Shown: positions 1-64,000 of the stretch, one piece after another
Numbering within the stretch: the stretch's first letter is position 1
How the letters are laid out: each line of letters starts with the position of its first letter
Source of the DNA: Crassaminicella profunda
Lineage (GTDB): Bacteria; Bacillota; Clostridia; Peptostreptococcales; Thermotaleaceae
Reading direction: 5' to 3'
Assembly (NCBI RefSeq): GCF_019884785.1
Contig: NZ_CP082326.1
Location: 3,651,355 to 3,715,354 of the forward strand
Length of the DNA: 64,000 nt
Program-made: the position numbers and the translations under genes
Notes under the pieces: generated by a model
Database searches by the model: none
What the model saw: the letters and a program-made list of their open reading frames with translations, nothing else
What the model was told of the DNA's origin: nothing

Positions 1-507
1 TCTTTCTTTTCCTTCATAAATGGTAATAGCAAATATAATCTTTTGTATTTCAGCAGGTACTGTATTTAAGTCAGCAAGTACACTTTCATCATCCCCGCTT
101 CCTTGTCCTGTTCGATTATCTCCACTTAATTCTATTCCAAGTCCTGCTGGTTGTTTATTTCCAAAGAATACAAAATCTTTTTCATTTCTTACCTTCCCAT
201 CACCCTTTACGGCAAAGGTAAATACATCTAAATCAAAATCTTTTCCATCAAATTTGTTGGTGTCCCAACCAAGACCGATATGAATCTTAGATAAAGTGTT
301 TGCATCTAATCCCATATCTGATGCAGCCTTTTTTAAAGATACCTTCTGTCCCTTTTTTAGAGATACTGGTTTACTAGCTGTAGTTTGATTCGCTCCACCT
401 AATCCACTACCAAGACCACCTAAACTTCCGAGTCCTGCAGTTTGTGTTTGAGGTTGATTATTTGAAGGGTTGTTTCCTCCTAATCCACCAAGACCATTTA
501 ATCCCAT
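1..507 (-). CDS. terD: TerD-family protein, 3' end cut by the window
   Basis: The reading frame is open for 169 codons from ATG at 507 (good Shine-Dalgarno, aaggagggg) to the window edge. Residues about 45-169 match the TerD fold seen in tellurite/stress proteins: 'HIGLGWDT', 'FDLDVF' and the acidic calcium-binding stretch 'GDNRTGQGSGDDES'. The first 43 residues are an unusual Gly/Leu/Asn/Gln-rich low-complexity extension with repeated GLGGLGG-like units, absent from ordinary TerD proteins. It lies 12 bp downstream of the AIM24-like gene and probably shares its transcript. TerD proteins are linked to tellurite, phage or envelope stress, but the exact function here is unknown. The C-terminus lies outside the window. 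Confidence 0.85.
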   Translation of the reverse strand, partial: MGLNGLGGLGGNNPSNNQPQTQTAGLGSLGGLGSGLGGANQTTASKPVSLKKGQKVSLKKAASDMGLDANTLSKIHIGLGWDTNKFDGKDFDLDVFTFAVKGDGKVRNEKDFVFFGNKQPAGLGIELSGDNRTGQGSGDDESVLADLNTVPAEIQKIIFAITIYEGKER

Positions 508-519
508 TATTGCCCCTCC

Positions 520-1323
520 TTATCTATTAAAGAAATTTCCTAATGTATTTGTTACTTGCCCCATCATATCTTGCGTATTGTCCATAGAATTTCCCATAGC
601 GTTTGATTGGGTTCCTACTGCTTCTCCCCTATCAATACCTATATCCAGACCTGCTTTTCTTTCTGAAGGTTGAAGAACTACTGTATTTCCTCCTTGTTTA
701 AATTCAAACATATAAGATTCCCCTGAAGTTTGTCCAATAAATGTTTTCCAGTTTACATCCGCCTTTAAGCTTGGATCTGGACCTGTCCAACATATAATGG
801 CATCTGGGTCTACTCTACAAGGCGTTTGTAATACAATTGCATTTCCATCTGTAATAACAGCTACATGACCTGTTTCTCCTGAATTATTCTTAAAGTTTGT
901 AGTAAACAATCCCTTTTGAGATAATACCCCTGCTCCTATAAAACGAACACCATAGTTTAAATTTCCTGAAAATGCTAATATGTTTTCAGACTCTACCCCA
1001 ACAGATTCACCAGGTTCAAGAGGAACAATCGTAACATTTTTTCCTGCAAAAGCCAATATACACATGCCTTCTCCTGTTACTTTCATGATCTCCATATTTT
1101 CACCTGTTAATCTTCTAGAGATGTTATTCATAATACCTCTAGCGATTCCACCACCTGCATTGGGATCTAATAATACTTTTTCATATTTAAACTGACCTTG
1201 ATCTGCAACCATTGCTCCTTTTTTAGCAAAGAAAAATCCTTGTCCTTGCGCTACACACGAAAAGGCTGGTGTCTGCTTTGTTGCTCCTGTTAAATTTTCA
1301 TAAGTCGATAATTGAAAGCTCAT
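520..1323 (-). CDS. AIM24 family (TIGR00266-like) protein
   Basis: A 267-residue protein beginning after the Shine-Dalgarno aaggggaga. The beta-rich body has the family signatures 'GQGFFFAKKGAMVADQG', 'GEGMCILAFAGKN' and 'VLQTPCRVDPDAIICW'. The last about 45 residues are Met/Asn/Gln/Gly-rich and look disordered. There is no signal peptide or membrane segment. Bacterial AIM24 proteins are often encoded next to TerD proteins, as here (12-bp gap), which suggests a shared stress-related function. No enzymatic activity is established for the family. Confidence in the family is good; confidence in function is low. Confidence 0.8.
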   Translation of the reverse strand: MSFQLSTYENLTGATKQTPAFSCVAQGQGFFFAKKGAMVADQGQFKYEKVLLDPNAGGGIARGIMNNISRRLTGENMEIMKVTGEGMCILAFAGKNVTIVPLEPGESVGVESENILAFSGNLNYGVRFIGAGVLSQKGLFTTNFKNNSGETGHVAVITDGNAIVLQTPCRVDPDAIICWTGPDPSLKADVNWKTFIGQTSGESYMFEFKQGGNTVVLQPSERKAGLDIGIDRGEAVGTQSNAMGNSMDNTQDMMGQVTNTLGNFFNR

Positions 1324-1427
1324 CTAATTCTCCCCTTGTTTATGTATTTATATCAATTATATCATTTTTAAAACCTATGTTTTAGAGGGTATTTCAAAAT
1401 ATTAAATAAATTTTTAGTTGATTGTTC

Positions 1428-2060
1428 TTATTTCTTGAAATAAATAAATCCAATAATAGAAATTCCATACAATATGATTGGCAATAAAAAATCCATTTTT
1501 GTAACATGAAAATCTTTATTTACCTTGTATTTTTCTATCAATAAATCTTTCATGTCATTTAAAATTTCTTTTAAACTCTCTATTTTTTTATACTTAGATA
1601 TTTCTATATGCGTACATTCTCCATTCTTGTTTTCTTTTAATACAATAGCTACACCTATATTTTTTACAAGAAGTTTTCTTTCATCCTCTTTTATTCTTTC
1701 CTCTAAAGTATATTTATATTTTTCAAATATAGTATATAGAGCTTCTTTTACAATTTCTTTTTTTACTTGATTGACCATGATCTTTTTATAGAAAAAAGTT
1801 TTGTATAAATTGTAGATCAATGCTACGAATAAACCTAGATATAACAATACGGGACTGAAAAAATACAAAAAAGCTTCTTTGCCTGCTCCTATAGTTAGAA
1901 CCATTAAGTTAATAATAAAATAACAGGTAAATATACTTGTTAAAGGTAATTTGCATAAAATAGGCATGTCTAATAATACTTGTGACTGTTTCTTTTTAAA
2001 ATTGCATACGGTCTCTTCAATAATACTTATACAAAATAATATTATTACAGCTATGTACAT
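1428..2060 (-). CDS. Hypothetical membrane protein
   Basis: 210 codons with a clear Shine-Dalgarno (aaggggg) before ATG 2060. I see a hydrophobic N-terminus (about residues 1-12), two hydrophobic segments (about 40-60 and 65-90), then a basic/acidic, probably helical cytoplasmic region with many Lys and Glu (about 95-185), and a final hydrophobic segment (about 188-206). I do not recognise the family and no catalytic motif is visible. It lies between nrdJ, which ends at a strong terminator, and the AIM24 gene, so it is likely transcribed separately from nrdJ. Codon use matches its neighbours. Confidence 0.6.
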   Translation of the reverse strand: MYIAVIILFCISIIEETVCNFKKKQSQVLLDMPILCKLPLTSIFTCYFIINLMVLTIGAGKEAFLYFFSPVLLYLGLFVALIYNLYKTFFYKKIMVNQVKKEIVKEALYTIFEKYKYTLEERIKEDERKLLVKNIGVAIVLKENKNGECTHIEISKYKKIESLKEILNDMKDLLIEKYKVNKDFHVTKMDFLLPIILYGISIIGFIYFKK

Positions 2061-2145
2061 AATCTACCCCCTTAGATGTCTACTTCTATATGATTATACC
2101 AAAATTTTCATACTTTTATTATAGATACTGCTTTTTTGAAAAAGA

Positions 2146-2181
2146 AACCCCTTAGATTTATATTTTAAAATCTAAGGGGTT
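2146..2181 (-). terminator. Rho-independent terminator of nrdJ
   Basis: Perfect 14-bp stem (aaccccttagattt at 2146-2159 with its complement at 2168-2181). On the minus strand it is followed by a T-rich run (tttcttttt). It lies 25 bp after the nrdJ stop. Confidence 0.9.
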
Positions 2182-2205
2182 GTTTGTTTTGTTCTATATA
2201 CATTT

Positions 2206-4560
2206 CTATCTTATAGGGCAAATTCCATTCTCACAGCCGTCATTGCCTATATCTAGCTCTACTTCTTCTTGTTCATACTTTCTAAGTAAAGAAGGAATAA
2301 ATGGCTTCATTTCATTTACGCGCCTTTTATATTCTTCTTCAGTGATAGCTTCATAAGGAAGTAGCTTATAAAAATTATCATCTAATGATAAGAATGATAA
2401 TGCAACTACATCATCCCAATGATCCCATACCCATTGTTCTACTTCTTCCCATTCATGCTCTCTCACATGAACAGTGATTGAACAATTGTGGTCAACATAA
2501 TTTTCCATGAACATTTTATAATTCTCAAGTTGTTCAATTGCAGAAACATCATATTTTGTTTTACCATTTGGTGCTTTTACAGGGAACTCTACTACTTTTG
2601 TCACGCAACTATCCCAAGCTTGACCTACTTCTGGAAAAACTGGATAATCTAGGTCTTCACAAACTTTTACTAATGGATCATCAGAGCTTATACGAATTCT
2701 TCTTATGTAGAAAGGCGAATGTGAATAGTGAACACCACTCGATACAGTAGGTAATTGGCTTAATGTTCCCTCTGGTTTTACAGTCGTTACTAATAAAGGT
2801 TCTTTTTCCCCAATTTCAGCAGCATATTTTTTTACTTCTTCACGAGCAGCTTCTCTTAATTTACTTAAGATTTCTGCTTCTTCTTCCCTTGTAATGCCTA
2901 ACGCATTCACCATGTCCTGCCATCCTGTCAAAGAGCAGCCTACTAATTTATCCCTTTGCTGTACTGCATCCCAATTTGGTAACTCAAGCTCTACACAAGT
3001 CATTCTATATCCTGCTCTTACAGATAATCTTTGTGCGTAAAGTAATCCTTCTAGATCTAGTTTACCATTCCTATCTACAAAACTATATACATTAATTGTC
3101 GTTAGGTTACAAAGTCCTTGTGAATCAAGAAGAATTTCTCCACATGGATTCACACCATTCATATTCGGCCTTCTTTTTAGTCCTGCTTCTTCATTGATCC
3201 ATCCAGGTTCTCCTGAATATCTCATACGCTCAATTTGCCAATGAAGTTTCTCTCTTGTAGGTTTTTCTCTATAATAAATAGAGTTATTGCTCATTTGTCT
3301 ATGGATAATATTTTTATCTACAATCCATTGTCCATCTATTTGCTTATAAAGATTCGATTTTGCATCAATACATTCTTGATCATCTGCATCTATTAATACC
3401 ATTTCAGCTGTTCTTCTAACGCCACCTACTACTACATTCTCTCCAATAATATTAGCAATATCCAAACAATCAATAGGCTTTAGTCTATGCTTCTTTTTAT
3501 AAGAGTTTGTTTTATTTTTACGGATAACTGCATCAATTTTAAAGAACATATTCTTAAGACTCTCATGACCGCTTGCAGTTCCTCCAAATGTTTTTAATTT
3601 TTCTCCTTTTGGTCTCACATGGTCATAATTTACAATAATCGTTTTTACATTTCTATACTCATTACTATATAGAAGTTTAAAGAAGAAATCTAAACTTTGA
3701 GTCCAACCTTCCTTACTATCTCCTACTGTAATTTTAACTGTATTGTTATGGAAAAATTCTAAGCTCGTATTATCTTCTCTTTCACTAATAGGCATCGGCA
3801 TATAATCCTTATGGATCAATTCATAGTTTGATCTTATCTTAGGAAGGTTTTTTACATCATCTTTTAAAATTCTAAGGCCTACTCCAGAACCCACCATCAA
3901 CAAATAGAATAACTCTTTAAAGGATTCAAACTGCTCTATTTTTAGAAAAGAACAATTATAGTTAGCCATTGGATAATTCTTTGCTACTGGTGTATTTCCC
4001 ACCCAAAAGGTACGTCCAGACAAAAATTGACGAAGATTATAAATATTATCATACAATTTTTCTGCTTCTTCTTTTGTAGTTGGCACTAAACTACAATTAT
4101 ATTCAACCGCTCTTCTTACTGTTTCCCACCAATATTCCCTTCTTTTTTCCTCTGGTAACCATCTAGAATAAGTTCTGTAGTATACAAAATTACCTAGTTG
4201 TTCCATAGGTGAAGTTTTATGCTTATATTTACTAATAAAATCATCCGTTAACAATCGATCCTCAATCCTTTTTCTCATTTTTCTTATCTTATTATGTTCA
4301 TTTCTGTAAATTATGTACATTTTTGCCACGTCTCTTCTATCACTTGTCATTAATAAATCTTCTACCATATCTTGTATCTCTTCAACATGTATTGGAAATG
4401 CTATTTGTTTTGTCTTTTCATGTATGAGATAGGAAATTTTCTTACTTAACTCATGATCTATTCCTGATTTTGTTTCTGCCATAGCTCGCTCAATTGCATT
4501 TCTTATTTTGATACTATCAAAATTTACTATTTTATCATTTCTTTTCATTACCTTTATCAT
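2206..4560 (-). CDS. nrdJ: Adenosylcobalamin-dependent (class II) ribonucleoside-triphosphate reductase
   Basis: 784 residues. It makes deoxyribonucleotides using B12 radical chemistry, without oxygen. Residues about 1-95 form an ATP-cone-like regulatory domain ('RNDKIVNFDSIKIRNAI'). The cysteines fit the monomeric Lactobacillus-type enzyme: Cys203 in 'NYNCSF', Cys473 in 'NPCGEI' and Cys484 in 'GLCN', the latter two 11 apart as in the L. leichmannii enzyme. The C-terminal redox pair Cys776/Cys781 sits in 'GCENGICPIR'. Shine-Dalgarno gaaaggag precedes ATG 4560. Two NrdR-like boxes lie upstream and a terminator follows, so it is probably monocistronic. No cobalamin riboswitch fits in the short leader. 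Confidence 0.95.
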   Translation of the reverse strand: MIKVMKRNDKIVNFDSIKIRNAIERAMAETKSGIDHELSKKISYLIHEKTKQIAFPIHVEEIQDMVEDLLMTSDRRDVAKMYIIYRNEHNKIRKMRKRIEDRLLTDDFISKYKHKTSPMEQLGNFVYYRTYSRWLPEEKRREYWWETVRRAVEYNCSLVPTTKEEAEKLYDNIYNLRQFLSGRTFWVGNTPVAKNYPMANYNCSFLKIEQFESFKELFYLLMVGSGVGLRILKDDVKNLPKIRSNYELIHKDYMPMPISEREDNTSLEFFHNNTVKITVGDSKEGWTQSLDFFFKLLYSNEYRNVKTIIVNYDHVRPKGEKLKTFGGTASGHESLKNMFFKIDAVIRKNKTNSYKKKHRLKPIDCLDIANIIGENVVVGGVRRTAEMVLIDADDQECIDAKSNLYKQIDGQWIVDKNIIHRQMSNNSIYYREKPTREKLHWQIERMRYSGEPGWINEEAGLKRRPNMNGVNPCGEILLDSQGLCNLTTINVYSFVDRNGKLDLEGLLYAQRLSVRAGYRMTCVELELPNWDAVQQRDKLVGCSLTGWQDMVNALGITREEEAEILSKLREAAREEVKKYAAEIGEKEPLLVTTVKPEGTLSQLPTVSSGVHYSHSPFYIRRIRISSDDPLVKVCEDLDYPVFPEVGQAWDSCVTKVVEFPVKAPNGKTKYDVSAIEQLENYKMFMENYVDHNCSITVHVREHEWEEVEQWVWDHWDDVVALSFLSLDDNFYKLLPYEAITEEEYKRRVNEMKPFIPSLLRKYEQEEVELDIGNDGCENGICPIR

Positions 4561-4591
4561 AAAATGCTCCTTTCAGAATCATTAGTAATAT

Positions 4592-4607
4592 GTACTAGAT
4601 ATTGTAT
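4592..4607 (-). promoter_or_regulatory. NrdR-like box, gene-proximal
   Basis: The 16-mer gtactagatattgtat fits the NrdR consensus acaCwAtATaTwGtgt at all core positions except one (G for t). It is 32 bp from the nrdJ start codon and pairs with a second box 62 bp further upstream. Confidence 0.65.
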
Positions 4608-4653
4608 ATTTATACCTAAAACAACATCATTTAGTATATCAAAAATCCAACGT

Positions 4654-4669
4654 GCACTATATATTGTAG
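4654..4669 (-). promoter_or_regulatory. NrdR-like box, gene-distal
   Basis: The 16-mer gcactatatattgtag matches the NrdR core CwAtATaTwGt completely. Its spacing to the proximal box is 62 bp, about six DNA turns, which places both boxes on the same face of the helix. Confidence 0.7.
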
Positions 4670-4689
4670 CATCTGAAAGTTTTATTGTC

Positions 4690-4716
4690 AAAAAAAAAGA
4701 TGGCCCCTTGCCATCT
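4690..4716 (-). terminator. Terminator of the thioredoxin-like gene
   Basis: Stem agatggc/gccatct with a 5-nt loop, followed on the minus strand by nine T residues. It overlaps the stop codon of the upstream gene and separates it from the nrdJ promoter. Confidence 0.9.
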
Positions 4717-5221
4717 ATTTTTCCACCATATTTAATATTTCTTTTATTGTCTCTACAATATACTCACCTTTTTTATATTTTCTTTTTGCTACAATAATTT
4801 CTACTTGCTTTCCTTTTCCTTCAATATCTTTCAAAATTTGGGGTTGTTCTATAAAAGCACCTAATGGTTTAAAATTTTTGTCCATGATTAAAAAAGTTGG
4901 TATTTTAGTCTTACCATTTACCTTGTAGTTGTCCATAAAAACTTCATTACCTTCTCTTGATACAATTGATATTGCAAAATTCGGATTAATCTCTATCATT
5001 TTTTGAAGAGCGGGTACATTAATCATACAATCTGGACACCATATTTCAGCAAATACTAGGATATTTACGATCTCTTTGATTCCTAGAATATCATTTTCTA
5101 AGGATTCATCAATTGCAATATTCTTATATACTTCTAAGGTTCTTTCTTTATAAGTGTCTTTATCTTTATTTACAAATTCCATAAAAGAAATTCCTTTTTT
5201 AAAAAGCGCTTGAATACTCAT
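4715..5221 (-). CDS. Thioredoxin-family protein
   Basis: 168 residues, Shine-Dalgarno aagggggg. The active-site motif is 'WCPDC' (Cys62, Cys65), preceded by the typical hydrophobic strand 'VNILVFAEI' and followed by the cis-proline motif 'KIPTF'. The N-terminal 45 residues are a helical extension without a signal peptide, so the protein is cytoplasmic. The WCPDC sequence differs from the WCGPC of housekeeping thioredoxin, so it is more likely a specialised thiol oxidoreductase. Lying just before nrdJ it could in principle reduce the NrdJ C-terminal cysteines, but it has its own terminator and this link is only positional. Confidence 0.85.
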   Translation of the reverse strand: MSIQALFKKGISFMEFVNKDKDTYKERTLEVYKNIAIDESLENDILGIKEIVNILVFAEIWCPDCMINVPALQKMIEINPNFAISIVSREGNEVFMDNYKVNGKTKIPTFLIMDKNFKPLGAFIEQPQILKDIEGKGKQVEIIVAKRKYKKGEYIVETIKEILNMVEK

Positions 5222-5370
5222 AAAATCCCCCCTTATTTTTATTCCAAATCAAATCATATCTATAATAGATTTGCAATCGTATTAAATATTTACTCAACAT
5301 GAACCAATTTCCTGCCTATATCCATTTATATATATGATACATCATATAACTTTAGACTTACAATCATTTT

Positions 5371-5516
5371 AAAAAATAAAAAGAAATTATCTAGCGACGA
5401 CCTACTCTCCCAGGCAGTTACCCACCAAGTACCATCAGCGCTGAAGGGCTTAACTTCTGTGTTCGGTATGGGAACAGGTGTAACTCCTTCGCTATAGTCA
5501 CTAGATAATTTCTTTT
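5371..5516 (-). other. 5S rRNA flanking stem and operon end
   Basis: The sequences 5501-5516 and 5379-5394 are perfect 16-base complements (ctagataatttctttt) that would pair in the transcript around 5S rRNA. The 3' arm runs into a T-rich stretch (complement of 5371-5382). The structure can serve both as 5S processing stem and as terminator of the rRNA operon. Confidence 0.75.
5390..5506 (-). rRNA. rrf: 5S ribosomal RNA
   Basis: About 117 nt with the universal core cccataccgaacac (as complement) and matching termini. It is the last gene of the 16S-tRNA-23S-5S operon. Ends are approximate within a few bases. Confidence 0.95.
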
Positions 5517-5595
5517 CTAATATAAAATGTATATTCTTTTAAGCAGATTGCCAAAATCTATGATTTTGTCCAAATAAAATATTTAAGAATTTACA

Positions 5596-8697
<3,102 letters not shown>

Positions 8698-8732
8698 TAC
8701 AAATTCAAACCCTCTCTTTCGAAAGGCTTTAA

Positions 8733-8809
<77 letters not shown>

Positions 8810-8825
8810 CTACCTGAGAGTTAAA

Positions 8826-10473
<1,648 letters not shown>

Positions 10474-10496
10474 TTCATCGTCAAAGGACATTTACT

Positions 10497-10525
10497 AATT
10501 TACCACATATCTAATATTATGTCAA
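10497..10525 (-). promoter_or_regulatory. rRNA operon promoter P2
   Basis: TTGACA (complement of 10520-10525), a 17-bp spacer and TAAATT (complement of 10497-10502). It is about 100 bp upstream of mature 16S rRNA, as expected for the proximal promoter of an rRNA operon. Confidence 0.7.
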
Positions 10526-10605
10526 CCTTTTTTGAAAGGTAATTAATAGTAATTCTTAAAACTTATCTTTTGGTTAAAAGGTTTTAATCATCAACAACGT
10601 TATTT

Positions 10606-10634
10606 ACTATATCATAAATACAAACACAATTCAA
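10606..10634 (-). promoter_or_regulatory. rRNA operon promoter P1
   Basis: TTGAAT (complement of 10629-10634), a 17-bp spacer and TATAGT (complement of 10606-10611), 109 bp upstream of P2. Tandem promoters are typical of rRNA operons. The rest of the 470-bp interval 10396-10866 is AT-rich with terminators at its lysS end and no gene. Confidence 0.65.
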
Positions 10635-10773
10635 ATTCATTTTCAAACTCACATTCATCATTATATGTGATTTTCTAAAAATTATTCCTATTTTCTCTGT
10701 TTTTCTATTATTTTTTATATAATTATATAATGATATTTTTCCCTATCTATCTTTTAATTTTTCTCTTTTACCT

Positions 10774-10804
10774 AAAAAACACCTCTTCTTAAAAAAGAAC
10801 GAGG
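10774..10804 (-). terminator. Second terminator-like hairpin after lysS
   Basis: Stem cctc-ttctt/aagaa-gagg with one bulged base, followed on the minus strand by six T residues. It backs up the stronger lysS terminator and insulates the rRNA promoters. Confidence 0.5.
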
Positions 10805-10830
10805 AGCAAGTACTCTGCCTTATTATCTTC

Positions 10831-10863
10831 AAAAAAAAAGCATAGGCAAACCCTATGCTTTTT
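10831..10863 (-). terminator. Terminator of lysS
   Basis: Nine-bp stem aagcatagg/cctatgctt with a 5-nt loop, followed on the minus strand by nine T residues, directly after the lysS stop. Confidence 0.92.
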
Positions 10864-10866
10864 GCT

Positions 10867-12342
10867 TTACTTATCAATTGGCTTCATAGTTGGGAAGAAA
10901 ATTACATCTCTAATAGTTGGAGAATCTGTTAACAGCATAACAAGTCTATCAATACCAATTCCAATACCACCTGTAGGAGGAAGCCCTACCTCAAGTGCAT
11001 TTAGGAAATCTTCGTCTGCCATAGCAGTTTCATCGTCCCCTAGTTCTTTCTTTCTCAATTGGTCTTCAAATCTTTCTCTTTGATCTAGTGGATCATTCAA
11101 TTCTGAGAACGCATTTGCAATCTCCCAACTATTTGCGAACGCTTCAAATCTATGTGTATAATGAGGGTTTTCTGGATCTCTTTTCGCAAATGGTGAAATC
11201 TCAACTGGATGATGTGTAACAAAGGTTGGTTGTATTAATTTTTCTTCACAGAATTCTTCAAAGAATAAATTAATAATATCTCCCTTTGTTGTTTCTTTAT
11301 TTACTTCTATTCCTTTTTCTTTTGCAATACATCTTGCTTCTTCATCTGTTGCTACTTCTTCAAAATTAACACCTGTCTCTTCTGTAACTAAATCTACCAT
11401 TCTTATTCTTCTCCATGGAGGTGTTAAATCGATTTCTTTTCCTTGATATGTAAGTTTTGTTGTACCTGCTGCTGCCATAGCCATTTCTGATACTACTTCT
11501 TCACACATTTGCATCATTACTTCATAATCTGCATAAGCCATATACCATTCAATTGTAGTGAATTCAGGATTATGCTTTGGAGACATTCCTTCATTTCTAA
11601 ATAGTCTTCCGATTTCATATACTCTATCAATACCACCTACAACTAATCTTTTAAGATGAAGTTCTGTAGCAATTCTCATATACATATCAATATCTAATGT
11701 ATTATGATGCGTAATAAATGGTCTTGCATTAGCACCTGATGCTACTGAATCTAGTATTGGTGTTTCTACTTCTAAGAAGTCACGATCATCCAAATATTTT
11801 CTCAATGCTTTTATAGCTTTTGTTCTACCTATAAAAGTATTCTTTACCTCTGGATTTACAATCAAGTCTACATATCTTTGTCTATATCGAAGTTCTTTAT
11901 CTTTTAATCCATGCCATTTTTCTGGAAGTGGCTTTAGTGATTTTGAAAGCAATTTTACAGCTGTTGCTTTTACAGATATTTCTCCATGTTTTGTTTTAAA
12001 AACTGTTCCTTTGATTCCTACAATGTCACCTATATCATATGTAAGGAATACCTCATATTCTTCTTCACTAATAGCATCTTTTCTTACATAGGATTGAATT
12101 CGGCCTTGCTTATCTTGTATATCAATAAAAGCAGCTTTCCCCATTGTTCGTTTTGCCATAATTCTTCCTGCAATAGAAACTTCATTTCCTTCCATTGTTT
12201 CAAAATCATTTTTTATATCTTGGCTAAAATGAGTTTGATCATATTTTTCTATCTTGTATGGATCTCTTCCCATTTCTCTAAGCTTTTTAAGCTTATCCCT
12301 TCTCACCTGTAGTACTTCACTGAGATTCATTTCTTCACTCAT
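10867..12342 (-). CDS. lysS: Lysyl-tRNA synthetase, class II
   Basis: 491 residues; charges tRNA-Lys with lysine using ATP. The N-terminal OB-fold anticodon-binding domain covers about residues 1-145 ('[18 protein letters not shown]'). The class II catalytic domain carries motif 1 near '[15 protein letters not shown]', motif 2 '[17 protein letters not shown]' and motif 3 '[13 protein letters not shown]'. Length is normal for the family. Shine-Dalgarno ggggg precedes ATG 12342. It follows greA by 18 bp and is the last gene of the birA-coaX-dusB-greA-lysS block, ending at a strong terminator. Confidence 0.98.
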
Positions 12343-12360
12343 CTTTTGTACACCCCCAAA

Positions 12361-12837
12361 TTATCTTTTTATTTCTAAAATCTCATATTTAATGATACCA
12401 TCTGGCACTTGTACATCTACAATATCTCCAACTCTACTTCCTAATAAACCTCTTCCTACTGGAGCTTCATTAGAGATTTTGCCTTCATATGGATCTGCTT
12501 CAGCCGATCCTACAATGGTATATTCTACGTCTTCGTCAAATTCTAAATCTTTTACTTTGACAATTGATCCAACGTTTACAACATCTAATGATATTTGAGA
12601 TTCATCTAATACTTTTGCTTTTCTCAATGTCATTTCAAGTTTTGCAATTCTTTCTTCTACTTGAGCCTGTTCATTTTTGGCTTCATCATATTCTGAGTTC
12701 TCACTAATATCTCCAAACGCAATTGCCTCTTTTATTCTCTCTGCTACTTCTTTTCTTCTAACGGTTTTTAGTTGTTCTAGCTCATCCTCTATTTTCTGCA
12801 AACCTTCACGTGTTAATATAATCTCTTTCTCACTCAT
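12361..12837 (-). CDS. greA: Transcription elongation factor GreA
   Basis: 158 residues from ATG 12837. A longer reading from GTG 12858 is unlikely because the Shine-Dalgarno aaggagagg lies inside those extra codons. GreA binds the RNA polymerase secondary channel and stimulates cleavage of backtracked RNA. The N-terminal coiled coil (about 1-75) carries the acidic tip '[13 protein letters not shown]'; the C-terminal FKBP-like domain follows ('[10 protein letters not shown]', '[11 protein letters not shown]'). It is cotranscribed with lysS (18-bp gap). Confidence 0.97.
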
Positions 12838-12959
12838 TTGATTCCTCTCCTTTTTCACAATTTAAAACAAAATCTTCAAAAAGATTTGTTAATAATATAT
12901 GTCCCCACAATAAATTTATTCTCAAAAGCAAAATGAAACCATTTCTATCGTACTACAAT

Positions 12960-12981
12960 AAGCACTGTTAATACAGTGCTT
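12960..12981. other. Intergenic hairpin between dusB and greA
   Basis: Perfect 9-bp stem aagcactgt/acagtgctt with a 4-nt loop. The T-run follows it on the plus strand, where there is no gene; on the minus strand the T-run is missing. It may be a weak dusB terminator or an mRNA-stabilising hairpin. Confidence 0.55.
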
Positions 12982-13102
12982 TTTATAACACATGATGAAT
13001 TTTCAAAATTTTTTATTCATTTTTCTACTATATGCGAAATATTATAATGTACATAGTATTCATTGTCAAGATATCCTATAGAGATTTTATCATTATTCGA
13101 TT

Positions 13103-14065
13103 TTAACAATTTCTCAAAAAATCTTTTAAATTCTTTATGATTTCTTCTTTTGTTTGTAAGGTATTCATATTTCCTCGAATTTTTGCAGAATTTCTTATTC
13201 CCTTTAGATACCACGCCATATGCTTTCGAATCTCTCTAACAGCAATATATTCTCCTTTATTTTCAATAAGCATCTCTAAATGTTTTAGTGCCATTTGTAT
13301 TTTTTCGTATGTAGTAGGTTCAGGTAATATCTCTCCTGTTTTCATATAATGAGCAACTCTTTTAAAGATCCAAGGATTTCCTTGGGCTCCCCTTGCGATC
13401 ATAACTGCATCACAATTTGTAATTTCTTTCATTTTTATTGCATCTTCTACAGTAAAAATATCTCCATTTCCAATGACAGGAATAGATACCGCTTCCTTTA
13501 CAGCTTTTATAATATACCAATCTGCTTTTCCTGTATAAAATTGTTCTCTTGTTCTGCCGTGAACTGCAATAGCTTTTGCACCATTTTCCTCTGCAATTTT
13601 TGCAATCTCTACTGCATTGATGGAAGAATCATCCCATCCTTTTCTAATTTTTACTGTTACGGGCTTATCTGTTGCATTCACAACAGCTTTTATCACTTCA
13701 CCAGCTAATTTGGGATTTTTCATAAGAGCTGAACCATCTCCATTTTTAACAATTTTAGGTGTAGGACAGCCCATATTTATATCTAGTATGGCATTTTCAT
13801 AATCATTTAATTTTTCTGCAGCTTTTGCCATCACATCTGGTTCACAACCAAAAACTTGCAACGCTACGGGTTTTTCTTTTTCATCCATACGTAATAGCTG
13901 TTCTGTTTTTCTATCATTATAATATAAGCCTTTACAACTTACCATTTCTGTATAAACTAAACCTACCCCCTGCTCCTTACATATAAGCCTAAATGTTAAA
14001 TCTGTCACTCCTGCCATAGGGCCTAAGAACACGTTATTTTCTAATTCTACATTTCCAATTCTCAT
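13103..14065 (-). CDS. dusB: tRNA-dihydrouridine synthase
   Basis: 320 residues from ATG 14065 (Shine-Dalgarno aggtgg); the upstream ATG at 14095 has no ribosome site. It reduces uridines in the tRNA D-loop using FMN and NADPH. The TIM-barrel start '[14 protein letters not shown]' binds flavin, the catalytic cysteine is Cys100 in 'NMGCPTPK', and '[16 protein letters not shown]' and 'IGNGDI' are hallmark phosphate/FMN motifs. Its place between coaX and greA is conserved in Clostridia. Confidence 0.95.
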
Positions 14066-14152
14066 TTTGTTACCACCTATTCTATATATATCCATCCTGC
14101 TAGTTTCCTATTCTTTAGTATTTGTATATCAGAATGATAAAATCATACTATA

Positions 14153-14197
14153 TTATAAAAAGGGTCATTCTTAGAAAGTATCCTAAAAAATGACCCT
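14153..14197 (-). terminator. Terminator of coaX
   Basis: Nine-bp outer stem agggtcatt/aatgaccct with further inner pairing, followed on the minus strand by ttttataata. It lies just after the coaX stop. Confidence 0.75.
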
Positions 14198-14204
14198 AAT
14201 TTTA

Positions 14205-14975
14205 TTACCCTCTATTTCTCTCATAAATAATTCTTAGTCCCTCAAGGGTAAGCATTTTATCAATTTCATCAATGGTCTCAGATTCACTCATAATAAGACT
14301 TGCAAGTCCACCTGTAGCAATTACCTTTGTATTTGGGTCTCCTAATTCTTCTTTCATTCTACGAACGATATAATCCACTAGCCCCACATATCCATAAACC
14401 ATACCCGATTGCATGCTATTTACTGTATTTTTGCAAATAACCTTTCCAGGCTTTACAAGCTCTACTCTCGGTAACTTAGCTGCATGTTGGAATAATGCTT
14501 CACTAGATATTTTTACTCCCGGTGCAATGGTACCTCCCAAATATTCTCCCTTCTTTGAAATAGCACAAAAGGTTGTGGCAGTTCCAAAATCTACAATAAC
14601 CAAAGGACCACCATACTTTTCATATGCTGCAACAGCATTGACGATTCTATCTGCTCCTACTTGCTTTGGATTGTCATATTTTATATTCATTCCTGTTTTG
14701 ATGCCAGGACCTATTACAATCGCTTCCTTATTACAATATTTTAATGCCGTATGCTCCAGTGTATACATAATTGGTGGTACAACTGATGAAATAATAACAT
14801 CCTTTACGTCATTAATACTTACTCCCTCATATTGAAATAATTGGTTGATCAGCATACCATATTCATCTGAACTCTTAGATTTATCCGTTGCAAATCTCCA
14901 AGAATGCAATAATTCTTTTCCTTTATACACTCCTAAAACAATATTTGTATTCCCGACATCAAACGCTAATAACAT
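14205..14975 (-). CDS. coaX: Type III pantothenate kinase
   Basis: 256 residues from ATG 14975, which gives the family N-terminus '[15 protein letters not shown]'. A TTG four codons upstream (14987) is a possible alternative because the Shine-Dalgarno aggaag is closer to it. The enzyme phosphorylates pantothenate in the first step of coenzyme A synthesis. Visible motifs are 'DVGNTN' (phosphate loop), '[12 protein letters not shown]' and 'DFGTATTF' (substrate and ATP contacts), plus 'ATGG' near the C-terminus. CoA supply fits the CoA-heavy metabolism encoded nearby. Confidence 0.96.
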
Positions 14976-15116
14976 ATCTTCGCTCAACCTTTCTTCCTTA
15001 TTCTTTATATTTAGACATAGATTCTGATTTTCTTTCTATATGTTATCATCTGTTTAATTCTTTTGCAATAAAAAAACGTACTACTGCTATACCCATTATT
15101 TCCTATTTACTTTTCC

Positions 15117-16106
15117 CTATACATAATCTGTCAAACCCCTGACAGATACTTCTCCAGAAAGAACCTTCTCTATCTCCCCTAACTCATTTTTAATAAGTAA
15201 CTGCCCATCTTCTGTTAGATCAACAGCCTCTGCGATAACTTCCTTTTGTCTAGTTCTAATTTTGACCTGTTTTCCTAAAGTAACTGAATATTTTTTGCAA
15301 ATCTCCATACTTTTTTCTATATGATTCTTCTCTATAAAATCTAAATACAAATCCTCAAAAGCATGAAGGATCTCCTTAACAATATTTTTTCTCGAAACAA
15401 TCATTCCTGTATATGCCTTTATTGATGTTGCAACCCCCCTAACCTCTTCAGGAAATTCATTAGGGTCCACATTCACATTAATACCTATTCCTACAACAAT
15501 ATAGTTTACTGAATTTAACTCAGCACTCATTTCAGTAAGAATACCACATGTCTTTTTCTTGTGGATAATAATATCATTTGGCCATTTTATCCCCACATCA
15601 TCCCCAATAATACTTCTTAAACCCATAGCAACAGCAGCTGCTGTAATTTGTGTAATTTTCGTAGCTTCCGTAGGTACTATATTGGGCCTTAAGATAATCG
15701 ACATCCAAATGCCTGTACCTTTAGGAGACTCCCACGTTCTCCCTAGTCTTCCTCTTCCACCAGTCTGCTCCTCAGCAATGATTACAGTCCCTTCCGGCGC
15801 CCCTTCTGCAGCCATTTTTTTTGCTAAAGTATTTGTAGAATCAATAGATTCAAAGTGATGGATCTTTCTGCCAATATGTTTACTTGCTACTTCTATTTCA
15901 AGGGCATTTGCATCTAATGTATCCGGCTCTTTTATCATTCGATATCCCTTTCTTGAAACAGATTCTATTTCATATCCTTCTTCTTTTAACTGCTTAATAT
16001 GCTTCCATACAGCTGTTCTTGTTACACCTATTTTTTTGCTCAACTCTTCACCTGAAATAAAGATATCTTTATTCTTTTTTAGGGCTTCTAAAACTGCTCT
16101 TTTCAT
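15117..16106 (-). CDS. birA: Bifunctional biotin-protein ligase / biotin repressor
   Basis: 329 residues. An N-terminal winged helix (about 1-65, 'SGEELSKKIGVTRTAVWKHIKQL') precedes the ligase domain with 'ESIDSTN', the biotinyl-AMP loop 'GGRGRLGR', 'KWPNDI' and 'GIGINVN', then a small C-terminal SH3-like domain. It attaches biotin to carrier lysines and, through the helix domain, can repress biotin genes. In this window its obvious substrate is MmdC (Lys98), the biotin carrier of the decarboxylase. Start ATG 16106 has the Shine-Dalgarno aagggga. Confidence 0.96.
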   Translation of the reverse strand: MKRAVLEALKKNKDIFISGEELSKKIGVTRTAVWKHIKQLKEEGYEIESVSRKGYRMIKEPDTLDANALEIEVASKHIGRKIHHFESIDSTNTLAKKMAAEGAPEGTVIIAEEQTGGRGRLGRTWESPKGTGIWMSIILRPNIVPTEATKITQITAAAVAMGLRSIIGDDVGIKWPNDIIIHKKKTCGILTEMSAELNSVNYIVVGIGINVNVDPNEFPEEVRGVATSIKAYTGMIVSRKNIVKEILHAFEDLYLDFIEKNHIEKSMEICKKYSVTLGKQVKIRTRQKEVIAEAVDLTEDGQLLIKNELGEIEKVLSGEVSVRGLTDYV

Positions 16107-16182
16107 CGATCTACATCCCCTTAATCCTTACATTTTAATAAGAATATTATACTATATATATAGAAAACACCAAAACTTAAAT

Positions 16183-16214
16183 AAAAAATAGAAGCATATT
16201 TAAATATACTTCTA
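16183..16214 (-). terminator. Terminator of the betaine transporter operon
   Basis: A 12-13-bp stem around tagaagcatatt/aatatacttcta with one G-U pair, followed on the minus strand by six T residues. It lies 26 bp after the ATPase gene. Confidence 0.85.
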
Positions 16215-16239
16215 CTTCTTATTTAAGTAAATTTATTTT

Positions 16240-17415
16240 TTATGAAACCAGACCTGATAATACAGAGGTACGAACAGTAATCCCTAAAAGTTTTTCTTTT
16301 TCATCTACAACGGCAATAGGATATTTTGTCTCTGTAGCCATTGGAATTAATTCTTGTACATATGTTTCTGGATCAGTTTTAAAATAATCCTGTTTAATAA
16401 TATCTTGTAACGTTCTCTTTTCTTGTATAGCCTTTACCACATCATCTATTGTAATAATCCCTTGTAAGATTCTCTCTTTGTTCACAACAAATATACTAGA
16501 AATGCCATGAGACTTCATTTCTTTTACTGCCACCTTCAAACCATCTTTATTAAACAATAATGGTGATGGCTTAAACATTACATGCTTTGCTTGAAGAATT
16601 TTTGAACGGTCAATATCTTGGATAAAATCTTCAATGTATTCATTTGCGGGTTCAGCTAAAATTTCTTCTGGTGTACCGATTTGCTCAACTTCTCCATCTT
16701 TCATAACAGCTACCCGATCTCCTAGTTTAAATGCTTCATTCACATCATGGGTAATGAATATAATGGTCTTTTTTAACTTTGCTTGAATATCTAAAAGTTC
16801 TAGCTGCATATCACGGCGAATAAGAGGGTCTAATGCACTAAATGGCTCATCCATCAAAAGAATATCTGGATTATTAGCAAGAGCACGAGCAAGCCCTACT
16901 CTTTGCTGCATACCTCCACTAAGCTCATGAGGCATTTTTTCTCCCCATCCTCCTAAACCAACAGTTTCTAGTGTATCATTGGCAATTTTTAATCTCTCTT
17001 CTTTTGGTATTCCCTTTACTTCAAGACCATATGCTACATTTTCAACTACTGTTTTATGACTAAAAAGTCCAAAATGTTGAAACACCATAGCAATGTTATT
17101 TTGTCTAAACCCTCGTAATTCTTCTTTTTTAAACTTTACAATATCTTTTCCTTCAAAAAGTATTTTTCCACTGGTAGGTTTATTCAATAAATTCAAACAA
17201 CGAATCAAAGTAGATTTACCACTACCTGATAATCCCATGATTACAAATATTTCTCCTTCATTTACAGGAAAAGAAACATTGTTGACACCTACTGCATGCC
17301 CTGTCTTTTCTAGGATCTCTTCTTTCGTCATCCCTTTTTTCAATTTTTTCAATACACCCTTTGGATTACGTCCAAAGATTTTTGTCAAGTTTTTAACTTC
17401 TATTTTTACAGCCAT
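16240..17415 (-). CDS. proV: Glycine betaine/proline ABC transporter, ATP-binding subunit
   Basis: 391 residues from ATG 17415; a TTG two codons upstream is less likely. It energises uptake of compatible solutes at the membrane. Visible are Walker A 'GLSGSGKST', Q-loop 'MVFQHFG', signature 'LSGGMQQR', Walker B 'DILLMDEP' and the H-loop 'ITHD'. After about residue 270 come two CBS domains ('GISSIFVV', 'YPIAVVDEKEKLLGIT'), which in OpuA-type systems sense ionic strength or nucleotides. Third gene of the proX-proW-proV operon. Confidence 0.95.
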   Translation of the reverse strand: MAVKIEVKNLTKIFGRNPKGVLKKLKKGMTKEEILEKTGHAVGVNNVSFPVNEGEIFVIMGLSGSGKSTLIRCLNLLNKPTSGKILFEGKDIVKFKKEELRGFRQNNIAMVFQHFGLFSHKTVVENVAYGLEVKGIPKEERLKIANDTLETVGLGGWGEKMPHELSGGMQQRVGLARALANNPDILLMDEPFSALDPLIRRDMQLELLDIQAKLKKTIIFITHDVNEAFKLGDRVAVMKDGEVEQIGTPEEILAEPANEYIEDFIQDIDRSKILQAKHVMFKPSPLLFNKDGLKVAVKEMKSHGISSIFVVNKERILQGIITIDDVVKAIQEKRTLQDIIKQDYFKTDPETYVQELIPMATETKYPIAVVDEKEKLLGITVRTSVLSGLVS

Positions 17416-17442
17416 ATTCAACGCCTACTTTCTAGTTTTCCT

Positions 17443-18297
17443 TTATTCAGGTACTTTAAAACGTTCAGCAATCCCTTGGGTAATTCTATCAATAATAATA
17501 GCAATTACAACAATCGCTAGTCCTGCTTCAGTACCTTTTGCAATATCAATTCTATTAATAGCAATCAACACTTCTCCCCCTAACCCTTTCGCACCAATCA
17601 TAGAAGCAACAACTACCATGGCCATGGCCATCATCGTAGTTTGATTAACTCCTGTCATAATGGTAGGCAATGCCTGTGGTAATTCTACCTTTATAAGGGT
17701 TTGCCAAGGACTAGAACCAAAGGAATTAGCAGCTTCTACCATTTCCTTTGATACATTACGAATAGCTAAATTTGTTAATCGAATCACTGGCGGAACAGCA
17801 TAAATTGTTGTAGCAAATACACCTGGTACCTTTCCAAGTCCAAATAGCATTATAGCTGGTATCAAATATACAAAACTTGGCATAGTCTGCATAGCATCTA
17901 ATACGGGTTTCATAAAAGTCTCTACTTTTCTACTATAAGCCATCAATATACCTACTGGAATTCCTATAAGTAATGATATCACTACAGAAGTTAAAACTAC
18001 TGCTAGTGTTGACATCATTAACTTCCAAAGACCAAAAGCCCCTACGAAAAACAACATAATTCCATAAACGATGCCTGATGAAAATTGCTTTTTAATACGC
18101 CATCCTGCTACAAATACAATTGCTATTACTAACCACCACGGAACCCATTGTAAAAAAGTTTCTACATTCACTAAAAACCATAAAATTCCGTCCTTCATGA
18201 CATCAAAAAATTCTCCATAATTTGTAGTAAGATATTTTACAAAGTTTTCTACATATTTTCCTAACTCAATGTGTAACGTTTCTGGGAATTGATTCAT
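17443..18297 (-). CDS. proW: Glycine betaine/proline ABC transporter, permease
   Basis: 284 residues with an N-terminal amphipathic region then about seven membrane segments. The permease signature loop reads 'EAANSFGSSPWQTLIKVELP', and 'MQTMPSFVYLIPAIMLFG' is typical of ProW/OpuAB. ATG 18297 has no Shine-Dalgarno: six bases upstream lies a perfect 13-bp hairpin. The start codon overlaps the stop of a 13-codon ORF (ATGA), which suggests translational coupling. The N-terminal residues 'LGKYVENFVKYLTTNYGEFFD' match the family, so the start is probably right. Confidence 0.94.
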   Translation of the reverse strand: MNQFPETLHIELGKYVENFVKYLTTNYGEFFDVMKDGILWFLVNVETFLQWVPWWLVIAIVFVAGWRIKKQFSSGIVYGIMLFFVGAFGLWKLMMSTLAVVLTSVVISLLIGIPVGILMAYSRKVETFMKPVLDAMQTMPSFVYLIPAIMLFGLGKVPGVFATTIYAVPPVIRLTNLAIRNVSKEMVEAANSFGSSPWQTLIKVELPQALPTIMTGVNQTTMMAMAMVVVASMIGAKGLGGEVLIAINRIDIAKGTEAGLAIVVIAIIIDRITQGIAERFKVPE

Positions 18298-18335
18298 ATT
18301 TTTCTGGTTGCTATGGAACCCATAGCAACCAGCAT
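18294..18335 (-). CDS. Possible 13-codon coupling ORF upstream of proW
   Basis: ATG 18335 with agga eight bases upstream encodes MLVAMGSIATRKI and ends in TGA that overlaps the proW ATG. The ORF runs through a perfect 13-bp stem (18304-18316 with 18320-18332, loop of 3). ProW itself lacks a ribosome site, so a ribosome finishing this ORF could open the hairpin and restart on proW. This is a proposal from sequence layout only; no homologous peptide is known to me. Confidence 0.4.
   Translation of the reverse strand: MLVAMGSIATRKI
18304..18332 (-). other. Perfect hairpin between proX and proW
   Basis: 13-bp perfect stem ctggttgctatgg/ccatagcaaccag with a 3-nt loop. No T-run follows on the minus strand, so it is not a terminator. 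Such hairpins often stabilise the upstream mRNA segment so that the binding protein is made in excess over the permease. Confidence 0.8.
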
Positions 18336-18366
18336 CACCTCGTTCCTATTCAAATTTTATTTTCAT

Positions 18367-19392
18367 CTATTGAAGGGCATCTTTTACTTTTTGTGCTACG
18401 TCCTCGTCTACCCACTTAGTCCATAACTCTTCATGTTCTTTTAAAAACCACTTAGCAGCTTCTGATGGTTCTACTTCATTTTTTTGCATATACGCTAATG
18501 CATCACTTGTTAGCTTACTACTTGTTTTATATTCTTTTAAAAATGCTACCACATCTGGAGCCTTATTAGTCATTTCCTTGTTAACTATTATCGTTACAGG
18601 TACTGGAATAAATTCACAAGCATATCCATTGTTCCATAATTCTTCACTATAAGGTTCATCTTTAAGTAAAGTCATATCATATTTTCCCATAACCCATGTT
18701 GGTTCCCAATAATAGCCTACCCAAGGTTCTCCTTTTTCATAAGCTCCTGCTATAGATGATGCAAGAGCTGCATCTGAACCTGGGCTAAAATAATTAAATG
18801 TTTTATCTAAGCCATATGTCTTTACTTTTGTGTTAAGAATTTTGTCTACATCCCATCCTGGTATAGCCCCATAAATACGACCTTTACTTGGATCTTCTTC
18901 ATCTTTAAAAACTTCCCAATATTTTTCTAAATCCTTAACTGTTTTTAAATCAGGAGCCATAGGCTTAATCCCTCTTTTAGGATCTCCTTTAATCACATAA
19001 GTCGGTACATACACCCCTTGTGCACTATCTCCATAATTTAATGAAAGCTCTACAATATCTCCACTCTCAATGGCCTCTTCATAAGCTGAAATGTTACTAG
19101 TCCATGTTTCCATATAAATATCAATTTCTCCATCTCTAATCCCTGTAAAAGTTATAGGAGTTGATCCTCTCATTACATCTGTTTCATATCCATATCCATT
19201 TTCAATAATGAATTTTGCTACCTCATTATGAAAAGTAAAACTATCCCAGCCTGCATCTCCTAAAATCAACTTGGGTTTTGATGTAGTTGCCTGATCTGCT
19301 TTCCCTCCGCAAGCAGTTAATGAAAGCATACAAATCCCCACCAATAATATAAAAATAAGCTTTATCATTTTGTTTTTTTGAAAACTACCCAT
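18367..19392 (-). CDS. proX: Glycine betaine-binding lipoprotein of the ABC transporter
   Basis: 341 residues. The signal peptide (about 1-27) ends in the lipobox 'LTAC' with lipid-modified Cys28, so the protein is anchored outside the membrane. The substrate-binding domain (OpuAC/ProX type) shows 'LGDAGWDSFTFHN', 'DIYMETWT' and the tryptophan-rich 'GYYWEPTW', which builds the aromatic cage for quaternary amines. It is first in the proX-proW-proV operon. Start ATG 19392 follows aaggaggag. Proline betaine or choline are possible alternative ligands. Confidence 0.94.
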   Translation of the reverse strand: MGSFQKNKMIKLIFILLVGICMLSLTACGGKADQATTSKPKLILGDAGWDSFTFHNEVAKFIIENGYGYETDVMRGSTPITFTGIRDGEIDIYMETWTSNISAYEEAIESGDIVELSLNYGDSAQGVYVPTYVIKGDPKRGIKPMAPDLKTVKDLEKYWEVFKDEEDPSKGRIYGAIPGWDVDKILNTKVKTYGLDKTFNYFSPGSDAALASSIAGAYEKGEPWVGYYWEPTWVMGKYDMTLLKDEPYSEELWNNGYACEFIPVPVTIIVNKEMTNKAPDVVAFLKEYKTSSKLTSDALAYMQKNEVEPSEAAKWFLKEHEELWTKWVDEDVAQKVKDALQ

Positions 19393-20440
19393 TCCTTAAT
19401 CTCCTCCTTCAATTTTAAAATTTTTTCAATCAAAATTATTACTATTTGTGTAATGTCTTTTGTATACATAAAAAGTGTACAACAAAAAAAACGAAACAAC
19501 CTCAACTGCTTCGCAGTTTATATGCTTTTGGACAACACAAATAAACGTTAGAAACCTTTCCTAACATTAATAATCTACAACTTAAAATGCACTACCATCT
19601 CCTTTACTTTTAATCATTAAAATCCACTTATAAACTAGGGTATACTACAGAATTAATACTCTATAATTTTTTATGATAGGTTATATAAGAAGGTTTTTTT
19701 GATCCTTATTTGAAAAATAGAAAAGTATATGATTTGAAAAAGTTAAGCAGAAGAAAAATCTGAAGTGTATAAAGATTAAACAGCTCTCTTGCAAAAGACC
19801 TATCTAAGCTATAAATAAGAAATCATTGTTTTTATGTGGTACCCTGTCGATATGTGTCCCTTATGTCGTTGGAATCACCTAATCAAAGAAATATACCCCG
19901 TATCACCATGTTATATTGATTATAGCATAAAAAGCTTTAATTGTCAAAATATTCAATTCATTCACACGCATTTAAACTTTTATTTTTAAAATATAATAGA
20001 TTTATAAAAATTCTAATTACAAAAATTATTTTCTAAAAAGTCATCGTTGGATATTTTATAGAATCATTACGATAAATTAATAAAGACTATCTTATAGATA
20101 ATTAGATATAAACTAGAAAAGTATATAAAACCTCAGACGTTTATCTAAAATTCATCAATCCTATTGGCATGTCAAAAGATGTATTTCATATACCCTATAG
20201 GTATAATCTTTTTTATATATTGGTATTTAATAACTTCAGACTTATACCCTCATATTTTTTAGTGTATCATATAAATTCATCTTTGTCAAAATAGTCATTG
20301 TCTTCATCAAGATATTCATTCATTGAATCGATACAGACAAATTTTCCCTTTCCAAATCCTTATTCATTCTATAAGACATTTAAATAACTCAACTGATCCT
20401 CCTATGTTTCACAGATAAAAAATAAACTTTACTCAAAAAC
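19393..20440. other. About 1.05-kb intergenic region without a callable gene
   Basis: AT-rich DNA between the mmdB terminator and proX. It holds a small hairpin with a T-run (19484-19518, minus strand), a GC-richer island at about 19835-19915, and a 30-codon acidic open stretch at 20267-20359 (minus) that begins after a stop and looks like a gene remnant. I found no intact gene, known riboswitch or insertion-sequence end. It probably contains the proX promoter and leader. Confidence 0.6.
19484..19518 (-). promoter_or_regulatory. Possible attenuator-like hairpin upstream of proX
   Basis: Six-bp stem aactgc/gcagtt with a 3-nt loop (19504-19518), then 12 bases, then eight T residues on the minus strand, about 90 bp before the proX start. 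The gap between stem and T-run is too long for a classical terminator, so this is weak. Confidence 0.25.
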
Positions 20441-20473
20441 AAAAAAAACAGACAGATTAAAATCTGTCTGTTT
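20441..20473 (-). terminator. Terminator of the propionate operon
   Basis: Thirteen-bp inverted repeat aaacagacagatt/aatctgtctgttt followed on the minus strand by eight T residues, immediately after the mmdB stop. Confidence 0.93.
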
Positions 20474-20477
20474 ATAT

Positions 20478-21620
20478 TTATTGCCCGAACAATGAAAGCA
20501 TAACCCCTGCTGCAACAGCTGAACCGATAACCCCTGCAACATTAGGTCCCATAGCATGCATCAATAAGAAGTTTGAAGGATTTTCTTTTTGTCCAACAAC
20601 TTGAGAAACTCTCGCTGCCATTGGAACTGCTGAAACTCCTGCTGATCCGATCAATGGATTAATTTTTCCACCTGATAATTTGTTCATAATTTTTGCTAAG
20701 ATTACACCTGCTGCTGTACCTACTCCGAAAGCTAATACTCCTAATATGATGATTTTAATTGTTTCCCATCTTAAGAACGCACTTGCTTGTGCAGTAGCCC
20801 CTACTGAAAGTCCTAGTAAGATTGTTACAATATTCATTAATGCATTTTGTGCAGTATCAGCAAGTCTTCCAGTAAGACCACTTTCTTTAAATAAATTTCC
20901 AAGCATTAACATACCGATTAACGTTGCTGCTGGTGGAAGCATTAAAGATACTACCAATGTAACAATAATAGGGAACAATATTTTTTCAGTTTTTGAAACC
21001 TGTCTTAATTGGTCCATCTTAATCACACGCTCTTCTTTTGTTGTTAAAGCTTTCATAATAGGCGGCTGAATAATTGGTACTAGTGCCATGTATGAATAGG
21101 CTGCAACGGCAATTGCTCCTAATAATTCTGGTGCTAATCTTGAAGCTAAGAAGATTGCTGTTGGACCATCTGCCCCTCCAATAATTCCAATAGCTCCTGC
21201 TTGTTGCCCATTGAATCCTAAAAGGATTGCACCTATGAAAGTTGTAAATATTCCAAACTGAGCTGCTGCTCCTAAAAGTAGTGATCTTGGGTTGGCAATA
21301 AGTGGTCCAAAGTCCGTCATAGCTCCTACACCCATGAAAATAATTGGTGGGAATATTCCTAATTCATCTCCTTGGAAGAAATACCACAAAAGTCCTCCCG
21401 GCGCACCATGTCCGCCATGTGGTAACATCATATTCGCATAGGGTAAATTTGTTAAGAACATACCAAATGCAATTGGTATTAATAATAATGGTTCAAAACC
21501 TTTTTTGATGGCTAGATATAAAAGTAGAAATGACACAAGAATCATAACAATATTTAAAGGATGTTCGCCAAATCCATAAAAACCTGTACTCTGTAAAAAT
21601 TTGATGATAGTTTGTACCAT
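20478..21620 (-). CDS. mmdB: Sodium-pumping methylmalonyl-CoA decarboxylase, beta subunit
   Basis: 380 residues, about nine membrane segments. This subunit decarboxylates carboxybiotin and couples it to Na+ export. Signature stretches are '[15 protein letters not shown]' (with the sodium-site aspartate), '[14 protein letters not shown]', '[19 protein letters not shown]' and '[15 protein letters not shown]'. Beta subunits of oxaloacetate and glutaconyl-CoA decarboxylases look alike; the methylmalonyl assignment rests on the neighbouring mutase and epimerase. Last gene of the operon. Start after aaaggag. Confidence 0.95.
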
Positions 21621-21657
21621 TGCTGCATCTCCTTTCTTTTGAGTTTTAGGTACCTGA

Positions 21658-22056
21658 CTATCCTAATACTACCAATACATCTCCTGCATTTACAGAAGCA
21701 CCCTTGCTTGTATTGATAGATACAACCTTACCGCCTGCAGGTGCCATAATTTCATTTTCCATTTTCATAGCTTCTAGGATTAATAATACTTGTCCGTTTT
21801 CAACAGTATCTCCTACATTTACTTTAATATCTAAAATCGTTCCTGGCATTGGAGCTGTTACTGAATTACCTCCAGCTGGAGCTGCTGCCGGTGCCGGTGC
21901 TGCTTTTGGTGCTGGTGCAGGCGCCGCTTTTGGTGCTGCTGGTCTTGGTGCTGGAGCTGCTGGTCTAGCTACTGGTGCTGGTGCTGCTACGCCGCCAACT
22001 TCTTCTACTTCCACTTCATATGCTTTTCCATTTACAGTTATATTAAACTTTTTCAT
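21658..22056 (-). CDS. mmdC: Biotin carboxyl carrier subunit of the decarboxylase
   Basis: 132 residues. The N-terminal about 20 residues ('[16 protein letters not shown]') are followed by a flexible Ala/Pro linker (about 23-62) and a biotinyl domain with the canonical 'EAMKME'; Lys98 is the biotinylation site. It shuttles carboxyl groups from the alpha to the beta subunit and needs BirA, encoded 5.5 kb away. The high Ala/Pro content makes its DNA locally GC-rich compared with neighbours, which reflects the linker rather than transfer. Confidence 0.96.
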
Positions 22057-22104
22057 TATTATACTCCTCCTCTAAGCTTTTATCTGTAATAAAATATTCT
22101 ATTT

Positions 22105-22518
22105 TTAGAAGTTATTGTTCATTTGCTCCATTCTACCCATTCTTCCCCATGCAGGTGTCACGTCACTTACTCTTGTAATATTTCTTACAATAATATTGTG
22201 GGTAGAAGTTTGAAGGCTTGCTGCAATGGCTGCAGTAATTACTGCAACTAATTCTTCATCTTCTTCTTTTTCTAGCTCTGCTGGTGCAGGAGCTGAAACT
22301 GGAGCTGGAGTTGTAACAACTTTTACAGCTTCTTTTTTAGTTCCATGAATCATTTTAGACATGATTACAATTAACCCCCATAGAATACATAGTGCTACAA
22401 AGGTTACAAGCATTCCAAGGAACATTACATATAGAGAAGCTAACATTTTTTCGCCCATAGATAAGCTTTGCATAATCTCAGGATCGGAAAATTTTTCTAG
22501 CAATGATAATTTATCCAT
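22105..22518 (-). CDS. mmdD: OadG-family small membrane subunit of the decarboxylase
   Basis: 137 residues. One hydrophobic segment at about 28-55 ('LYVMFLGMLVTFVALCILWGLIVIM') is followed by an Ala/Pro/Glu-rich linker and a C-terminal 'LVAVITAAIAASL...TPAWGRMGRMEQMNNNF' tail typical of delta/gamma subunits. It anchors the alpha subunit to the beta subunit in the membrane. Shine-Dalgarno gagaggtg precedes ATG 22518. It sits between mmdA and mmdC as in other Na+-pumping decarboxylase operons. Confidence 0.9.
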   Translation of the reverse strand: MDKLSLLEKFSDPEIMQSLSMGEKMLASLYVMFLGMLVTFVALCILWGLIVIMSKMIHGTKKEAVKVVTTPAPVSAPAPAELEKEEDEELVAVITAAIAASLQTSTHNIIVRNITRVSDVTPAWGRMGRMEQMNNNF

Positions 22519-22627
22519 ATTTTCACCTCTCTTTTTAAGAGTCTAAAACATTTTACGTATAGGATACTCAGCTCATTACTTCACTGAGTAAATGATTAAC
22601 ACCAAATTTAAATTTGAGTTTCTCATC

Positions 22628-24175
22628 TTATAGAGGAATATTTCCGTGTTTTTTGCTAGGTCTTGTTTCTCTCTTTGACATAAGCATGTTAAATGCATCT
22701 ACAAGTCTTGGTCTTGTTGCATTTGGTTCGATTACATCATCAACATATCCTCTTTCTGCTGCTTTATAAGGAGTTGCGAATTCAGCTGTATATTCTGCAA
22801 TTTTCTTCGCTCTTTCTTCAGCTGGATTTTCTGCGTTTTTAATGTCATTTCTAAAGATAATATTTGCAGCACCTTGTGGTCCCATAACAGCGATCTCTGA
22901 ACTTGGCCATGCAAGTACCACATCTGCTCCTAATTCCTTATTACACATAGCAATATATGAACCACCATATGCTTTTCTTGTAATCAATGTTACCTTAGGA
23001 ACAGTTGCTTCACTATATGCATAAAGCATTTTTGCTCCGTGTCTGATGATTCCACCATATTCTTGGTTTGTACCTGGTAAGAATCCTGGTACGTCTACAA
23101 TATTTAGTAGTGGAATATTGAATGCATCACAGAATCTGATAAATCTAGCTGATTTATCAGAAGCATTAATATCTAAACATCCAGCTAAGAATTTTGGTTG
23201 ATTTGCAATGATTCCTACTGTATTTCCGTTAATTCTTCCAAAACAAGTAAGGATATTTTTAGCAAAATGTGGTTGTGTTTCGTAATAGTCACCATCATCT
23301 ACAATTTTAGAAATAATATCAAACATATCATATGGTTTGTTTGGATTATCTGGAAGTAAATCGTCAAGTTCTGGAACAAGTCTGTTAATATCATCTGCTG
23401 TTTCAAACTGTGGCGCTATTTCCATGTTATTAGATGGTAAGAAGCTAAGTAATCTTCTGATTTGCATGATACAATCTTCATCATTTTGAGCTACAAAATG
23501 TGCAACTCCACTTGTTGAGTTGTGTGTCATAGCTCCACCTAAAGCTTCCGCTGAAACTTCTTCACCAGTAACGGTTTTGATAACCTGTGGTCCTGTAATG
23601 AACATTTTACTCGTTTGGTCTACCATGTAGATAAAATCTGTTATTCCTGGAGAATATACAGCTCCACCTGCTGATGGACCCATAATAGCTGATATTTGAG
23701 GAATGACTCCTGATGCAATCGTATTATTAAAGAATATTTTTCCATATCCAGAAAGAGCATCTACAGCTTCTTGGATTCTTGCTCCACCTGAATCGTTCAT
23801 CCCTACAACTGGTGCACCTACTTTTAATGCATTTTGCTGTACTTTTACTATTTTTTCTGCGTGCATTTGCCCTAAAGAGCCACCAATAACTGTAAAATCT
23901 TGGGCATATGCATAAACTAATCTTCCATCAACCATACCATATCCAGTAACAACACCTTCTCCTGGAGCGTCTACCTTCTCCATTCCAAAGTTTGTACATC
24001 TATGCTTAACAAAAGCATCTAATTCAACAAAAGTACCTTCATCAAATAATAAATTCATTCTTTCTCTAGCAGTAAGTTTTCCAGATGCATGTTGCTTATC
24101 AATTCTCTTCACACCACCGCCAAGAGTGATTTTTTCCTTGCGTTTGCGCAAATCTTCTATTTTGTTATTTGCCAT
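22628..24175 (-). CDS. mmdA: Methylmalonyl-CoA decarboxylase alpha subunit (carboxyltransferase)
   Basis: 515 residues, a normal length for acyl-CoA carboxyltransferases. It moves the carboxyl group of methylmalonyl-CoA onto biotin on MmdC, leaving propionyl-CoA. The two crotonase-like halves show 'NDSGGARIQEAVDALSGYG', 'IMGPSAGGAVYSP', 'DVPGFLPGTNQEYGGIIRHG' and 'KAYGGSYIAM'. The same fold serves propionyl-CoA carboxylase beta, but the membrane subunits encoded next door point to the sodium-pump enzyme. It starts 50 bp after mce. Confidence 0.95.
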   Translation of the reverse strand: MANNKIEDLRKRKEKITLGGGVKRIDKQHASGKLTARERMNLLFDEGTFVELDAFVKHRCTNFGMEKVDAPGEGVVTGYGMVDGRLVYAYAQDFTVIGGSLGQMHAEKIVKVQQNALKVGAPVVGMNDSGGARIQEAVDALSGYGKIFFNNTIASGVIPQISAIMGPSAGGAVYSPGITDFIYMVDQTSKMFITGPQVIKTVTGEEVSAEALGGAMTHNSTSGVAHFVAQNDEDCIMQIRRLLSFLPSNNMEIAPQFETADDINRLVPELDDLLPDNPNKPYDMFDIISKIVDDGDYYETQPHFAKNILTCFGRINGNTVGIIANQPKFLAGCLDINASDKSARFIRFCDAFNIPLLNIVDVPGFLPGTNQEYGGIIRHGAKMLYAYSEATVPKVTLITRKAYGGSYIAMCNKELGADVVLAWPSSEIAVMGPQGAANIIFRNDIKNAENPAEERAKKIAEYTAEFATPYKAAERGYVDDVIEPNATRPRLVDAFNMLMSKRETRPSKKHGNIPL

Positions 24176-24225
24176 TTGTCTAACCTCCTATCACTTGTGA
24201 ACCTGTCTTAATAGACAACTAGGAA

Positions 24226-24630
24226 CTATTCTCTTTCACTTAATTCTAACAATACACCATTTGTACTCTTTGGATGACAAAATGCAATTTTTGCACCACC
24301 AGCACCGTATCTTGGTTTTTCATCAATCATTCTAACGCCTTTTTCTTTTAATTCTGCGATTGCTTCTTCAATATTTGGTACTCTTAATGCAACGTGCTGA
24401 AGTCCTGATCCTTTTTTCTCAATAAACTTTGCAATAGGGCCATCTGCATCCGTTGATTCTAATAGTTCTATTTCACTTTCTCCAACAGGTAAAAATGCTA
24501 CTTTTACTTTTTGTTCTTCTACTACCTCGGTTCCCTGTAAATCAAGTCCAAGGATTTCTTGGTAGAATTTTAGACTTTCTTCAAGATTTTTCACAGCAAC
24601 ACCAATATGGTCAACCTTTAATACTTTCAT
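24226..24630 (-). CDS. mce: Methylmalonyl-CoA epimerase
   Basis: 134 residues of the vicinal-oxygen-chelate fold, Shine-Dalgarno aaggagg. It interconverts (R)- and (S)-methylmalonyl-CoA, needed because mutase and decarboxylase use opposite isomers. Metal-binding residues are visible in 'KVDHIGVAV' (His), 'LQHVALRV' (His) and 'GVLLELSE' (Glu). It lies between meaB and mmdA, exactly where the pathway needs it. The 188-bp leader upstream carries short periodic repeats. Confidence 0.95.
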
Positions 24631-24654
24631 TTGTCAATCCTCCTTATTGATTTT

Positions 24655-24720
24655 CGGGCATCATTGTTTTTGGGCATTTCTTTCTTTGGGCAATTGTATT
24701 TTCTGGGCATTATTCAGGGC
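24655..24720. repeat. Short direct repeats of a gggca core, 16-17 bp period
   Basis: Copies of (t/c)gggca(t/a) start at 24655, 24671, 24687 and 24704, with a degenerate fifth (agggct) at 24716. They lie in the meaB-mce gap, close to the mce ribosome site. Function unknown. Confidence 0.6.
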
Positions 24721-24767
24721 TATTTTACCCTCACCTCATAATACACTATTATTTTCAGACTATCAAT

Positions 24768-24797
24768 ATTTCTTGCAACATTTCTTGCAATATTTCG
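24768..24797. repeat. Short tandem repeat, 12-bp unit
   Basis: Two copies of atttcttgcaa(c/t) at 24768-24779 and 24780-24791 followed by a partial third (atttcg). It lies in the same meaB-mce gap as the gggca repeats. Confidence 0.6.
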
Positions 24798-24818
24798 TAT
24801 TTTTCAATCTTTTGAATC

Positions 24819-25754
24819 TTATGAATTTTTCATATTTTCTAGCACAGTTTCTGCAGCAGAATATGGATCATATTTTCTTAAAGCAACCTCTTCCGCCAAT
24901 TGATTTACCATTTCTTCTTTACTAGATTTATCCAAAATCATCTGCATCAATTTTTGCTGAATCAAATCAATAATTTCAATCTTACTGTTTTCTGTTCTTT
25001 TCTTTTGTAACTTTCCTGTTTCTTTTAAATGACTCATATGTTCTTTAATATGTTCTAGCAATTCATCAATACCTTGATTGTTCACAGCGATTACCTTTTG
25101 TACGGGAGGTCTCCAATCAGATTTATTAAAATCAAGCATCATTTCAATTTCTGTTGCAGTTCTTTTAGCACCATCTCTATCTGCCTTGTTTACTGCAAAT
25201 ACATCTCCAATTTCCATAATCCCTGCTTTTATTGCCTGAATATCGTCTCCAAGACCTGGTACCATTACCATAAGGGTTGTATCTGCATTTTTTGCAATAT
25301 CTACTTCTGATTGACCTACCCCTACTGTTTCAATAAATATATAGTCAACACCATAGATATCTAAAATTTTAACAGCAGCAGCTGTGGCCTTAGAAAGTCC
25401 ACCTAAATGTCCTCTTGTTCCCATACTTCTTATGAAAACACCAGGATCTATGCTTAATTCATTCATTCTTACACGATCCCCTAGGATGGATCCTCCTGTA
25501 AAAGGACTTGTAGGGTCAACGGCAATAACACCAACTTTTTTCCCTTCTCTTCTTAAAGCTTTTACAAGTTTATCTGTTAATGTACTTTTACCAGCTCCGG
25601 GAGGTCCTGTGATCCCAATAACATGAGCATTACCAGTTTTTTTATATAAATTTTTTAATATTTCAATAGCCTCATTGTCATGATTTTCTGCCATTGAAAT
25701 CAATCTTGCAACAGCTCTTTTTTCTCCTTTTAATAGTCTCTCACCTAAATCCAT
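24819..25754 (-). CDS. meaB: Methylmalonyl-CoA mutase-associated GTPase MeaB
   Basis: 311 residues from ATG 25754; the ATG five codons upstream lacks a ribosome site. MeaB is a G3E GTPase that gates delivery of adenosylcobalamin to the mutase and protects it from inactivation. Motifs: Walker A 'GPPGAGKST', Walker B-like 'VIAVDPTSPFTGGSILGDR', 'ETVGVGQSE' and the base-specificity 'NKAD'. It follows the small mutase subunit by 83 bp. Confidence 0.96.
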   Translation of the reverse strand: MDLGERLLKGEKRAVARLISMAENHDNEAIEILKNLYKKTGNAHVIGITGPPGAGKSTLTDKLVKALRREGKKVGVIAVDPTSPFTGGSILGDRVRMNELSIDPGVFIRSMGTRGHLGGLSKATAAAVKILDIYGVDYIFIETVGVGQSEVDIAKNADTTLMVMVPGLGDDIQAIKAGIMEIGDVFAVNKADRDGAKRTATEIEMMLDFNKSDWRPPVQKVIAVNNQGIDELLEHIKEHMSHLKETGKLQKKRTENSKIEIIDLIQQKLMQMILDKSSKEEMVNQLAEEVALRKYDPYSAAETVLENMKNS

Positions 25755-25837
25755 TAGCTCACCACCCATTTTGTAAATATACTATAATTGCAGACTACAG
25801 ACCCAATGGCCCGAATCTGCATTTATAGTTATGTTGA

Positions 25838-26236
25838 TTATTTTCTTTTAATGTTTTCTTTAATGTAATCTATTGTTACAGAAGTTGGTGTTCCAGGTGT
25901 AAATACTTCTTCTATTCCCTTTTCTTTTAAGAACGGAATATCTTCATCAGGAATAACCCCTCCACCAATTACTAAAATATCATCTACATTTTCAACCTTA
26001 AGAAGCTCTACAACTTTTGGAAGCAATGTATTATGTGCTCCAGATAAAATACTCATTGCAATACAGTCTACGTCTTCTTGGATAGCAGCATTTACAATCT
26101 GCTCAGGTGTTTGTCTAAGTCCAGTATAGATAACTTCCATCCCTGCATCTCTTAAAGCTCTTGCAATTACCTTTGCCCCTCTATCATGACCATCAAGTCC
26201 TGGTTTTGAAACTAATACTCTAATCGGTCTATCCAT
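25838..26236 (-). CDS. mcmB: Methylmalonyl-CoA mutase, cobalamin-binding subunit
   Basis: 132 residues from ATG 26236 (strong Shine-Dalgarno aaggagg); the longer TTG reading is rejected. It carries the B12 signature '[10 protein letters not shown]' whose His17 replaces dimethylbenzimidazole as the lower cobalt ligand, followed by 'SILSGAH' and 'VIGGGVIP'. In many bacteria this domain is fused to the catalytic domain; here it is a separate small subunit encoded 53 bp after the large one. Confidence 0.95.
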
Positions 26237-26289
26237 GAATTTTTCCTCCTTATTTAATCTTCCCAAATTCTATTTATATTAAAGATTTT

Positions 26290-27966
26290 TTATAATTGTA
26301 CGCTTTGTTGATATTCACCAAAAACCTCTCTCATCACACCACAAATTTCACCTAGTGTACCATAAGCTCTTACAGCATCTAAGATATATGGCATTAAGTT
26401 TTCATCACTCTTACAAGCTGTTCTTAAAGCTTCTAATCTTTCTTCTACTAATGCATTATCTCTTTTTTCTTTTAATGCTTGAATCTTACTCTTTTGTAAT
26501 TCTCCAACAGAAGGGTCTACTCTTAACAATCCTTTTGGAGCTTCCTCTTCGATTTGGAATTTATTCATACCAACAATGATTCTCTTATCATTCTCAATAT
26601 CTTTTTGATAGTTGTATGCTGCATCCATAATTTCTTGTTGGATATATCCATTGTCAATAGCTCTTGGTGCACCACCGATTTCATCGATTCTTTTAATATA
26701 TTTCATTGCTTCTTCTTCAATTGCTTTTGTTTTTGCTTCAATATAATATGAACCTGCTAATGGATCTACTGTATCAGCAGCACCACTCTCATATGCTACA
26801 ATTTGTTGTGTTCTAAGTGCTACTCTTACAGAATCTTCTGTAGGAAGAGCTAATGCTTCGTCTTTAGAATTTGTGTGTAAGGACTGTGTTCCACCAAGTA
26901 CTGCTGCAAGGGTTTGAATAGCAACACGAACAATATTGTTTTCTGGTTGTTGAGCAGTAAGAGTTGAACCACCTGTTTGTGTATGGAATTTAAGTGCCAT
27001 TGATTTAGCTTTTTTAGCACCAAATCTTTCTTTCATAATTCTTGCCCATAATCTTCTTGCCGCTCTATATTTAGCAACTTCTTCTAAAATATCATTGTGT
27101 GCATTAAAGAAGAATGAAAGTCTTGGTGCAAACGTATCTACATCAAGTCCTGCTTTAATTGCAGCATCTACATAAGCAATACCATCTGAAAGAGTAAATC
27201 CAACTTCTTGAGCAGCAGTTGAACCTGCTTCTCTGATATGATATCCAGAAATTGAAATCGTATTCCATAGTGGTACTTCTTTTGAACAATATTCAAATAT
27301 ATTTGTGATCAATCTCATAGAAGCTTCTGTTGGGAAGATATATGTTCCACGAGCAATATACTCTTTTAAGATATCATTTTGGATAGTACCTCTTAGTTTA
27401 TCAGCTGTTACACCTTGTTTTTCTGCTACAGCTATATACATAGCTAAAAGTACAGATGCTGGTGCATTGATTGTCATAGAAGTTGAAACTTTATCTAATG
27501 GAATCCCATCAAATAAAAGTTCCATATCTGCTAATGAGTCAATAGCCACTCCAACTTTACCAACTTCTCCTTCTGCTAATGGATGATCTGAGTCATATCC
27601 TATTTGTGTTGGAAGGTCAAATGCAACAGAAAGACCCATTGATCCTTGTTCAATTAAATACTTATAACGTTTATTAGATTCTTCGGCAGTAGCAAATCCT
27701 GCATACATACGCATTGTCCAAAATCTTCCTCTATACATAGTAGGTTGCACACCTCTAGTATAAGGGTAACTTCCTGGCATACCTAAATCATTTTCATAAT
27801 CAAACCCTTCAATATCAAGAGGGGTATAAAGTCTATTTACAACTGCTCCTGACCCTGTTTCAAATACTTCTTTTCTTTCAGGTCTTTTTTTTGTAGTTTC
27901 TGCTACCTTTGCTTCATATGCATCAAAACTTTCTTTAATTTTTCCTAGTTTCTCTTTTTCAAACAT
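26290..27966 (-). CDS. mcmA: Methylmalonyl-CoA mutase, large catalytic subunit
   Basis: 558 residues from ATG 27966 with Shine-Dalgarno aaaggagg; an open extension of 47 codons upstream has no ribosome site and no family similarity. The TIM barrel interconverts succinyl-CoA and methylmalonyl-CoA. Motifs: '[20 protein letters not shown]', '[14 protein letters not shown]', '[11 protein letters not shown]' and 'FFNAHNDI'. It lacks the B12 domain, which is encoded by the next gene. This two-subunit form is common in Clostridia and archaea. Confidence 0.97.
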
Positions 27967-28057
27967 TGTTCTCCTCCTTTTAAAGCTTATATATTTATCT
28001 AATATATTTTTAGAATACCATAAATCAGAATTTTTTGTACTAAGTTTCGCGAAGTAT

Positions 28058-28107
28058 ATGTGTATACATTGTGTTATATAACATACATGTGTGTTTGGCA
28101 TACACAT
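28058..28107. other. Nested palindromes before the mutase gene
   Basis: A perfect 12-bp palindrome tgttatataaca (28072-28083) is flanked by the inverted arms atgtgtat (28058-28065) and atacacat (28100-28107). It lies between the CoA-transferase and mutase genes and could be an mRNA processing or regulatory structure. Confidence 0.45.
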
Positions 28108-28112
28108 CTACG

Positions 28113-29612
28113 TTATTTTATTATCATACTTCCTGTTTGTAAAAATCGATCATGCCAAGATAACGCCTCTCCTATTAAATGAGGTTCATGCCTGAATTTT
28201 CCTCGTTCTGCCCTTTCCAAATAATCCATCAATCTATCCTTATAGATAGGATGAGCACAATTATTTATGATTTTTCTTGCTCTTTCTCTTGGTGAAGTCC
28301 CTCTTAAATCAGCGATACCCTGTTCTGTTACAATGACTTCTACATCATGTTCTGTATGATCTACATGGGATACCATAGGAACAATAGAGGAAATATCTCC
28401 ATTTTTCGCTGTTGAAACCGTTGTAAATATGGATAGATATGCATTTCTAGTAAAATCTCCCGATCCTCCTATCCCATTCATCATACGAGATCCCATAATA
28501 TTCGTTGAATTCACATGTCCATACATATCTACTTCTATAGCTGTATTCATAGCAATTACACCAAGTCTTCTAGCCACTTCTGGATGATTACTAATTTCCA
28601 TTGGTCTTAAAATACAATGTTTTGCATAATGTTCCATATTATTAAGAAGTCTCTCTAGCCCTTCTTCTGATGGGGTAAAAGATGTTCCAGAAGCAATCGT
28701 TACTTTTCCAGCATCAATAAGGTCAAACATAGAGTCCTGAATTACTTCTGTATAGCAAGTAAGATTTTCAAATTTCGAATCAACTAACCCTCCTAACACT
28801 GCATTTGCAACAGAGCCTACTCCAGATTGTAGGGGTAATAAGTTTTTGGGAAGTCTTCCCATTTTTACTTCATGCTCAAAGAAATCTATAATATACCCTG
28901 ATATTTTTTTAGAATTCTCATCAATAGCACCTAAGGGTCTAACTTTATCTGGTATATCTGTCACTACAACAGCAACAATTTTTTCTGGATCACAAGGTAT
29001 ATAAGACGTACCAATTCGATCTTTAGGGTGAATAATAGGAATTGGTTTTCTGTGTGGTGGCCTTTCAGGGATATAGATATCATGCACTCCTTCTAATTCC
29101 ATGGGTTGACTTATATTGATTTCAACAATAATCTTATCCGCATTTTTTATGGCATGGGGCATAGCTCCTACAGAAGTAGTAGGAACAATTCCACCTTCTT
29201 CTGTTATTGCTAAAGCTTCCACTAAAGCTACATCAATATTTCCAAAAAATCCATAATCAATATATTGGGGCACATGACTAAGATGCATGTCTTGATACAT
29301 AAGATTTCCATTATTTAAAGCATTTCTTGAATCTTTATTTGTCTGATAGGGAAATCTTCTTTTCATAACACCGCTTCTTGTTAGAGCACCATCTAATTCA
29401 TCCCCTACAGAGGCTCCTGTAATAATAGTTATTCCTAACTTTTCTCCTTCTTCAGCTCTTTTGGCTAATGCTAGTGGTACTGCCTTAGGATATCCAGAAG
29501 GAGTAAAACCACTTGTAGCAACAATCATACCATCCTTAATAAACATAGATGCTTCTTGTGGTGTCATAATTTTGCTTTCTAAATCATTTCTTCTCAATCT
29601 ACCTTCTAACAT
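28113..29612 (-). CDS. scpC: Succinate/propionyl-CoA (acetyl-CoA) CoA-transferase
   Basis: 499 residues of the acetyl-CoA hydrolase/CoA-transferase family I, Shine-Dalgarno aaggaggg. Motifs: 'TSGFTPSGYPKAVP', 'LPLQSGVGSVANAVLGGL', 'CYTEVIQDSMFDLIDAG' (catalytic Glu region) and 'GIGGSGDFTRNAYLS'. In the propionate route it exchanges CoA from propionyl-CoA to succinate, releasing propionate and succinyl-CoA. The related Cat1 enzyme uses acetyl-CoA, so the exact donor is inferred from the neighbours. Confidence 0.92.
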   Translation of the reverse strand: MLEGRLRRNDLESKIMTPQEASMFIKDGMIVATSGFTPSGYPKAVPLALAKRAEEGEKLGITIITGASVGDELDGALTRSGVMKRRFPYQTNKDSRNALNNGNLMYQDMHLSHVPQYIDYGFFGNIDVALVEALAITEEGGIVPTTSVGAMPHAIKNADKIIVEINISQPMELEGVHDIYIPERPPHRKPIPIIHPKDRIGTSYIPCDPEKIVAVVVTDIPDKVRPLGAIDENSKKISGYIIDFFEHEVKMGRLPKNLLPLQSGVGSVANAVLGGLVDSKFENLTCYTEVIQDSMFDLIDAGKVTIASGTSFTPSEEGLERLLNNMEHYAKHCILRPMEISNHPEVARRLGVIAMNTAIEVDMYGHVNSTNIMGSRMMNGIGGSGDFTRNAYLSIFTTVSTAKNGDISSIVPMVSHVDHTEHDVEVIVTEQGIADLRGTSPRERARKIINNCAHPIYKDRLMDYLERAERGKFRHEPHLIGEALSWHDRFLQTGSMIIK

Positions 29613-29644
29613 ATTATTCCCTCCTTCGTATAAAAAAATATAAA

Positions 29645-31018
29645 TTACATTGGCATATTATGGAGAATTATTGTGAATATTACCATTCCCAATAGGGCAA
29701 ATGGATAAGTTGCACCATATCCAGCTGCTGGATCATCACAACCTACTGCATCAATAGCAGCTCCTAAACCTGGTGTCGAAGTCATTCCTCCACATATTGC
29801 TCCAGATAACATAATCCAATTAATCTTAAATATATATCTTCCAATAAAAAATCCTAAAATCATAGCTACAGCACCTACAACTAAACCAACAATTGCTAAA
29901 TACCAGCCAGTTCCTAAAAGAGCATCAAATACTTTAAATCCATATCTTAATCCTACAATTGCCAAGAAAAATGCTAATGCAAGCTGTCTGATCACTCCTA
30001 ATATTTTATTATTCATTCTAAAATTCATAAATCCAATTTTTCCTATATATCCAAGAATTAAAGACCCTATTAAGACACCACCCGTAGAACCTAAGCTAAA
30101 ATATCCAAGGGGTCCTAAAAATATCTTTATTTTTCCTATGGTATATCCTAAAAAACAAGCAACAGAAAAAGCCATTAAATCAAAAGAGGTTTCTTCTATC
30201 TCTGTGGTAGCAGCAGCTTCTCTTCTGGCTTGACTCATTTCATCTCTTAATTCCTTCAATTCTTTATTAGCATCAATTCCAAATATTCTTGGGAAAAAGT
30301 TTACTGCAATGATTACAATAATAACACCAAATGGGTATCCAATAGCATGCCCGACCCCAATACCCGCCTCAGCATTTCTTACAAATTGAGTTTTTTGTTC
30401 TTCCGTTAGGTTCGGTGTATTTTCAGGAGTAAGTGTTCCAGTCTCATCAAGTAATTTTAAAAATCTTACTTTTTCTTTATTTGAAAGGGTTTCATATTTT
30501 TCCACCCAATCTGTTGAATGTCCTTTAGCTGTTTCAATGGCAGCTGCAAGACCGGGAGAACTAGTAAGTGCCCCTGTATATACTCCTGATACTTCATAGG
30601 GATTGGCTTCATTACTAATAACTGTCATCCCATAGGTAGCTGCAGCTCCTAAAAAGGTTATCAAAAAACCTAATAATACAAATTTAGCTCCATATCTTCT
30701 TAGTACAGTTCCCATATCCTTTGCTGCTAATAACCCTACTGCTGCAACAAACAATACTAAAAACAGGATAAAGAAATCTTTCCCAACAACTCCAGAGTTG
30801 ATTAACTTTTGAGCTGATTTATATCCAACTTCTCCTTCATTAAACCCTTTTGCATAACCTAAAACCCACCACCCTATGAGCAGCCCACTAAACAAAGTTC
30901 CAGATATGCCAAAATTAAATTTTCCAAATTTTATTTTTCCAAAAACAAGTCCTGTAAATACTGCTATAAACATCAATATAAAAGGATTGGTAATCCAAGC
31001 TACTAAATCAAATTTCAT
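29645..31018 (-). CDS. AspT/YidE-type putative anion exchanger
   Basis: 457 residues with about ten hydrophobic segments arranged as two similar halves, each ending in the hallmark 'TSSPGLAAAIE' (first half) and 'TSTPGLGAAID' (second half) of the aspartate:alanine exchanger superfamily. A hydrophilic region (about 185-290) separates the halves. Substrate unknown; as first gene of the succinate-propionate operon, export or exchange of succinate, propionate or another carboxylate is the natural guess. It is directly downstream of a sigma-54 promoter. Shine-Dalgarno aaggagg. Confidence 0.82.
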   Translation of the reverse strand: MKFDLVAWITNPFILMFIAVFTGLVFGKIKFGKFNFGISGTLFSGLLIGWWVLGYAKGFNEGEVGYKSAQKLINSGVVGKDFFILFLVLFVAAVGLLAAKDMGTVLRRYGAKFVLLGFLITFLGAAATYGMTVISNEANPYEVSGVYTGALTSSPGLAAAIETAKGHSTDWVEKYETLSNKEKVRFLKLLDETGTLTPENTPNLTEEQKTQFVRNAEAGIGVGHAIGYPFGVIIVIIAVNFFPRIFGIDANKELKELRDEMSQARREAAATTEIEETSFDLMAFSVACFLGYTIGKIKIFLGPLGYFSLGSTGGVLIGSLILGYIGKIGFMNFRMNNKILGVIRQLALAFFLAIVGLRYGFKVFDALLGTGWYLAIVGLVVGAVAMILGFFIGRYIFKINWIMLSGAICGGMTSTPGLGAAIDAVGCDDPAAGYGATYPFALLGMVIFTIILHNMPM

Positions 31019-31099
31019 GCTTTTTTCCTCCTTTTTTATTATTTTTTAAATACCCTCAAATCCAAATGAATACGTTTTCCCTCCTTCACTCATATACAT

Positions 31100-31116
31100 T
31101 GCAAAAGTCATGCCAA
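31100..31116 (-). promoter_or_regulatory. Sigma-54 (-24/-12) promoter of the propionate operon
   Basis: The minus strand reads TTGGCATG-ACTT-TTGCA, matching the consensus YTGGCACGrNNNTTGCW almost completely, with exactly 10 bp between the GG and GC doublets. Predicted transcription start is near 31090, about 70 bp before the transporter ATG. The preceding gene encodes a sigma-54-type activator. Confidence 0.85.
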
Positions 31117-31173
31117 TTTCTAAATTTTATAAATTGATTGAAAATAGTTGATTTTTATTTTTTTTCTTTCACG

Positions 31174-31211
31174 CAAAAAAACAGAAGTGGTAATTTTTTT
31201 ACCACTTCTGT
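31174..31211 (-). terminator. Terminator of the two-component operon
   Basis: Eleven-bp stem acagaagtggt/accacttctgt with a T-run of seven on the minus strand, right after the response-regulator stop. It lies about 85-120 bp upstream of the predicted sigma-54 transcription start. Confidence 0.92.
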
Positions 31212-31225
31212 TTCAAATGTTTCCA

Positions 31226-32560
31226 CTATTTTTCAATACTATACTTTTCAATCTTCCTTCTCAAAGTCACACGAGAAATTCCTAAGCTTTTTGCCGTTTT
31301 TGAAATATTCCAGTTGTTCTCCTTCAACGCTCTATTGATGGCCTGCATCTCAACATCTTCAAGATTACTACTTACTACGCTCTTCCCTTTCTCCTCACTA
31401 TAATAACTCATAAGATTTTCAGGTAAGTGATCTACATCAATCCAACAATCCTCTTGGAAAATCATAACCCTTTCGATAAAATTTTTTAATTCTCTAACGT
31501 TTCCTTTCCATCCATAATTCTTACAAATTTCCATAGCCTCTTTTGTCATACCCTTTACTTTTTTATTTAAAGCACCATTATATTGATTGATAAAATAATC
31601 AATCAATACTTTAATATCCTCTCTTCTCTCTCTTAAGGGAGCTGTATGGATAGGAACTACATTCAATCTATAGTACAAATCTTCTCTAAAATTCCCTTTT
31701 TCTATCCCTTTTTGCAAGTCTTTATTGGTTGCTGCGATAATATTTGCACTAAATTCAATCTCTTTTATTCCTCCAATACGTCTAAATTTCTTTTCTTGTA
31801 GTACTCTTAAAAGCTTTGCTTGAAGAAGTATATCCATATCCCCAATTTCATCTAAAAACAAGGTGCCTTCATTTGCTTCTTCAATGAGTCCCTTCTTTAA
31901 CTGCTTTGCATCAGAAAAAGCACCTTTTTCATACCCAAACAATTCACTTTCTTGCAGATTCTTAGGGATAGCTGCACAATTCAGCGCAATATAAGGCTTA
32001 TTTTTTCTAATTCCATTAAAGTGGATTGCCTTTGCAATGATCTCTTTCCCTGTTCCACTTTCTCCTTGAATCAATATAAATGTATCATAGGGCATATTCC
32101 CCACTTTTTGAGCAATATTTTTCACATTTTGTATGGCTTTACTTTCTCCAATAATTTCTGCTATCTCTTTTTTTTCTTGATTTGAAATCTCCTGTGCTTT
32201 TTTTATATACTTTATATTGTCATTAATGCTTTCTTTAATCTCTTCTATATTAAAAGGTTTTGTAAAATAATCATTTGCACCTAATTTCATTGCTTCAACA
32301 GCCAATCTTACCTCACTAATATAAGTAATCATCATAATAAAGCTATTTTTATCCTTTTTTCTTATATGCTTTAAAACATCAATTCCATTGATTCCTGGTA
32401 AATTAATATCCACAATACATATATCCGGTCTCTCTTTATCAAAAATTTCAATCCCTTCTTCACCAGAAGCTGCTGTTAAAATTTTTATTCCTAATTTGCT
32501 TAAAGCTATACGTAGGGACAATCTTATACTCTTTTCATCATCAACAATCAATAATTTCAT
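31226..32560 (-). CDS. Sigma-54-dependent response regulator (NtrC/DctD type)
   Basis: 444 residues from ATG 32560 (Shine-Dalgarno ggggga). Receiver domain (about 1-120) with phospho-acceptor Asp51 in 'IVDINLPG'. AAA+ domain (about 135-370) with Walker A 'GESGTGKE', Walker B 'GTLFLDEIGD' and an unusual sigma-54 contact loop 'GAFSDA' (213-218) instead of GAFTGA. The C-terminal Fis-type helix-turn-helix is 'NISKTAKSLGISRVTLRRKI'. The start overlaps the kinase gene by 20 bp, so the two are coupled. It probably activates the sigma-54 promoter next door. Confidence 0.94.
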   Translation of the reverse strand: MKLLIVDDEKSIRLSLRIALSKLGIKILTAASGEEGIEIFDKERPDICIVDINLPGINGIDVLKHIRKKDKNSFIMMITYISEVRLAVEAMKLGANDYFTKPFNIEEIKESINDNIKYIKKAQEISNQEKKEIAEIIGESKAIQNVKNIAQKVGNMPYDTFILIQGESGTGKEIIAKAIHFNGIRKNKPYIALNCAAIPKNLQESELFGYEKGAFSDAKQLKKGLIEEANEGTLFLDEIGDMDILLQAKLLRVLQEKKFRRIGGIKEIEFSANIIAATNKDLQKGIEKGNFREDLYYRLNVVPIHTAPLRERREDIKVLIDYFINQYNGALNKKVKGMTKEAMEICKNYGWKGNVRELKNFIERVMIFQEDCWIDVDHLPENLMSYYSEEKGKSVVSSNLEDVEMQAINRALKENNWNISKTAKSLGISRVTLRRKIEKYSIEK

Positions 32561-34718
32561 CTGTCTCCCCCTCAAAGGATAATATAAATTCCGTATACTT
32601 TGAAACCTCACTCCTTACAGAAATGGTTCCTCCATTATCCGTTATAATTTTATGAACAATAGAAAGCCCCAATCCTGTTCCATCTTCTTTTGTTGTAAAA
32701 AAAGGATTGAATATCCTATCCATCATTTCCTCATTTATCCCTTCCCCATTATCTTTTATAGAAAGAACTAATGTATTTGGGTTAACTTTATATACTTTTA
32801 TTTCAATAACTCCGTATGATCCTACTGCTTGAATACTATTTTTCAGTATATTTACCAATGCCTGTCTCATAGCAGATGGATCTACTTTTATAAAGGGAAT
32901 TTCACGTGGAAAGTTTTTGATCACACGTATGGTTTTATATTTTATCTCTGGTTTTAAAATATTAAGTGTACTATCTATAATGTGCATTATATTCACAGAA
33001 ACTTTTTTATTATTATTCATACGAGTAAACTCCAAGAAATTAATCACAATATTATTAAGCATATCTACTTCTTCTCTTAGGGCAACTATTAATTCTTCTC
33101 TTACTGTTTCATGGTCTGCATGATCTTTTAGCACCTCCAAAAGATTTGTCATTCCTGCTAAAGGATTCCCTATTTCATGTATAATAGATGAAGATAGTTC
33201 TCCAATTGTTTTCAACCGATCCTCTCTTCTTAATTGTTGTTCTAACATTTTAATCTGGGTTAAATCCTTCATCAAACAAACCAATCCAATAGATTTATTC
33301 GCATCATCATATATGGGAGAAACCATCATGCTAATAGGCACATCTATGGCATCATTTCTTTTAATTTTGTATTCTGCTTCCATAAACATATTTCCTTCTA
33401 AATTTTTATTGAAAATATCTTTAGGTAAATTTAAATTTCTCATCAATTCATTTACATATTTGCCAATAATATTTTTACTTTCAATGCCCGTAATTTTTTC
33501 AGCTGTTCTATTAAAGATAACAATTTTACCTTGATCATTAATAACAAAAATACCACTTCCTGCACTTCTTAATATATTATTTAAATATTTTCTTGTATCC
33601 TTTTCTCTCTTATGAGAACTTTTTAAATCCTCTATTTTCATGCTTAACTCTTTGCTCATACCACAAAAAGCAAGCTCTAATTCACCAATCTCATTATTTT
33701 TTGTAACTTTAAACCCTTTCATGCCTTGCTGAATATCTTTACTTATATTTCTTACATAAACTACTAATTTTTCTATAGGATCTGTAATCGTATATGCTAA
33801 AGAAATACTTAATAGAAAAGAGATGGTCATGATAGCAATAATCAATGGTGTTAGTTCTTTTTGGATTTGTTTGATTTCTTTTCCTATATATTCTTCATCT
33901 CGTTCAACAATAATCATCCCTTTATAGTTTTCAATTTTACTAAAAGATACATATACCTTATGACCATTGTCTCTATATTGGCCTACTCCTTTTGAATATT
34001 TTTTTAAAATTTCTTCTAATCCTATGACTTTATTTTCTATTTCAATATTCCTTTTTAATGAAAGTTCTTTAAATATTTCATTATAATCTGGGCTGACTAG
34101 TATTTTTCCATCCTCATCAACTACATAAATTTTTCCATCATATGAATGCTGTGTTTTTTCTATAATCTTACTAATTGCCTTTAGTGGAACCCCTCCACCG
34201 ATAATTCCCTTTATTTCTCCTGTATGTTTATCTAAAATAGGAGAAACAATTATAATATGAGGCTGATTTAATAAACTACTAATAAAAACCTTACTAATAT
34301 ACGTTTCTTTATTTTTAATAAGATACTGATAATACTCTCTTTCTGTATAATCTCTACGATAAATAATATCGTTATGAGGAATGCTATAGGTAATTTCCCC
34401 ATCAGCTGTCATGTAAAACATAACATCTAGCCATCTATAGCTTTTATAAATTTGATTGATTTCCTCTTTTACTTTTTCCATATCCTCTACATTAGCATTC
34501 TGAGCCATATATTTCACTGTATTTTTAGCATCGGACAAATACTGGTTTACCTGATCTGAAATCATATTGGCAATAATCGTATTTTTATTAATAATATGCT
34601 GCCTCATTTGTTTGCTCGCAGTTCTATAAGTTATATACGTACTTCCTATAACAGCAAATATAACCAAAGTAATAATGAGTATGGGTATTTTTACCTTTAA
34701 ACTCCTCACATTTCTCAC
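32541..34718 (-). CDS. Sensor histidine kinase, Cache-HAMP-PAS
   Basis: 725 residues. Membrane helix at about 9-30, an extracytoplasmic double-Cache domain to about 285 ('WLDVMFYMTADGEITYSIP', 'GEIKGIIGGGVPL'), a second helix, HAMP, a PAS domain (about 385-480), then HisKA with His514 in 'IIHEIGNPLAGM' and an ATPase domain with 'NILKNSIQAV', 'DNGEGI' and 'GTGLGLSIV'. It resembles DctB/DctS-like dicarboxylate sensors in layout. It partners the overlapping response regulator. The ligand is unknown; a C4-dicarboxylate or propionate is suggested by context only. Confidence 0.92.
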   Translation of the reverse strand: MRNVRSLKVKIPILIITLVIFAVIGSTYITYRTASKQMRQHIINKNTIIANMISDQVNQYLSDAKNTVKYMAQNANVEDMEKVKEEINQIYKSYRWLDVMFYMTADGEITYSIPHNDIIYRRDYTEREYYQYLIKNKETYISKVFISSLLNQPHIIIVSPILDKHTGEIKGIIGGGVPLKAISKIIEKTQHSYDGKIYVVDEDGKILVSPDYNEIFKELSLKRNIEIENKVIGLEEILKKYSKGVGQYRDNGHKVYVSFSKIENYKGMIIVERDEEYIGKEIKQIQKELTPLIIAIMTISFLLSISLAYTITDPIEKLVVYVRNISKDIQQGMKGFKVTKNNEIGELELAFCGMSKELSMKIEDLKSSHKREKDTRKYLNNILRSAGSGIFVINDQGKIVIFNRTAEKITGIESKNIIGKYVNELMRNLNLPKDIFNKNLEGNMFMEAEYKIKRNDAIDVPISMMVSPIYDDANKSIGLVCLMKDLTQIKMLEQQLRREDRLKTIGELSSSIIHEIGNPLAGMTNLLEVLKDHADHETVREELIVALREEVDMLNNIVINFLEFTRMNNNKKVSVNIMHIIDSTLNILKPEIKYKTIRVIKNFPREIPFIKVDPSAMRQALVNILKNSIQAVGSYGVIEIKVYKVNPNTLVLSIKDNGEGINEEMMDRIFNPFFTTKEDGTGLGLSIVHKIITDNGGTISVRSEVSKYTEFILSFEGETDEIIDC

Positions 34719-34771
34719 CTCTTTTAAGTATCTTTATCCCTATTGTATAAAATATTCAAATAATTTTCCAC

Positions 34772-34800
34772 AAAAAAAAGAACCTAAATTTTAGGTTCTT
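34772..34800 (-). terminator. Terminator of the fumarase-malic enzyme operon
   Basis: Ten-bp stem aagaacctaa/ttaggttctt with a 3-nt loop, overlapping the malic enzyme stop and followed on the minus strand by eight T residues. Confidence 0.92.
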
Positions 34801-35966
34801 GCTACACCATCTTCCTTAGCAGCTTTCATAACAGCTTGAGCTACTACCTTTGAAACTTCTTTATTAAATGGACTCGGAATAATTTTATCTTCCCTTAATT
34901 CCTCTTTCCTTAAAACATTTGCAATGGCAAAGCTAGCCTTTACCTTCATATTTTCTGTAATCTGTTTTGCCCGTATATCAAGAGCTCCTCTAAATATCCC
35001 TGGAAATGCCAATACATTGTTAATTTGATTAGGATAATCCGATCTGCCGCTTCCTACAATAAACGCACCTGCCTGTTTTGCATCTTCTGGCATTATTTCA
35101 GGAATAGGATTTGCCATAGCAAATACAATAGCTCTTTCATTCATAGATGCTATCATTTCTTTTGTTACAATATTCGGTGCTGAAACACCTATAAAAACAT
35201 CTTTGTTTTTCATGATATCTGCAAGACATCCCTTTTGCTTTTTTAGATTTGTCACTTTTGCTATTTTCTCTTGTGCTGGATTTAATCCTTTTGCACCTTC
35301 AAATATTGCTCCCTCTTTGTCACAAAGAACAATCTCCTTAATCCCTGCAGTTAACAATAGTTTTGTAATAGCAATTCCTGCTGATCCAGCCCCATTGATC
35401 ACTACTTTCGCACTTTCAAGTGCTTTATCTGCTAACTTTAACCCATTAATAAGTCCTGCTAATACCACAATAGCCGTTCCATGCTGATCATCATGAAAAA
35501 CAGGAATATCTAATTCTTTTTTTAATCTTTCTTCTATCTCAAAGCATCTAGGAGCTGAAATATCCTCGAGATTGATTCCACCAAACATAGGCTCGATTAG
35601 TTTAATGGTTTTTACAATTTCATCCGTATCTTTGCTATTTAAGCATATAGGAAAAGCATCTACATCTGCAAAGCTCTTAAAAAGCACAGCCTTTCCTTCC
35701 ATAACAGGAATAGCTGCATGAGCTCCTATATCTCCAAGACCAAGAACTGCTGTTCCATCGCTCACTACGGCTACCATATTTCCCTTAGAAGTATATGTAT
35801 AAACTGTTTCTTTATCTTTATGGATTTCTCTACAGGGCTCTGCTACACCAGGCGTATATGCTGTAGACAAATCATCTTTATTTTCTAAAGATACTTTACT
35901 CGTAACTGAAATTTTTCCTTTATTTTCTTTGTGCATAGTAAGTGCCAACTTATTATAATCAATCAT
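34791..35966 (-). CDS. mae: Malic enzyme (oxaloacetate-decarboxylating malate dehydrogenase)
   Basis: 391 residues, the short bacterial form. It converts malate to pyruvate and CO2 with NAD(P)+. Motifs: 'AYTPGVAEPCREI' (Tyr catalytic), 'VSDGTAVLGLGDIG', 'GGINLEDISAPRCF' (metal site), 'FHDDQHGTAIV' and the nucleotide loop 'NGAGSAGIA'. Its ATG directly abuts the stop of the fumarase beta gene. With fumarase it joins pyruvate to fumarate, feeding or draining the succinate-propionate module. Confidence 0.96.
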   Translation of the reverse strand: MIDYNKLALTMHKENKGKISVTSKVSLENKDDLSTAYTPGVAEPCREIHKDKETVYTYTSKGNMVAVVSDGTAVLGLGDIGAHAAIPVMEGKAVLFKSFADVDAFPICLNSKDTDEIVKTIKLIEPMFGGINLEDISAPRCFEIEERLKKELDIPVFHDDQHGTAIVVLAGLINGLKLADKALESAKVVINGAGSAGIAITKLLLTAGIKEIVLCDKEGAIFEGAKGLNPAQEKIAKVTNLKKQKGCLADIMKNKDVFIGVSAPNIVTKEMIASMNERAIVFAMANPIPEIMPEDAKQAGAFIVGSGRSDYPNQINNVLAFPGIFRGALDIRAKQITENMKVKASFAIANVLRKEELREDKIIPSPFNKEVSKVVAQAVMKAAKEDGVART

Positions 35967-36533
35967 TTATTTGTCCTCCTCTGATTTTGCATATTTTTCT
36001 CTTTCTGTCTCATAAAGGTTATTGCCCTCATGATCAATAACAACGATGGCAGGAAAGTCTTCTACTTCTAATTTCCTAACAGCCTCTGGTCCTAAATCTT
36101 CATAAGCAATGATTTTAGCTTTTTTAATAGAATCAGCAATGAGGGCTGCTGCTCCCCCAATTGCAGCAAAATATACGGCTCCTTCTCTTTTCATTCCATC
36201 TATTACCTTTTGATTCCTTAATCCTTTCCCAATCATTCCAGTTAGCCCTTTTTCAAGGAGTGGTACCGTTAAATCATCCATACGATAACTAGTAGTAGGT
36301 CCAGCAGAACCAATAGGTTTTCCTGGCTTTGCAGGAGTTGGTCCTACATAATAAATAATAGCATCTTTTACTTCAAATGGAAGTTCTTCTCCTTTATTGA
36401 TCGTATCTATTAATCTTGCATGAGCCGCATCTCTTCCTGTATAAATGGTTCCTGATATATAGACCGTATCCCCTGCTTTAAGATTTTCTACCTTCTCTTT
36501 TGTTAAAGGTGTAGTTATTTTTTTTATAGTCAT
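35967..36533 (-). CDS. fumB: Fumarate hydratase class I, beta subunit
   Basis: 188 residues from ATG 36533; a GTG three codons upstream is part of the ribosome site gaggtg. It forms the C-terminal (swivel) half of the iron-sulphur hydro-lyase. Motifs: 'DTVYISGTIYTGRDAAH', 'YYVGPTPAKPGKPIGSAGPT' and 'VEDFPAIVVIDHEGN'. It is the partner of the alpha subunit encoded 14 bp upstream. L-tartrate dehydratase is an alternative for this family, but malic enzyme next door favours fumarase. Confidence 0.92.
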   Translation of the reverse strand: MTIKKITTPLTKEKVENLKAGDTVYISGTIYTGRDAAHARLIDTINKGEELPFEVKDAIIYYVGPTPAKPGKPIGSAGPTTSYRMDDLTVPLLEKGLTGMIGKGLRNQKVIDGMKREGAVYFAAIGGAAALIADSIKKAKIIAYEDLGPEAVRKLEVEDFPAIVVIDHEGNNLYETEREKYAKSEEDK

Positions 36534-36547
36534 ATGATTCACCTCGC

Positions 36548-37390
36548 CTATAGAATTATTTCTTCATGTCTTGCCGCATGACAATTTATATTTACAGCCA
36601 CAGGAAGTCCTGCTATATGGGTTGGAAAACTTTCTACATGCACAGCTAAAGCTGTTGTATTTCCTCCTAGTCCCTGAGGTCCGATCCCTAAATTATTTAT
36701 TTTTCTTAGTAGCATTTCTTCTATTTCTCTTAAATGTTCTTTTTCATTATGAGACCCTATAGGTCTTGTTAGTGATTTTTTTGCAAGAACTGCTGCTTTA
36801 TCTATTGTTCCTCCAATGCCAACCCCTACAACAATAGGAGGACATGGATTCGGCCCTGCATCCATTACTGTTTTTGTAACAAAATCTATAACCCCATTCA
36901 CACCATCGGAAGGCTTTAGCATTTTTGTTTTGCTCATATTTTCACTTCCAAAACCCTTTGGCGCAAAAGTAATTTTTATATTTTCTCCTGGTACCATATC
37001 ATAATATATAATAGCTGGCGTATTATCTTTCGTATTTTCTCTTATCAAAGGATCTTTTACTACTGATTTTCTTAAATATCCATCTTTATAACCTCTTCTT
37101 ACTCCTTCATTAATGGCTTCACTAATATTTCCTCCAACTAATTGTACTTCTTGTCCAACTTCAATAAAAAATACAGCCATTCCTGTATCCTGACAAATGG
37201 GCATTTCTTCATTTTTAGCAATTTCAGCATTTTTTATTAAATTCTTTATGATTTCTTTTCCAACAGGAGAAGCTTCCTTTTTTTCTGCTTGTTCAAAAGC
37301 TTTAATCACATCTTCTCCTAAATAAAGGTTTGCTTTTATACATAGATTTCTTACCGTATTTTCAATCTCTTTTACATCTATTCTTCGCAT
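36548..37390 (-). CDS. fumA: Fumarate hydratase class I, alpha subunit
   Basis: 280 residues from ATG 37390 (Shine-Dalgarno aaggag); GTG two codons upstream rejected. Three cysteines that ligate the [4Fe-4S] cluster are visible in 'ICQDTGMAVFF', 'GPNPCPPIVVGVG' and 'NINCHAARH'. It interconverts malate and fumarate and would be oxygen-sensitive, which fits an anaerobe. It opens the fumA-fumB-mae operon, and a TATAAT is visible about 30 bp upstream of the gene without a clear -35. Confidence 0.94.
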   Translation of the reverse strand: MRRIDVKEIENTVRNLCIKANLYLGEDVIKAFEQAEKKEASPVGKEIIKNLIKNAEIAKNEEMPICQDTGMAVFFIEVGQEVQLVGGNISEAINEGVRRGYKDGYLRKSVVKDPLIRENTKDNTPAIIYYDMVPGENIKITFAPKGFGSENMSKTKMLKPSDGVNGVIDFVTKTVMDAGPNPCPPIVVGVGIGGTIDKAAVLAKKSLTRPIGSHNEKEHLREIEEMLLRKINNLGIGPQGLGGNTTALAVHVESFPTHIAGLPVAVNINCHAARHEEIIL

Positions 37391-37464
37391 TTTCACTTCT
37401 CCTTTTTATATTTTCATATAATAACCATTATACACTAAATTTTCAAACCGGAAATATACAACTA

Positions 37465-37490
37465 CAAAAAAAGAACCTTTTCGGTTCTTT
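37465..37490 (-). terminator. Terminator-like hairpin between ftsH and fumA
   Basis: Eight-bp stem aaagaacc/ggttcttt with a 5-nt loop and seven T residues on the minus strand, about 120 bp after the ftsH terminator. It may be a second barrier before the fumA promoter. Confidence 0.75.
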
Positions 37491-37578
37491 TCTTCCTTAT
37501 TTTATTATTTCCTGGGAAATTATCTTATATTCTTCAAATGATTACAACCTTTTTTTGCTTTAATAATCTTCCCTTTAT

Positions 37579-37610
37579 AAAACCCCTTTGCACAAAGTCA
37601 AAGGGGTTTT
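37579..37610 (-). terminator. Terminator of ftsH
   Basis: Perfect 12-bp stem aaaacccctttg/caaaggggtttt with an 8-nt loop, directly after the ftsH stop. Confidence 0.88.
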
Positions 37611-37613
37611 GTA

Positions 37614-39491
37614 TTATTCTTTATCTAAATCAATTACATCGTTTTGCGTATCATCTACTTTTTCTAAATCAATATTATTTTGCTCTTCTGTAAATAACTT
37701 TTCAAAGTCTTCAGCATTCAATGTCTCGACTTCAAGAAGTGTATTGGCTACAAGATGAAGCTTATCCATATTTTCTTTTAATAATGTCTCCGCTTTTTCA
37801 TAGCCTTCATCCATAATCTCTCTTATTTCCTTATCGATTTTAGAAGCAATTTCTTCAGAATAATTTCTCTTTGTTGAGAAATCTCTCCCTAAGAATACTT
37901 CATCATCTGAACTATAAGCAATAGGCCCTAAATTATCGCTCATTCCATATTTTGTAACCATGGCTTTTGCAATATTTGTAGCTCTTTCTAAATCGTTACT
38001 AGCACCTGTACTAATATCATTTAATACTAATTTTTCAGCAACTCTACCGCCTAAAAGATGTACAATTTGTTCTTCCATCTCTGTCTTTGTGGCATAGCTT
38101 TTCTCTTCCTTTGGTAAGATCATAGTAAATCCACCTGCTCTACCTCTAGGAATAATCGTCACTTGATGTACTGGATCTGTATTTGGAAGCATTCTTGCTA
38201 CAACTGCATGACCTGCTTCATGGAATGCTGTAAGCTTTCTATCCTTTTCACTCACAACTCTACTTCGCTTTTCTGGTCCTGCAATAACTTTTGTGATTGC
38301 TTCTTCTATTGTATGCATGTTTATTTTTTTATCATTCTTTCTAGCAGATAAAAGCGCTGCTTCATTCATTAAATTTTCAATATCTGCTGGAGTAAAGCCA
38401 GGTGTTCTTCTAGCTAAAACCTTTAGATCTACATCTTCAGCTAGTGGCTTATTTTTTGAATGTACTTTTAATATTTCTTCTCTTCCTTTAATATCAGGAA
38501 CCCCTACCATTACCTGTCTATCAAACCTACCTGGACGAAGTAACGCAGGATCTAGGATATCTGGTCTATTGGTTGCAGCAATAATAATAATTCCCTCATT
38601 AACGCCGAACCCATCCATTTCTACAAGCAATTGGTTTAGGGTTTGCTCTCTTTCATCATGCCCTCCACCAAGACCTGCTCCTCTTTTCCTTCCAACTGCA
38701 TCGATTTCATCTATAAACACAATGCATGGGGAATTTTTCTTTGCTTGTTCAAAAAGGTCACGAACACGTGATGCACCGACCCCAACAAACATTTCAACAA
38801 AATCAGAACCACTTATACTAAAAAATGGTACACCTGCTTCTCCTGCAGTGGCACGAGAAAGATAGGTTTTTCCTGTTCCTGGAGGTCCCACCATTAAAAT
38901 ACCCGTTGGAATTCTTGCTCCTAATTCCATGTATTTTTTAGGATTCTTTAGGAAGTCAACAACTTCTTGCAGTTCTTCTTTTTCTTCATCAAGTCCTGCT
39001 ACATCATCAAAGGTAACTTTTTTTCTCTCATCTTCTTTATGCAGCTTTGCTTTACTCTTCCCAAAAGACATGACTCTGCTGCCTCCCCCTTGGGACTGCT
39101 GCATAAATACAAACCAAAATACAACAAAAATCAAAACCATAAATATAGAAGGTAAGATCTCAAAGAACCATGGTGTCTTTGCTGGTGGTTCTCCCTTAAC
39201 AATCAACTTTCCACTTTCCATTTGAGGAAGTATATATTTTTCTGTTAATACTTCAGAACGAACCACAGGTGGTATATATGTTTTAAATTCTTGATCATTT
39301 TTCAATTTTCCCACAATAGCATTCTCTACTATTGTAATTTCTTGCACATTTTGCTTTTGTAATTGGTTGATAAATTCTGAGACTGACAAATTCAATTTAT
39401 CTTGTGCTGGCTGTCCATAGAAGTGTACAATGGAAATGATAATAATGAATATTAGTATATAGAAGCTAGCTCCCCTAAAAAATTTCTTCAA
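37614..39491 (-). CDS. ftsH: ATP-dependent zinc metalloprotease FtsH
   Basis: About 625 residues from a TTG at 39491, chosen because Shine-Dalgarno aaaggaggg lies six bases upstream and the N-terminus then reads '[15 protein letters not shown]', as in the family. The upstream ATG at 39548 has no ribosome site. Two membrane helices flank an extracytoplasmic domain; then AAA+ ('GPPGTGKT', 'FIDEIDAVG', '[19 protein letters not shown]') and a protease domain with zinc motif 'HEAGH'. It degrades membrane and regulatory proteins. The tilS-ftsH order is conserved, but hpt is missing between them. Confidence 0.96.
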
Positions 39492-39610
39492 CCAAAGCCC
39501 TCCTTTCAAAGCGTTTTTCTTGAATTTAACATCTTTTAATTCTACCATATTTTTTTATATAAAACAATAAATTCAGTCCTCTTCCATTGTTAAATGTTTG
39601 AAAACTTTGT

Positions 39611-40999
39611 TTAGTTATTCCTATACGTCAATACCAATACCATCTTTGTATCCTTTTGTACTTTATATTTTTCACTCATCCTATGTCCAATTACCCATAT
39701 GATTTTTTCTCCATCACATACAAGTGGAATCTGATTTCTCTCTTCTCGAGATATTTTTTCATCAATAAAAAAGTCCTTTAGCTTTTTACTTCCTTCCATT
39801 CCGAAAGGTGTAAAACGATCACCATTTTTTCTATTTCTAAGGATCATCTTGTTTTTTATCTTATCAAAATCAAAATATTTCTTGTTTTTTTCTTTGGATA
39901 GATTCTCTAACTCTTTATGTTCCATTACCACAGCTTCTAAGATAGCATCTAATTCTTTAATATTTAATGTTTCACCAATATTTATATTGTATTCAAAATC
40001 ATTTCTTTCTATTTTTCTTTTTCCTTTTCTAATAACAATATGATTATAATCCAAAACTGCATAAAGGTCTCTTGGTAAATCGATGGACCCTCCTACTTGA
40101 CCATGTTTTATTAAATTCAATACTTTTTCTATATGCTTGTTTTGTACGTCTTTTAAATCTCCTTGAATTTCAAGTATTGCTTTGCGTAATATTCTCTTTT
40201 TAATAGCAGAATGATGCTCTTCAAAAGCTTCTTTATGAATTTTAACCTCTAAATTTACTTTTTCCACAATACGATTATACACTTTTTCTACAGCAATATT
40301 TACAAAATCTTTATCTTCTCTTATAAGATTTGTAGTTCTCGATAAGACTTGTTTAATATTCCTATTAAAATGCTTTTCTATGTATGGAATCAGTTCTAAT
40401 CTTATACGATTCCTCGTGTATACTGCTTCTAAATTAGTTTTATCAATTCTTGGATTTAAATCATGTCGATGACAATACGCTTCTATTTCTACTCTTGTAA
40501 TATCTAACACAGGTCTTATGATTTTTCCATCTCTCACATAATCAATGGCACTCAATCCTTCAAGTCCAGTTCCTCTCATCAACCTCATTAATACTGTTTC
40601 TGCTTGGTCATCCATATTTTGGGCAACAGCAATTTTATTAGCATTCTTTTTTTTCATTATTTCATTAAACAATCCATACCTTATTTCTCTCCCTGCCTCT
40701 TCAAAAGTAATCCCCTTTTTTTTGCTATACAAAGTTACATTTTCGCTAAATATAAAAGCTTCTACTCCTATATTTTCACAAAATCTTCTTACATACTCTG
40801 CATCCTCATTTGCTTCTTTTCCCCTAAATTGATGATTTAGATGAACTACATAAAGGTTTAACTCATATTCTTCTCTAATTCTGTATAAAAGATGTAAAAG
40901 AGCCATAGAATCAGGTCCTCCTGAAACCCCTATTATAATTCCATCTCCTTTTTTAAACATATTATGCTTTTTTACAGTCTTTAGAAATTTCTTAAGCAT
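39611..40999 (-). CDS. tilS: tRNA(Ile)-lysidine synthase
   Basis: 462 residues. It modifies the wobble cytidine of the CAU-anticodon tRNA-Ile with lysine using ATP, an essential step. The PP-loop 'GVSGGPDSMALLHLL' lies near the N-terminus, followed by 'VHLNHQFRG' and 'VAQNMDDQAETVLMRLMRGTGLEGL'. The C-terminal domain includes 'MILRNRKNGDRFTPFGMEGSKKLKDFF'. Shine-Dalgarno ataggag. It lies between yabT and ftsH, as in B. subtilis apart from the missing hpt. Confidence 0.96.
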   Translation of the reverse strand: MLKKFLKTVKKHNMFKKGDGIIIGVSGGPDSMALLHLLYRIREEYELNLYVVHLNHQFRGKEANEDAEYVRRFCENIGVEAFIFSENVTLYSKKKGITFEEAGREIRYGLFNEIMKKKNANKIAVAQNMDDQAETVLMRLMRGTGLEGLSAIDYVRDGKIIRPVLDITRVEIEAYCHRHDLNPRIDKTNLEAVYTRNRIRLELIPYIEKHFNRNIKQVLSRTTNLIREDKDFVNIAVEKVYNRIVEKVNLEVKIHKEAFEEHHSAIKKRILRKAILEIQGDLKDVQNKHIEKVLNLIKHGQVGGSIDLPRDLYAVLDYNHIVIRKGKRKIERNDFEYNINIGETLNIKELDAILEAVVMEHKELENLSKEKNKKYFDFDKIKNKMILRNRKNGDRFTPFGMEGSKKLKDFFIDEKISREERNQIPLVCDGEKIIWVIGHRMSEKYKVQKDTKMVLVLTYRNN

Positions 41000-41094
41000 C
41001 TGTCTACTCCTATCTGGATCTTAAATTTTGAAAGAAAGGCTTTCATATATTTCTATATTTTCCCCAAAAAACCCTTCTAAAACAAAATACTTTT

Positions 41095-41991
41095 TCATAA
41101 GTATTGCACCATTATTCCTATAAATAGTAATATGCTCCCTACAAAGAACACATTAACCGCAAAATTTTGTTTATCCAATGTAACCCTTCCTCGTTGATAG
41201 GTTTCTTTTATATATATACCCTCTAACTCTATTAAAAATTCTTCAAAAGAACTATTCTTTTGTGTAAGTCCCCTGTGGATTAAACTAACTAATTTCAAAG
41301 AAATGTGCATATCTTTTAGTTTCTTTATCAATTGATCCACAGATACTTTTCCTGGAATAAAATTTTTCCTTAGTAAAAGAGTACTAAGAAGCATACTTAA
41401 ACTAAACAAATCATATTTTTCATCGGCTCGTCTAAGCCCCATATTCCAGCTTGCCCGATCATATAAAGGTGTAAATTCTTTCACTGAAGACCCAACAGGG
41501 GTAACTCCTCCCAAATCAATGATTTTTATTAGATTATTTTTTGTATCAATCATTAAATTTTCTAATTTCAAATCTCCAAAGATAAAATGATTCTTATGTA
41601 ATATTAGAAAAGTCTTTCCAATAAGAAGAGTAATACCTATAGAAGCTTTTATATTCACAGGTTTTCTTTTTATATACTCTTTTAAATTCTTTCCCTCTAT
41701 ATATTCCATAACTATATAGTATAATTTATTGTTTCCATAAGAAAAATCGTCTATTTCTTTTACCTTAGGGACAAGCCCAATATGAGAAAATCGATTGAGC
41801 ATGTCATATTCTTTTGTAATGCTCTGCATTTCTCTGCTTATTTTCAATGCCCATCGTTCATTGCTTTTTACATCTTCAATCTTATAAACTTGCCCAATTC
41901 CGCCTTTTCCTAATAAATTCAAAATTTTATATTGATTATTATTCCACTTTCCCTTCAATATAAATCCTGGATATAGCTCTTTATCAATCAT
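41095..41991 (-). CDS. yabT: YabT-like Ser/Thr protein kinase with C-terminal membrane anchor
   Basis: 298 residues. The glycine loop 'LGKGGIGQVYK', the ATP lysine in 'WALKIS' and the catalytic loop 'FGDLKLENLMID' define a Hanks kinase. The loop has Phe-Gly-Asp in place of His-Arg-Asp, and the metal motif is 'DLG' rather than DFG. A hydrophobic helix at about 275-296 anchors the C-terminus. In B. subtilis, YabT is a sporulation kinase encoded between yabS and tilS, the same place as here. Shine-Dalgarno taggagg. Confidence 0.88.
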   Translation of the reverse strand: MIDKELYPGFILKGKWNNNQYKILNLLGKGGIGQVYKIEDVKSNERWALKISREMQSITKEYDMLNRFSHIGLVPKVKEIDDFSYGNNKLYYIVMEYIEGKNLKEYIKRKPVNIKASIGITLLIGKTFLILHKNHFIFGDLKLENLMIDTKNNLIKIIDLGGVTPVGSSVKEFTPLYDRASWNMGLRRADEKYDLFSLSMLLSTLLLRKNFIPGKVSVDQLIKKLKDMHISLKLVSLIHRGLTQKNSSFEEFLIELEGIYIKETYQRGRVTLDKQNFAVNVFFVGSILLFIGIMVQYL

Positions 41992-42064
41992 GGTTTTTTC
42001 CTCCTACAGATTTTTTCATATGAAAAATTCGCATATGATCATATGGCCAACGAAATTCTAAAAG

Positions 42065-42091
42065 CTAAAAAACGACTATTCCTAGTCGTTT
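42065..42091 (-). terminator. Terminator of yabS
   Basis: Ten-bp stem aaaacgacta/tagtcgtttt with a 4-nt loop and a short T-run on the minus strand, directly after the yabS stop. Read-through may supply yabT. Confidence 0.85.
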
Positions 42092-42092
42092 T

Positions 42093-42824
42093 CTATACCA
42101 TGCTCTTGTTTAATAAGGGTTCACTATTTAAGATCATGTCTTCTAGTTCTTCGTCCTTTTCGCCTTTCATCAAAGAAATGCCTCTATTAATTGCTGCTGC
42201 TGTAGGAGTTGTACCACCTGTCTTTAATCCAAATATTTTCTCTTTTAATTCTTTTATGTTTTGTGTAAAATCACTAATCAAAGCTGTAAATTCTCCATTT
42301 TCCCCAGGATACGCAATGACTGCCACTTCACTCTTCCCTTTTCTTCCATTTAGAGAATTCATTAGCTCTATAATGCTTTGTCTTGCAGTACTTATCTTAT
42401 TTTTCATGCTTCCACTACAATCCATTAAAATACAACACTTCATACTCACTTCTTCTCCAAGCTGATCCATATAATCAATCACTTTACTTCTTACCTTAGG
42501 TGGAATATCAGAAAGATCCCCCCCTACTATTTCTTTTAACTGCTTTCCTACAATGGTTTCAATGGTTTTATTTACTGTCTTTTGCGTAACCATATGCATG
42601 GTCTGCCCTAAATTTTGAATCATTGTATTTTCCCATACACCACCGCCAGCCTGTGCAATTTTTTCTACTTCACAAAGAGAATCATCATCACAACAACTCT
42701 TATCCATAATCCCAATAGCATTCACAACTATATTCTCTCTTTTTGCTTCCATTGCTACCGTTACAGGATTCCCTCCTATATTGGATTTTCCATCCGTAAC
42801 TAAAATAATTTGTCTAACCTCCAT
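42093..42824 (-). CDS. yabS: YabS-like von Willebrand factor A domain protein
   Basis: 243 residues. The N-terminal part resembles one half of a VWA fold ('QIILVTDGKSNIGGNPV'), and the second part contains a metal-binding MIDAS motif 'MDCSGSMKN' followed by 'TGGTTPTAAAI'. The layout and 243-residue size match B. subtilis YabS, which lies between spoIIE and yabT. No signal peptide, so cytoplasmic. Function unknown; a role with the neighbouring kinase during sporulation is likely. Its ribosome site can be buried in an inverted repeat (42829-42870). Confidence 0.85.
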   Translation of the reverse strand: MEVRQIILVTDGKSNIGGNPVTVAMEAKRENIVVNAIGIMDKSCCDDDSLCEVEKIAQAGGGVWENTMIQNLGQTMHMVTQKTVNKTIETIVGKQLKEIVGGDLSDIPPKVRSKVIDYMDQLGEEVSMKCCILMDCSGSMKNKISTARQSIIELMNSLNGRKGKSEVAVIAYPGENGEFTALISDFTQNIKELKEKIFGLKTGGTTPTAAAINRGISLMKGEKDEELEDMILNSEPLLNKSMV

Positions 42825-42828
42825 TTTA

Positions 42829-42870
42829 ATCCGCCCTTTCGCTTTTCATTTGTCTAGATTATTGGCGGAT
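42829..42870 (-). promoter_or_regulatory. Inverted repeat that can mask the yabS ribosome site
   Basis: The arms atccgcc (42829-42835) and ggcggat (42864-42870) are perfect 7-base complements. On the transcript the downstream arm contains the Shine-Dalgarno ggcgga located five bases before the yabS ATG. Confidence 0.5.
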
Positions 42871-42887
42871 ATAACTTTTTCTATACC

Positions 42888-45281
42888 TTATCTTCTCTCC
42901 CATATTTTTGAGACCATCACCGTCATATCATCCTTTATCTTATTTCCATATTTTTTTATAGCCATATCTAAAAGATCATCTGCAATACTTTGAGGATTTT
43001 TGCTACTTAATTTTTTAAGAGCAGCCATCACCCATTTTTCTTTTTCATCTATAGCTGTATCTGCATCTAATACACCATCAGACATCATCACTACAAAATC
43101 CCCATTATTTAATCTTTGTCCAAAACTTTCAATATCTATATTATTAAGAATTCCTATTGGAAGAGATGTAGATCTTATTGCTTCTACTTCTCCATTTGCT
43201 CTTTTAATAAAGCTAGATGCTGCGCCAATCTTTACAAATTCTACTTTCCCTGTATATAAATCTAGAATAGACAAATCCATTGTTGAGAATGTTTCCTCAG
43301 AAGATTTTAAAACAAGTATAGAATTGATTGTTTTTATGGCCACATCCTTTTCAAATCCAGCTTCCATTAAGTGTTCTAATACGGATATAGTCGCTTGACT
43401 TTCTTTTGCTGCTCTTTCTCCTGATCCCATTCCATCACTTAAAGCCATCATGTATTTGCCATCGGCTAAATCAATAAAAGAATAGCTATCTCCACAAATT
43501 CCTCTATCATCCTTTGATACCCGTGAAAACCCTGTTGTCACTCTATATTTTTCTGCTTCAATCAATGTAAATGAACAATTCCCTGTATCTTCATCAGCTT
43601 TGCAAACCTTTGGTTTTCTAACAACTTCTCTCCCTATTACCTTAGAAACGATAGGCGTTATTCGTGTGTCGCATTGCTTTCGATCAAAACAACATCTTTT
43701 TTCTATTGCGATCTCAAATTTCTCATTTTCCTTCTCGAGTACTGTAATTTTATCAATAGGTATTCCTTCCTTATCAAAAGCCACATACAAATCATCTTCA
43801 ACTTCTGTTCTAAAATCTATCTTCGTATTTATTCCCTTGGATAAATCATCAATAATATGTGATACCCCTTCAAATTGTTCAGCTACCAATTGTCTACTTT
43901 CAAATAGCTTTCTCTGCCATTCGTAATGCACCTTATACACTTCAAAACGACTCTCTATGGCATCTATTAAACTATTGATCTTAATACATCTTTTTTTCAG
44001 TACTTGAGGAATCTTTTCTGATTTTATTTTTCCATAAGACTCTAAATATGCAATTACATCAACAATATCATTATAGGTTCCATAAAAATTATTATGCCAA
44101 CAGCTTCTGCACATACCACAGTTTGTACATACTTTTTCTGCAACCTCATCCACTATATTGGCCATATCATTTTGGTCGATCATTCTATTTTTCTCTGCAA
44201 TATTTCCATAAGTTACAGCTAGCTCACCAAAAGCTTTTGCATATTCCTTTAACCTACCATGTACCATTTTCTTAATTCTTTCACTACGTGTTTGATCTAT
44301 TTCATGTTCATTAGCATTTACAAACTTTTCCATATATTGCATCATAGCTTTTGGCATAATCATAAAAATAACAGAACTTGCTATAATTTCTTCAAGCTGT
44401 ACTAAAACCTCTGTAGACCCATTAATATAGAAAGTAAGGATTGCATTTCCAAGGATCATTCCTATAACAGACCCTTTTTTACCCAAATCTTTAAATATAC
44501 CAGCAAGCAATCCTGAAAAACCATATATACTAATAACAGTAGGTGTTCCAATACTTGACATGCTTGTAATAATACCAATGGTTATTCCCACACTTGCCCC
44601 AATACTCGCCCCTCCATTATAAGCAAATACTAACGTTAACAATATGCCAAATATATTCTTTATTCTAAAGGTCCCTACAACAATATTAGATAAGCCCGAT
44701 ACCATAACTGCTGATACTATGGCTATACATATTAATTCTTCATTTGATAAGATTTTTCTATTTGCTCTCTGTATAATCATTGGTACTGCATAAGATAGTA
44801 TATAAATAAATACAAAAACAACAACTGATTCAAACCCCTCCATCACTACATCATATACATAAAGTTCTGTAGCTAACATATAAATGATTCCTGATATAAA
44901 CATCACTAAACTTGCTACAGCTGCTGTAGGTAAAGTTTTAAATCGTATTTTGTCCCTTATAACTCCAAATACAATAAAAGATAATGCCAAAGCAATACTA
45001 TACTTTGCTGTATTCACATCTGCCGTAAACATTCCTAACAATACAAATAATCCCATATATGAATATTTTCTATCTCTAACTAATAAAGATATGTAAAAGG
45101 CTATTCCAAAGGGAGCTAAACCCTCTAAAATATTTGCCCTCCCCAATAACAAAGATATCATCAAAAGTACAGCCGTATTTTTAGATAAAAAGCTTCCTAA
45201 CTTTCTCCTTTCTGTTACATAAGCATGTGCTTGTCCATTATATTCTCTTTTATAAGGGATAATATTTATTTTATCTAACAT
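42888..45281 (-). CDS. spoIIE: Stage II sporulation protein E (SpoIIE) phosphatase
   Basis: 797 residues from ATG 45281 (ggtggt upstream); an ATG five codons earlier lacks a ribosome site. About ten N-terminal membrane helices (to about 320), a central oligomerisation region with a cysteine cluster 'CTNCGMCRSCW', and a C-terminal PP2C phosphatase with metal motifs 'ALSDGMGSGERA' and 'VVMMSDGVLDADTA'. It dephosphorylates SpoIIAA in the forespore, releasing sigma-F, and acts at the polar septum. Preceded by a promoter with the 21-bp spacing known for Spo0A-activated sigma-A promoters. Confidence 0.96.
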   Translation of the reverse strand: MLDKINIIPYKREYNGQAHAYVTERRKLGSFLSKNTAVLLMISLLLGRANILEGLAPFGIAFYISLLVRDRKYSYMGLFVLLGMFTADVNTAKYSIALALSFIVFGVIRDKIRFKTLPTAAVASLVMFISGIIYMLATELYVYDVVMEGFESVVVFVFIYILSYAVPMIIQRANRKILSNEELICIAIVSAVMVSGLSNIVVGTFRIKNIFGILLTLVFAYNGGASIGASVGITIGIITSMSSIGTPTVISIYGFSGLLAGIFKDLGKKGSVIGMILGNAILTFYINGSTEVLVQLEEIIASSVIFMIMPKAMMQYMEKFVNANEHEIDQTRSERIKKMVHGRLKEYAKAFGELAVTYGNIAEKNRMIDQNDMANIVDEVAEKVCTNCGMCRSCWHNNFYGTYNDIVDVIAYLESYGKIKSEKIPQVLKKRCIKINSLIDAIESRFEVYKVHYEWQRKLFESRQLVAEQFEGVSHIIDDLSKGINTKIDFRTEVEDDLYVAFDKEGIPIDKITVLEKENEKFEIAIEKRCCFDRKQCDTRITPIVSKVIGREVVRKPKVCKADEDTGNCSFTLIEAEKYRVTTGFSRVSKDDRGICGDSYSFIDLADGKYMMALSDGMGSGERAAKESQATISVLEHLMEAGFEKDVAIKTINSILVLKSSEETFSTMDLSILDLYTGKVEFVKIGAASSFIKRANGEVEAIRSTSLPIGILNNIDIESFGQRLNNGDFVVMMSDGVLDADTAIDEKEKWVMAALKKLSSKNPQSIADDLLDMAIKKYGNKIKDDMTVMVSKIWERR

Positions 45282-45313
45282 TTCAACACCACCCATTTCT
45301 TATTGTTAAAGAA

Positions 45314-45346
45314 ATTATATCAATGGCCTGCTGAAAGATTTGTCAA
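45314..45346 (-). promoter_or_regulatory. spoIIE promoter, sigma-A elements 21 bp apart
   Basis: TTGACA (complement of 45341-45346), a 21-bp spacer and TATAAT (complement of 45314-45319). Both hexamers are perfect; the long spacer matches B. subtilis spoIIE/spoIIG promoters that need Spo0A-phosphate. Upstream DNA to 45551 holds only a Spo0A-box-like ttgtctgaaaat (45369-45381) with an extra base, and no gene. Confidence 0.8.
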
Positions 45347-45551
45347 GTTGCCTGCTTTAAGTGCAAGAATTTTCAGACAACCCATGATGCATTTTTACAA
45401 ATTCTCATAAATATAGTCTAAGTTATCCAACCATTTTGTCTATATGGTAAAAACACAAAGGCTTTTACTGTTAAACTTTGCCGATATGGGTGATACTTTA
45501 TCGATAAAAAATTAGTATACTTTTCTAAAACCAAGCATAAAATAGTAAATT

Positions 45552-45587
45552 AAAAAAACAACTTATTCACATCATAAGTTGTTTTTT
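45552..45587 (-). terminator. Terminator of the Ppx/GppA gene
   Basis: Fourteen-bp inverted repeat aaaaaacaacttat/ataagttgtttttt with a 7-nt loop; the T-run continues on the minus strand. It overlaps the gene's stop. Confidence 0.9.
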
Positions 45588-46512
45588 ATAATTTTAACGC
45601 TATTTGTTCAAAAATCAATCCTTCTAAGTTATCATATTCACTAATGGTTATATGCTCCATATGAAGACCTTTTAGTATTCTGTCTAAAATAATCGTTCCT
45701 GCTATGATAATATCGGCTCTTTTTGGCTGAAGTCCATCTATTTGTTTTCTATCCTCTAAATTTAATGATAAAAACTCACAAAGAATCATTTTTACTTTTT
45801 CATGACTAAGGTTTGTATGATGAATCTTATCTTTGTCATAAACTTTCATCTTTTTCGATACAGCAGCAATAGTGGTAACTGTACCTCCTATTCCTATTAC
45901 TTTATCAATTTTAAATTTACATAAATAATCAATGGTCTCTTTGATGATCTCATCAATTGTATTTTCCATATTTTCTACTTCTTTTTTAGCAACAGGATCT
46001 GTCGTTACAAATTTCTCTGTCATTCTTACAGCTCCAATATTGATGCTTATTAGATGTTTGATTCCTTTTTCATTTCCAAAAATAAATTCTGTACTTCCTC
46101 CACCAATATCTATGACTAAAATATTTTCATCATATTTTTTAAGTCCCCTTAAAACTCCCATAAATCCTAATTCTGCTTCCCTTTGACCATCAATAACTTC
46201 CACAGATACATCTACTTCTTCTTTTACTCTTTTTATAAAAGTATCTTTATTTTTTGCATCTCTTACTGCACTCGTTGCAATAATAGGGAGTTCTTTTATT
46301 TTTTCTTTTCGTGCAATCTGCATGAACTCCTTTAGGGCATCAATATTTCTATCCATTGCACCATTTGATAAGCTGCCTGTTTGATCAACATTTTCTCCCA
46401 TTCTTGTTGTATTTAAAAGTTTACTGCTTTTTACAATGATTCCATTCTCTATTTTAGCAATGATCATGCGCATTGAATTTGTTCCAATGTCAATAGCACC
46501 TAAATTTAACAT
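45586..46512 (-). CDS. ppx: Exopolyphosphatase / pppGpp phosphatase family protein
   Basis: 308 residues, the short form of the family. The actin-like ATPase fold shows 'AIDIGTNSMRM' (phosphate 1), 'VIDIGGGSTEF' (phosphate 2) and 'IGIGGTVTTIAAV'. It hydrolyses polyphosphate or the stringent nucleotide pppGpp; the sequence alone cannot decide between them. It starts after gggagg and lies between yabR and spoIIE, a common place in Clostridia. Confidence 0.92.
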   Translation of the reverse strand: MLNLGAIDIGTNSMRMIIAKIENGIIVKSSKLLNTTRMGENVDQTGSLSNGAMDRNIDALKEFMQIARKEKIKELPIIATSAVRDAKNKDTFIKRVKEEVDVSVEVIDGQREAELGFMGVLRGLKKYDENILVIDIGGGSTEFIFGNEKGIKHLISINIGAVRMTEKFVTTDPVAKKEVENMENTIDEIIKETIDYLCKFKIDKVIGIGGTVTTIAAVSKKMKVYDKDKIHHTNLSHEKVKMILCEFLSLNLEDRKQIDGLQPKRADIIIAGTIILDRILKGLHMEHITISEYDNLEGLIFEQIALKL

Positions 46513-46531
46513 TCAATTTCCTCCCATATAT

Positions 46532-46555
46532 AAAAACCGAGACATTGTCTCGGTT
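46532..46555 (-). terminator. Terminator of yabR
   Basis: Nine-bp stem aaccgagac/gtctcggtt with a 3-nt loop and five T residues on the minus strand, right after the yabR stop. Confidence 0.88.
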
Positions 46556-46559
46556 ATGA

Positions 46560-47039
46560 TTATCTAGCTACTCCTCCTCTATTGAATCCATTTCCTCTTC
46601 TAGAGTCTTTCATATGTTTTTTCACTTGTTGCTGTTTTTCTTCACTGTCCTTAAGGAATTGTGACAATTTATCTTCAAAAGATGATTGTCTATCTTTAAA
46701 TCCTTGTCTATCTTTGAATCCTTGTCTATCTTTGAATCCTTGTCTATCTTTATCATTTTTCTTCCAATTAGTCGCTACTGGTTTAGACTCTCTTTTAGGT
46801 GGTTTCGGTTCTGCTTTCCTAATTGAAAGGCTAATTTTTCCTTTCGGATCAATAGCAATAATTTTTACTTTTACCTTTTGTTGCTCCTTAAGATACGTGT
46901 TAATGTCTTTTACATAATCATCAGCTACTTCTGATATGTGGCATAAACCTGTTTTTCCTTCTGGCAGTTGAACAAAAGCACCAAAGTTTGTAATGCCAGT
47001 TACAGTGCCCTCTACAACTTTTCCAACTTCAACGGGCAT
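46560..47039 (-). CDS. yabR: YabR-like S1 RNA-binding protein
   Basis: 159 residues. An N-terminal S1 domain (about 1-75: '[31 protein letters not shown]', quoted in part as '[15 protein letters not shown]') binds RNA. A basic, glutamine-rich tail follows with three to four copies of the hexapeptide 'DRQGFK', encoded by an 18-bp tandem repeat (46686-46752). The tail is probably disordered and RNA-binding. B. subtilis YabR is a general-stress-like S1 protein encoded next to divIC, as here. Shine-Dalgarno aaggagg. Confidence 0.9.
46686..46752 (-). repeat. 18-bp tandem repeat inside yabR
   Basis: About 3.7 copies of ttgtctatctttraatcc, two of them identical. They encode the repeated hexapeptide DRQGFK. 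Copy number is likely to vary between strains. Confidence 0.9.
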
Positions 47040-47142
47040 AAATTAAACTTCCTCCTTTTAATTTTAAATGATTACAATATATTATTTGCACTCATTATAA
47101 ATTATATTTATAAACCTGTCAATACGCTCCCTTCTATCTTTA

Positions 47143-47460
47143 TTATTTTTGTTCATTATATTTGGCTTTATTAATATCTATATAGATGATTTCATTGGGC
47201 TTTACCATTTTAAGTCTTTCTCTTGCTACCTTCTCAATAAATTGTGGATCATTGCCTAAATTTTTTTCTTCTTCAAGACGTGCTTCTTCCTTCTTAAGTT
47301 CCAAAATCTTCTTGTTTAAAGTCTGCTCTTGATTTCGTAATTCTTTTAATTCAATCTGCTGCTTGATGACTATCCACGATACATATAATCCAATCATCAA
47401 TAAAACCATATAAAAAAATCGGTTCTTCTTCTTTGTCTTGTTTTTTCTATTTTTATCCAT
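47143..47460 (-). CDS. divIC: Septum formation initiator DivIC/FtsB family
   Basis: 105 residues from ATG 47460; GTG two codons upstream is possible. A basic N-terminus, one membrane helix (about 17-35, 'YMVLLMIGLYVSWIVIK') and an external coiled coil ('LRNQEQTLNKKILELKKEEARLEEEK') lead into the conserved 'DPQFIEKVARERLKMVKPNE'. It bridges early and late cell-division proteins. It sits between yabQ and yabR, the standard order in spore formers. Confidence 0.92.
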   Translation of the reverse strand: MDKNRKNKTKKKNRFFYMVLLMIGLYVSWIVIKQQIELKELRNQEQTLNKKILELKKEEARLEEEKNLGNDPQFIEKVARERLKMVKPNEIIYIDINKAKYNEQK

Positions 47461-47525
47461 TATCACTATCCCTCATATTGACCATAATTATTTTAAATAC
47501 TTCTATAAAAAAATATAAATTCCTT

Positions 47526-48035
47526 CTATTTTTTGTTTCGTATAAATTTAGTATATTTTACTATCTCCTTATAAAATATTTTTGGTAATAAAGATAATCG
47601 TTTCATTCTAAAATATGCAGGAGAAATTTTCTTTTTTAATGGACGCCATAATCTTAAAAGAAATTTTCTTATGATTTTAAAGGGATATGCTATTACCCCT
47701 AACATCTTTAAAAAAACCCTTTTTACGATACGCAATATTCCCACTATTCCTTTTATAACAAACCTACTTAAAATCCTATTATAAAGAAGAGCTCCTATTA
47801 AAAATCCTAAAAAAGTATAAAATCTTAATTGTCCCTCATTACTAAATAACAATACACAAACAGATGCAATAGCAATAACAATCCAAAAAATCAGATCTTC
47901 GATAATTGTAGCAATTTTTTTAGGTCTAAATATACACCGAAGAATTCTATACAAATCATAAATAAAACCAATCAGAATCCCACCATATAGGGTGGCTAAA
48001 AAAACATATGCTTGCTCAGATACATAAGTTATCAT
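47526..48035 (-). CDS. yabQ: Spore cortex biosynthesis protein YabQ
   Basis: 169 residues with hydrophobic segments at about 8-30, 45-65 and 68-88, then a strongly basic C-terminus. The N-terminal pattern 'LATLYGGILIGFIYDLYR' is typical of YabQ. In B. subtilis it sits in the outer forespore membrane and is needed for cortex formation under sigma-E. It follows yabP by 57 bp. Confidence 0.9.
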   Translation of the reverse strand: MITYVSEQAYVFLATLYGGILIGFIYDLYRILRCIFRPKKIATIIEDLIFWIVIAIASVCVLLFSNEGQLRFYTFLGFLIGALLYNRILSRFVIKGIVGILRIVKRVFLKMLGVIAYPFKIIRKFLLRLWRPLKKKISPAYFRMKRLSLLPKIFYKEIVKYTKFIRNKK

Positions 48036-48071
48036 ACACTCACCTCAATTCCCTATACTTGTCTAATCCAT

Positions 48072-48098
48072 AAAAAAATAACCGCCCTGCGGTTATTT
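48072..48098 (-). terminator. Hairpin with T-run at the end of yabP
   Basis: Perfect 10-bp stem aaataaccgc/gcggttattt with a 3-nt loop, then seven T residues on the minus strand. It overlaps the yabP stop and would attenuate read-through into yabQ. Confidence 0.85.
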
Positions 48099-48383
48099 AA
48101 ACATTTTTCCTAAAAAACCTATGCCCTTATTCCCTACACTATCACGATCACTATACATCATAGCATCAACAGTTCCTTCTACAACAACATTTCCATCATC
48201 TAAATTTAATTTATTAATGTCCAGATCATTTCCTTTTATTGTTAAAACCCCCTTAACAGTTTCTAAAATAATTGTATTTTCATCAAAGCTCGTTACATGT
48301 TCCACTCCTGATACACTCAATTTTTCTCTATTTTCAAGAATAATATTCTGATTCCTATTTTTTGCACTTTTTCTCTCTTCCAT
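48093..48383 (-). CDS. yabP: Sporulation protein YabP
   Basis: 96 residues of the YabP/YqfC fold: 'LENREKLSVSGVEHVTSFDENTIILET' in part, then 'LTIKGNDLDINKLNLDDGNVVVEG'. In B. subtilis it is a sigma-E protein required for the spore cortex, paired with YabQ. A weak sigma-E-like promoter lies upstream. Shine-Dalgarno gagggtg. Confidence 0.93.
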   Translation of the reverse strand: MEERKSAKNRNQNIILENREKLSVSGVEHVTSFDENTIILETVKGVLTIKGNDLDINKLNLDDGNVVVEGTVDAMMYSDRDSVGNKGIGFLGKMFK

Positions 48384-48419
48384 TCATCTTCACCCTCTTT
48401 TACATAATATCCTACTTTA

Positions 48420-48448
48420 AAGATATGCTTGTATATATTTGTTTATTC
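48420..48448 (-). promoter_or_regulatory. Possible sigma-E promoter of yabP
   Basis: GAATAAA (complement of 48442-48448), a 14-bp spacer and CATATCTT (complement of 48420-48427), compared with consensus KMATATT-N14-CATACANT. Spacing fits; each element has two mismatches. Confidence 0.4.
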
Positions 48449-48496
48449 CTATTTTTTATTATAAAAAATTCCCATTGGATTTATCGTTTCCTTAAA

Positions 48497-48526
48497 CTAA
48501 AAATAGTACCCTTATGGGGTACTATT
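48497..48526 (-). terminator. Terminator of rqcP
   Basis: Ten-bp stem aatagtaccc/gggtactatt with a 5-nt loop, overlapping the rqcP stop and followed on the minus strand by five T residues. Confidence 0.88.
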
Positions 48527-48764
48527 CTATAATACGATACATTTCTTTTGCAAAGTCCTTTGTAACATGGTCAGCTAGCGCTGTTATTTCCACTTTTGTT
48601 GTCCTAGAACCAAATAAAATTGCCAAATGATCTCCTACCTCAACTTCAGTAGAAGCCTTAGCCACTTTTTCATTGATACTAACACGTCCTTGATCACAAG
48701 CTTCCTTTGCTACAGTTCTTCTTTTTATCAGTCTACTATTTTTTAAAAACTTATCTAAACGCAT
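48522..48764 (-). CDS. rqcP: RqcP (YabO-like) S4 RNA-binding protein
   Basis: 80 residues consisting of one S4 domain: 'MRLDKFLKNSRLIKRRTVAKEACDQG' in part, then 'VSINEKVAKASTEV' and 'VGDHLAILFG'. RqcP binds stalled large ribosomal subunits and helps add C-terminal alanine tails to stuck nascent chains. It lies between hup and yabP, as in B. subtilis. Shine-Dalgarno taggaga. Confidence 0.94.
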   Translation of the reverse strand: MRLDKFLKNSRLIKRRTVAKEACDQGRVSINEKVAKASTEVEVGDHLAILFGSRTTKVEITALADHVTKDFAKEMYRIIE

Positions 48765-48785
48765 TGCGCATTCTCTCCTAAAAAC

Positions 48786-48807
48786 AAAAAAGCAGACGAG
48801 CTGCTTT
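48786..48807 (-). terminator. Terminator of the HU gene
   Basis: Seven-bp stem aaagcag/ctgcttt with a 5-nt loop, then ttttttgttttt on the minus strand. Confidence 0.87.
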
Positions 48808-48818
48808 TTCTTTCTTTG

Positions 48819-49097
48819 TTAAGCGTTTACCATTTCTTTAAGTGCTTTACCTGCTTTAAATACTGGTGCTTTTGAAGCAGGAATATCAATTATTTGCTCA
48901 GGATTTCTTGGATTTCTACCTTGTCTAGCTTTTCTTTCTCTTACATCAAAAGTTCCAAATCCAACTAATTGAACTTTATCATCTTTTACAAGAGCTTCTT
49001 CTACACTTTTAATGAATGCATTTAATGCAACCTCTGCATCTTTTTTTGTAAGTCCTGATTTTTCTGCCATGCTAGCAACTAATTCAGCTTTATTCAC
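48819..49097 (-). CDS. hup: HU-type histone-like DNA-binding protein
   Basis: 92 residues from a GTG at 49097, eight bases after aaggagg, which gives the family N-terminus 'MNKAELVASMAEKSGLTKKDAE'. An ATG two codons upstream is too close to the ribosome site. HU bends and compacts DNA as a dimer. The arm carries 'RKARQGRNPRNPEQII'. It lies between yabN and rqcP, which is conserved in Clostridia. Confidence 0.96.
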   Translation of the reverse strand: MNKAELVASMAEKSGLTKKDAEVALNAFIKSVEEALVKDDKVQLVGFGTFDVRERKARQGRNPRNPEQIIDIPASKAPVFKAGKALKEMVNA

Positions 49098-49191
49098 AAT
49101 CATTACCTCCTTGATATTTAGAATACGTATTAGCATATTCTATCTTTTATTGAAAAATCCTTCTTTATTAGTAATATTTTTTATCTTTTTT

Positions 49192-50655
49192 TTAGTTTTT
49201 ATGTATTTTTGCCATATTCCATAGTTTATCCATCTCATCTAATGACATTTCTTCCAATATTTTCCCATTTTCTTTTGCATTCATTTCAATAAATTCAAAT
49301 CGATTAATAAATTTTTTGATAGTTCCATTTAACGCTATTTCTGGATCTACCTTTAAAAACCTAGCTACGTTAACAACAGCAAAAATTAAATCTCCTAATT
49401 CTTCTTTTATTTTATCATATTCTTCTGTATTGTATACCTCTAATAACTCTTCTAACTCTTCTCTGACCTTTTCTATAGCATCTTCTACATGATCCCAATC
49501 AAATCCAACCTTTGCTGCTTTTTCTTGGACCTTATAGCTTTTCATAAGGGCTGGAAGACTTTTAGGAATTCTTTTTAAACTCTCCGTATAGGTTTTTTCA
49601 TTTTTTTCTTTTCTTTTAATCTCTTCCCAATTTTTTAGGACCTGTCTTGTTCCATCTACGTGTAGTTCTGCAAATACATGGGGATGCCTCTCAATCAATT
49701 TCTTACAGATTCCTGTTAAAACATCTGAAATATGAAAATCACCAAACTCAGAAGCAATTACTGAATGAAAAACCACTTGAAGCAATAAATCTCCTAATTC
49801 CTCTTGTAAAAGAAGCATGTCCTTCTCTTCTAAAGCCTCTAAGACTTCATAAGCTTCTTCAATTACATAAGGCTTTAAACTATCATAGGTTTGTTCTCGA
49901 TCCCATGGACATCCATCTTTTCCTCTTAATCTTTTCATGATTTTAATTAAATCGTTCAACGTATATACTTTTAATGTATTATCACCCATCTTGGGAATAT
50001 ATATACTTGTTAAATAGTCTAACCATTCTATACGATCTAATTCATAAAGCATGATATTTTTTACCTTTTCTTCATTCGGTATTCCTGCTCCTCTTATAAC
50101 CACAATAGGATGTTCATCTGGATAGTATTCCATTAATTTTAACTTCATCTCAGATGCAACAAATTTATTGTATACTTGGGTCACAATTACATCTGTTTCT
50201 ACATCGGGAGTTTGATTCCCTAGCTGTAGGCCATCTATTATTTTTAATCCCTTAATAGGGTCTTTCTTTAAGGTATGAAAAATCGCCTCTACAAAGCTAA
50301 CAGAAGGAACAAATTCTATAGTAAATCCTATTTTTTTTGCTCTTTCAATCAATAGTTGTACCGTTACTTCTGCTACAAATGGACTTCCTGGAACAGCGTA
50401 AACTACATCTTGTTGCTTCAATAACTCTACGATTTTTTCTGCAATGCTTTCATAAACTTCATCAAAGCTTTCTTTAGCTTCATATACATGATCAAAGGTT
50501 TCATAAGTAATTCCCTGCATTTTCAAGTACTCCACTACAGGATGTTTTTCTGTTCTCAAATAAATATGATGACTACTTTTCATTTTTTCCATAGCACCAA
50601 TGGTTAAATAATCTTTACTCCCTGGCCCTAATCCTATAATCGTAAGTTTTTCCAT
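49192..50655 (-). CDS. yabN: YabN: tetrapyrrole methylase-like and MazG pyrophosphohydrolase fusion
   Basis: 487 residues. The N-terminal domain (about 1-220) resembles precorrin methyltransferases ('IIGLGPGSKDYLTIGA', 'VYAVPGSPFVAE'); the C-terminal MazG domain (about 235-487) has 'CPWDREQTYDSL', 'EEAYEVLEALEE' and 'EELGDLLLQVVFHS', with metal-binding acidic residues repeated in a second half ('EELGDLIFAVVNVAR'). It removes non-canonical nucleoside triphosphates; the role of the methylase domain is unknown. The domain order is the standard YabN fusion. Confidence 0.94.
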   Translation of the reverse strand: MEKLTIIGLGPGSKDYLTIGAMEKMKSSHHIYLRTEKHPVVEYLKMQGITYETFDHVYEAKESFDEVYESIAEKIVELLKQQDVVYAVPGSPFVAEVTVQLLIERAKKIGFTIEFVPSVSFVEAIFHTLKKDPIKGLKIIDGLQLGNQTPDVETDVIVTQVYNKFVASEMKLKLMEYYPDEHPIVVIRGAGIPNEEKVKNIMLYELDRIEWLDYLTSIYIPKMGDNTLKVYTLNDLIKIMKRLRGKDGCPWDREQTYDSLKPYVIEEAYEVLEALEEKDMLLLQEELGDLLLQVVFHSVIASEFGDFHISDVLTGICKKLIERHPHVFAELHVDGTRQVLKNWEEIKRKEKNEKTYTESLKRIPKSLPALMKSYKVQEKAAKVGFDWDHVEDAIEKVREELEELLEVYNTEEYDKIKEELGDLIFAVVNVARFLKVDPEIALNGTIKKFINRFEFIEMNAKENGKILEEMSLDEMDKLWNMAKIHKN

Positions 50656-50686
50656 TCCTTCACCCTCTACCTGTGTTTATCAACTA

Positions 50687-52303
50687 TTATTTCCTTAAAA
50701 GCCCTATCATACTCAATATCTTTGCTATTTTTCTTCCTCCTGGAAGCATTTCAAAATCTGATTTTGTAATACCTCCTGTTGTAAGAAGCATCAAGCCATA
50801 AATAATAGCACCAACGCCTATGGCAGCTACTGTTGTCAATTTATTTCCAAATATATCTGCAAACCATCTATACACAAAAAGTACAGATATACTCATAGCA
50901 GAAACAGCAATTAGTGGCTTTATCACAAAATTAGCAAAATCAAATTTGGTTCTGCTCAATCTTTTAACTGCAAAGAAGTTTAAGATTGCAGCAACCATAT
51001 AAGCAATCACTGTACCGATAGCCGCTCCTCTTACATTTAACGAAGGAATTGCTGTTAGAAAATAAGTAGCTAGTATTTTAAATATGGAACCTATAAACAA
51101 ATTAATTACTGGAACAGTGGGTCTGCCTAGTCCTTGCAAGATTCCTGTGAAGGTTTGCACCAAGGTTAAGAATATTACTCCAAATCCAAGGATAGATAAT
51201 GACCCTGCTGCACTAACAGCACTTTCTGGTATCAACGGGAAAAGAAGTAACATAATAGGCTTTGATAAGGTTACAAGGCCTAATGCAGCTGGAAGCCCAA
51301 TAAGAAGTGCTACCCTCGTGCCCATTTGAATATTCTCTCTTACAAGAGCCATATCTCTTCTTTGCTTCGCTTCAGAAATAGCAGGTACTAAACTTACGGC
51401 TAAACTCACTGTAATAATTTGAGGTAAATTCACCAAAGGTGCTGCCATACCTGTTAATTGTCCATACAAATCATTGGATACTTTAGCTGAATATCCTATA
51501 TCTTGAAGTCTTCTCATAACAATAGCTGCATCAATGGTATTCATCAATGGTAAAATAGATGCACCAATCGTAATAGGCACTGCAATGGCAAGAATTTGAG
51601 AAAGGATTTCACCAGCAGACTCTTGTTTTAAATGGGAAGTTCCCTTAATCTCACTTAAAATTTTATTTCTTCTTTTTAAGTAAATAAAAATAATGATTAG
51701 AGTTCCTGTAATAGCTCCTGCTGCTGCTCCAAAGGATGCTCCTGCTGCTACAATTTCTAATTCTTTATTAAATTTATTTAAAAGAACATAAGCTAGTAAA
51801 AATCCTACAACAGTTCTTCCAAATTGTTCAATAATCTGAGAGATAGCTGTTGGTACCATATCTTGAAGTCCTTGAAAATATCCACGAAAAGCAGCCATAA
51901 TAGGTACAAATAACAACGCTGGAGCAATTGCCATCATAGAATAACGCGCTCCATCATTTTTCATAAATCCTACAATAACTCCTGAACCAAAATACAAAAC
52001 AGTGGATGTGACAATCCCTAGTGCAAATAGCAATATAAAAGAAACCTTAAAAATTCTATGGGCACCATATCGATCCCCCATAGCATTCTTTTCTGCAACC
52101 AATTTTGATATAGCTGTTGGAATTCCAGCTGTTGATATGATTAAAAGAGCAACATATATAGGATATCCTGTTTGATAATATCCCATCCCTTCACTTGTAA
52201 TCATATTTGTAAGAGGAATCCTATAAAAAGCCCCCATTATTTTTACAATAATTCCCGCTATTCCAAGGATAGCAGCTCCTTTTAAAAAAGATTTACTACT
52301 CAT
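50687..52303 (-). CDS. yabM: SpoVB/YabM-type polysaccharide flippase (MOP superfamily)
   Basis: 538 residues with about fourteen membrane helices. The N-terminus 'GAAILGIAGIIVKIMGAFYRIPLTNM' and 'FRGYFQGLQDMVPTAISQIIEQFGR' are typical of the SpoVB/MurJ-like flippases that export lipid-linked wall precursors. Its place between spoVT and yabN is that of yabM in B. subtilis, although Clostridia often annotate it as spoVB. Start after ggaggagg. Confidence 0.9.
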   Translation of the reverse strand: MSSKSFLKGAAILGIAGIIVKIMGAFYRIPLTNMITSEGMGYYQTGYPIYVALLIISTAGIPTAISKLVAEKNAMGDRYGAHRIFKVSFILLFALGIVTSTVLYFGSGVIVGFMKNDGARYSMMAIAPALLFVPIMAAFRGYFQGLQDMVPTAISQIIEQFGRTVVGFLLAYVLLNKFNKELEIVAAGASFGAAAGAITGTLIIIFIYLKRRNKILSEIKGTSHLKQESAGEILSQILAIAVPITIGASILPLMNTIDAAIVMRRLQDIGYSAKVSNDLYGQLTGMAAPLVNLPQIITVSLAVSLVPAISEAKQRRDMALVRENIQMGTRVALLIGLPAALGLVTLSKPIMLLLFPLIPESAVSAAGSLSILGFGVIFLTLVQTFTGILQGLGRPTVPVINLFIGSIFKILATYFLTAIPSLNVRGAAIGTVIAYMVAAILNFFAVKRLSRTKFDFANFVIKPLIAVSAMSISVLFVYRWFADIFGNKLTTVAAIGVGAIIYGLMLLTTGGITKSDFEMLPGGRKIAKILSMIGLLRK

Positions 52304-52385
52304 TCATCCTCCTCCAATATTCAATAATAGTCATGAAACAAATCTATTATATCAGAAAAATGCTACATCTGTACTATTTTATTCC

Positions 52386-52419
52386 AAAAATACAAAAGTA
52401 GTAGCCTTTAGGCTACTAC
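52386..52419 (-). terminator. Terminator of spoVT
   Basis: Nine-bp stem gtagtagcc/ggctactac with a 4-nt loop and a T-rich stretch (ttttgtattttt) on the minus strand. Confidence 0.88.
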
Positions 52420-52446
52420 AAATATTATATGTATTATTCCTTATCT

Positions 52447-52998
52447 TTATTGTTCCATTTGTTTTCCTAAAAAGTTAGCAGCTGTTTCTGCTACTTTTAA
52501 CTCTAACTCTCCTAATGGTTTATCATCTTCCTTTGATAAAAGTACAACAGCTCCAATAGAATCTCCTTGTGAAACAATTGGTACAATAATTTGGGATGTA
52601 TATTTCTCCTCATCTGCGCCATCAGCAGTTAATGGACAAACTTTCTCTTTTTCTATAAGACTTACTGCTTTTTTGCTTTCCATGGCTTTTTCAAAAGATC
52701 TGCTTACTCTTTTTTCTAAAAAGTCTTTTTTGGACCCTCCTGCTACAGCAATAATTGTATCCCTATCAGCTATAACAGCCACTTGTCCTAAAGCATCACT
52801 TAAAGATTCGGCATATTCTGTAGCAAATTCAGTTAATTCTCCGATAGGAGAATATTTTTTAAGAATTACTTCCCCATCTCTATCTGTAAATATTTCTAGT
52901 GGATCTCCTTCTCTAATTCTTAATGTACGTCTTATTTCTTTTGGAATTACAACTCTTCCTAAATCATCAATTCTTCTAACGATTCCTGTAGCTTTCAC
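52447..52998 (-). CDS. spoVT: Stage V sporulation regulator SpoVT
   Basis: 183 residues from GTG 52998 (Shine-Dalgarno aggaggg). The N-terminal AbrB-type swapped-hairpin DNA-binding domain is 'IVRRIDDLGRVVIPKEIRRTLRI' in part; the C-terminal GAF domain (about 55-180) may bind a small ligand. It modulates sigma-G genes in the forespore. A sigma-G-like promoter lies about 70 bp upstream and a terminator follows, so it is monocistronic. Confidence 0.96.
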   Translation of the reverse strand: MKATGIVRRIDDLGRVVIPKEIRRTLRIREGDPLEIFTDRDGEVILKKYSPIGELTEFATEYAESLSDALGQVAVIADRDTIIAVAGGSKKDFLEKRVSRSFEKAMESKKAVSLIEKEKVCPLTADGADEEKYTSQIIVPIVSQGDSIGAVVLLSKEDDKPLGELELKVAETAANFLGKQMEQ

Positions 52999-53066
52999 TT
53001 ATTTTCCCTCCTAGTATCATTGTGTAATCAACCTTACATAATCATTATGGTAAATTTATTATTTTA

Positions 53067-53097
53067 CTAATATACTTTTTTTATGCATGGTTGGAAA
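53067..53097 (-). promoter_or_regulatory. Sigma-G-like promoter of spoVT
   Basis: TGCATA (complement of 53092-53097), an 18-bp spacer and AATAATA (complement of 53067-53073). Consensus TGHATR-N17/18-CATWHTA is met at all but the first base of the -10. Confidence 0.55.
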
Positions 53098-53153
53098 ATT
53101 TTCTAACTAAATCTAAAAAAATTCGCATGTAGCTAATCGCATATATTCATCTC

Positions 53154-53195
53154 GTAAGCTTTATTACAAAACCACTTTTTTGTAATAAAACTTAC
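53154..53195 (-). repeat. Long inverted repeat between prsA and spoVT
   Basis: Arms of 18 bases (53154-53171 and 53178-53195) with a 6-nt loop. On the minus-strand transcript they pair fully, with one G-U pair. No T-run follows. It lies just upstream of the sigma-G-like promoter. Confidence 0.75.
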
Positions 53196-53270
53196 TTAAA
53201 GTAGTTGAACATTTGATTTTTCAATCATAAGTTATGCACAAATTTTAAATTTTATAATTTCCTTAACAAT

Positions 53271-53297
53271 AAAAAAATCTGTGCTTAGCACAGATTT
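53271..53297 (-). terminator. Terminator of prsA
   Basis: Ten-bp stem aaatctgtgc/gcacagattt with a 3-nt loop and seven T residues on the minus strand, overlapping the prsA stop. Confidence 0.92.
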
Positions 53298-54252
53298 ATT
53301 TGATATTCTCTAATTTTTTTTCAATTTTCAATGATGCTTTTACCTCACCTATTTTATCCATGATTGCAGGTTCAATTAGGCTTCTTTCAATTTGTCCTTT
53401 TACATCTTCAAATTTTATTGTATCCCCTTTAATAATATGATAGCCCACAGATGTTTTTACAATATCACTTATTTCTCCATCTTTTAAAGCAAATGCTGCT
53501 TTTTCAAATTCTGGAAACATCATTCCTTTTGGGAATACACCTAAGTTTCCACCTCTCACAGCAGATCCTGGATCTTTTGAGTATTTTTTAGCAAGTTCAG
53601 CAAAGTCTTCTCCTGCCTTAATTTTTTTCATAATATCCTTTGCTTCTTCTTCTGTTTTAACTAAGATATGACTTGCTTTTGTTTGATCCTTTGTATATTG
53701 CTCTTTATTCTTTTCATAATTTTCTTTCAGTTTTTCATCTGTCAAATCTAATTCTTTAATAATCTTTTCTTGAAACTTACTTACATAAAGATCTGTTTTC
53801 ATTTGATTTTTCCAAAAACTCTCATCTAAACCAAGTTCCTTTAATTCTTTTAAAAACTTTTCTGCTTCTTCTTGTCCTTTAATCCCTTCCATATAAGCTT
53901 TATACTGCTTCTCAACTTCTTGATTATCTACCTTTACTTTTTCATTTTCCATATACTGCATGATGGCTTGCTCATCAATCATTTGGTCTAATACCTTTTC
54001 TTGTACAGCTTCAAGATAAGTTTTTCCACCCATGTCCATACTCCAAATTTTATCTCCATACTGACTTTCAACAGTTTTTTTAATAAAGGATAATTTTTTA
54101 TTATATGCATCTTTACTAATTATTTCATCTCCTACTTTTGCTACAATATCTTTCTCATTTACTTTTTCTTTTGTACATCCTATTGCAAAAACAAGCATAA
54201 ACGCTAACAGAATTACAAAAAAAGTTTTTCCTTTTGTTTTTATGGATTTCAC
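53296..54252 (-). CDS. prsA: PrsA-like foldase lipoprotein (parvulin peptidyl-prolyl isomerase)
   Basis: 318 residues from GTG 54252 after gggagagg. The signal peptide ends with the lipobox 'AIGC' (Cys26). The SurA-like N-domain (about 30-185) is charged and helical; the parvulin domain (about 190-285) shows 'ASHILVKTEEEAKDIMKKI' in part, 'YSKDPGSAVRGGNLGVFPKG' and 'VGYHIIKG'. It helps exported proteins fold outside the membrane. It follows mfd by 54 bp. Confidence 0.94.
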   Translation of the reverse strand: MKSIKTKGKTFFVILLAFMLVFAIGCTKEKVNEKDIVAKVGDEIISKDAYNKKLSFIKKTVESQYGDKIWSMDMGGKTYLEAVQEKVLDQMIDEQAIMQYMENEKVKVDNQEVEKQYKAYMEGIKGQEEAEKFLKELKELGLDESFWKNQMKTDLYVSKFQEKIIKELDLTDEKLKENYEKNKEQYTKDQTKASHILVKTEEEAKDIMKKIKAGEDFAELAKKYSKDPGSAVRGGNLGVFPKGMMFPEFEKAAFALKDGEISDIVKTSVGYHIIKGDTIKFEDVKGQIERSLIEPAIMDKIGEVKASLKIEKKLENIK

Positions 54253-54306
54253 TAGATCCTCTCCCTACTATATACATATTTTCCCTAAATTCTATTATAA
54301 CTGAAA

Positions 54307-57300
54307 TTAAATTTTATTGAAACCACTAATTTTTTCTAAGAATCCTCTTATTTCTTTTAGTCTCTTATTATAAAAATAGTATTTTAATCTTATATGTGGA
54401 TTATTACCTACATTTATATCGATTCTATTTCCATAAAATCCAATCATTTCACTAATCACTAAGGGATTCATTCTTCCAGCTTCATCAAAAACAAATTTAG
54501 CATGGGTCTCTGTCTCAGATATGTGAACCATACCCATTTTTTGTGCCATAGCTTTTATATATGCAATAGAAATTAAATTCATCACAGTTTCTGGTATGTT
54601 CCCAAATCTGTCTTCTATTTCTTCCTCTAACTCATAGGTATCCTGTTTGTCTCTAATAGAAGCAATTTTTTTATATATTTCTAACTTATGACTTTCATTA
54701 GTAATATATTTTTCAGGTATAAAAGCATTTACATTAATTTCTATAGATGTCTCAGGAATTTCTTGTATTTCTTCTCCCTTCATCTCTCTTACAGTATCTT
54801 CTAATAGTTTACAGTATAAGTCATATCCTATAGCCGCCATATGTCCATGCTGTTGACTTCCTAAAAGATTTCCTGCACCTCTTATTTCAAGGTCCCTCAT
54901 AGCTATTTTAAACCCTGATCCAAATTCAGTAAATTCCTTAATAGCTGTTAATCTTTTTTCTGCAACCTCAGTAAGGATCTTATCCTTTTGATAAGTAAGA
55001 TAAGCATAAGCTAAACGATTTGATCTCCCTACCCTACCTCTTAACTGATAAAGCTGGGAAAGTCCCATTTTATCTGCGTCATATATGATAATTGTATTTA
55101 CATTAGATATATCTAATCCTGTTTCGATAATAGTCGTACAAACTAATATATCATATTCTCCATTCATAAAATCAAGCATAATATTTTCTAACTGTCTTTC
55201 ACTCATTTGTCCATGTCCAACAGCAACTCTTGCGTCAGGAATAAGTTCCCTTATTTTTGCGGCCATCTGCTGAATTCCTCTTACTCGATTGAAGACAAAG
55301 TAAACTTGCCCTCCTCTTCCCATTTCTCTTAACAGAGCATCTCTAATCATCTCTTCATTATATTCTATCACATAAGTCTGTACTGGATATCTTTCTTCCG
55401 GTGGATCTTCAATAACGCTCATATCTCTAAGTCCAATAAGTGACATATGAAGCGTCCTAGGAATAGGCGTTGCTGTTAATGTTAATACATCTACATTTTC
55501 TCTCAAATGTTTTAATGCTTCCTTATGCTGTACTCCAAATCTTTGTTCCTCATCAATTATTAATATTCCTAAATCCTTAAACGCTACATCCTTTGATATT
55601 AAGCGATGGGTTCCTATAAGAATGTCTACAGCTCCTGCCTTTACTTTTTTAATGATTTCTTCTTGCTGTTTTTCCGTTTTAAATCTACTTAACATTTCTA
55701 TCGTAATAGGAAACTGACCAAATCTATTGATAAATGTATTATAATGCTGCTGTGCAAGAATCGTTGTAGGTACTAAAAAAGCTACTTGTTTTCCATCCAT
55801 TACACATTTAAAAGCCCCTCTTACGGCTACCTCTGTCTTACCATATCCAACATCTCCACAAAGAAGTCTATCCATTGGAATAGATTTTTCCATATCTTCC
55901 TTCAACTCTTTTATACAACGAATTTGATCAGGAGTTTCTTCATATACAAAACTATCCTCAAACTGATTCTGCCAAGGGGTATCTGCTGAAAAAGCATAAC
56001 CACTACGTTCCTTTCGAATGGCACTTAGCTTTAAAAGATCCTTTGCCATGTCTACAATGGCTCCTTTTGCTTTTGCCTTCGTCTTCTTCCATTCTGCTGT
56101 ACCTAATTTATTCAATTTTACTCTAGCAGTATCAGAACCAATATATTTTTGTATCATATCCATCTGCTCAATAGGTACATACAATATATCTTCCCCTGAA
56201 TATTTAACTTTTAGATAATCTTTTTTAGCTCCCTCAACCTTTAACTGCTCAACCCCTATATATTTTCCTACTCCATGATTTTCATGAACAATATAATCTC
56301 CTATATTTAAGTCTACAAAAGATTTAATAGGTCGAGCATCTTTTCTTTTTTGAGTTGTTCTCTTCCTTTTGGCCGTACCAAAAATCTCATCTTCTGTGAT
56401 AACCAAAAATTTACTCTTAATATACTCAAATCCTTTGTGTAGGTTCCCTTGAAGAATAAAAATTTGTCCAGATTGAATAGGATGATTGATATCCTTTATA
56501 AAAATAGCTTCAATCCCTTGTTCTTTCAAATTTTCTTCTAACCTTTTCCCTCTTTCATCTGTCCCACAAAGCAAAAGAATTTTGTAGCCTCTATATTTAT
56601 AATTTTTCAATTCATTTGAGAATAACTCTATTTTCCCATGAAAGGATTGTGCCATCCTAGCAGAAAAACTTACAATATGTTTTGGCTTAAAGTAAGTATT
56701 ATTTTTAGGTAAACTACTTAATACAAACACATGTTTTTTATTTAATTCATATAAAAAATCTTCATAATTTGTAATCAAGCCTACTTGTGCTGGCAGGACT
56801 TCTTCTTTTTCTAATAATCCTTTAAAACTCTCTTCAAGTTCTTTATACGCAGTATAAGCCCTTTCTTTTACACGGGATGGTTCATCTATAAAAATAAGGG
56901 CATCTTTTTCAAAATAATCAGTTAATAGTTCTAAATTCTTATAGTAATAGTTTAAATACTTTTCAAAGCCTTGAGGTCTATTTTGTATCTGAAGAGCTTC
57001 AATAAAAGCACTGATCTTTTCACTTAATCCATTAGACTCTTCTCTTATTTTCTTCTCATGTTCCTTAAAATCAACCTTTATTTTTTTGATGGCTTCTTTC
57101 TTTTGATCATCATCTAATAATACTTCTTGAGCGGGTGTTACAAGAACTTCCTTTAATTTTTCCAAAGATAGCTGAGAGTAAATATCAAAGCTTCGAATAG
57201 AATCTATTTCATCATCAAAAAGCTCTATTCGATAAGGATTTTTAGAAGTGACAGGAAAAAAATCTATAATTCCCCCTCTAACGCTAAACTGTCCCTTTAC

Positions 57301-57816
57301 TTCAACCATATCTACTCGTTCATATCCTAATAAAATAAAAATAGCTATTATTTTTTCCAGTTCTACAACTTCACCATATTCTATTTTAAAAAAGTTTTTG
57401 CAAAACTGGGCCTTCGGCATTAATTTATGAAGCAAACTTTCAATAGATGCTACAACAATACATTTTTCTCCCCTGACCATTTCAATCATTGTATTTAATC
57501 TTTCCTCAAGTCTCTGATGACTTTGGGCATCATAATTATAAAACACCAATTCCTTAGTAGGATATGTATGGGCTTTGTTTTTAATAAAAAACTTTAAGTC
57601 TTCATAAATTTTTTTTGCTTGATACTCACTATGAGTAATAATCAGGCACTGTTTATGAAAAGAACGATTCATACTAAATACAATATGAGCAACTTGAGAG
57701 TCAATGAGTCCATGTACCAGGGTAGGACTTAAACCTTTATTTAAACTATATTTTAACTCTTCATATCCTTTTAAGTTCTCAATACCTTGGACAAATAAAT
57801 TCTCCTGCAAAATCAT
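54307..57816 (-). CDS. mfd: Transcription-repair coupling factor
   Basis: 1169 residues, normal length. UvrB-like N-terminal modules, the RNA polymerase-interaction domain ('GDYIVHENHGVGKYIGVE'), then a RecG-like translocase with Walker A 'GDVGYGKTEVA', 'DEEQRFGVQHKE' (DEEQ box) and 'TATPIPRTLHMSL', and a C-terminal TRCF domain. It removes stalled RNA polymerase from damaged DNA and recruits UvrA. It lies between pth and prsA, a conserved order. Confidence 0.98.
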   Translation of the reverse strand: MILQENLFVQGIENLKGYEELKYSLNKGLSPTLVHGLIDSQVAHIVFSMNRSFHKQCLIITHSEYQAKKIYEDLKFFIKNKAHTYPTKELVFYNYDAQSHQRLEERLNTMIEMVRGEKCIVVASIESLLHKLMPKAQFCKNFFKIEYGEVVELEKIIAIFILLGYERVDMVEVKGQFSVRGGIIDFFPVTSKNPYRIELFDDEIDSIRSFDIYSQLSLEKLKEVLVTPAQEVLLDDDQKKEAIKKIKVDFKEHEKKIREESNGLSEKISAFIEALQIQNRPQGFEKYLNYYYKNLELLTDYFEKDALIFIDEPSRVKERAYTAYKELEESFKGLLEKEEVLPAQVGLITNYEDFLYELNKKHVFVLSSLPKNNTYFKPKHIVSFSARMAQSFHGKIELFSNELKNYKYRGYKILLLCGTDERGKRLEENLKEQGIEAIFIKDINHPIQSGQIFILQGNLHKGFEYIKSKFLVITEDEIFGTAKRKRTTQKRKDARPIKSFVDLNIGDYIVHENHGVGKYIGVEQLKVEGAKKDYLKVKYSGEDILYVPIEQMDMIQKYIGSDTARVKLNKLGTAEWKKTKAKAKGAIVDMAKDLLKLSAIRKERSGYAFSADTPWQNQFEDSFVYEETPDQIRCIKELKEDMEKSIPMDRLLCGDVGYGKTEVAVRGAFKCVMDGKQVAFLVPTTILAQQHYNTFINRFGQFPITIEMLSRFKTEKQQEEIIKKVKAGAVDILIGTHRLISKDVAFKDLGILIIDEEQRFGVQHKEALKHLRENVDVLTLTATPIPRTLHMSLIGLRDMSVIEDPPEERYPVQTYVIEYNEEMIRDALLREMGRGGQVYFVFNRVRGIQQMAAKIRELIPDARVAVGHGQMSERQLENIMLDFMNGEYDILVCTTIIETGLDISNVNTIIIYDADKMGLSQLYQLRGRVGRSNRLAYAYLTYQKDKILTEVAEKRLTAIKEFTEFGSGFKIAMRDLEIRGAGNLLGSQQHGHMAAIGYDLYCKLLEDTVREMKGEEIQEIPETSIEINVNAFIPEKYITNESHKLEIYKKIASIRDKQDTYELEEEIEDRFGNIPETVMNLISIAYIKAMAQKMGMVHISETETHAKFVFDEAGRMNPLVISEMIGFYGNRIDINVGNNPHIRLKYYFYNKRLKEIRGFLEKISGFNKI

Positions 57817-57846
57817 TCACACCCTTCAATTGGTTACAACATCATA

Positions 57847-57869
57847 AGCCCAGATTTCTTATCTGGGCT
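57847..57869 (-). other. Hairpin between pth and mfd
   Basis: Perfect 9-bp stem agcccagat/atctgggct with a 5-nt loop. No T-run on the minus strand, so probably an mRNA-processing or pause structure rather than a terminator. Confidence 0.6.
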
Positions 57870-57893
57870 ACCTAATCTACAAAGAATTTCCTA

Positions 57894-58451
57894 TTAACCA
57901 TTATATCTATTCATAGCCTTCTCTATTCCCTCACTAATTAAGCTTTCTATAGATTCTGCTGCCCGCTTTATGGATTCATTCATAAAATCCTTATCTTCTT
58001 TTGAAAATTTACCTAATACAAAATCCGCAAGATTTCCATATTGTGGCTTTCCTATACCAATTCTTACACGTGCAAAGCCATCTGATTGTATTTCATAGAT
58101 GATAGATTTCATACCGTTGTGGGTTCCTGCACTTCCCTTTTTTCTTATTCTTAGTTTTCCCACATCCGTATCTATATCATCATAAATAACGATTAAATCA
58201 TCCATGTCCAGTTTATAGAAATTTACAATTTCACGTACACTTCTTCCACTTAAATTCATATATGTTTGAGGTTTTACTAATAGAACCTTTTGATTATGAA
58301 TGAAACCTTCTCCTACCACAGCCTTGTATTTTACCTTATTCAGACTAATATTATTTTTATAGGCTAAATAATCTATTGTATCAAATCCAACATTATGTCT
58401 TGTTCCTTCATATTGTTTCCCTGGGTTTCCTAAACCAACAACTACAAGCAT
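57894..58451 (-). CDS. pth: Peptidyl-tRNA hydrolase
   Basis: 185 residues from ATG 58451, giving the family start '[20 protein letters not shown]'; the longer TTG reading contains the ribosome site gaaagga. It releases peptides from prematurely dropped peptidyl-tRNA. The catalytic His is in 'TRHNVGFD', and '[13 protein letters not shown]' and '[25 protein letters not shown]' (in part '[13 protein letters not shown]') are diagnostic. Confidence 0.96.
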
Positions 58452-58597
58452 ATTATGCATCCTTTCTTTTTGCAATTTCTAAACTATTATAACATATATT
58501 TATATAACTATTCATATTGTATTCAAAATCCCTGTATATAAGGTTTGTCTTTATGTTCACCCAACAAAATCCACCTAAATGTAATACATTTCTATCT

Positions 58598-58627
58598 AAA
58601 AAGAAGTGGCATAAAGCCACTCCTTTT
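58598..58627 (-). terminator. Terminator of the chemoreceptor gene
   Basis: Stem agtggc/gccact extended by further pairs across one mismatch, with five T residues on the minus strand. It touches the stop codon. Confidence 0.85.
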
Positions 58628-60627
58628 TAGATTTTAAATTGATTCAATTGGTCATTTAACTTTACAGCTAATCCATTTAATTTTTCTGAAATACCAGCTA
58701 CTTCTTCAACCGTAGCTGATTGCTGCTCCATAGAAGCACTTACTTGTTCTGAAGAAGCAGCTGTTTCTTCAGAGATACCAGATATATTTTCTATAGCTGA
58801 TACAATATTTTGTCCATCCTGATTCATATTCTTTATATATCCACTAATAGTCTCTATTTTATTTCCGATGATTTCTATGGCTTGTACAATCTCTTCAAAG
58901 GATACATTCACTTCATCTACAGCCATAACCTGCTCTGTATTTCTCAATTTCACTTCATTCATAATATCCACAGTTGCATGGGTATGATCCTGAATGCTCA
59001 AAGTCATTTCTTTAATTTCCTCAGCTGATTTTTTAGACTCTTCTGCTAATTTTCTTATTTCTTCTGCTACCACTGCAAATCCACTTCCTGCATCCCCTGC
59101 TCTTGCTGCTTCAATAGCTGCATTTAAAGCTAATAAGTTGGTTTGCTCTGCAATAGTACTAATGGTCTCTAATATGCTTCCGATATTTTGTGAATGAACA
59201 TCAAGCTCTCCTACAACCTTTACAATTTTTTCAATTCCCTCGTTATTTAACTTCGTTCGATCCTTCAGCAAATTAACTGTTTGTATCCCTTTTTCATTTG
59301 CTTTTAGAACCATCTGAGAACTATCCATCATACCATTAGCATCTTTTTCTAGATTTTCTAATTTACTTGCTAAGGCCCCCACCATACTGGATCCATTTTG
59401 TGCTTGTATTGCCTGCTTCGTTGCTCCCTTTGCTATTTCATCCACTGCACTTGCTATTTCATCTGAAGAAGCACTAGTCTCTTCTGATGATGAAGCTAAC
59501 GTTTGTGCATAATGCCCTACCTCACGGCTAGCTTTACTTACTTCATTCAGCAAAGTACGAAGACCAATCTTCATGGTATTAAAGCTTTCTGCTAAAGCTC
59601 CTACTTCATCCTTTGTATTAATTTGACAATGAACTGTTAAATCGCCTTCTTTGATTTTCTCCATATCCATTGATAAAATTCTTAAATTTTTTGTAATACT
59701 TCCTGATAAAAAAATTGCTATCAAAATTGCTAGAACTAAGGCTATGGCTCCAATTATTAATGTTGAATCTAGAAGGGACTTGTATTGATCATGTATTTCA
59801 TCTACATACATATTTCCAATTAAATTCCACCCTACTCTATCTAAGGTAGTAAATACAGAAAATTTTTCTTGATTGATCCCTTCTTCTTTTTCTACATAAT
59901 CTACCATATCTGTATTCTTTTGTTTGACAGCTGTAGCTAAAGCTTCCATTGGGATAGGTTTTCCAAGCAAATCTTTATTAGGATGTGTTAAAATGTTTCC
60001 TCCTTCATCCGTTAAAAAAATATACCCCTTTTTCCCTATTTTTACATTATTAATACTTTTTGATAATTGGTCTAATGAAATATCAATGGCTACCACACCT
60101 ACGAATTCATTTCCATGCCTTGAATCATATACTGGCTTAGATATGGTAATGACCATTTTTTTTGTATCTTTATCCTCATAGGGTTCTGACCAAACAAAAG
60201 TATTTTTACTGATAGCATCCTTATACCAATCCCTTGTTGTTGGATCATAATTTTCATCTAAATCTGTTTCAATAGGATATGCATATAATTTTTTATCCTT
60301 TGTCCCAATATACACACTTATTATATCAGGATGGTTTTTACAGTAATTTCCAAAATTTTCTACCATCCATTCTACTGCATCAGCATTACTAAAAATCTGT
60401 TCTACATTTGCATCTGTTGAAAAGATCTTAATGTTTTTCTCTAATTCCTCTAAATATGTATCAACCCTATTTCCTACTTCTTCTATGGTTGTAGAAGTTC
60501 CCTCTTTAAATTCATCCTTCATAATTTGAACAGAATTCTTAAAACAATTTATCCCAACAGCTGCCATTGGTATTGTAATCAATAATATGAAACTAATGAC
60601 CAGTTTAAATCGAATCCCTCGTTTCAT
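58627..60627 (-). CDS. Methyl-accepting chemotaxis protein with double-Cache sensor
   Basis: 666 residues. Helix at about 8-28, an external double-Cache domain (about 35-275, 'YYPIETDL'-like region '[21 protein letters not shown]'), a second helix (about 290-310), HAMP, and a signalling coiled coil with the hairpin tip '[18 protein letters not shown]'. It senses an unknown small molecule, often an amino acid or organic acid, and signals to CheA. It has its own ribosome site (taggagg) and terminator and interrupts the usual prs-pth neighbourhood. Confidence 0.94.
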
Positions 60628-60711
60628 TTATAATTCCTCCTATATAAAAGCTTAGATGTTAGTTGAATTTTGTAATATATTGTTTGATTTTGTAAGAATA
60701 TTGTTTCAATA

Positions 60712-60740
60712 TAAAAAGTGGAGAATCTCTCCACTTTTTA
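60712..60740 (-). terminator. Terminator of prs
   Basis: Perfect 12-bp stem aaaaagtggaga/tctccacttttt with a 3-nt loop just after the prs stop; the T-run is within the stem end. Confidence 0.88.
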
Positions 60741-61688
60741 TTATCCAAATAATTTACTTACAGACTTATTCTCATAGATTCTTCTAATGGCTTCTGCAAA
60801 AATGTCCGCTACAGATAAAGTTTTTATATTATCTAATTTTTTATCTTCTGCTAATTTAATGGTATCTAATACGACAAGCTCTTTGATAACAGAATCTTTA
60901 ATTCTCTCTATAGCAGGCCCTGATAAAACAGGATGCGTACAACAAGCATAAACTTCTTTCGCACCAAAATCTTTTAATGCTTTTGCCCCATTTGTAATGG
61001 TTCCTGCAGTGTCTATCATATCATCTACTAAGATAACATTTTTACCTTCTATCTCCCCAATAATATTCATAACTTCTGAAACATTTGCTTTTGGTCTTCT
61101 TTTATCAATAATTGCAATAGGTGCATCCAATATATTTGCAAAGTTTCTAGCTCTTGTAACACTTCCAAGATCAGGAGAAACCACTACTACATCTTCTAGT
61201 TCAAGCTTTTTAAAATATTTTGCTAAAATAGGAACACCTAAAAGATGGTCTACAGGAATATTAAAATATCCTTGAATTTGTGCTGCATGTAAATCCATTG
61301 TAAGAACACGATCTGCTCCTGCACTAGTAATAAGGTCTGCTACAAGCTTTGCAGTAATTGGATCTCTCGCTTTTGCTTTTCTATCTTGTCTTGCATAACC
61401 ATAGTAAGGTATAACCGCTGTTATTCTCCCAGCAGAAGCACGCTTTAATGCATCAATCATGATTAATAGTTCCATTAGATTTCTATTTACAGGTTTACAT
61501 GTAGACTGTACAACAAACACGTCCGCACCTCTTACAGTTTCTGTAATATTTACAGAAATCTCTCCATCACTAAAAGAACCTACTTCAGCATCTCCTAAAG
61601 TTACACCTAAGCTTTCACAAATCTTAAGAGCTAAATCCTTACTGGCATTCCCAGCAAAAACCTTTATCTCTTGTCCATTGATATTCAT
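60741..61688 (-). CDS. prs: Ribose-phosphate pyrophosphokinase
   Basis: 315 residues. It makes PRPP from ribose 5-phosphate and ATP for nucleotide, His and Trp synthesis. Motifs: '[25 protein letters not shown]' in part, '[24 protein letters not shown]' in part (flexible loop), '[11 protein letters not shown]' and the PRPP loop '[14 protein letters not shown]'. It follows glmU by 17 bp, a conserved operon. Shine-Dalgarno gggagg. Confidence 0.97.
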
Positions 61689-61705
61689 TTTTGTTCCTCC
61701 CTAAA

Positions 61706-63085
61706 TTAATCTTTTTTTAATAAGCCCTTTCTTTCTACCCAGCCAGCTATATTCTTTTGTCTTTCTCTTGCTACAGATAAAGCCCCTTCTGGAACTTCCT
61801 TTGTAATTGTAGACCCTGTTGCAACATACCCTCCCTTTCTTACTACAACGGGAGCAACTAAGTTTACATTACTTCCTACAAAAGCATTATCTTCAACGAT
61901 GGATTTATATTTATTTTTACCATCATAGTTAACAAATACTACGCCACAACCTATATTCACATTCTTTCCAACTTCTGCATCTCCCACATAAGCTAGATGA
62001 GATGCTTTTGAGCCATCATCAATACTAGAATTCTTTACTTCAACAAAATCTCCAATTTTTACTTTCTTACCTAATTTACTATTTGGTCTTAAATAAGCAT
62101 AAGGTCCTATAGTACATCCTTCATCTACAAAACTATCTACGATAGTTGAACTTTGAATTTGTACTTTATTTTTTATAATTGAATTCTCTATGCGGGTATT
62201 ATGCCCTATGATACAATCTTCACCAATTTTAGTATCTCCTTTTAAGATAACACCTGGATAAAGAACTGTATCCATTCCAATTTTTACATTTTTTTCAACA
62301 TATGTATTTTTAGGATCAATAATTGTTACTCCCTCTTCCATATGCTTTGTTAAAATTCCCTCTCTCATAAACTTTTCTGCCCATGCAAGCTGCACTCTTG
62401 AATTAACCCCCATAATATCAGCCTTGTCTTCAACTTTAAAGGCACCTACTTTATGCCCTTCTTTTCTTAAGATCTCGATCACATCTGTAATATAATACTC
62501 TTGCTGCTGATTATCATTTGTAATTTTTTTGAGAGCTTCTTTTAATAATTTTGCATGATAGCAATACATACCTGAATTTATTTCTGTAATACTTTTTTCT
62601 TTTTCATTAGCGTCTTTTTCTTCTACAATCTTTACTACATTTCCTTCATGGTCCCGAACAATTCTACCATAACCTGTAGGATTTTCAAAATCAGCAGTCA
62701 AAATAGTTCCTTGAAAATCTCCTTTTATATGAAAATTGATTAAAGCTTTTAAAGTCTCTCCCTTTATTAGAGGAGTATCTCCATATAAAAGCAGTACCAG
62801 CCCTTCATCTTCGATAAAATTTTCTGCCTGCATAACTGCATGGCCAGTTCCTAATTGTTCTTTTTGAATAGCAAAGACTACCTCTCGGTGTCCAATAGCT
62901 TCCTTTACCTGTTCTGCTTTATGTCCGATGACTACAATACTCTTTTTAGCATTTACTTCTTCTGCTACATCAATTATATGCTCTACCATAGGTTTTCCAC
63001 AAACCTTATGTAAAACCTTTGGTATTTGGGATTTCATTCTTGTTCCTGCTCCTGCTGCTAATATGACAGCTGAGATATTATTCAT
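61706..63085 (-). CDS. glmU: Bifunctional UDP-GlcNAc pyrophosphorylase / GlcN-1-P acetyltransferase
   Basis: 459 residues from ATG 63085; a GTG three codons upstream overlaps the ribosome site. It makes UDP-GlcNAc for peptidoglycan. The N-terminal uridyltransferase shows 'LAAGAGTRMKSQIPKVLHKV' and 'LLYGDTPLI'; the C-terminal left-handed beta helix (about 250-459) shows hexapeptide repeats and 'ASHLAYVGDAEVG'. It is in the purR-spoVG-glmU-prs order. Confidence 0.97.
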   Translation of the reverse strand: MNNISAVILAAGAGTRMKSQIPKVLHKVCGKPMVEHIIDVAEEVNAKKSIVVIGHKAEQVKEAIGHREVVFAIQKEQLGTGHAVMQAENFIEDEGLVLLLYGDTPLIKGETLKALINFHIKGDFQGTILTADFENPTGYGRIVRDHEGNVVKIVEEKDANEKEKSITEINSGMYCYHAKLLKEALKKITNDNQQQEYYITDVIEILRKEGHKVGAFKVEDKADIMGVNSRVQLAWAEKFMREGILTKHMEEGVTIIDPKNTYVEKNVKIGMDTVLYPGVILKGDTKIGEDCIIGHNTRIENSIIKNKVQIQSSTIVDSFVDEGCTIGPYAYLRPNSKLGKKVKIGDFVEVKNSSIDDGSKASHLAYVGDAEVGKNVNIGCGVVFVNYDGKNKYKSIVEDNAFVGSNVNLVAPVVVRKGGYVATGSTITKEVPEGALSVARERQKNIAGWVERKGLLKKD

Positions 63086-63245
63086 GTATATCACTCCTTA
63101 TTATACATTATTTTTATGGGTTATTGGTTACAAAATTAAATTTTTTTCTATTCATTATGACAAATTTTGTGTTTTTGTCCTCTATAAAAGTCTATGATTA
63201 TCCGTCATTTAGTATATCATTTTTTTTAGCATACTGAAAGGATTC

Positions 63246-63300
63246 ACAAAAAAAAGAAAACCCCTTTGGATGATAAAACAATCTCTCCAAAAGAGTCTTT
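63246..63300 (-). terminator. Terminator of spoVG
   Basis: A 10-bp stem (ctcttttgga with tccaaagggg, including G-U pairs) and a 15-nt loop, followed on the minus strand by ttttcttttttttg. Confidence 0.8.
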
Positions 63301-63322
63301 TCCTTATTCAATCAATGGCTTT

Positions 63323-63589
63323 CTATTCTTCCTTGTTTTTTACTTTTTCATATTCAGCAAATATGTGTTCTTGAAGTTTGGCCCTAGTTTCTGAATTAAT
63401 AGGATGGGCAATATCTCGAAAGTCTCCTTCTCCTATTTTCCTACTAGGCATAGCAATAAACAATCCATTTTGTCCCTCAATAATTTTTATGTCATGGACT
63501 ACAAATTCGTTGTCAAAAGTTACTGATACTATGGCTTTCATCTTGCCTTCATCACTGATTTTACGTACACGTACATCAGTAACCTCCAT
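63323..63589 (-). CDS. spoVG: SpoVG regulatory protein
   Basis: 88 residues, '[19 protein letters not shown]' onward, with '[10 protein letters not shown]' and '[15 protein letters not shown]', the family hallmark. SpoVG is a small site-specific DNA/RNA-binding protein that affects septation and many genes. A full-consensus sigma-H promoter lies upstream, as in B. subtilis, where spoVG is a classic sigma-H gene. Confidence 0.97.
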
Positions 63590-63631
63590 ATTCTCACCAC
63601 CTTCCCAGTCTCAACTTGCGAGTTGAATAAC

Positions 63632-63660
63632 ATATTCTCCAAATTTTCTTGATTTCCTTC
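63632..63660 (-). promoter_or_regulatory. Sigma-H promoter of spoVG
   Basis: GAAGGAAAT (complement of 63652-63660), an 11-bp spacer and GGAGAATAT (complement of 63632-63640). This fits the consensus RnAGGAwWW-N11-12-RnnGAATww at every defined base. A small hairpin caactTGCGagttg (63612-63625) lies in the leader. Confidence 0.8.
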
Positions 63661-63687
63661 TTTTATTTTGTAAAAATTTAGAATCTT

Positions 63688-64000
63688 TTATATTAACTGT
63701 TCATTTGCATATATATTAATGATCTTATTTTTCTCATCCACCTGATCTAATATGAGTAATGGCACATAATCTTTTACCACTTTTTCTTCTGGCTCTTTTG
63801 TTGCAATCATAACCCCTATCCCAACTACTTCTGCTTCAAATTCCTTCATCATATCCATCATGCCCTTTGCTGTACCCCCAGCTTTCATAAAATCATCAAT
63901 AATAATAACCTTTGCACTTGCCTTTATGGCTCTTTTAGAGATGGACATGGTTTGAATCTTTCCCGTTGATCCTGATAGATAATTAATGCTTACAGTAGAT
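63688..64000 (-). CDS. purR: Purine operon repressor PurR, C-terminal part
   Basis: The frame is open from the window edge (64000) to the stop at 63688, so the N-terminal winged helix and most of the phosphoribosyltransferase domain lie outside. The visible part includes 'VSINYLSGSTGKIQTM' and the PRPP-binding loop 'VIIIDDFMKAGGTAKGM', typical of PurR. PurR represses purine genes when PRPP is low. It precedes spoVG as in B. subtilis. The internal ATG at 63948 is not the start. Confidence 0.93.
   Translation of the reverse strand, partial: STVSINYLSGSTGKIQTMSISKRAIKASAKVIIIDDFMKAGGTAKGMMDMMKEFEAEVVGIGVMIATKEPEEKVVKDYVPLLILDQVDEKNKIINIYANEQLI

Follow-up and report, generated by a model that had tools for sequence, protein, structure and literature searches.

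A predicted two-component sigma-54 switch, with a palindrome inside a terminator hairpin, before a putative succinate-to-propionate operon of Crassaminicella profunda

The operon and its regulatory neighbours

The window, by which we mean the whole 64,000-nucleotide stretch of Crassaminicella profunda DNA analysed here, carries ten genes on the minus strand that begin with an AspT-family transporter and end with the membrane subunit of a decarboxylase (Table 1). Their predicted products, which include a CoA-transferase, a mutase, an epimerase and a biotin-dependent decarboxylase with membrane beta subunit, match a methylmalonyl-CoA (succinate) decarboxylation operon, and the operon appears to turn succinate-type acids into propionate. 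The genes are closely packed, with gaps of 32 bp after the transporter and 5 bp after the CoA-transferase frame; the largest gap (188 bp) precedes the epimerase gene and holds a sigma-70-like site (10/12) at 24766-24738, sites of this kind being no commoner than in shuffles. A scan of the operon strand gave just three short hairpins inside the operon, all within coding sequence. The first 40 or so codons of the mutase frame are probably untranslated and the true start lies inside it, since ortholog similarity begins at query positions 35-46 in many alignments. Elsewhere in the window a complete rRNA operon (16S, 23S and 5S, with a tRNA in the spacer) occupies 5389-10395 on the minus strand.

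Table 1. Features of the locus, with positions counted in the window
Feature	Position	Strand	Basis or remark
dCache/PAS/HisKA histidine kinase	32541..34718	minus	domain matches; frame overlaps regulator
NtrC-type response regulator (receiver, AAA+, Fis HTH; GAFSDA loop)	31226..32611	minus	domain matches
Degenerate second half site GGAAACATTTGAA, 21 bp upstream of palindrome	31224-31212	minus	half-site conservation
Palindrome GGTAAAAAAATTACC, GGTAA-N5-TTACC, likely activator site (enhancer)	31203-31189	minus	leader conservation
Terminator-like hairpin of regulator gene	about 31214-31175	minus	16-bp stem, 5-nt loop, T run; contains palindrome
Predicted sigma-54 promoter, 5'-TTGGCATGACTTTTGCA-3'	31116-31100	minus	-24 TTGGCATG, -12 TTGCA
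cre-like element GGAAAACGTATTCA	31067..31080	minus	transcribed leader, about +10 to +23; function a guess
AspT-family (Asp-Al_Ex) transporter, first operon gene	29645..31018	minus	domain match
Succinyl-CoA:acetate CoA-transferase (ScpC type)	28113..29612	minus	731.5 bits, cut-off 500
Methylmalonyl-CoA mutase large subunit	26290..28107	minus	family matches
Methylmalonyl-CoA mutase B12-binding subunit	25838..26266	minus	family matches
MeaB GTPase	24819..25769	minus	family matches
Methylmalonyl-CoA epimerase	24226..24630	minus	169 bits, cut-off 115
MmdA-like decarboxylase carboxyltransferase subunit	22628..24175	minus	965.5 bits, just below mmdA cut-off 998.8
Decarboxylase gamma subunit	22105..22518	minus	OAD_gamma
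Biotin carrier subunit	21658..22056	minus	Biotin_lipoyl
Decarboxylase beta subunit (sodium pump)	20478..21620	minus	OAD_beta
Terminator-like hairpin at operon end	20446..20473		T-rich tail on both strands
Malic enzyme and two-subunit fumarase	34791..37396	minus	context, outside the promoter's operon; closed by terminator-like hairpin 34800-34778

Upstream of the operon lie the genes of a response regulator and a sensor kinase. In the regulator PF00072, PF00158 and PF02954 all score above their cut-offs, and its true start is probably near 32560. All 17 aligned regulator sequences retain the receiver's acidic pair, phospho-acceptor Asp, Thr and Lys, and the recognition stretch of the HTH is kept among the aligned orthologs. 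The sigma-54 loop reads GAFSDA in ten of 16 orthologs, that of the window included, GAFTEA in three, GAFSEA in two and GAFSGA in one; in a further ortholog, from genome G122 (G000 designates the source genome and the other G numbers the comparison genomes), it reads GSFSDA. Of 30 paralogous loci of the source genome 28 are readable, and 27 of these retain F-T-G. As far as the accessible text of the reports goes, the G266D change of NorR, which affects the second Gly, releases the protein from control by its regulatory domain, and promoters are still opened (PMC2941729); Desulfovibrio activators with GAFSEA, GAFSGA or GAFTDA were judged compatible with function (PMC4641369); and a pull-down with Dickeya VfmH, which has GAFTDA, gave no RpoN, the cause being unexplained (PMC10714721). 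We regard GAFSDA in place of GAFTGA as a caution as well as an oddity.

The nearest solved sequence to the sensor of the kinase is KinD (E 4.4e-7), and the dCache domains of chemoreceptors, including PctA and PctB, are also near. KinD binds pyruvate, and the Pct receptors bind amino acids. The structure model of the sensor, built from two rows, had a mean pLDDT of 48.6 and was too poor for a fold search.

Promoter, palindrome and hairpin in the leader

The motif at 31116-31100 has GG at 31114/31113 and GC at 31102/31101, that is, both invariant doublets of a sigma-54 promoter with the fixed -24/-12 spacing, and is the sole perfect match to TGGCAYRN4TTGCW in a scan of the 64-kb window. Loose matches carry little meaning, since 50 were observed with two or fewer mismatches versus 26 expected. 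Among 5000 dinucleotide shuffles of the 207-nt leader, a single one contains an exact site. Transcription is predicted to start near 31089, which is 12 nt downstream of the C in the -12 element and 71 nt ahead of the ATG. A sequence-only reading of this DNA had proposed the promoter, its orientation towards the operon, a sigma-54-type activator gene directly upstream and an overlapping Cache-sensor kinase, and each of these stands: the site shows no mismatch to the strict consensus on the minus strand and points at the ten-gene minus-strand operon, the receiver/AAA+/Fis-HTH regulator stops at 31226, and the dCache/PAS/HisKA frame overlaps that of the regulator. The same reading described the whole as a full signal-to-operon switch; the parts that it listed are there, but it overlooked the likely activator-binding site and the terminator hairpin around it.

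This putative binding site is a palindrome that conserves GGTAA-N5-TTACC exactly in 14 of 16 leaders (shuffle mean 0.008 leaders); the exceptions are G007, with the two changes of GATAA-N5-TTATC, and G020, which is without a palindrome. It is found at the regulator loci solely in the regulator-adjacent leader and does not occur in the 415,327 bases of 26 comparison loci. Its left end lies 87-89 bp upstream of the T of the -24 element in nine of the 16 leaders (-88 in the window), at -78 in G009 and farther away in the remaining ones. The distance from the first palindrome to the regulator stop, 22-30 bp in 13 of the 15 palindrome-bearing leaders, is about as constant as that to the promoter. 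In 12 of the 16 leaders the first palindrome is preceded at 19-22 bp by a half site, GGWAAM; in place of this arrangement G077 and G069 carry two palindromes with a spacing of 21 bp. A pair of dimer sites separated by two helical turns is a possible form of an NtrC-type enhancer. Second copies of the palindrome occur at -88/-89 in G005, G008 and G012, and these may trace to one event. Judged by comparison of the leaders, the conserved palindrome likely supplies the upstream enhancer that NtrC-type activators require. The source genome contains one further TGGTAA-N5-TTACCA, inside a long repeat-protein frame, and the reversed control is found in four places, so that the genome as a whole shows no excess of the palindrome taken alone.

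The hairpin that follows the regulator gene in the window (fold -22.5 kcal/mol, z -5.7) has the palindrome as its inner stem; it is missing from the program's own terminator scan of the window. The outer stem covaries with its partner among G000, G001, G009 and G013, and at some copies in G005, G008, G012, G015, G069, G077 and G122 it is short or absent; the inner letters hold. We read inner letters that are fixed and an outer stem that changes or is lost as two constraints, an operator inside and a terminator outside; the steady distance of the first copy from the regulator stop and the possible common origin of the -88/-89 copies speak against this. It is conceivable that enhancer and terminator constitute one dual-use element, a DNA operator and at the same time the RNA terminator of the activator's own gene, such that a bound ring could alter the end of its own transcript, and that the clade-wide GAFSDA/GAF[ST]EA loop, with Asp or Glu at the second Gly, gives an unusually low activation threshold; this combined proposal is speculative and we consider it unlikely.

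Beyond the predicted start the leader contains a cre-like element with seven of the nine fixed letters of the cre box (the consensus used for scoring has nine). Its GAAAACG is present in nine of the 16 transcribed leaders, against a shuffle mean of 0.16 and a maximum of 2 (1000 shuffles). The best CcpA match of the genome scores 353.5 bits, below the cut-off of 442.35. Catabolite repression of the operon through this element is possible. No common leader peptide around GAAAACG was seen by eye in several leaders.

Distribution of the switch among genomes

The sequence-only reading had named an rpoN gene in the genome and conservation of the site in relatives as checks. The gene is present at G000:C1:2229107-2229583 (PF04552, E 3.6e-63, profile search of the own genome). 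The strict consensus has 35 exact matches in the whole genome versus one for the reversed pattern, and 18 of the 35 lie 1500 bp or less from a strong activator AAA+ domain (random mean 0.83, maximum 7 in 2000 draws), the set comprising 33 strong sigma-54-activator domains after omission of the five weakest of 38 matches. Ten of the 30 genome matches examined as loci fall within open frames 100 codons or longer, and an exact match is found within the coding sequence of the CoA-transferase gene of G008; the strict consensus is thus informative in the genome, yet not infallible. Next to one exact site and its neighbouring activator AAA+ domain, at G000:C1:4312511-4313437, lies a stop-containing sequence that matches the sigma-54 DNA-binding domain weakly (E 1.7e-4).

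A search of 78 genomes, our own included, revealed orthologs of the regulator in 15 others at 56-88% identity, the next full-length match being at 47%. The comparison comprised all 15 regulator loci together with 26 loci devoid of the regulator, namely 25 with the propionate operon or a second AspT copy, and L034; the comparison loci cover some of the mutase-bearing genomes found. All 15 regulator-ortholog loci possess a same-strand site 101-257 bp behind the regulator stop (one mismatch or none, GG and GC intact). With the window this makes 16 of 16 leaders, eight of them with an exact site, where shuffles give a mean of 0.03 leaders, though the leaders are not independent, four coming from one genus. 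At the 26 regulator-less loci there is no site directly before the transporter, CoA-transferase or mutase. Ten matches with at most one mismatch occur in nine of these 26, within genes or distant, and were not counted against the model: eight are in mapped genes, one of these in the malic enzyme gene of L034 about 800 bp before AspT, and the other two lie 1.3 kb behind the operon (L152) and 6.9 kb before AspT (L154). Four of the eight in mapped genes are near the start of the CoA-transferase gene, in a conserved coding stretch, with more in L034. Where the regulator stands apart from the propionate operon, as in seven genomes (G005, G008, G010, G012, G014, G020 and G077), the site accompanies the regulator.

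A composite pattern (palindrome, 55-85 bases, promoter) was sought in 393 genomes of the order. It occurs in 11, once each and always beside this activator, and its reversed control in none. Ten of the 11 are among the 16 known leaders, and the six that the pattern misses deviate in spacing or in the palindrome. The eleventh, G122, was newly found by this blind search; its match immediately follows a regulator ortholog and precedes a CaiB-like CoA-transferase and a MadL-like gene. In a class-wide sample the pattern was present in two of 391 genomes, our own and G550; the G550 match was taken as chance as it sits in an open frame, which we take to resemble a pseudouridine-phosphate glycosidase.

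What stands behind the promoter differs among the relatives. An AspT-type transporter with propionate genes is found in G000, G001, G002, G003, G007, G009, G013 and G015. The load of G010 is a MatC_N/CitMHS transporter, and the start of the next gene is alike in G005, G008, G012 and G014; in G069 a transporter of this type is followed by CoA-transferase and mutase genes. G020 carries a CaiB-type CoA-transferase with MadL and MadM, as do G077, by resemblance, and G122, as far as seen; in G020 and G077 an MmdA-like gene is present at the margin of the locus. Propionate genes thus stand behind the promoter in only nine of 17. The conserved target is, by gene content, a dicarboxylate transport or CoA-linked decarboxylation module of AspT, MatC or MadLM type. 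The earlier view of the element as a switch for the propionate operon is supported for this locus and is refined as to the common target, the methylmalonyl-CoA route being one of several loads.

Several of these loci show features of their own. Between AspT and CoA-transferase in G001 lies a 125-codon open frame of no recognised kind (L125, 8851-9666). In G015 an additional exact sigma-54 site, TGGCATGTAAATTGCA, lies behind AspT, some 80 bp ahead of the CoA-transferase gene (L134). The MatC-type transporter gene of G010 is followed by genes for a 4Fe-4S protein and an aldehyde ferredoxin oxidoreductase (L131, 8791-11000). The source genome also carries a second AspT-like transporter (79% identical) at G000:C1:3336447-3337826, with a CoA-transferase (63%) behind it and without regulator, palindrome or sigma-54 site; comparable second copies are present in G001, G002, G003 and G009.

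Proposed mechanism, alternatives and known systems

Building on sequence elements whose presence, conservation and co-segregation are observed, we propose, with a probability of roughly 0.75, a dedicated two-component sigma-54 switch that works like DctB/DctD and drives the succinate-to-propionate operon. The dCache domain of the membrane kinase would sense a small extracellular carboxylate, most likely a C4-dicarboxylate such as succinate, and the kinase would phosphorylate the response regulator. The ligand is a guess, succinate being the first because the CoA-transferase exceeds the ScpC cut-off. Dimers of the regulator would bind the tandem site at 31224-31189, made up of half site and palindrome, and its AAA+ ring would loop to the sigma-54 RNA polymerase at 31116-31100 and open the promoter. 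The transcript would begin at about 31089, end with the hairpin at 20473-20446 and cover the transporter through decarboxylase genes, and imported succinate would be decarboxylated to propionate with sodium pumping, while the terminator behind the regulator gene would keep read-through out of the operon.

That the sigma-54 motif is a chance match, the operon being read from a sigma-70-type promoter, is extremely improbable. Exact motifs do occur within genes; nevertheless, we reject this explanation because of the shuffles (16 of 16 leaders versus 0.03 expected) and the co-segregation of site and regulator, and no minus-strand sigma-70-like site lies between 31226 and 31018 among the 60 listed of 71. 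It is also very unlikely that the palindrome is merely the stem of the regulator terminator and that the activator binds elsewhere or acts without it. The strong hairpin with its T run in the window, the constant distance to the regulator stop and the covarying outer stem would all fit a stem, but a stem of any sequence would serve termination and the core letters are nonetheless fixed, and at copies in seven genomes the outer stem is short or absent. The extra copies at -88/-89, the tandem copies 21 bp apart and the absence of the palindrome from the comparison bases likewise speak for the operator.

Two further alternatives concern the extent of the regulated unit and the nature of the signal. 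If the switch controlled the transporter only, the CoA-transferase, mutase and decarboxylase genes would have promoters of their own. For five genomes with a MatC-type load the mutase operon is elsewhere and without a site, and the stretch between AspT and the CoA-transferase gene measures about 800 bp in G001 and G003, so that the pathway there may have its own promoter; the sigma-70-like site before the epimerase gene points the same way. Against this, the first two gaps of the window operon are very short, no convincing terminator precedes 20473, and in G069 another transporter is directly followed by CoA-transferase and mutase genes, which leaves a transporter-only switch distinctly unlikely. 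Somewhat more room must be given to a signal other than a dicarboxylate, for example pyruvate or an amino acid, as the ligands of the nearest solved sensor sequences would suggest; the loads, which are MatC-, MadLM- and AspT-type modules, argue against it, and we hold it to be rather unlikely.

In kind, the proposed system is an NtrC-type sigma-54 switch. The rhizobial DctB/DctD pair consists of a Cache-type membrane kinase and an NtrC-type regulator which acts from a tandem enhancer on the sigma-54 promoter of the dicarboxylate transporter gene dctA. Our locus resembles it in the type of kinase and regulator, in the tandem, here predicted, enhancer and in a sigma-54 promoter before a dicarboxylate transporter, and differs in the transporter families, the fermentation genes behind the transporter, the HK-RR order and the terminator-embedded operator. 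No DctB/DctD model was among the best 25 NCBIfam matches of 79 for the kinase and 124 for the regulator. Among the matches listed the best were AtoS and AtoC, of which kinase (278 bits, cut-off 646) and regulator (420, cut-off 714) are not members. PrpR is a one-component sigma-54 activator and sensor for propionate breakdown; it shares with our system a sigma-54 activator and propionate, whereas here the system is two-component and, by gene content, serves propionate formation. The regulator scores 272.8 bits against TIGR02329 (PrpR), whose cut-off is 499.2.

The accessible part of Nie et al. 2019 describes 39 sigma-54 activator groups in Clostridiales, about 10% of the activators having receiver domains; its Table 1 gives no succinate, propionate, mutase or malonate target (PMC6615313). 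As in the groups presented there, our regulator lies beside its predicted target, a putative UAS precedes a sigma-54 promoter (TTGGCATN5TTGCT in that study) and fermentation genes are predicted to be controlled. The CitP group of that study, which controls the transporter gene citA, may be, or overlap, the MatC-type branch of this regulator. The accessible text of a 2025 survey names dicarboxylate symporters in Proteobacteria, and also C4-dicarboxylate sensors, and leaves the methylmalonyl-CoA decarboxylase route unmentioned (PMC12316311). Our search of open-access papers, mostly by listing, turned up no paper describing a methylmalonyl-CoA decarboxylase operon under sigma-54 control, nor one describing an enhancer inside a terminator. 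Apparently new are the target, the operator, its place in a terminator and the exchange of loads.

If the proposal is true, a regulated succinate-to-propionate route, an energy-conserving fermentation of anaerobes, comes under sigma-54, and a defined operator becomes available with which genomes can be searched. One sensor-regulator pair, standing with its operator and promoter before three dicarboxylate modules (AspT, MatC and MadLM), would then represent natural rewiring by a complete switch.
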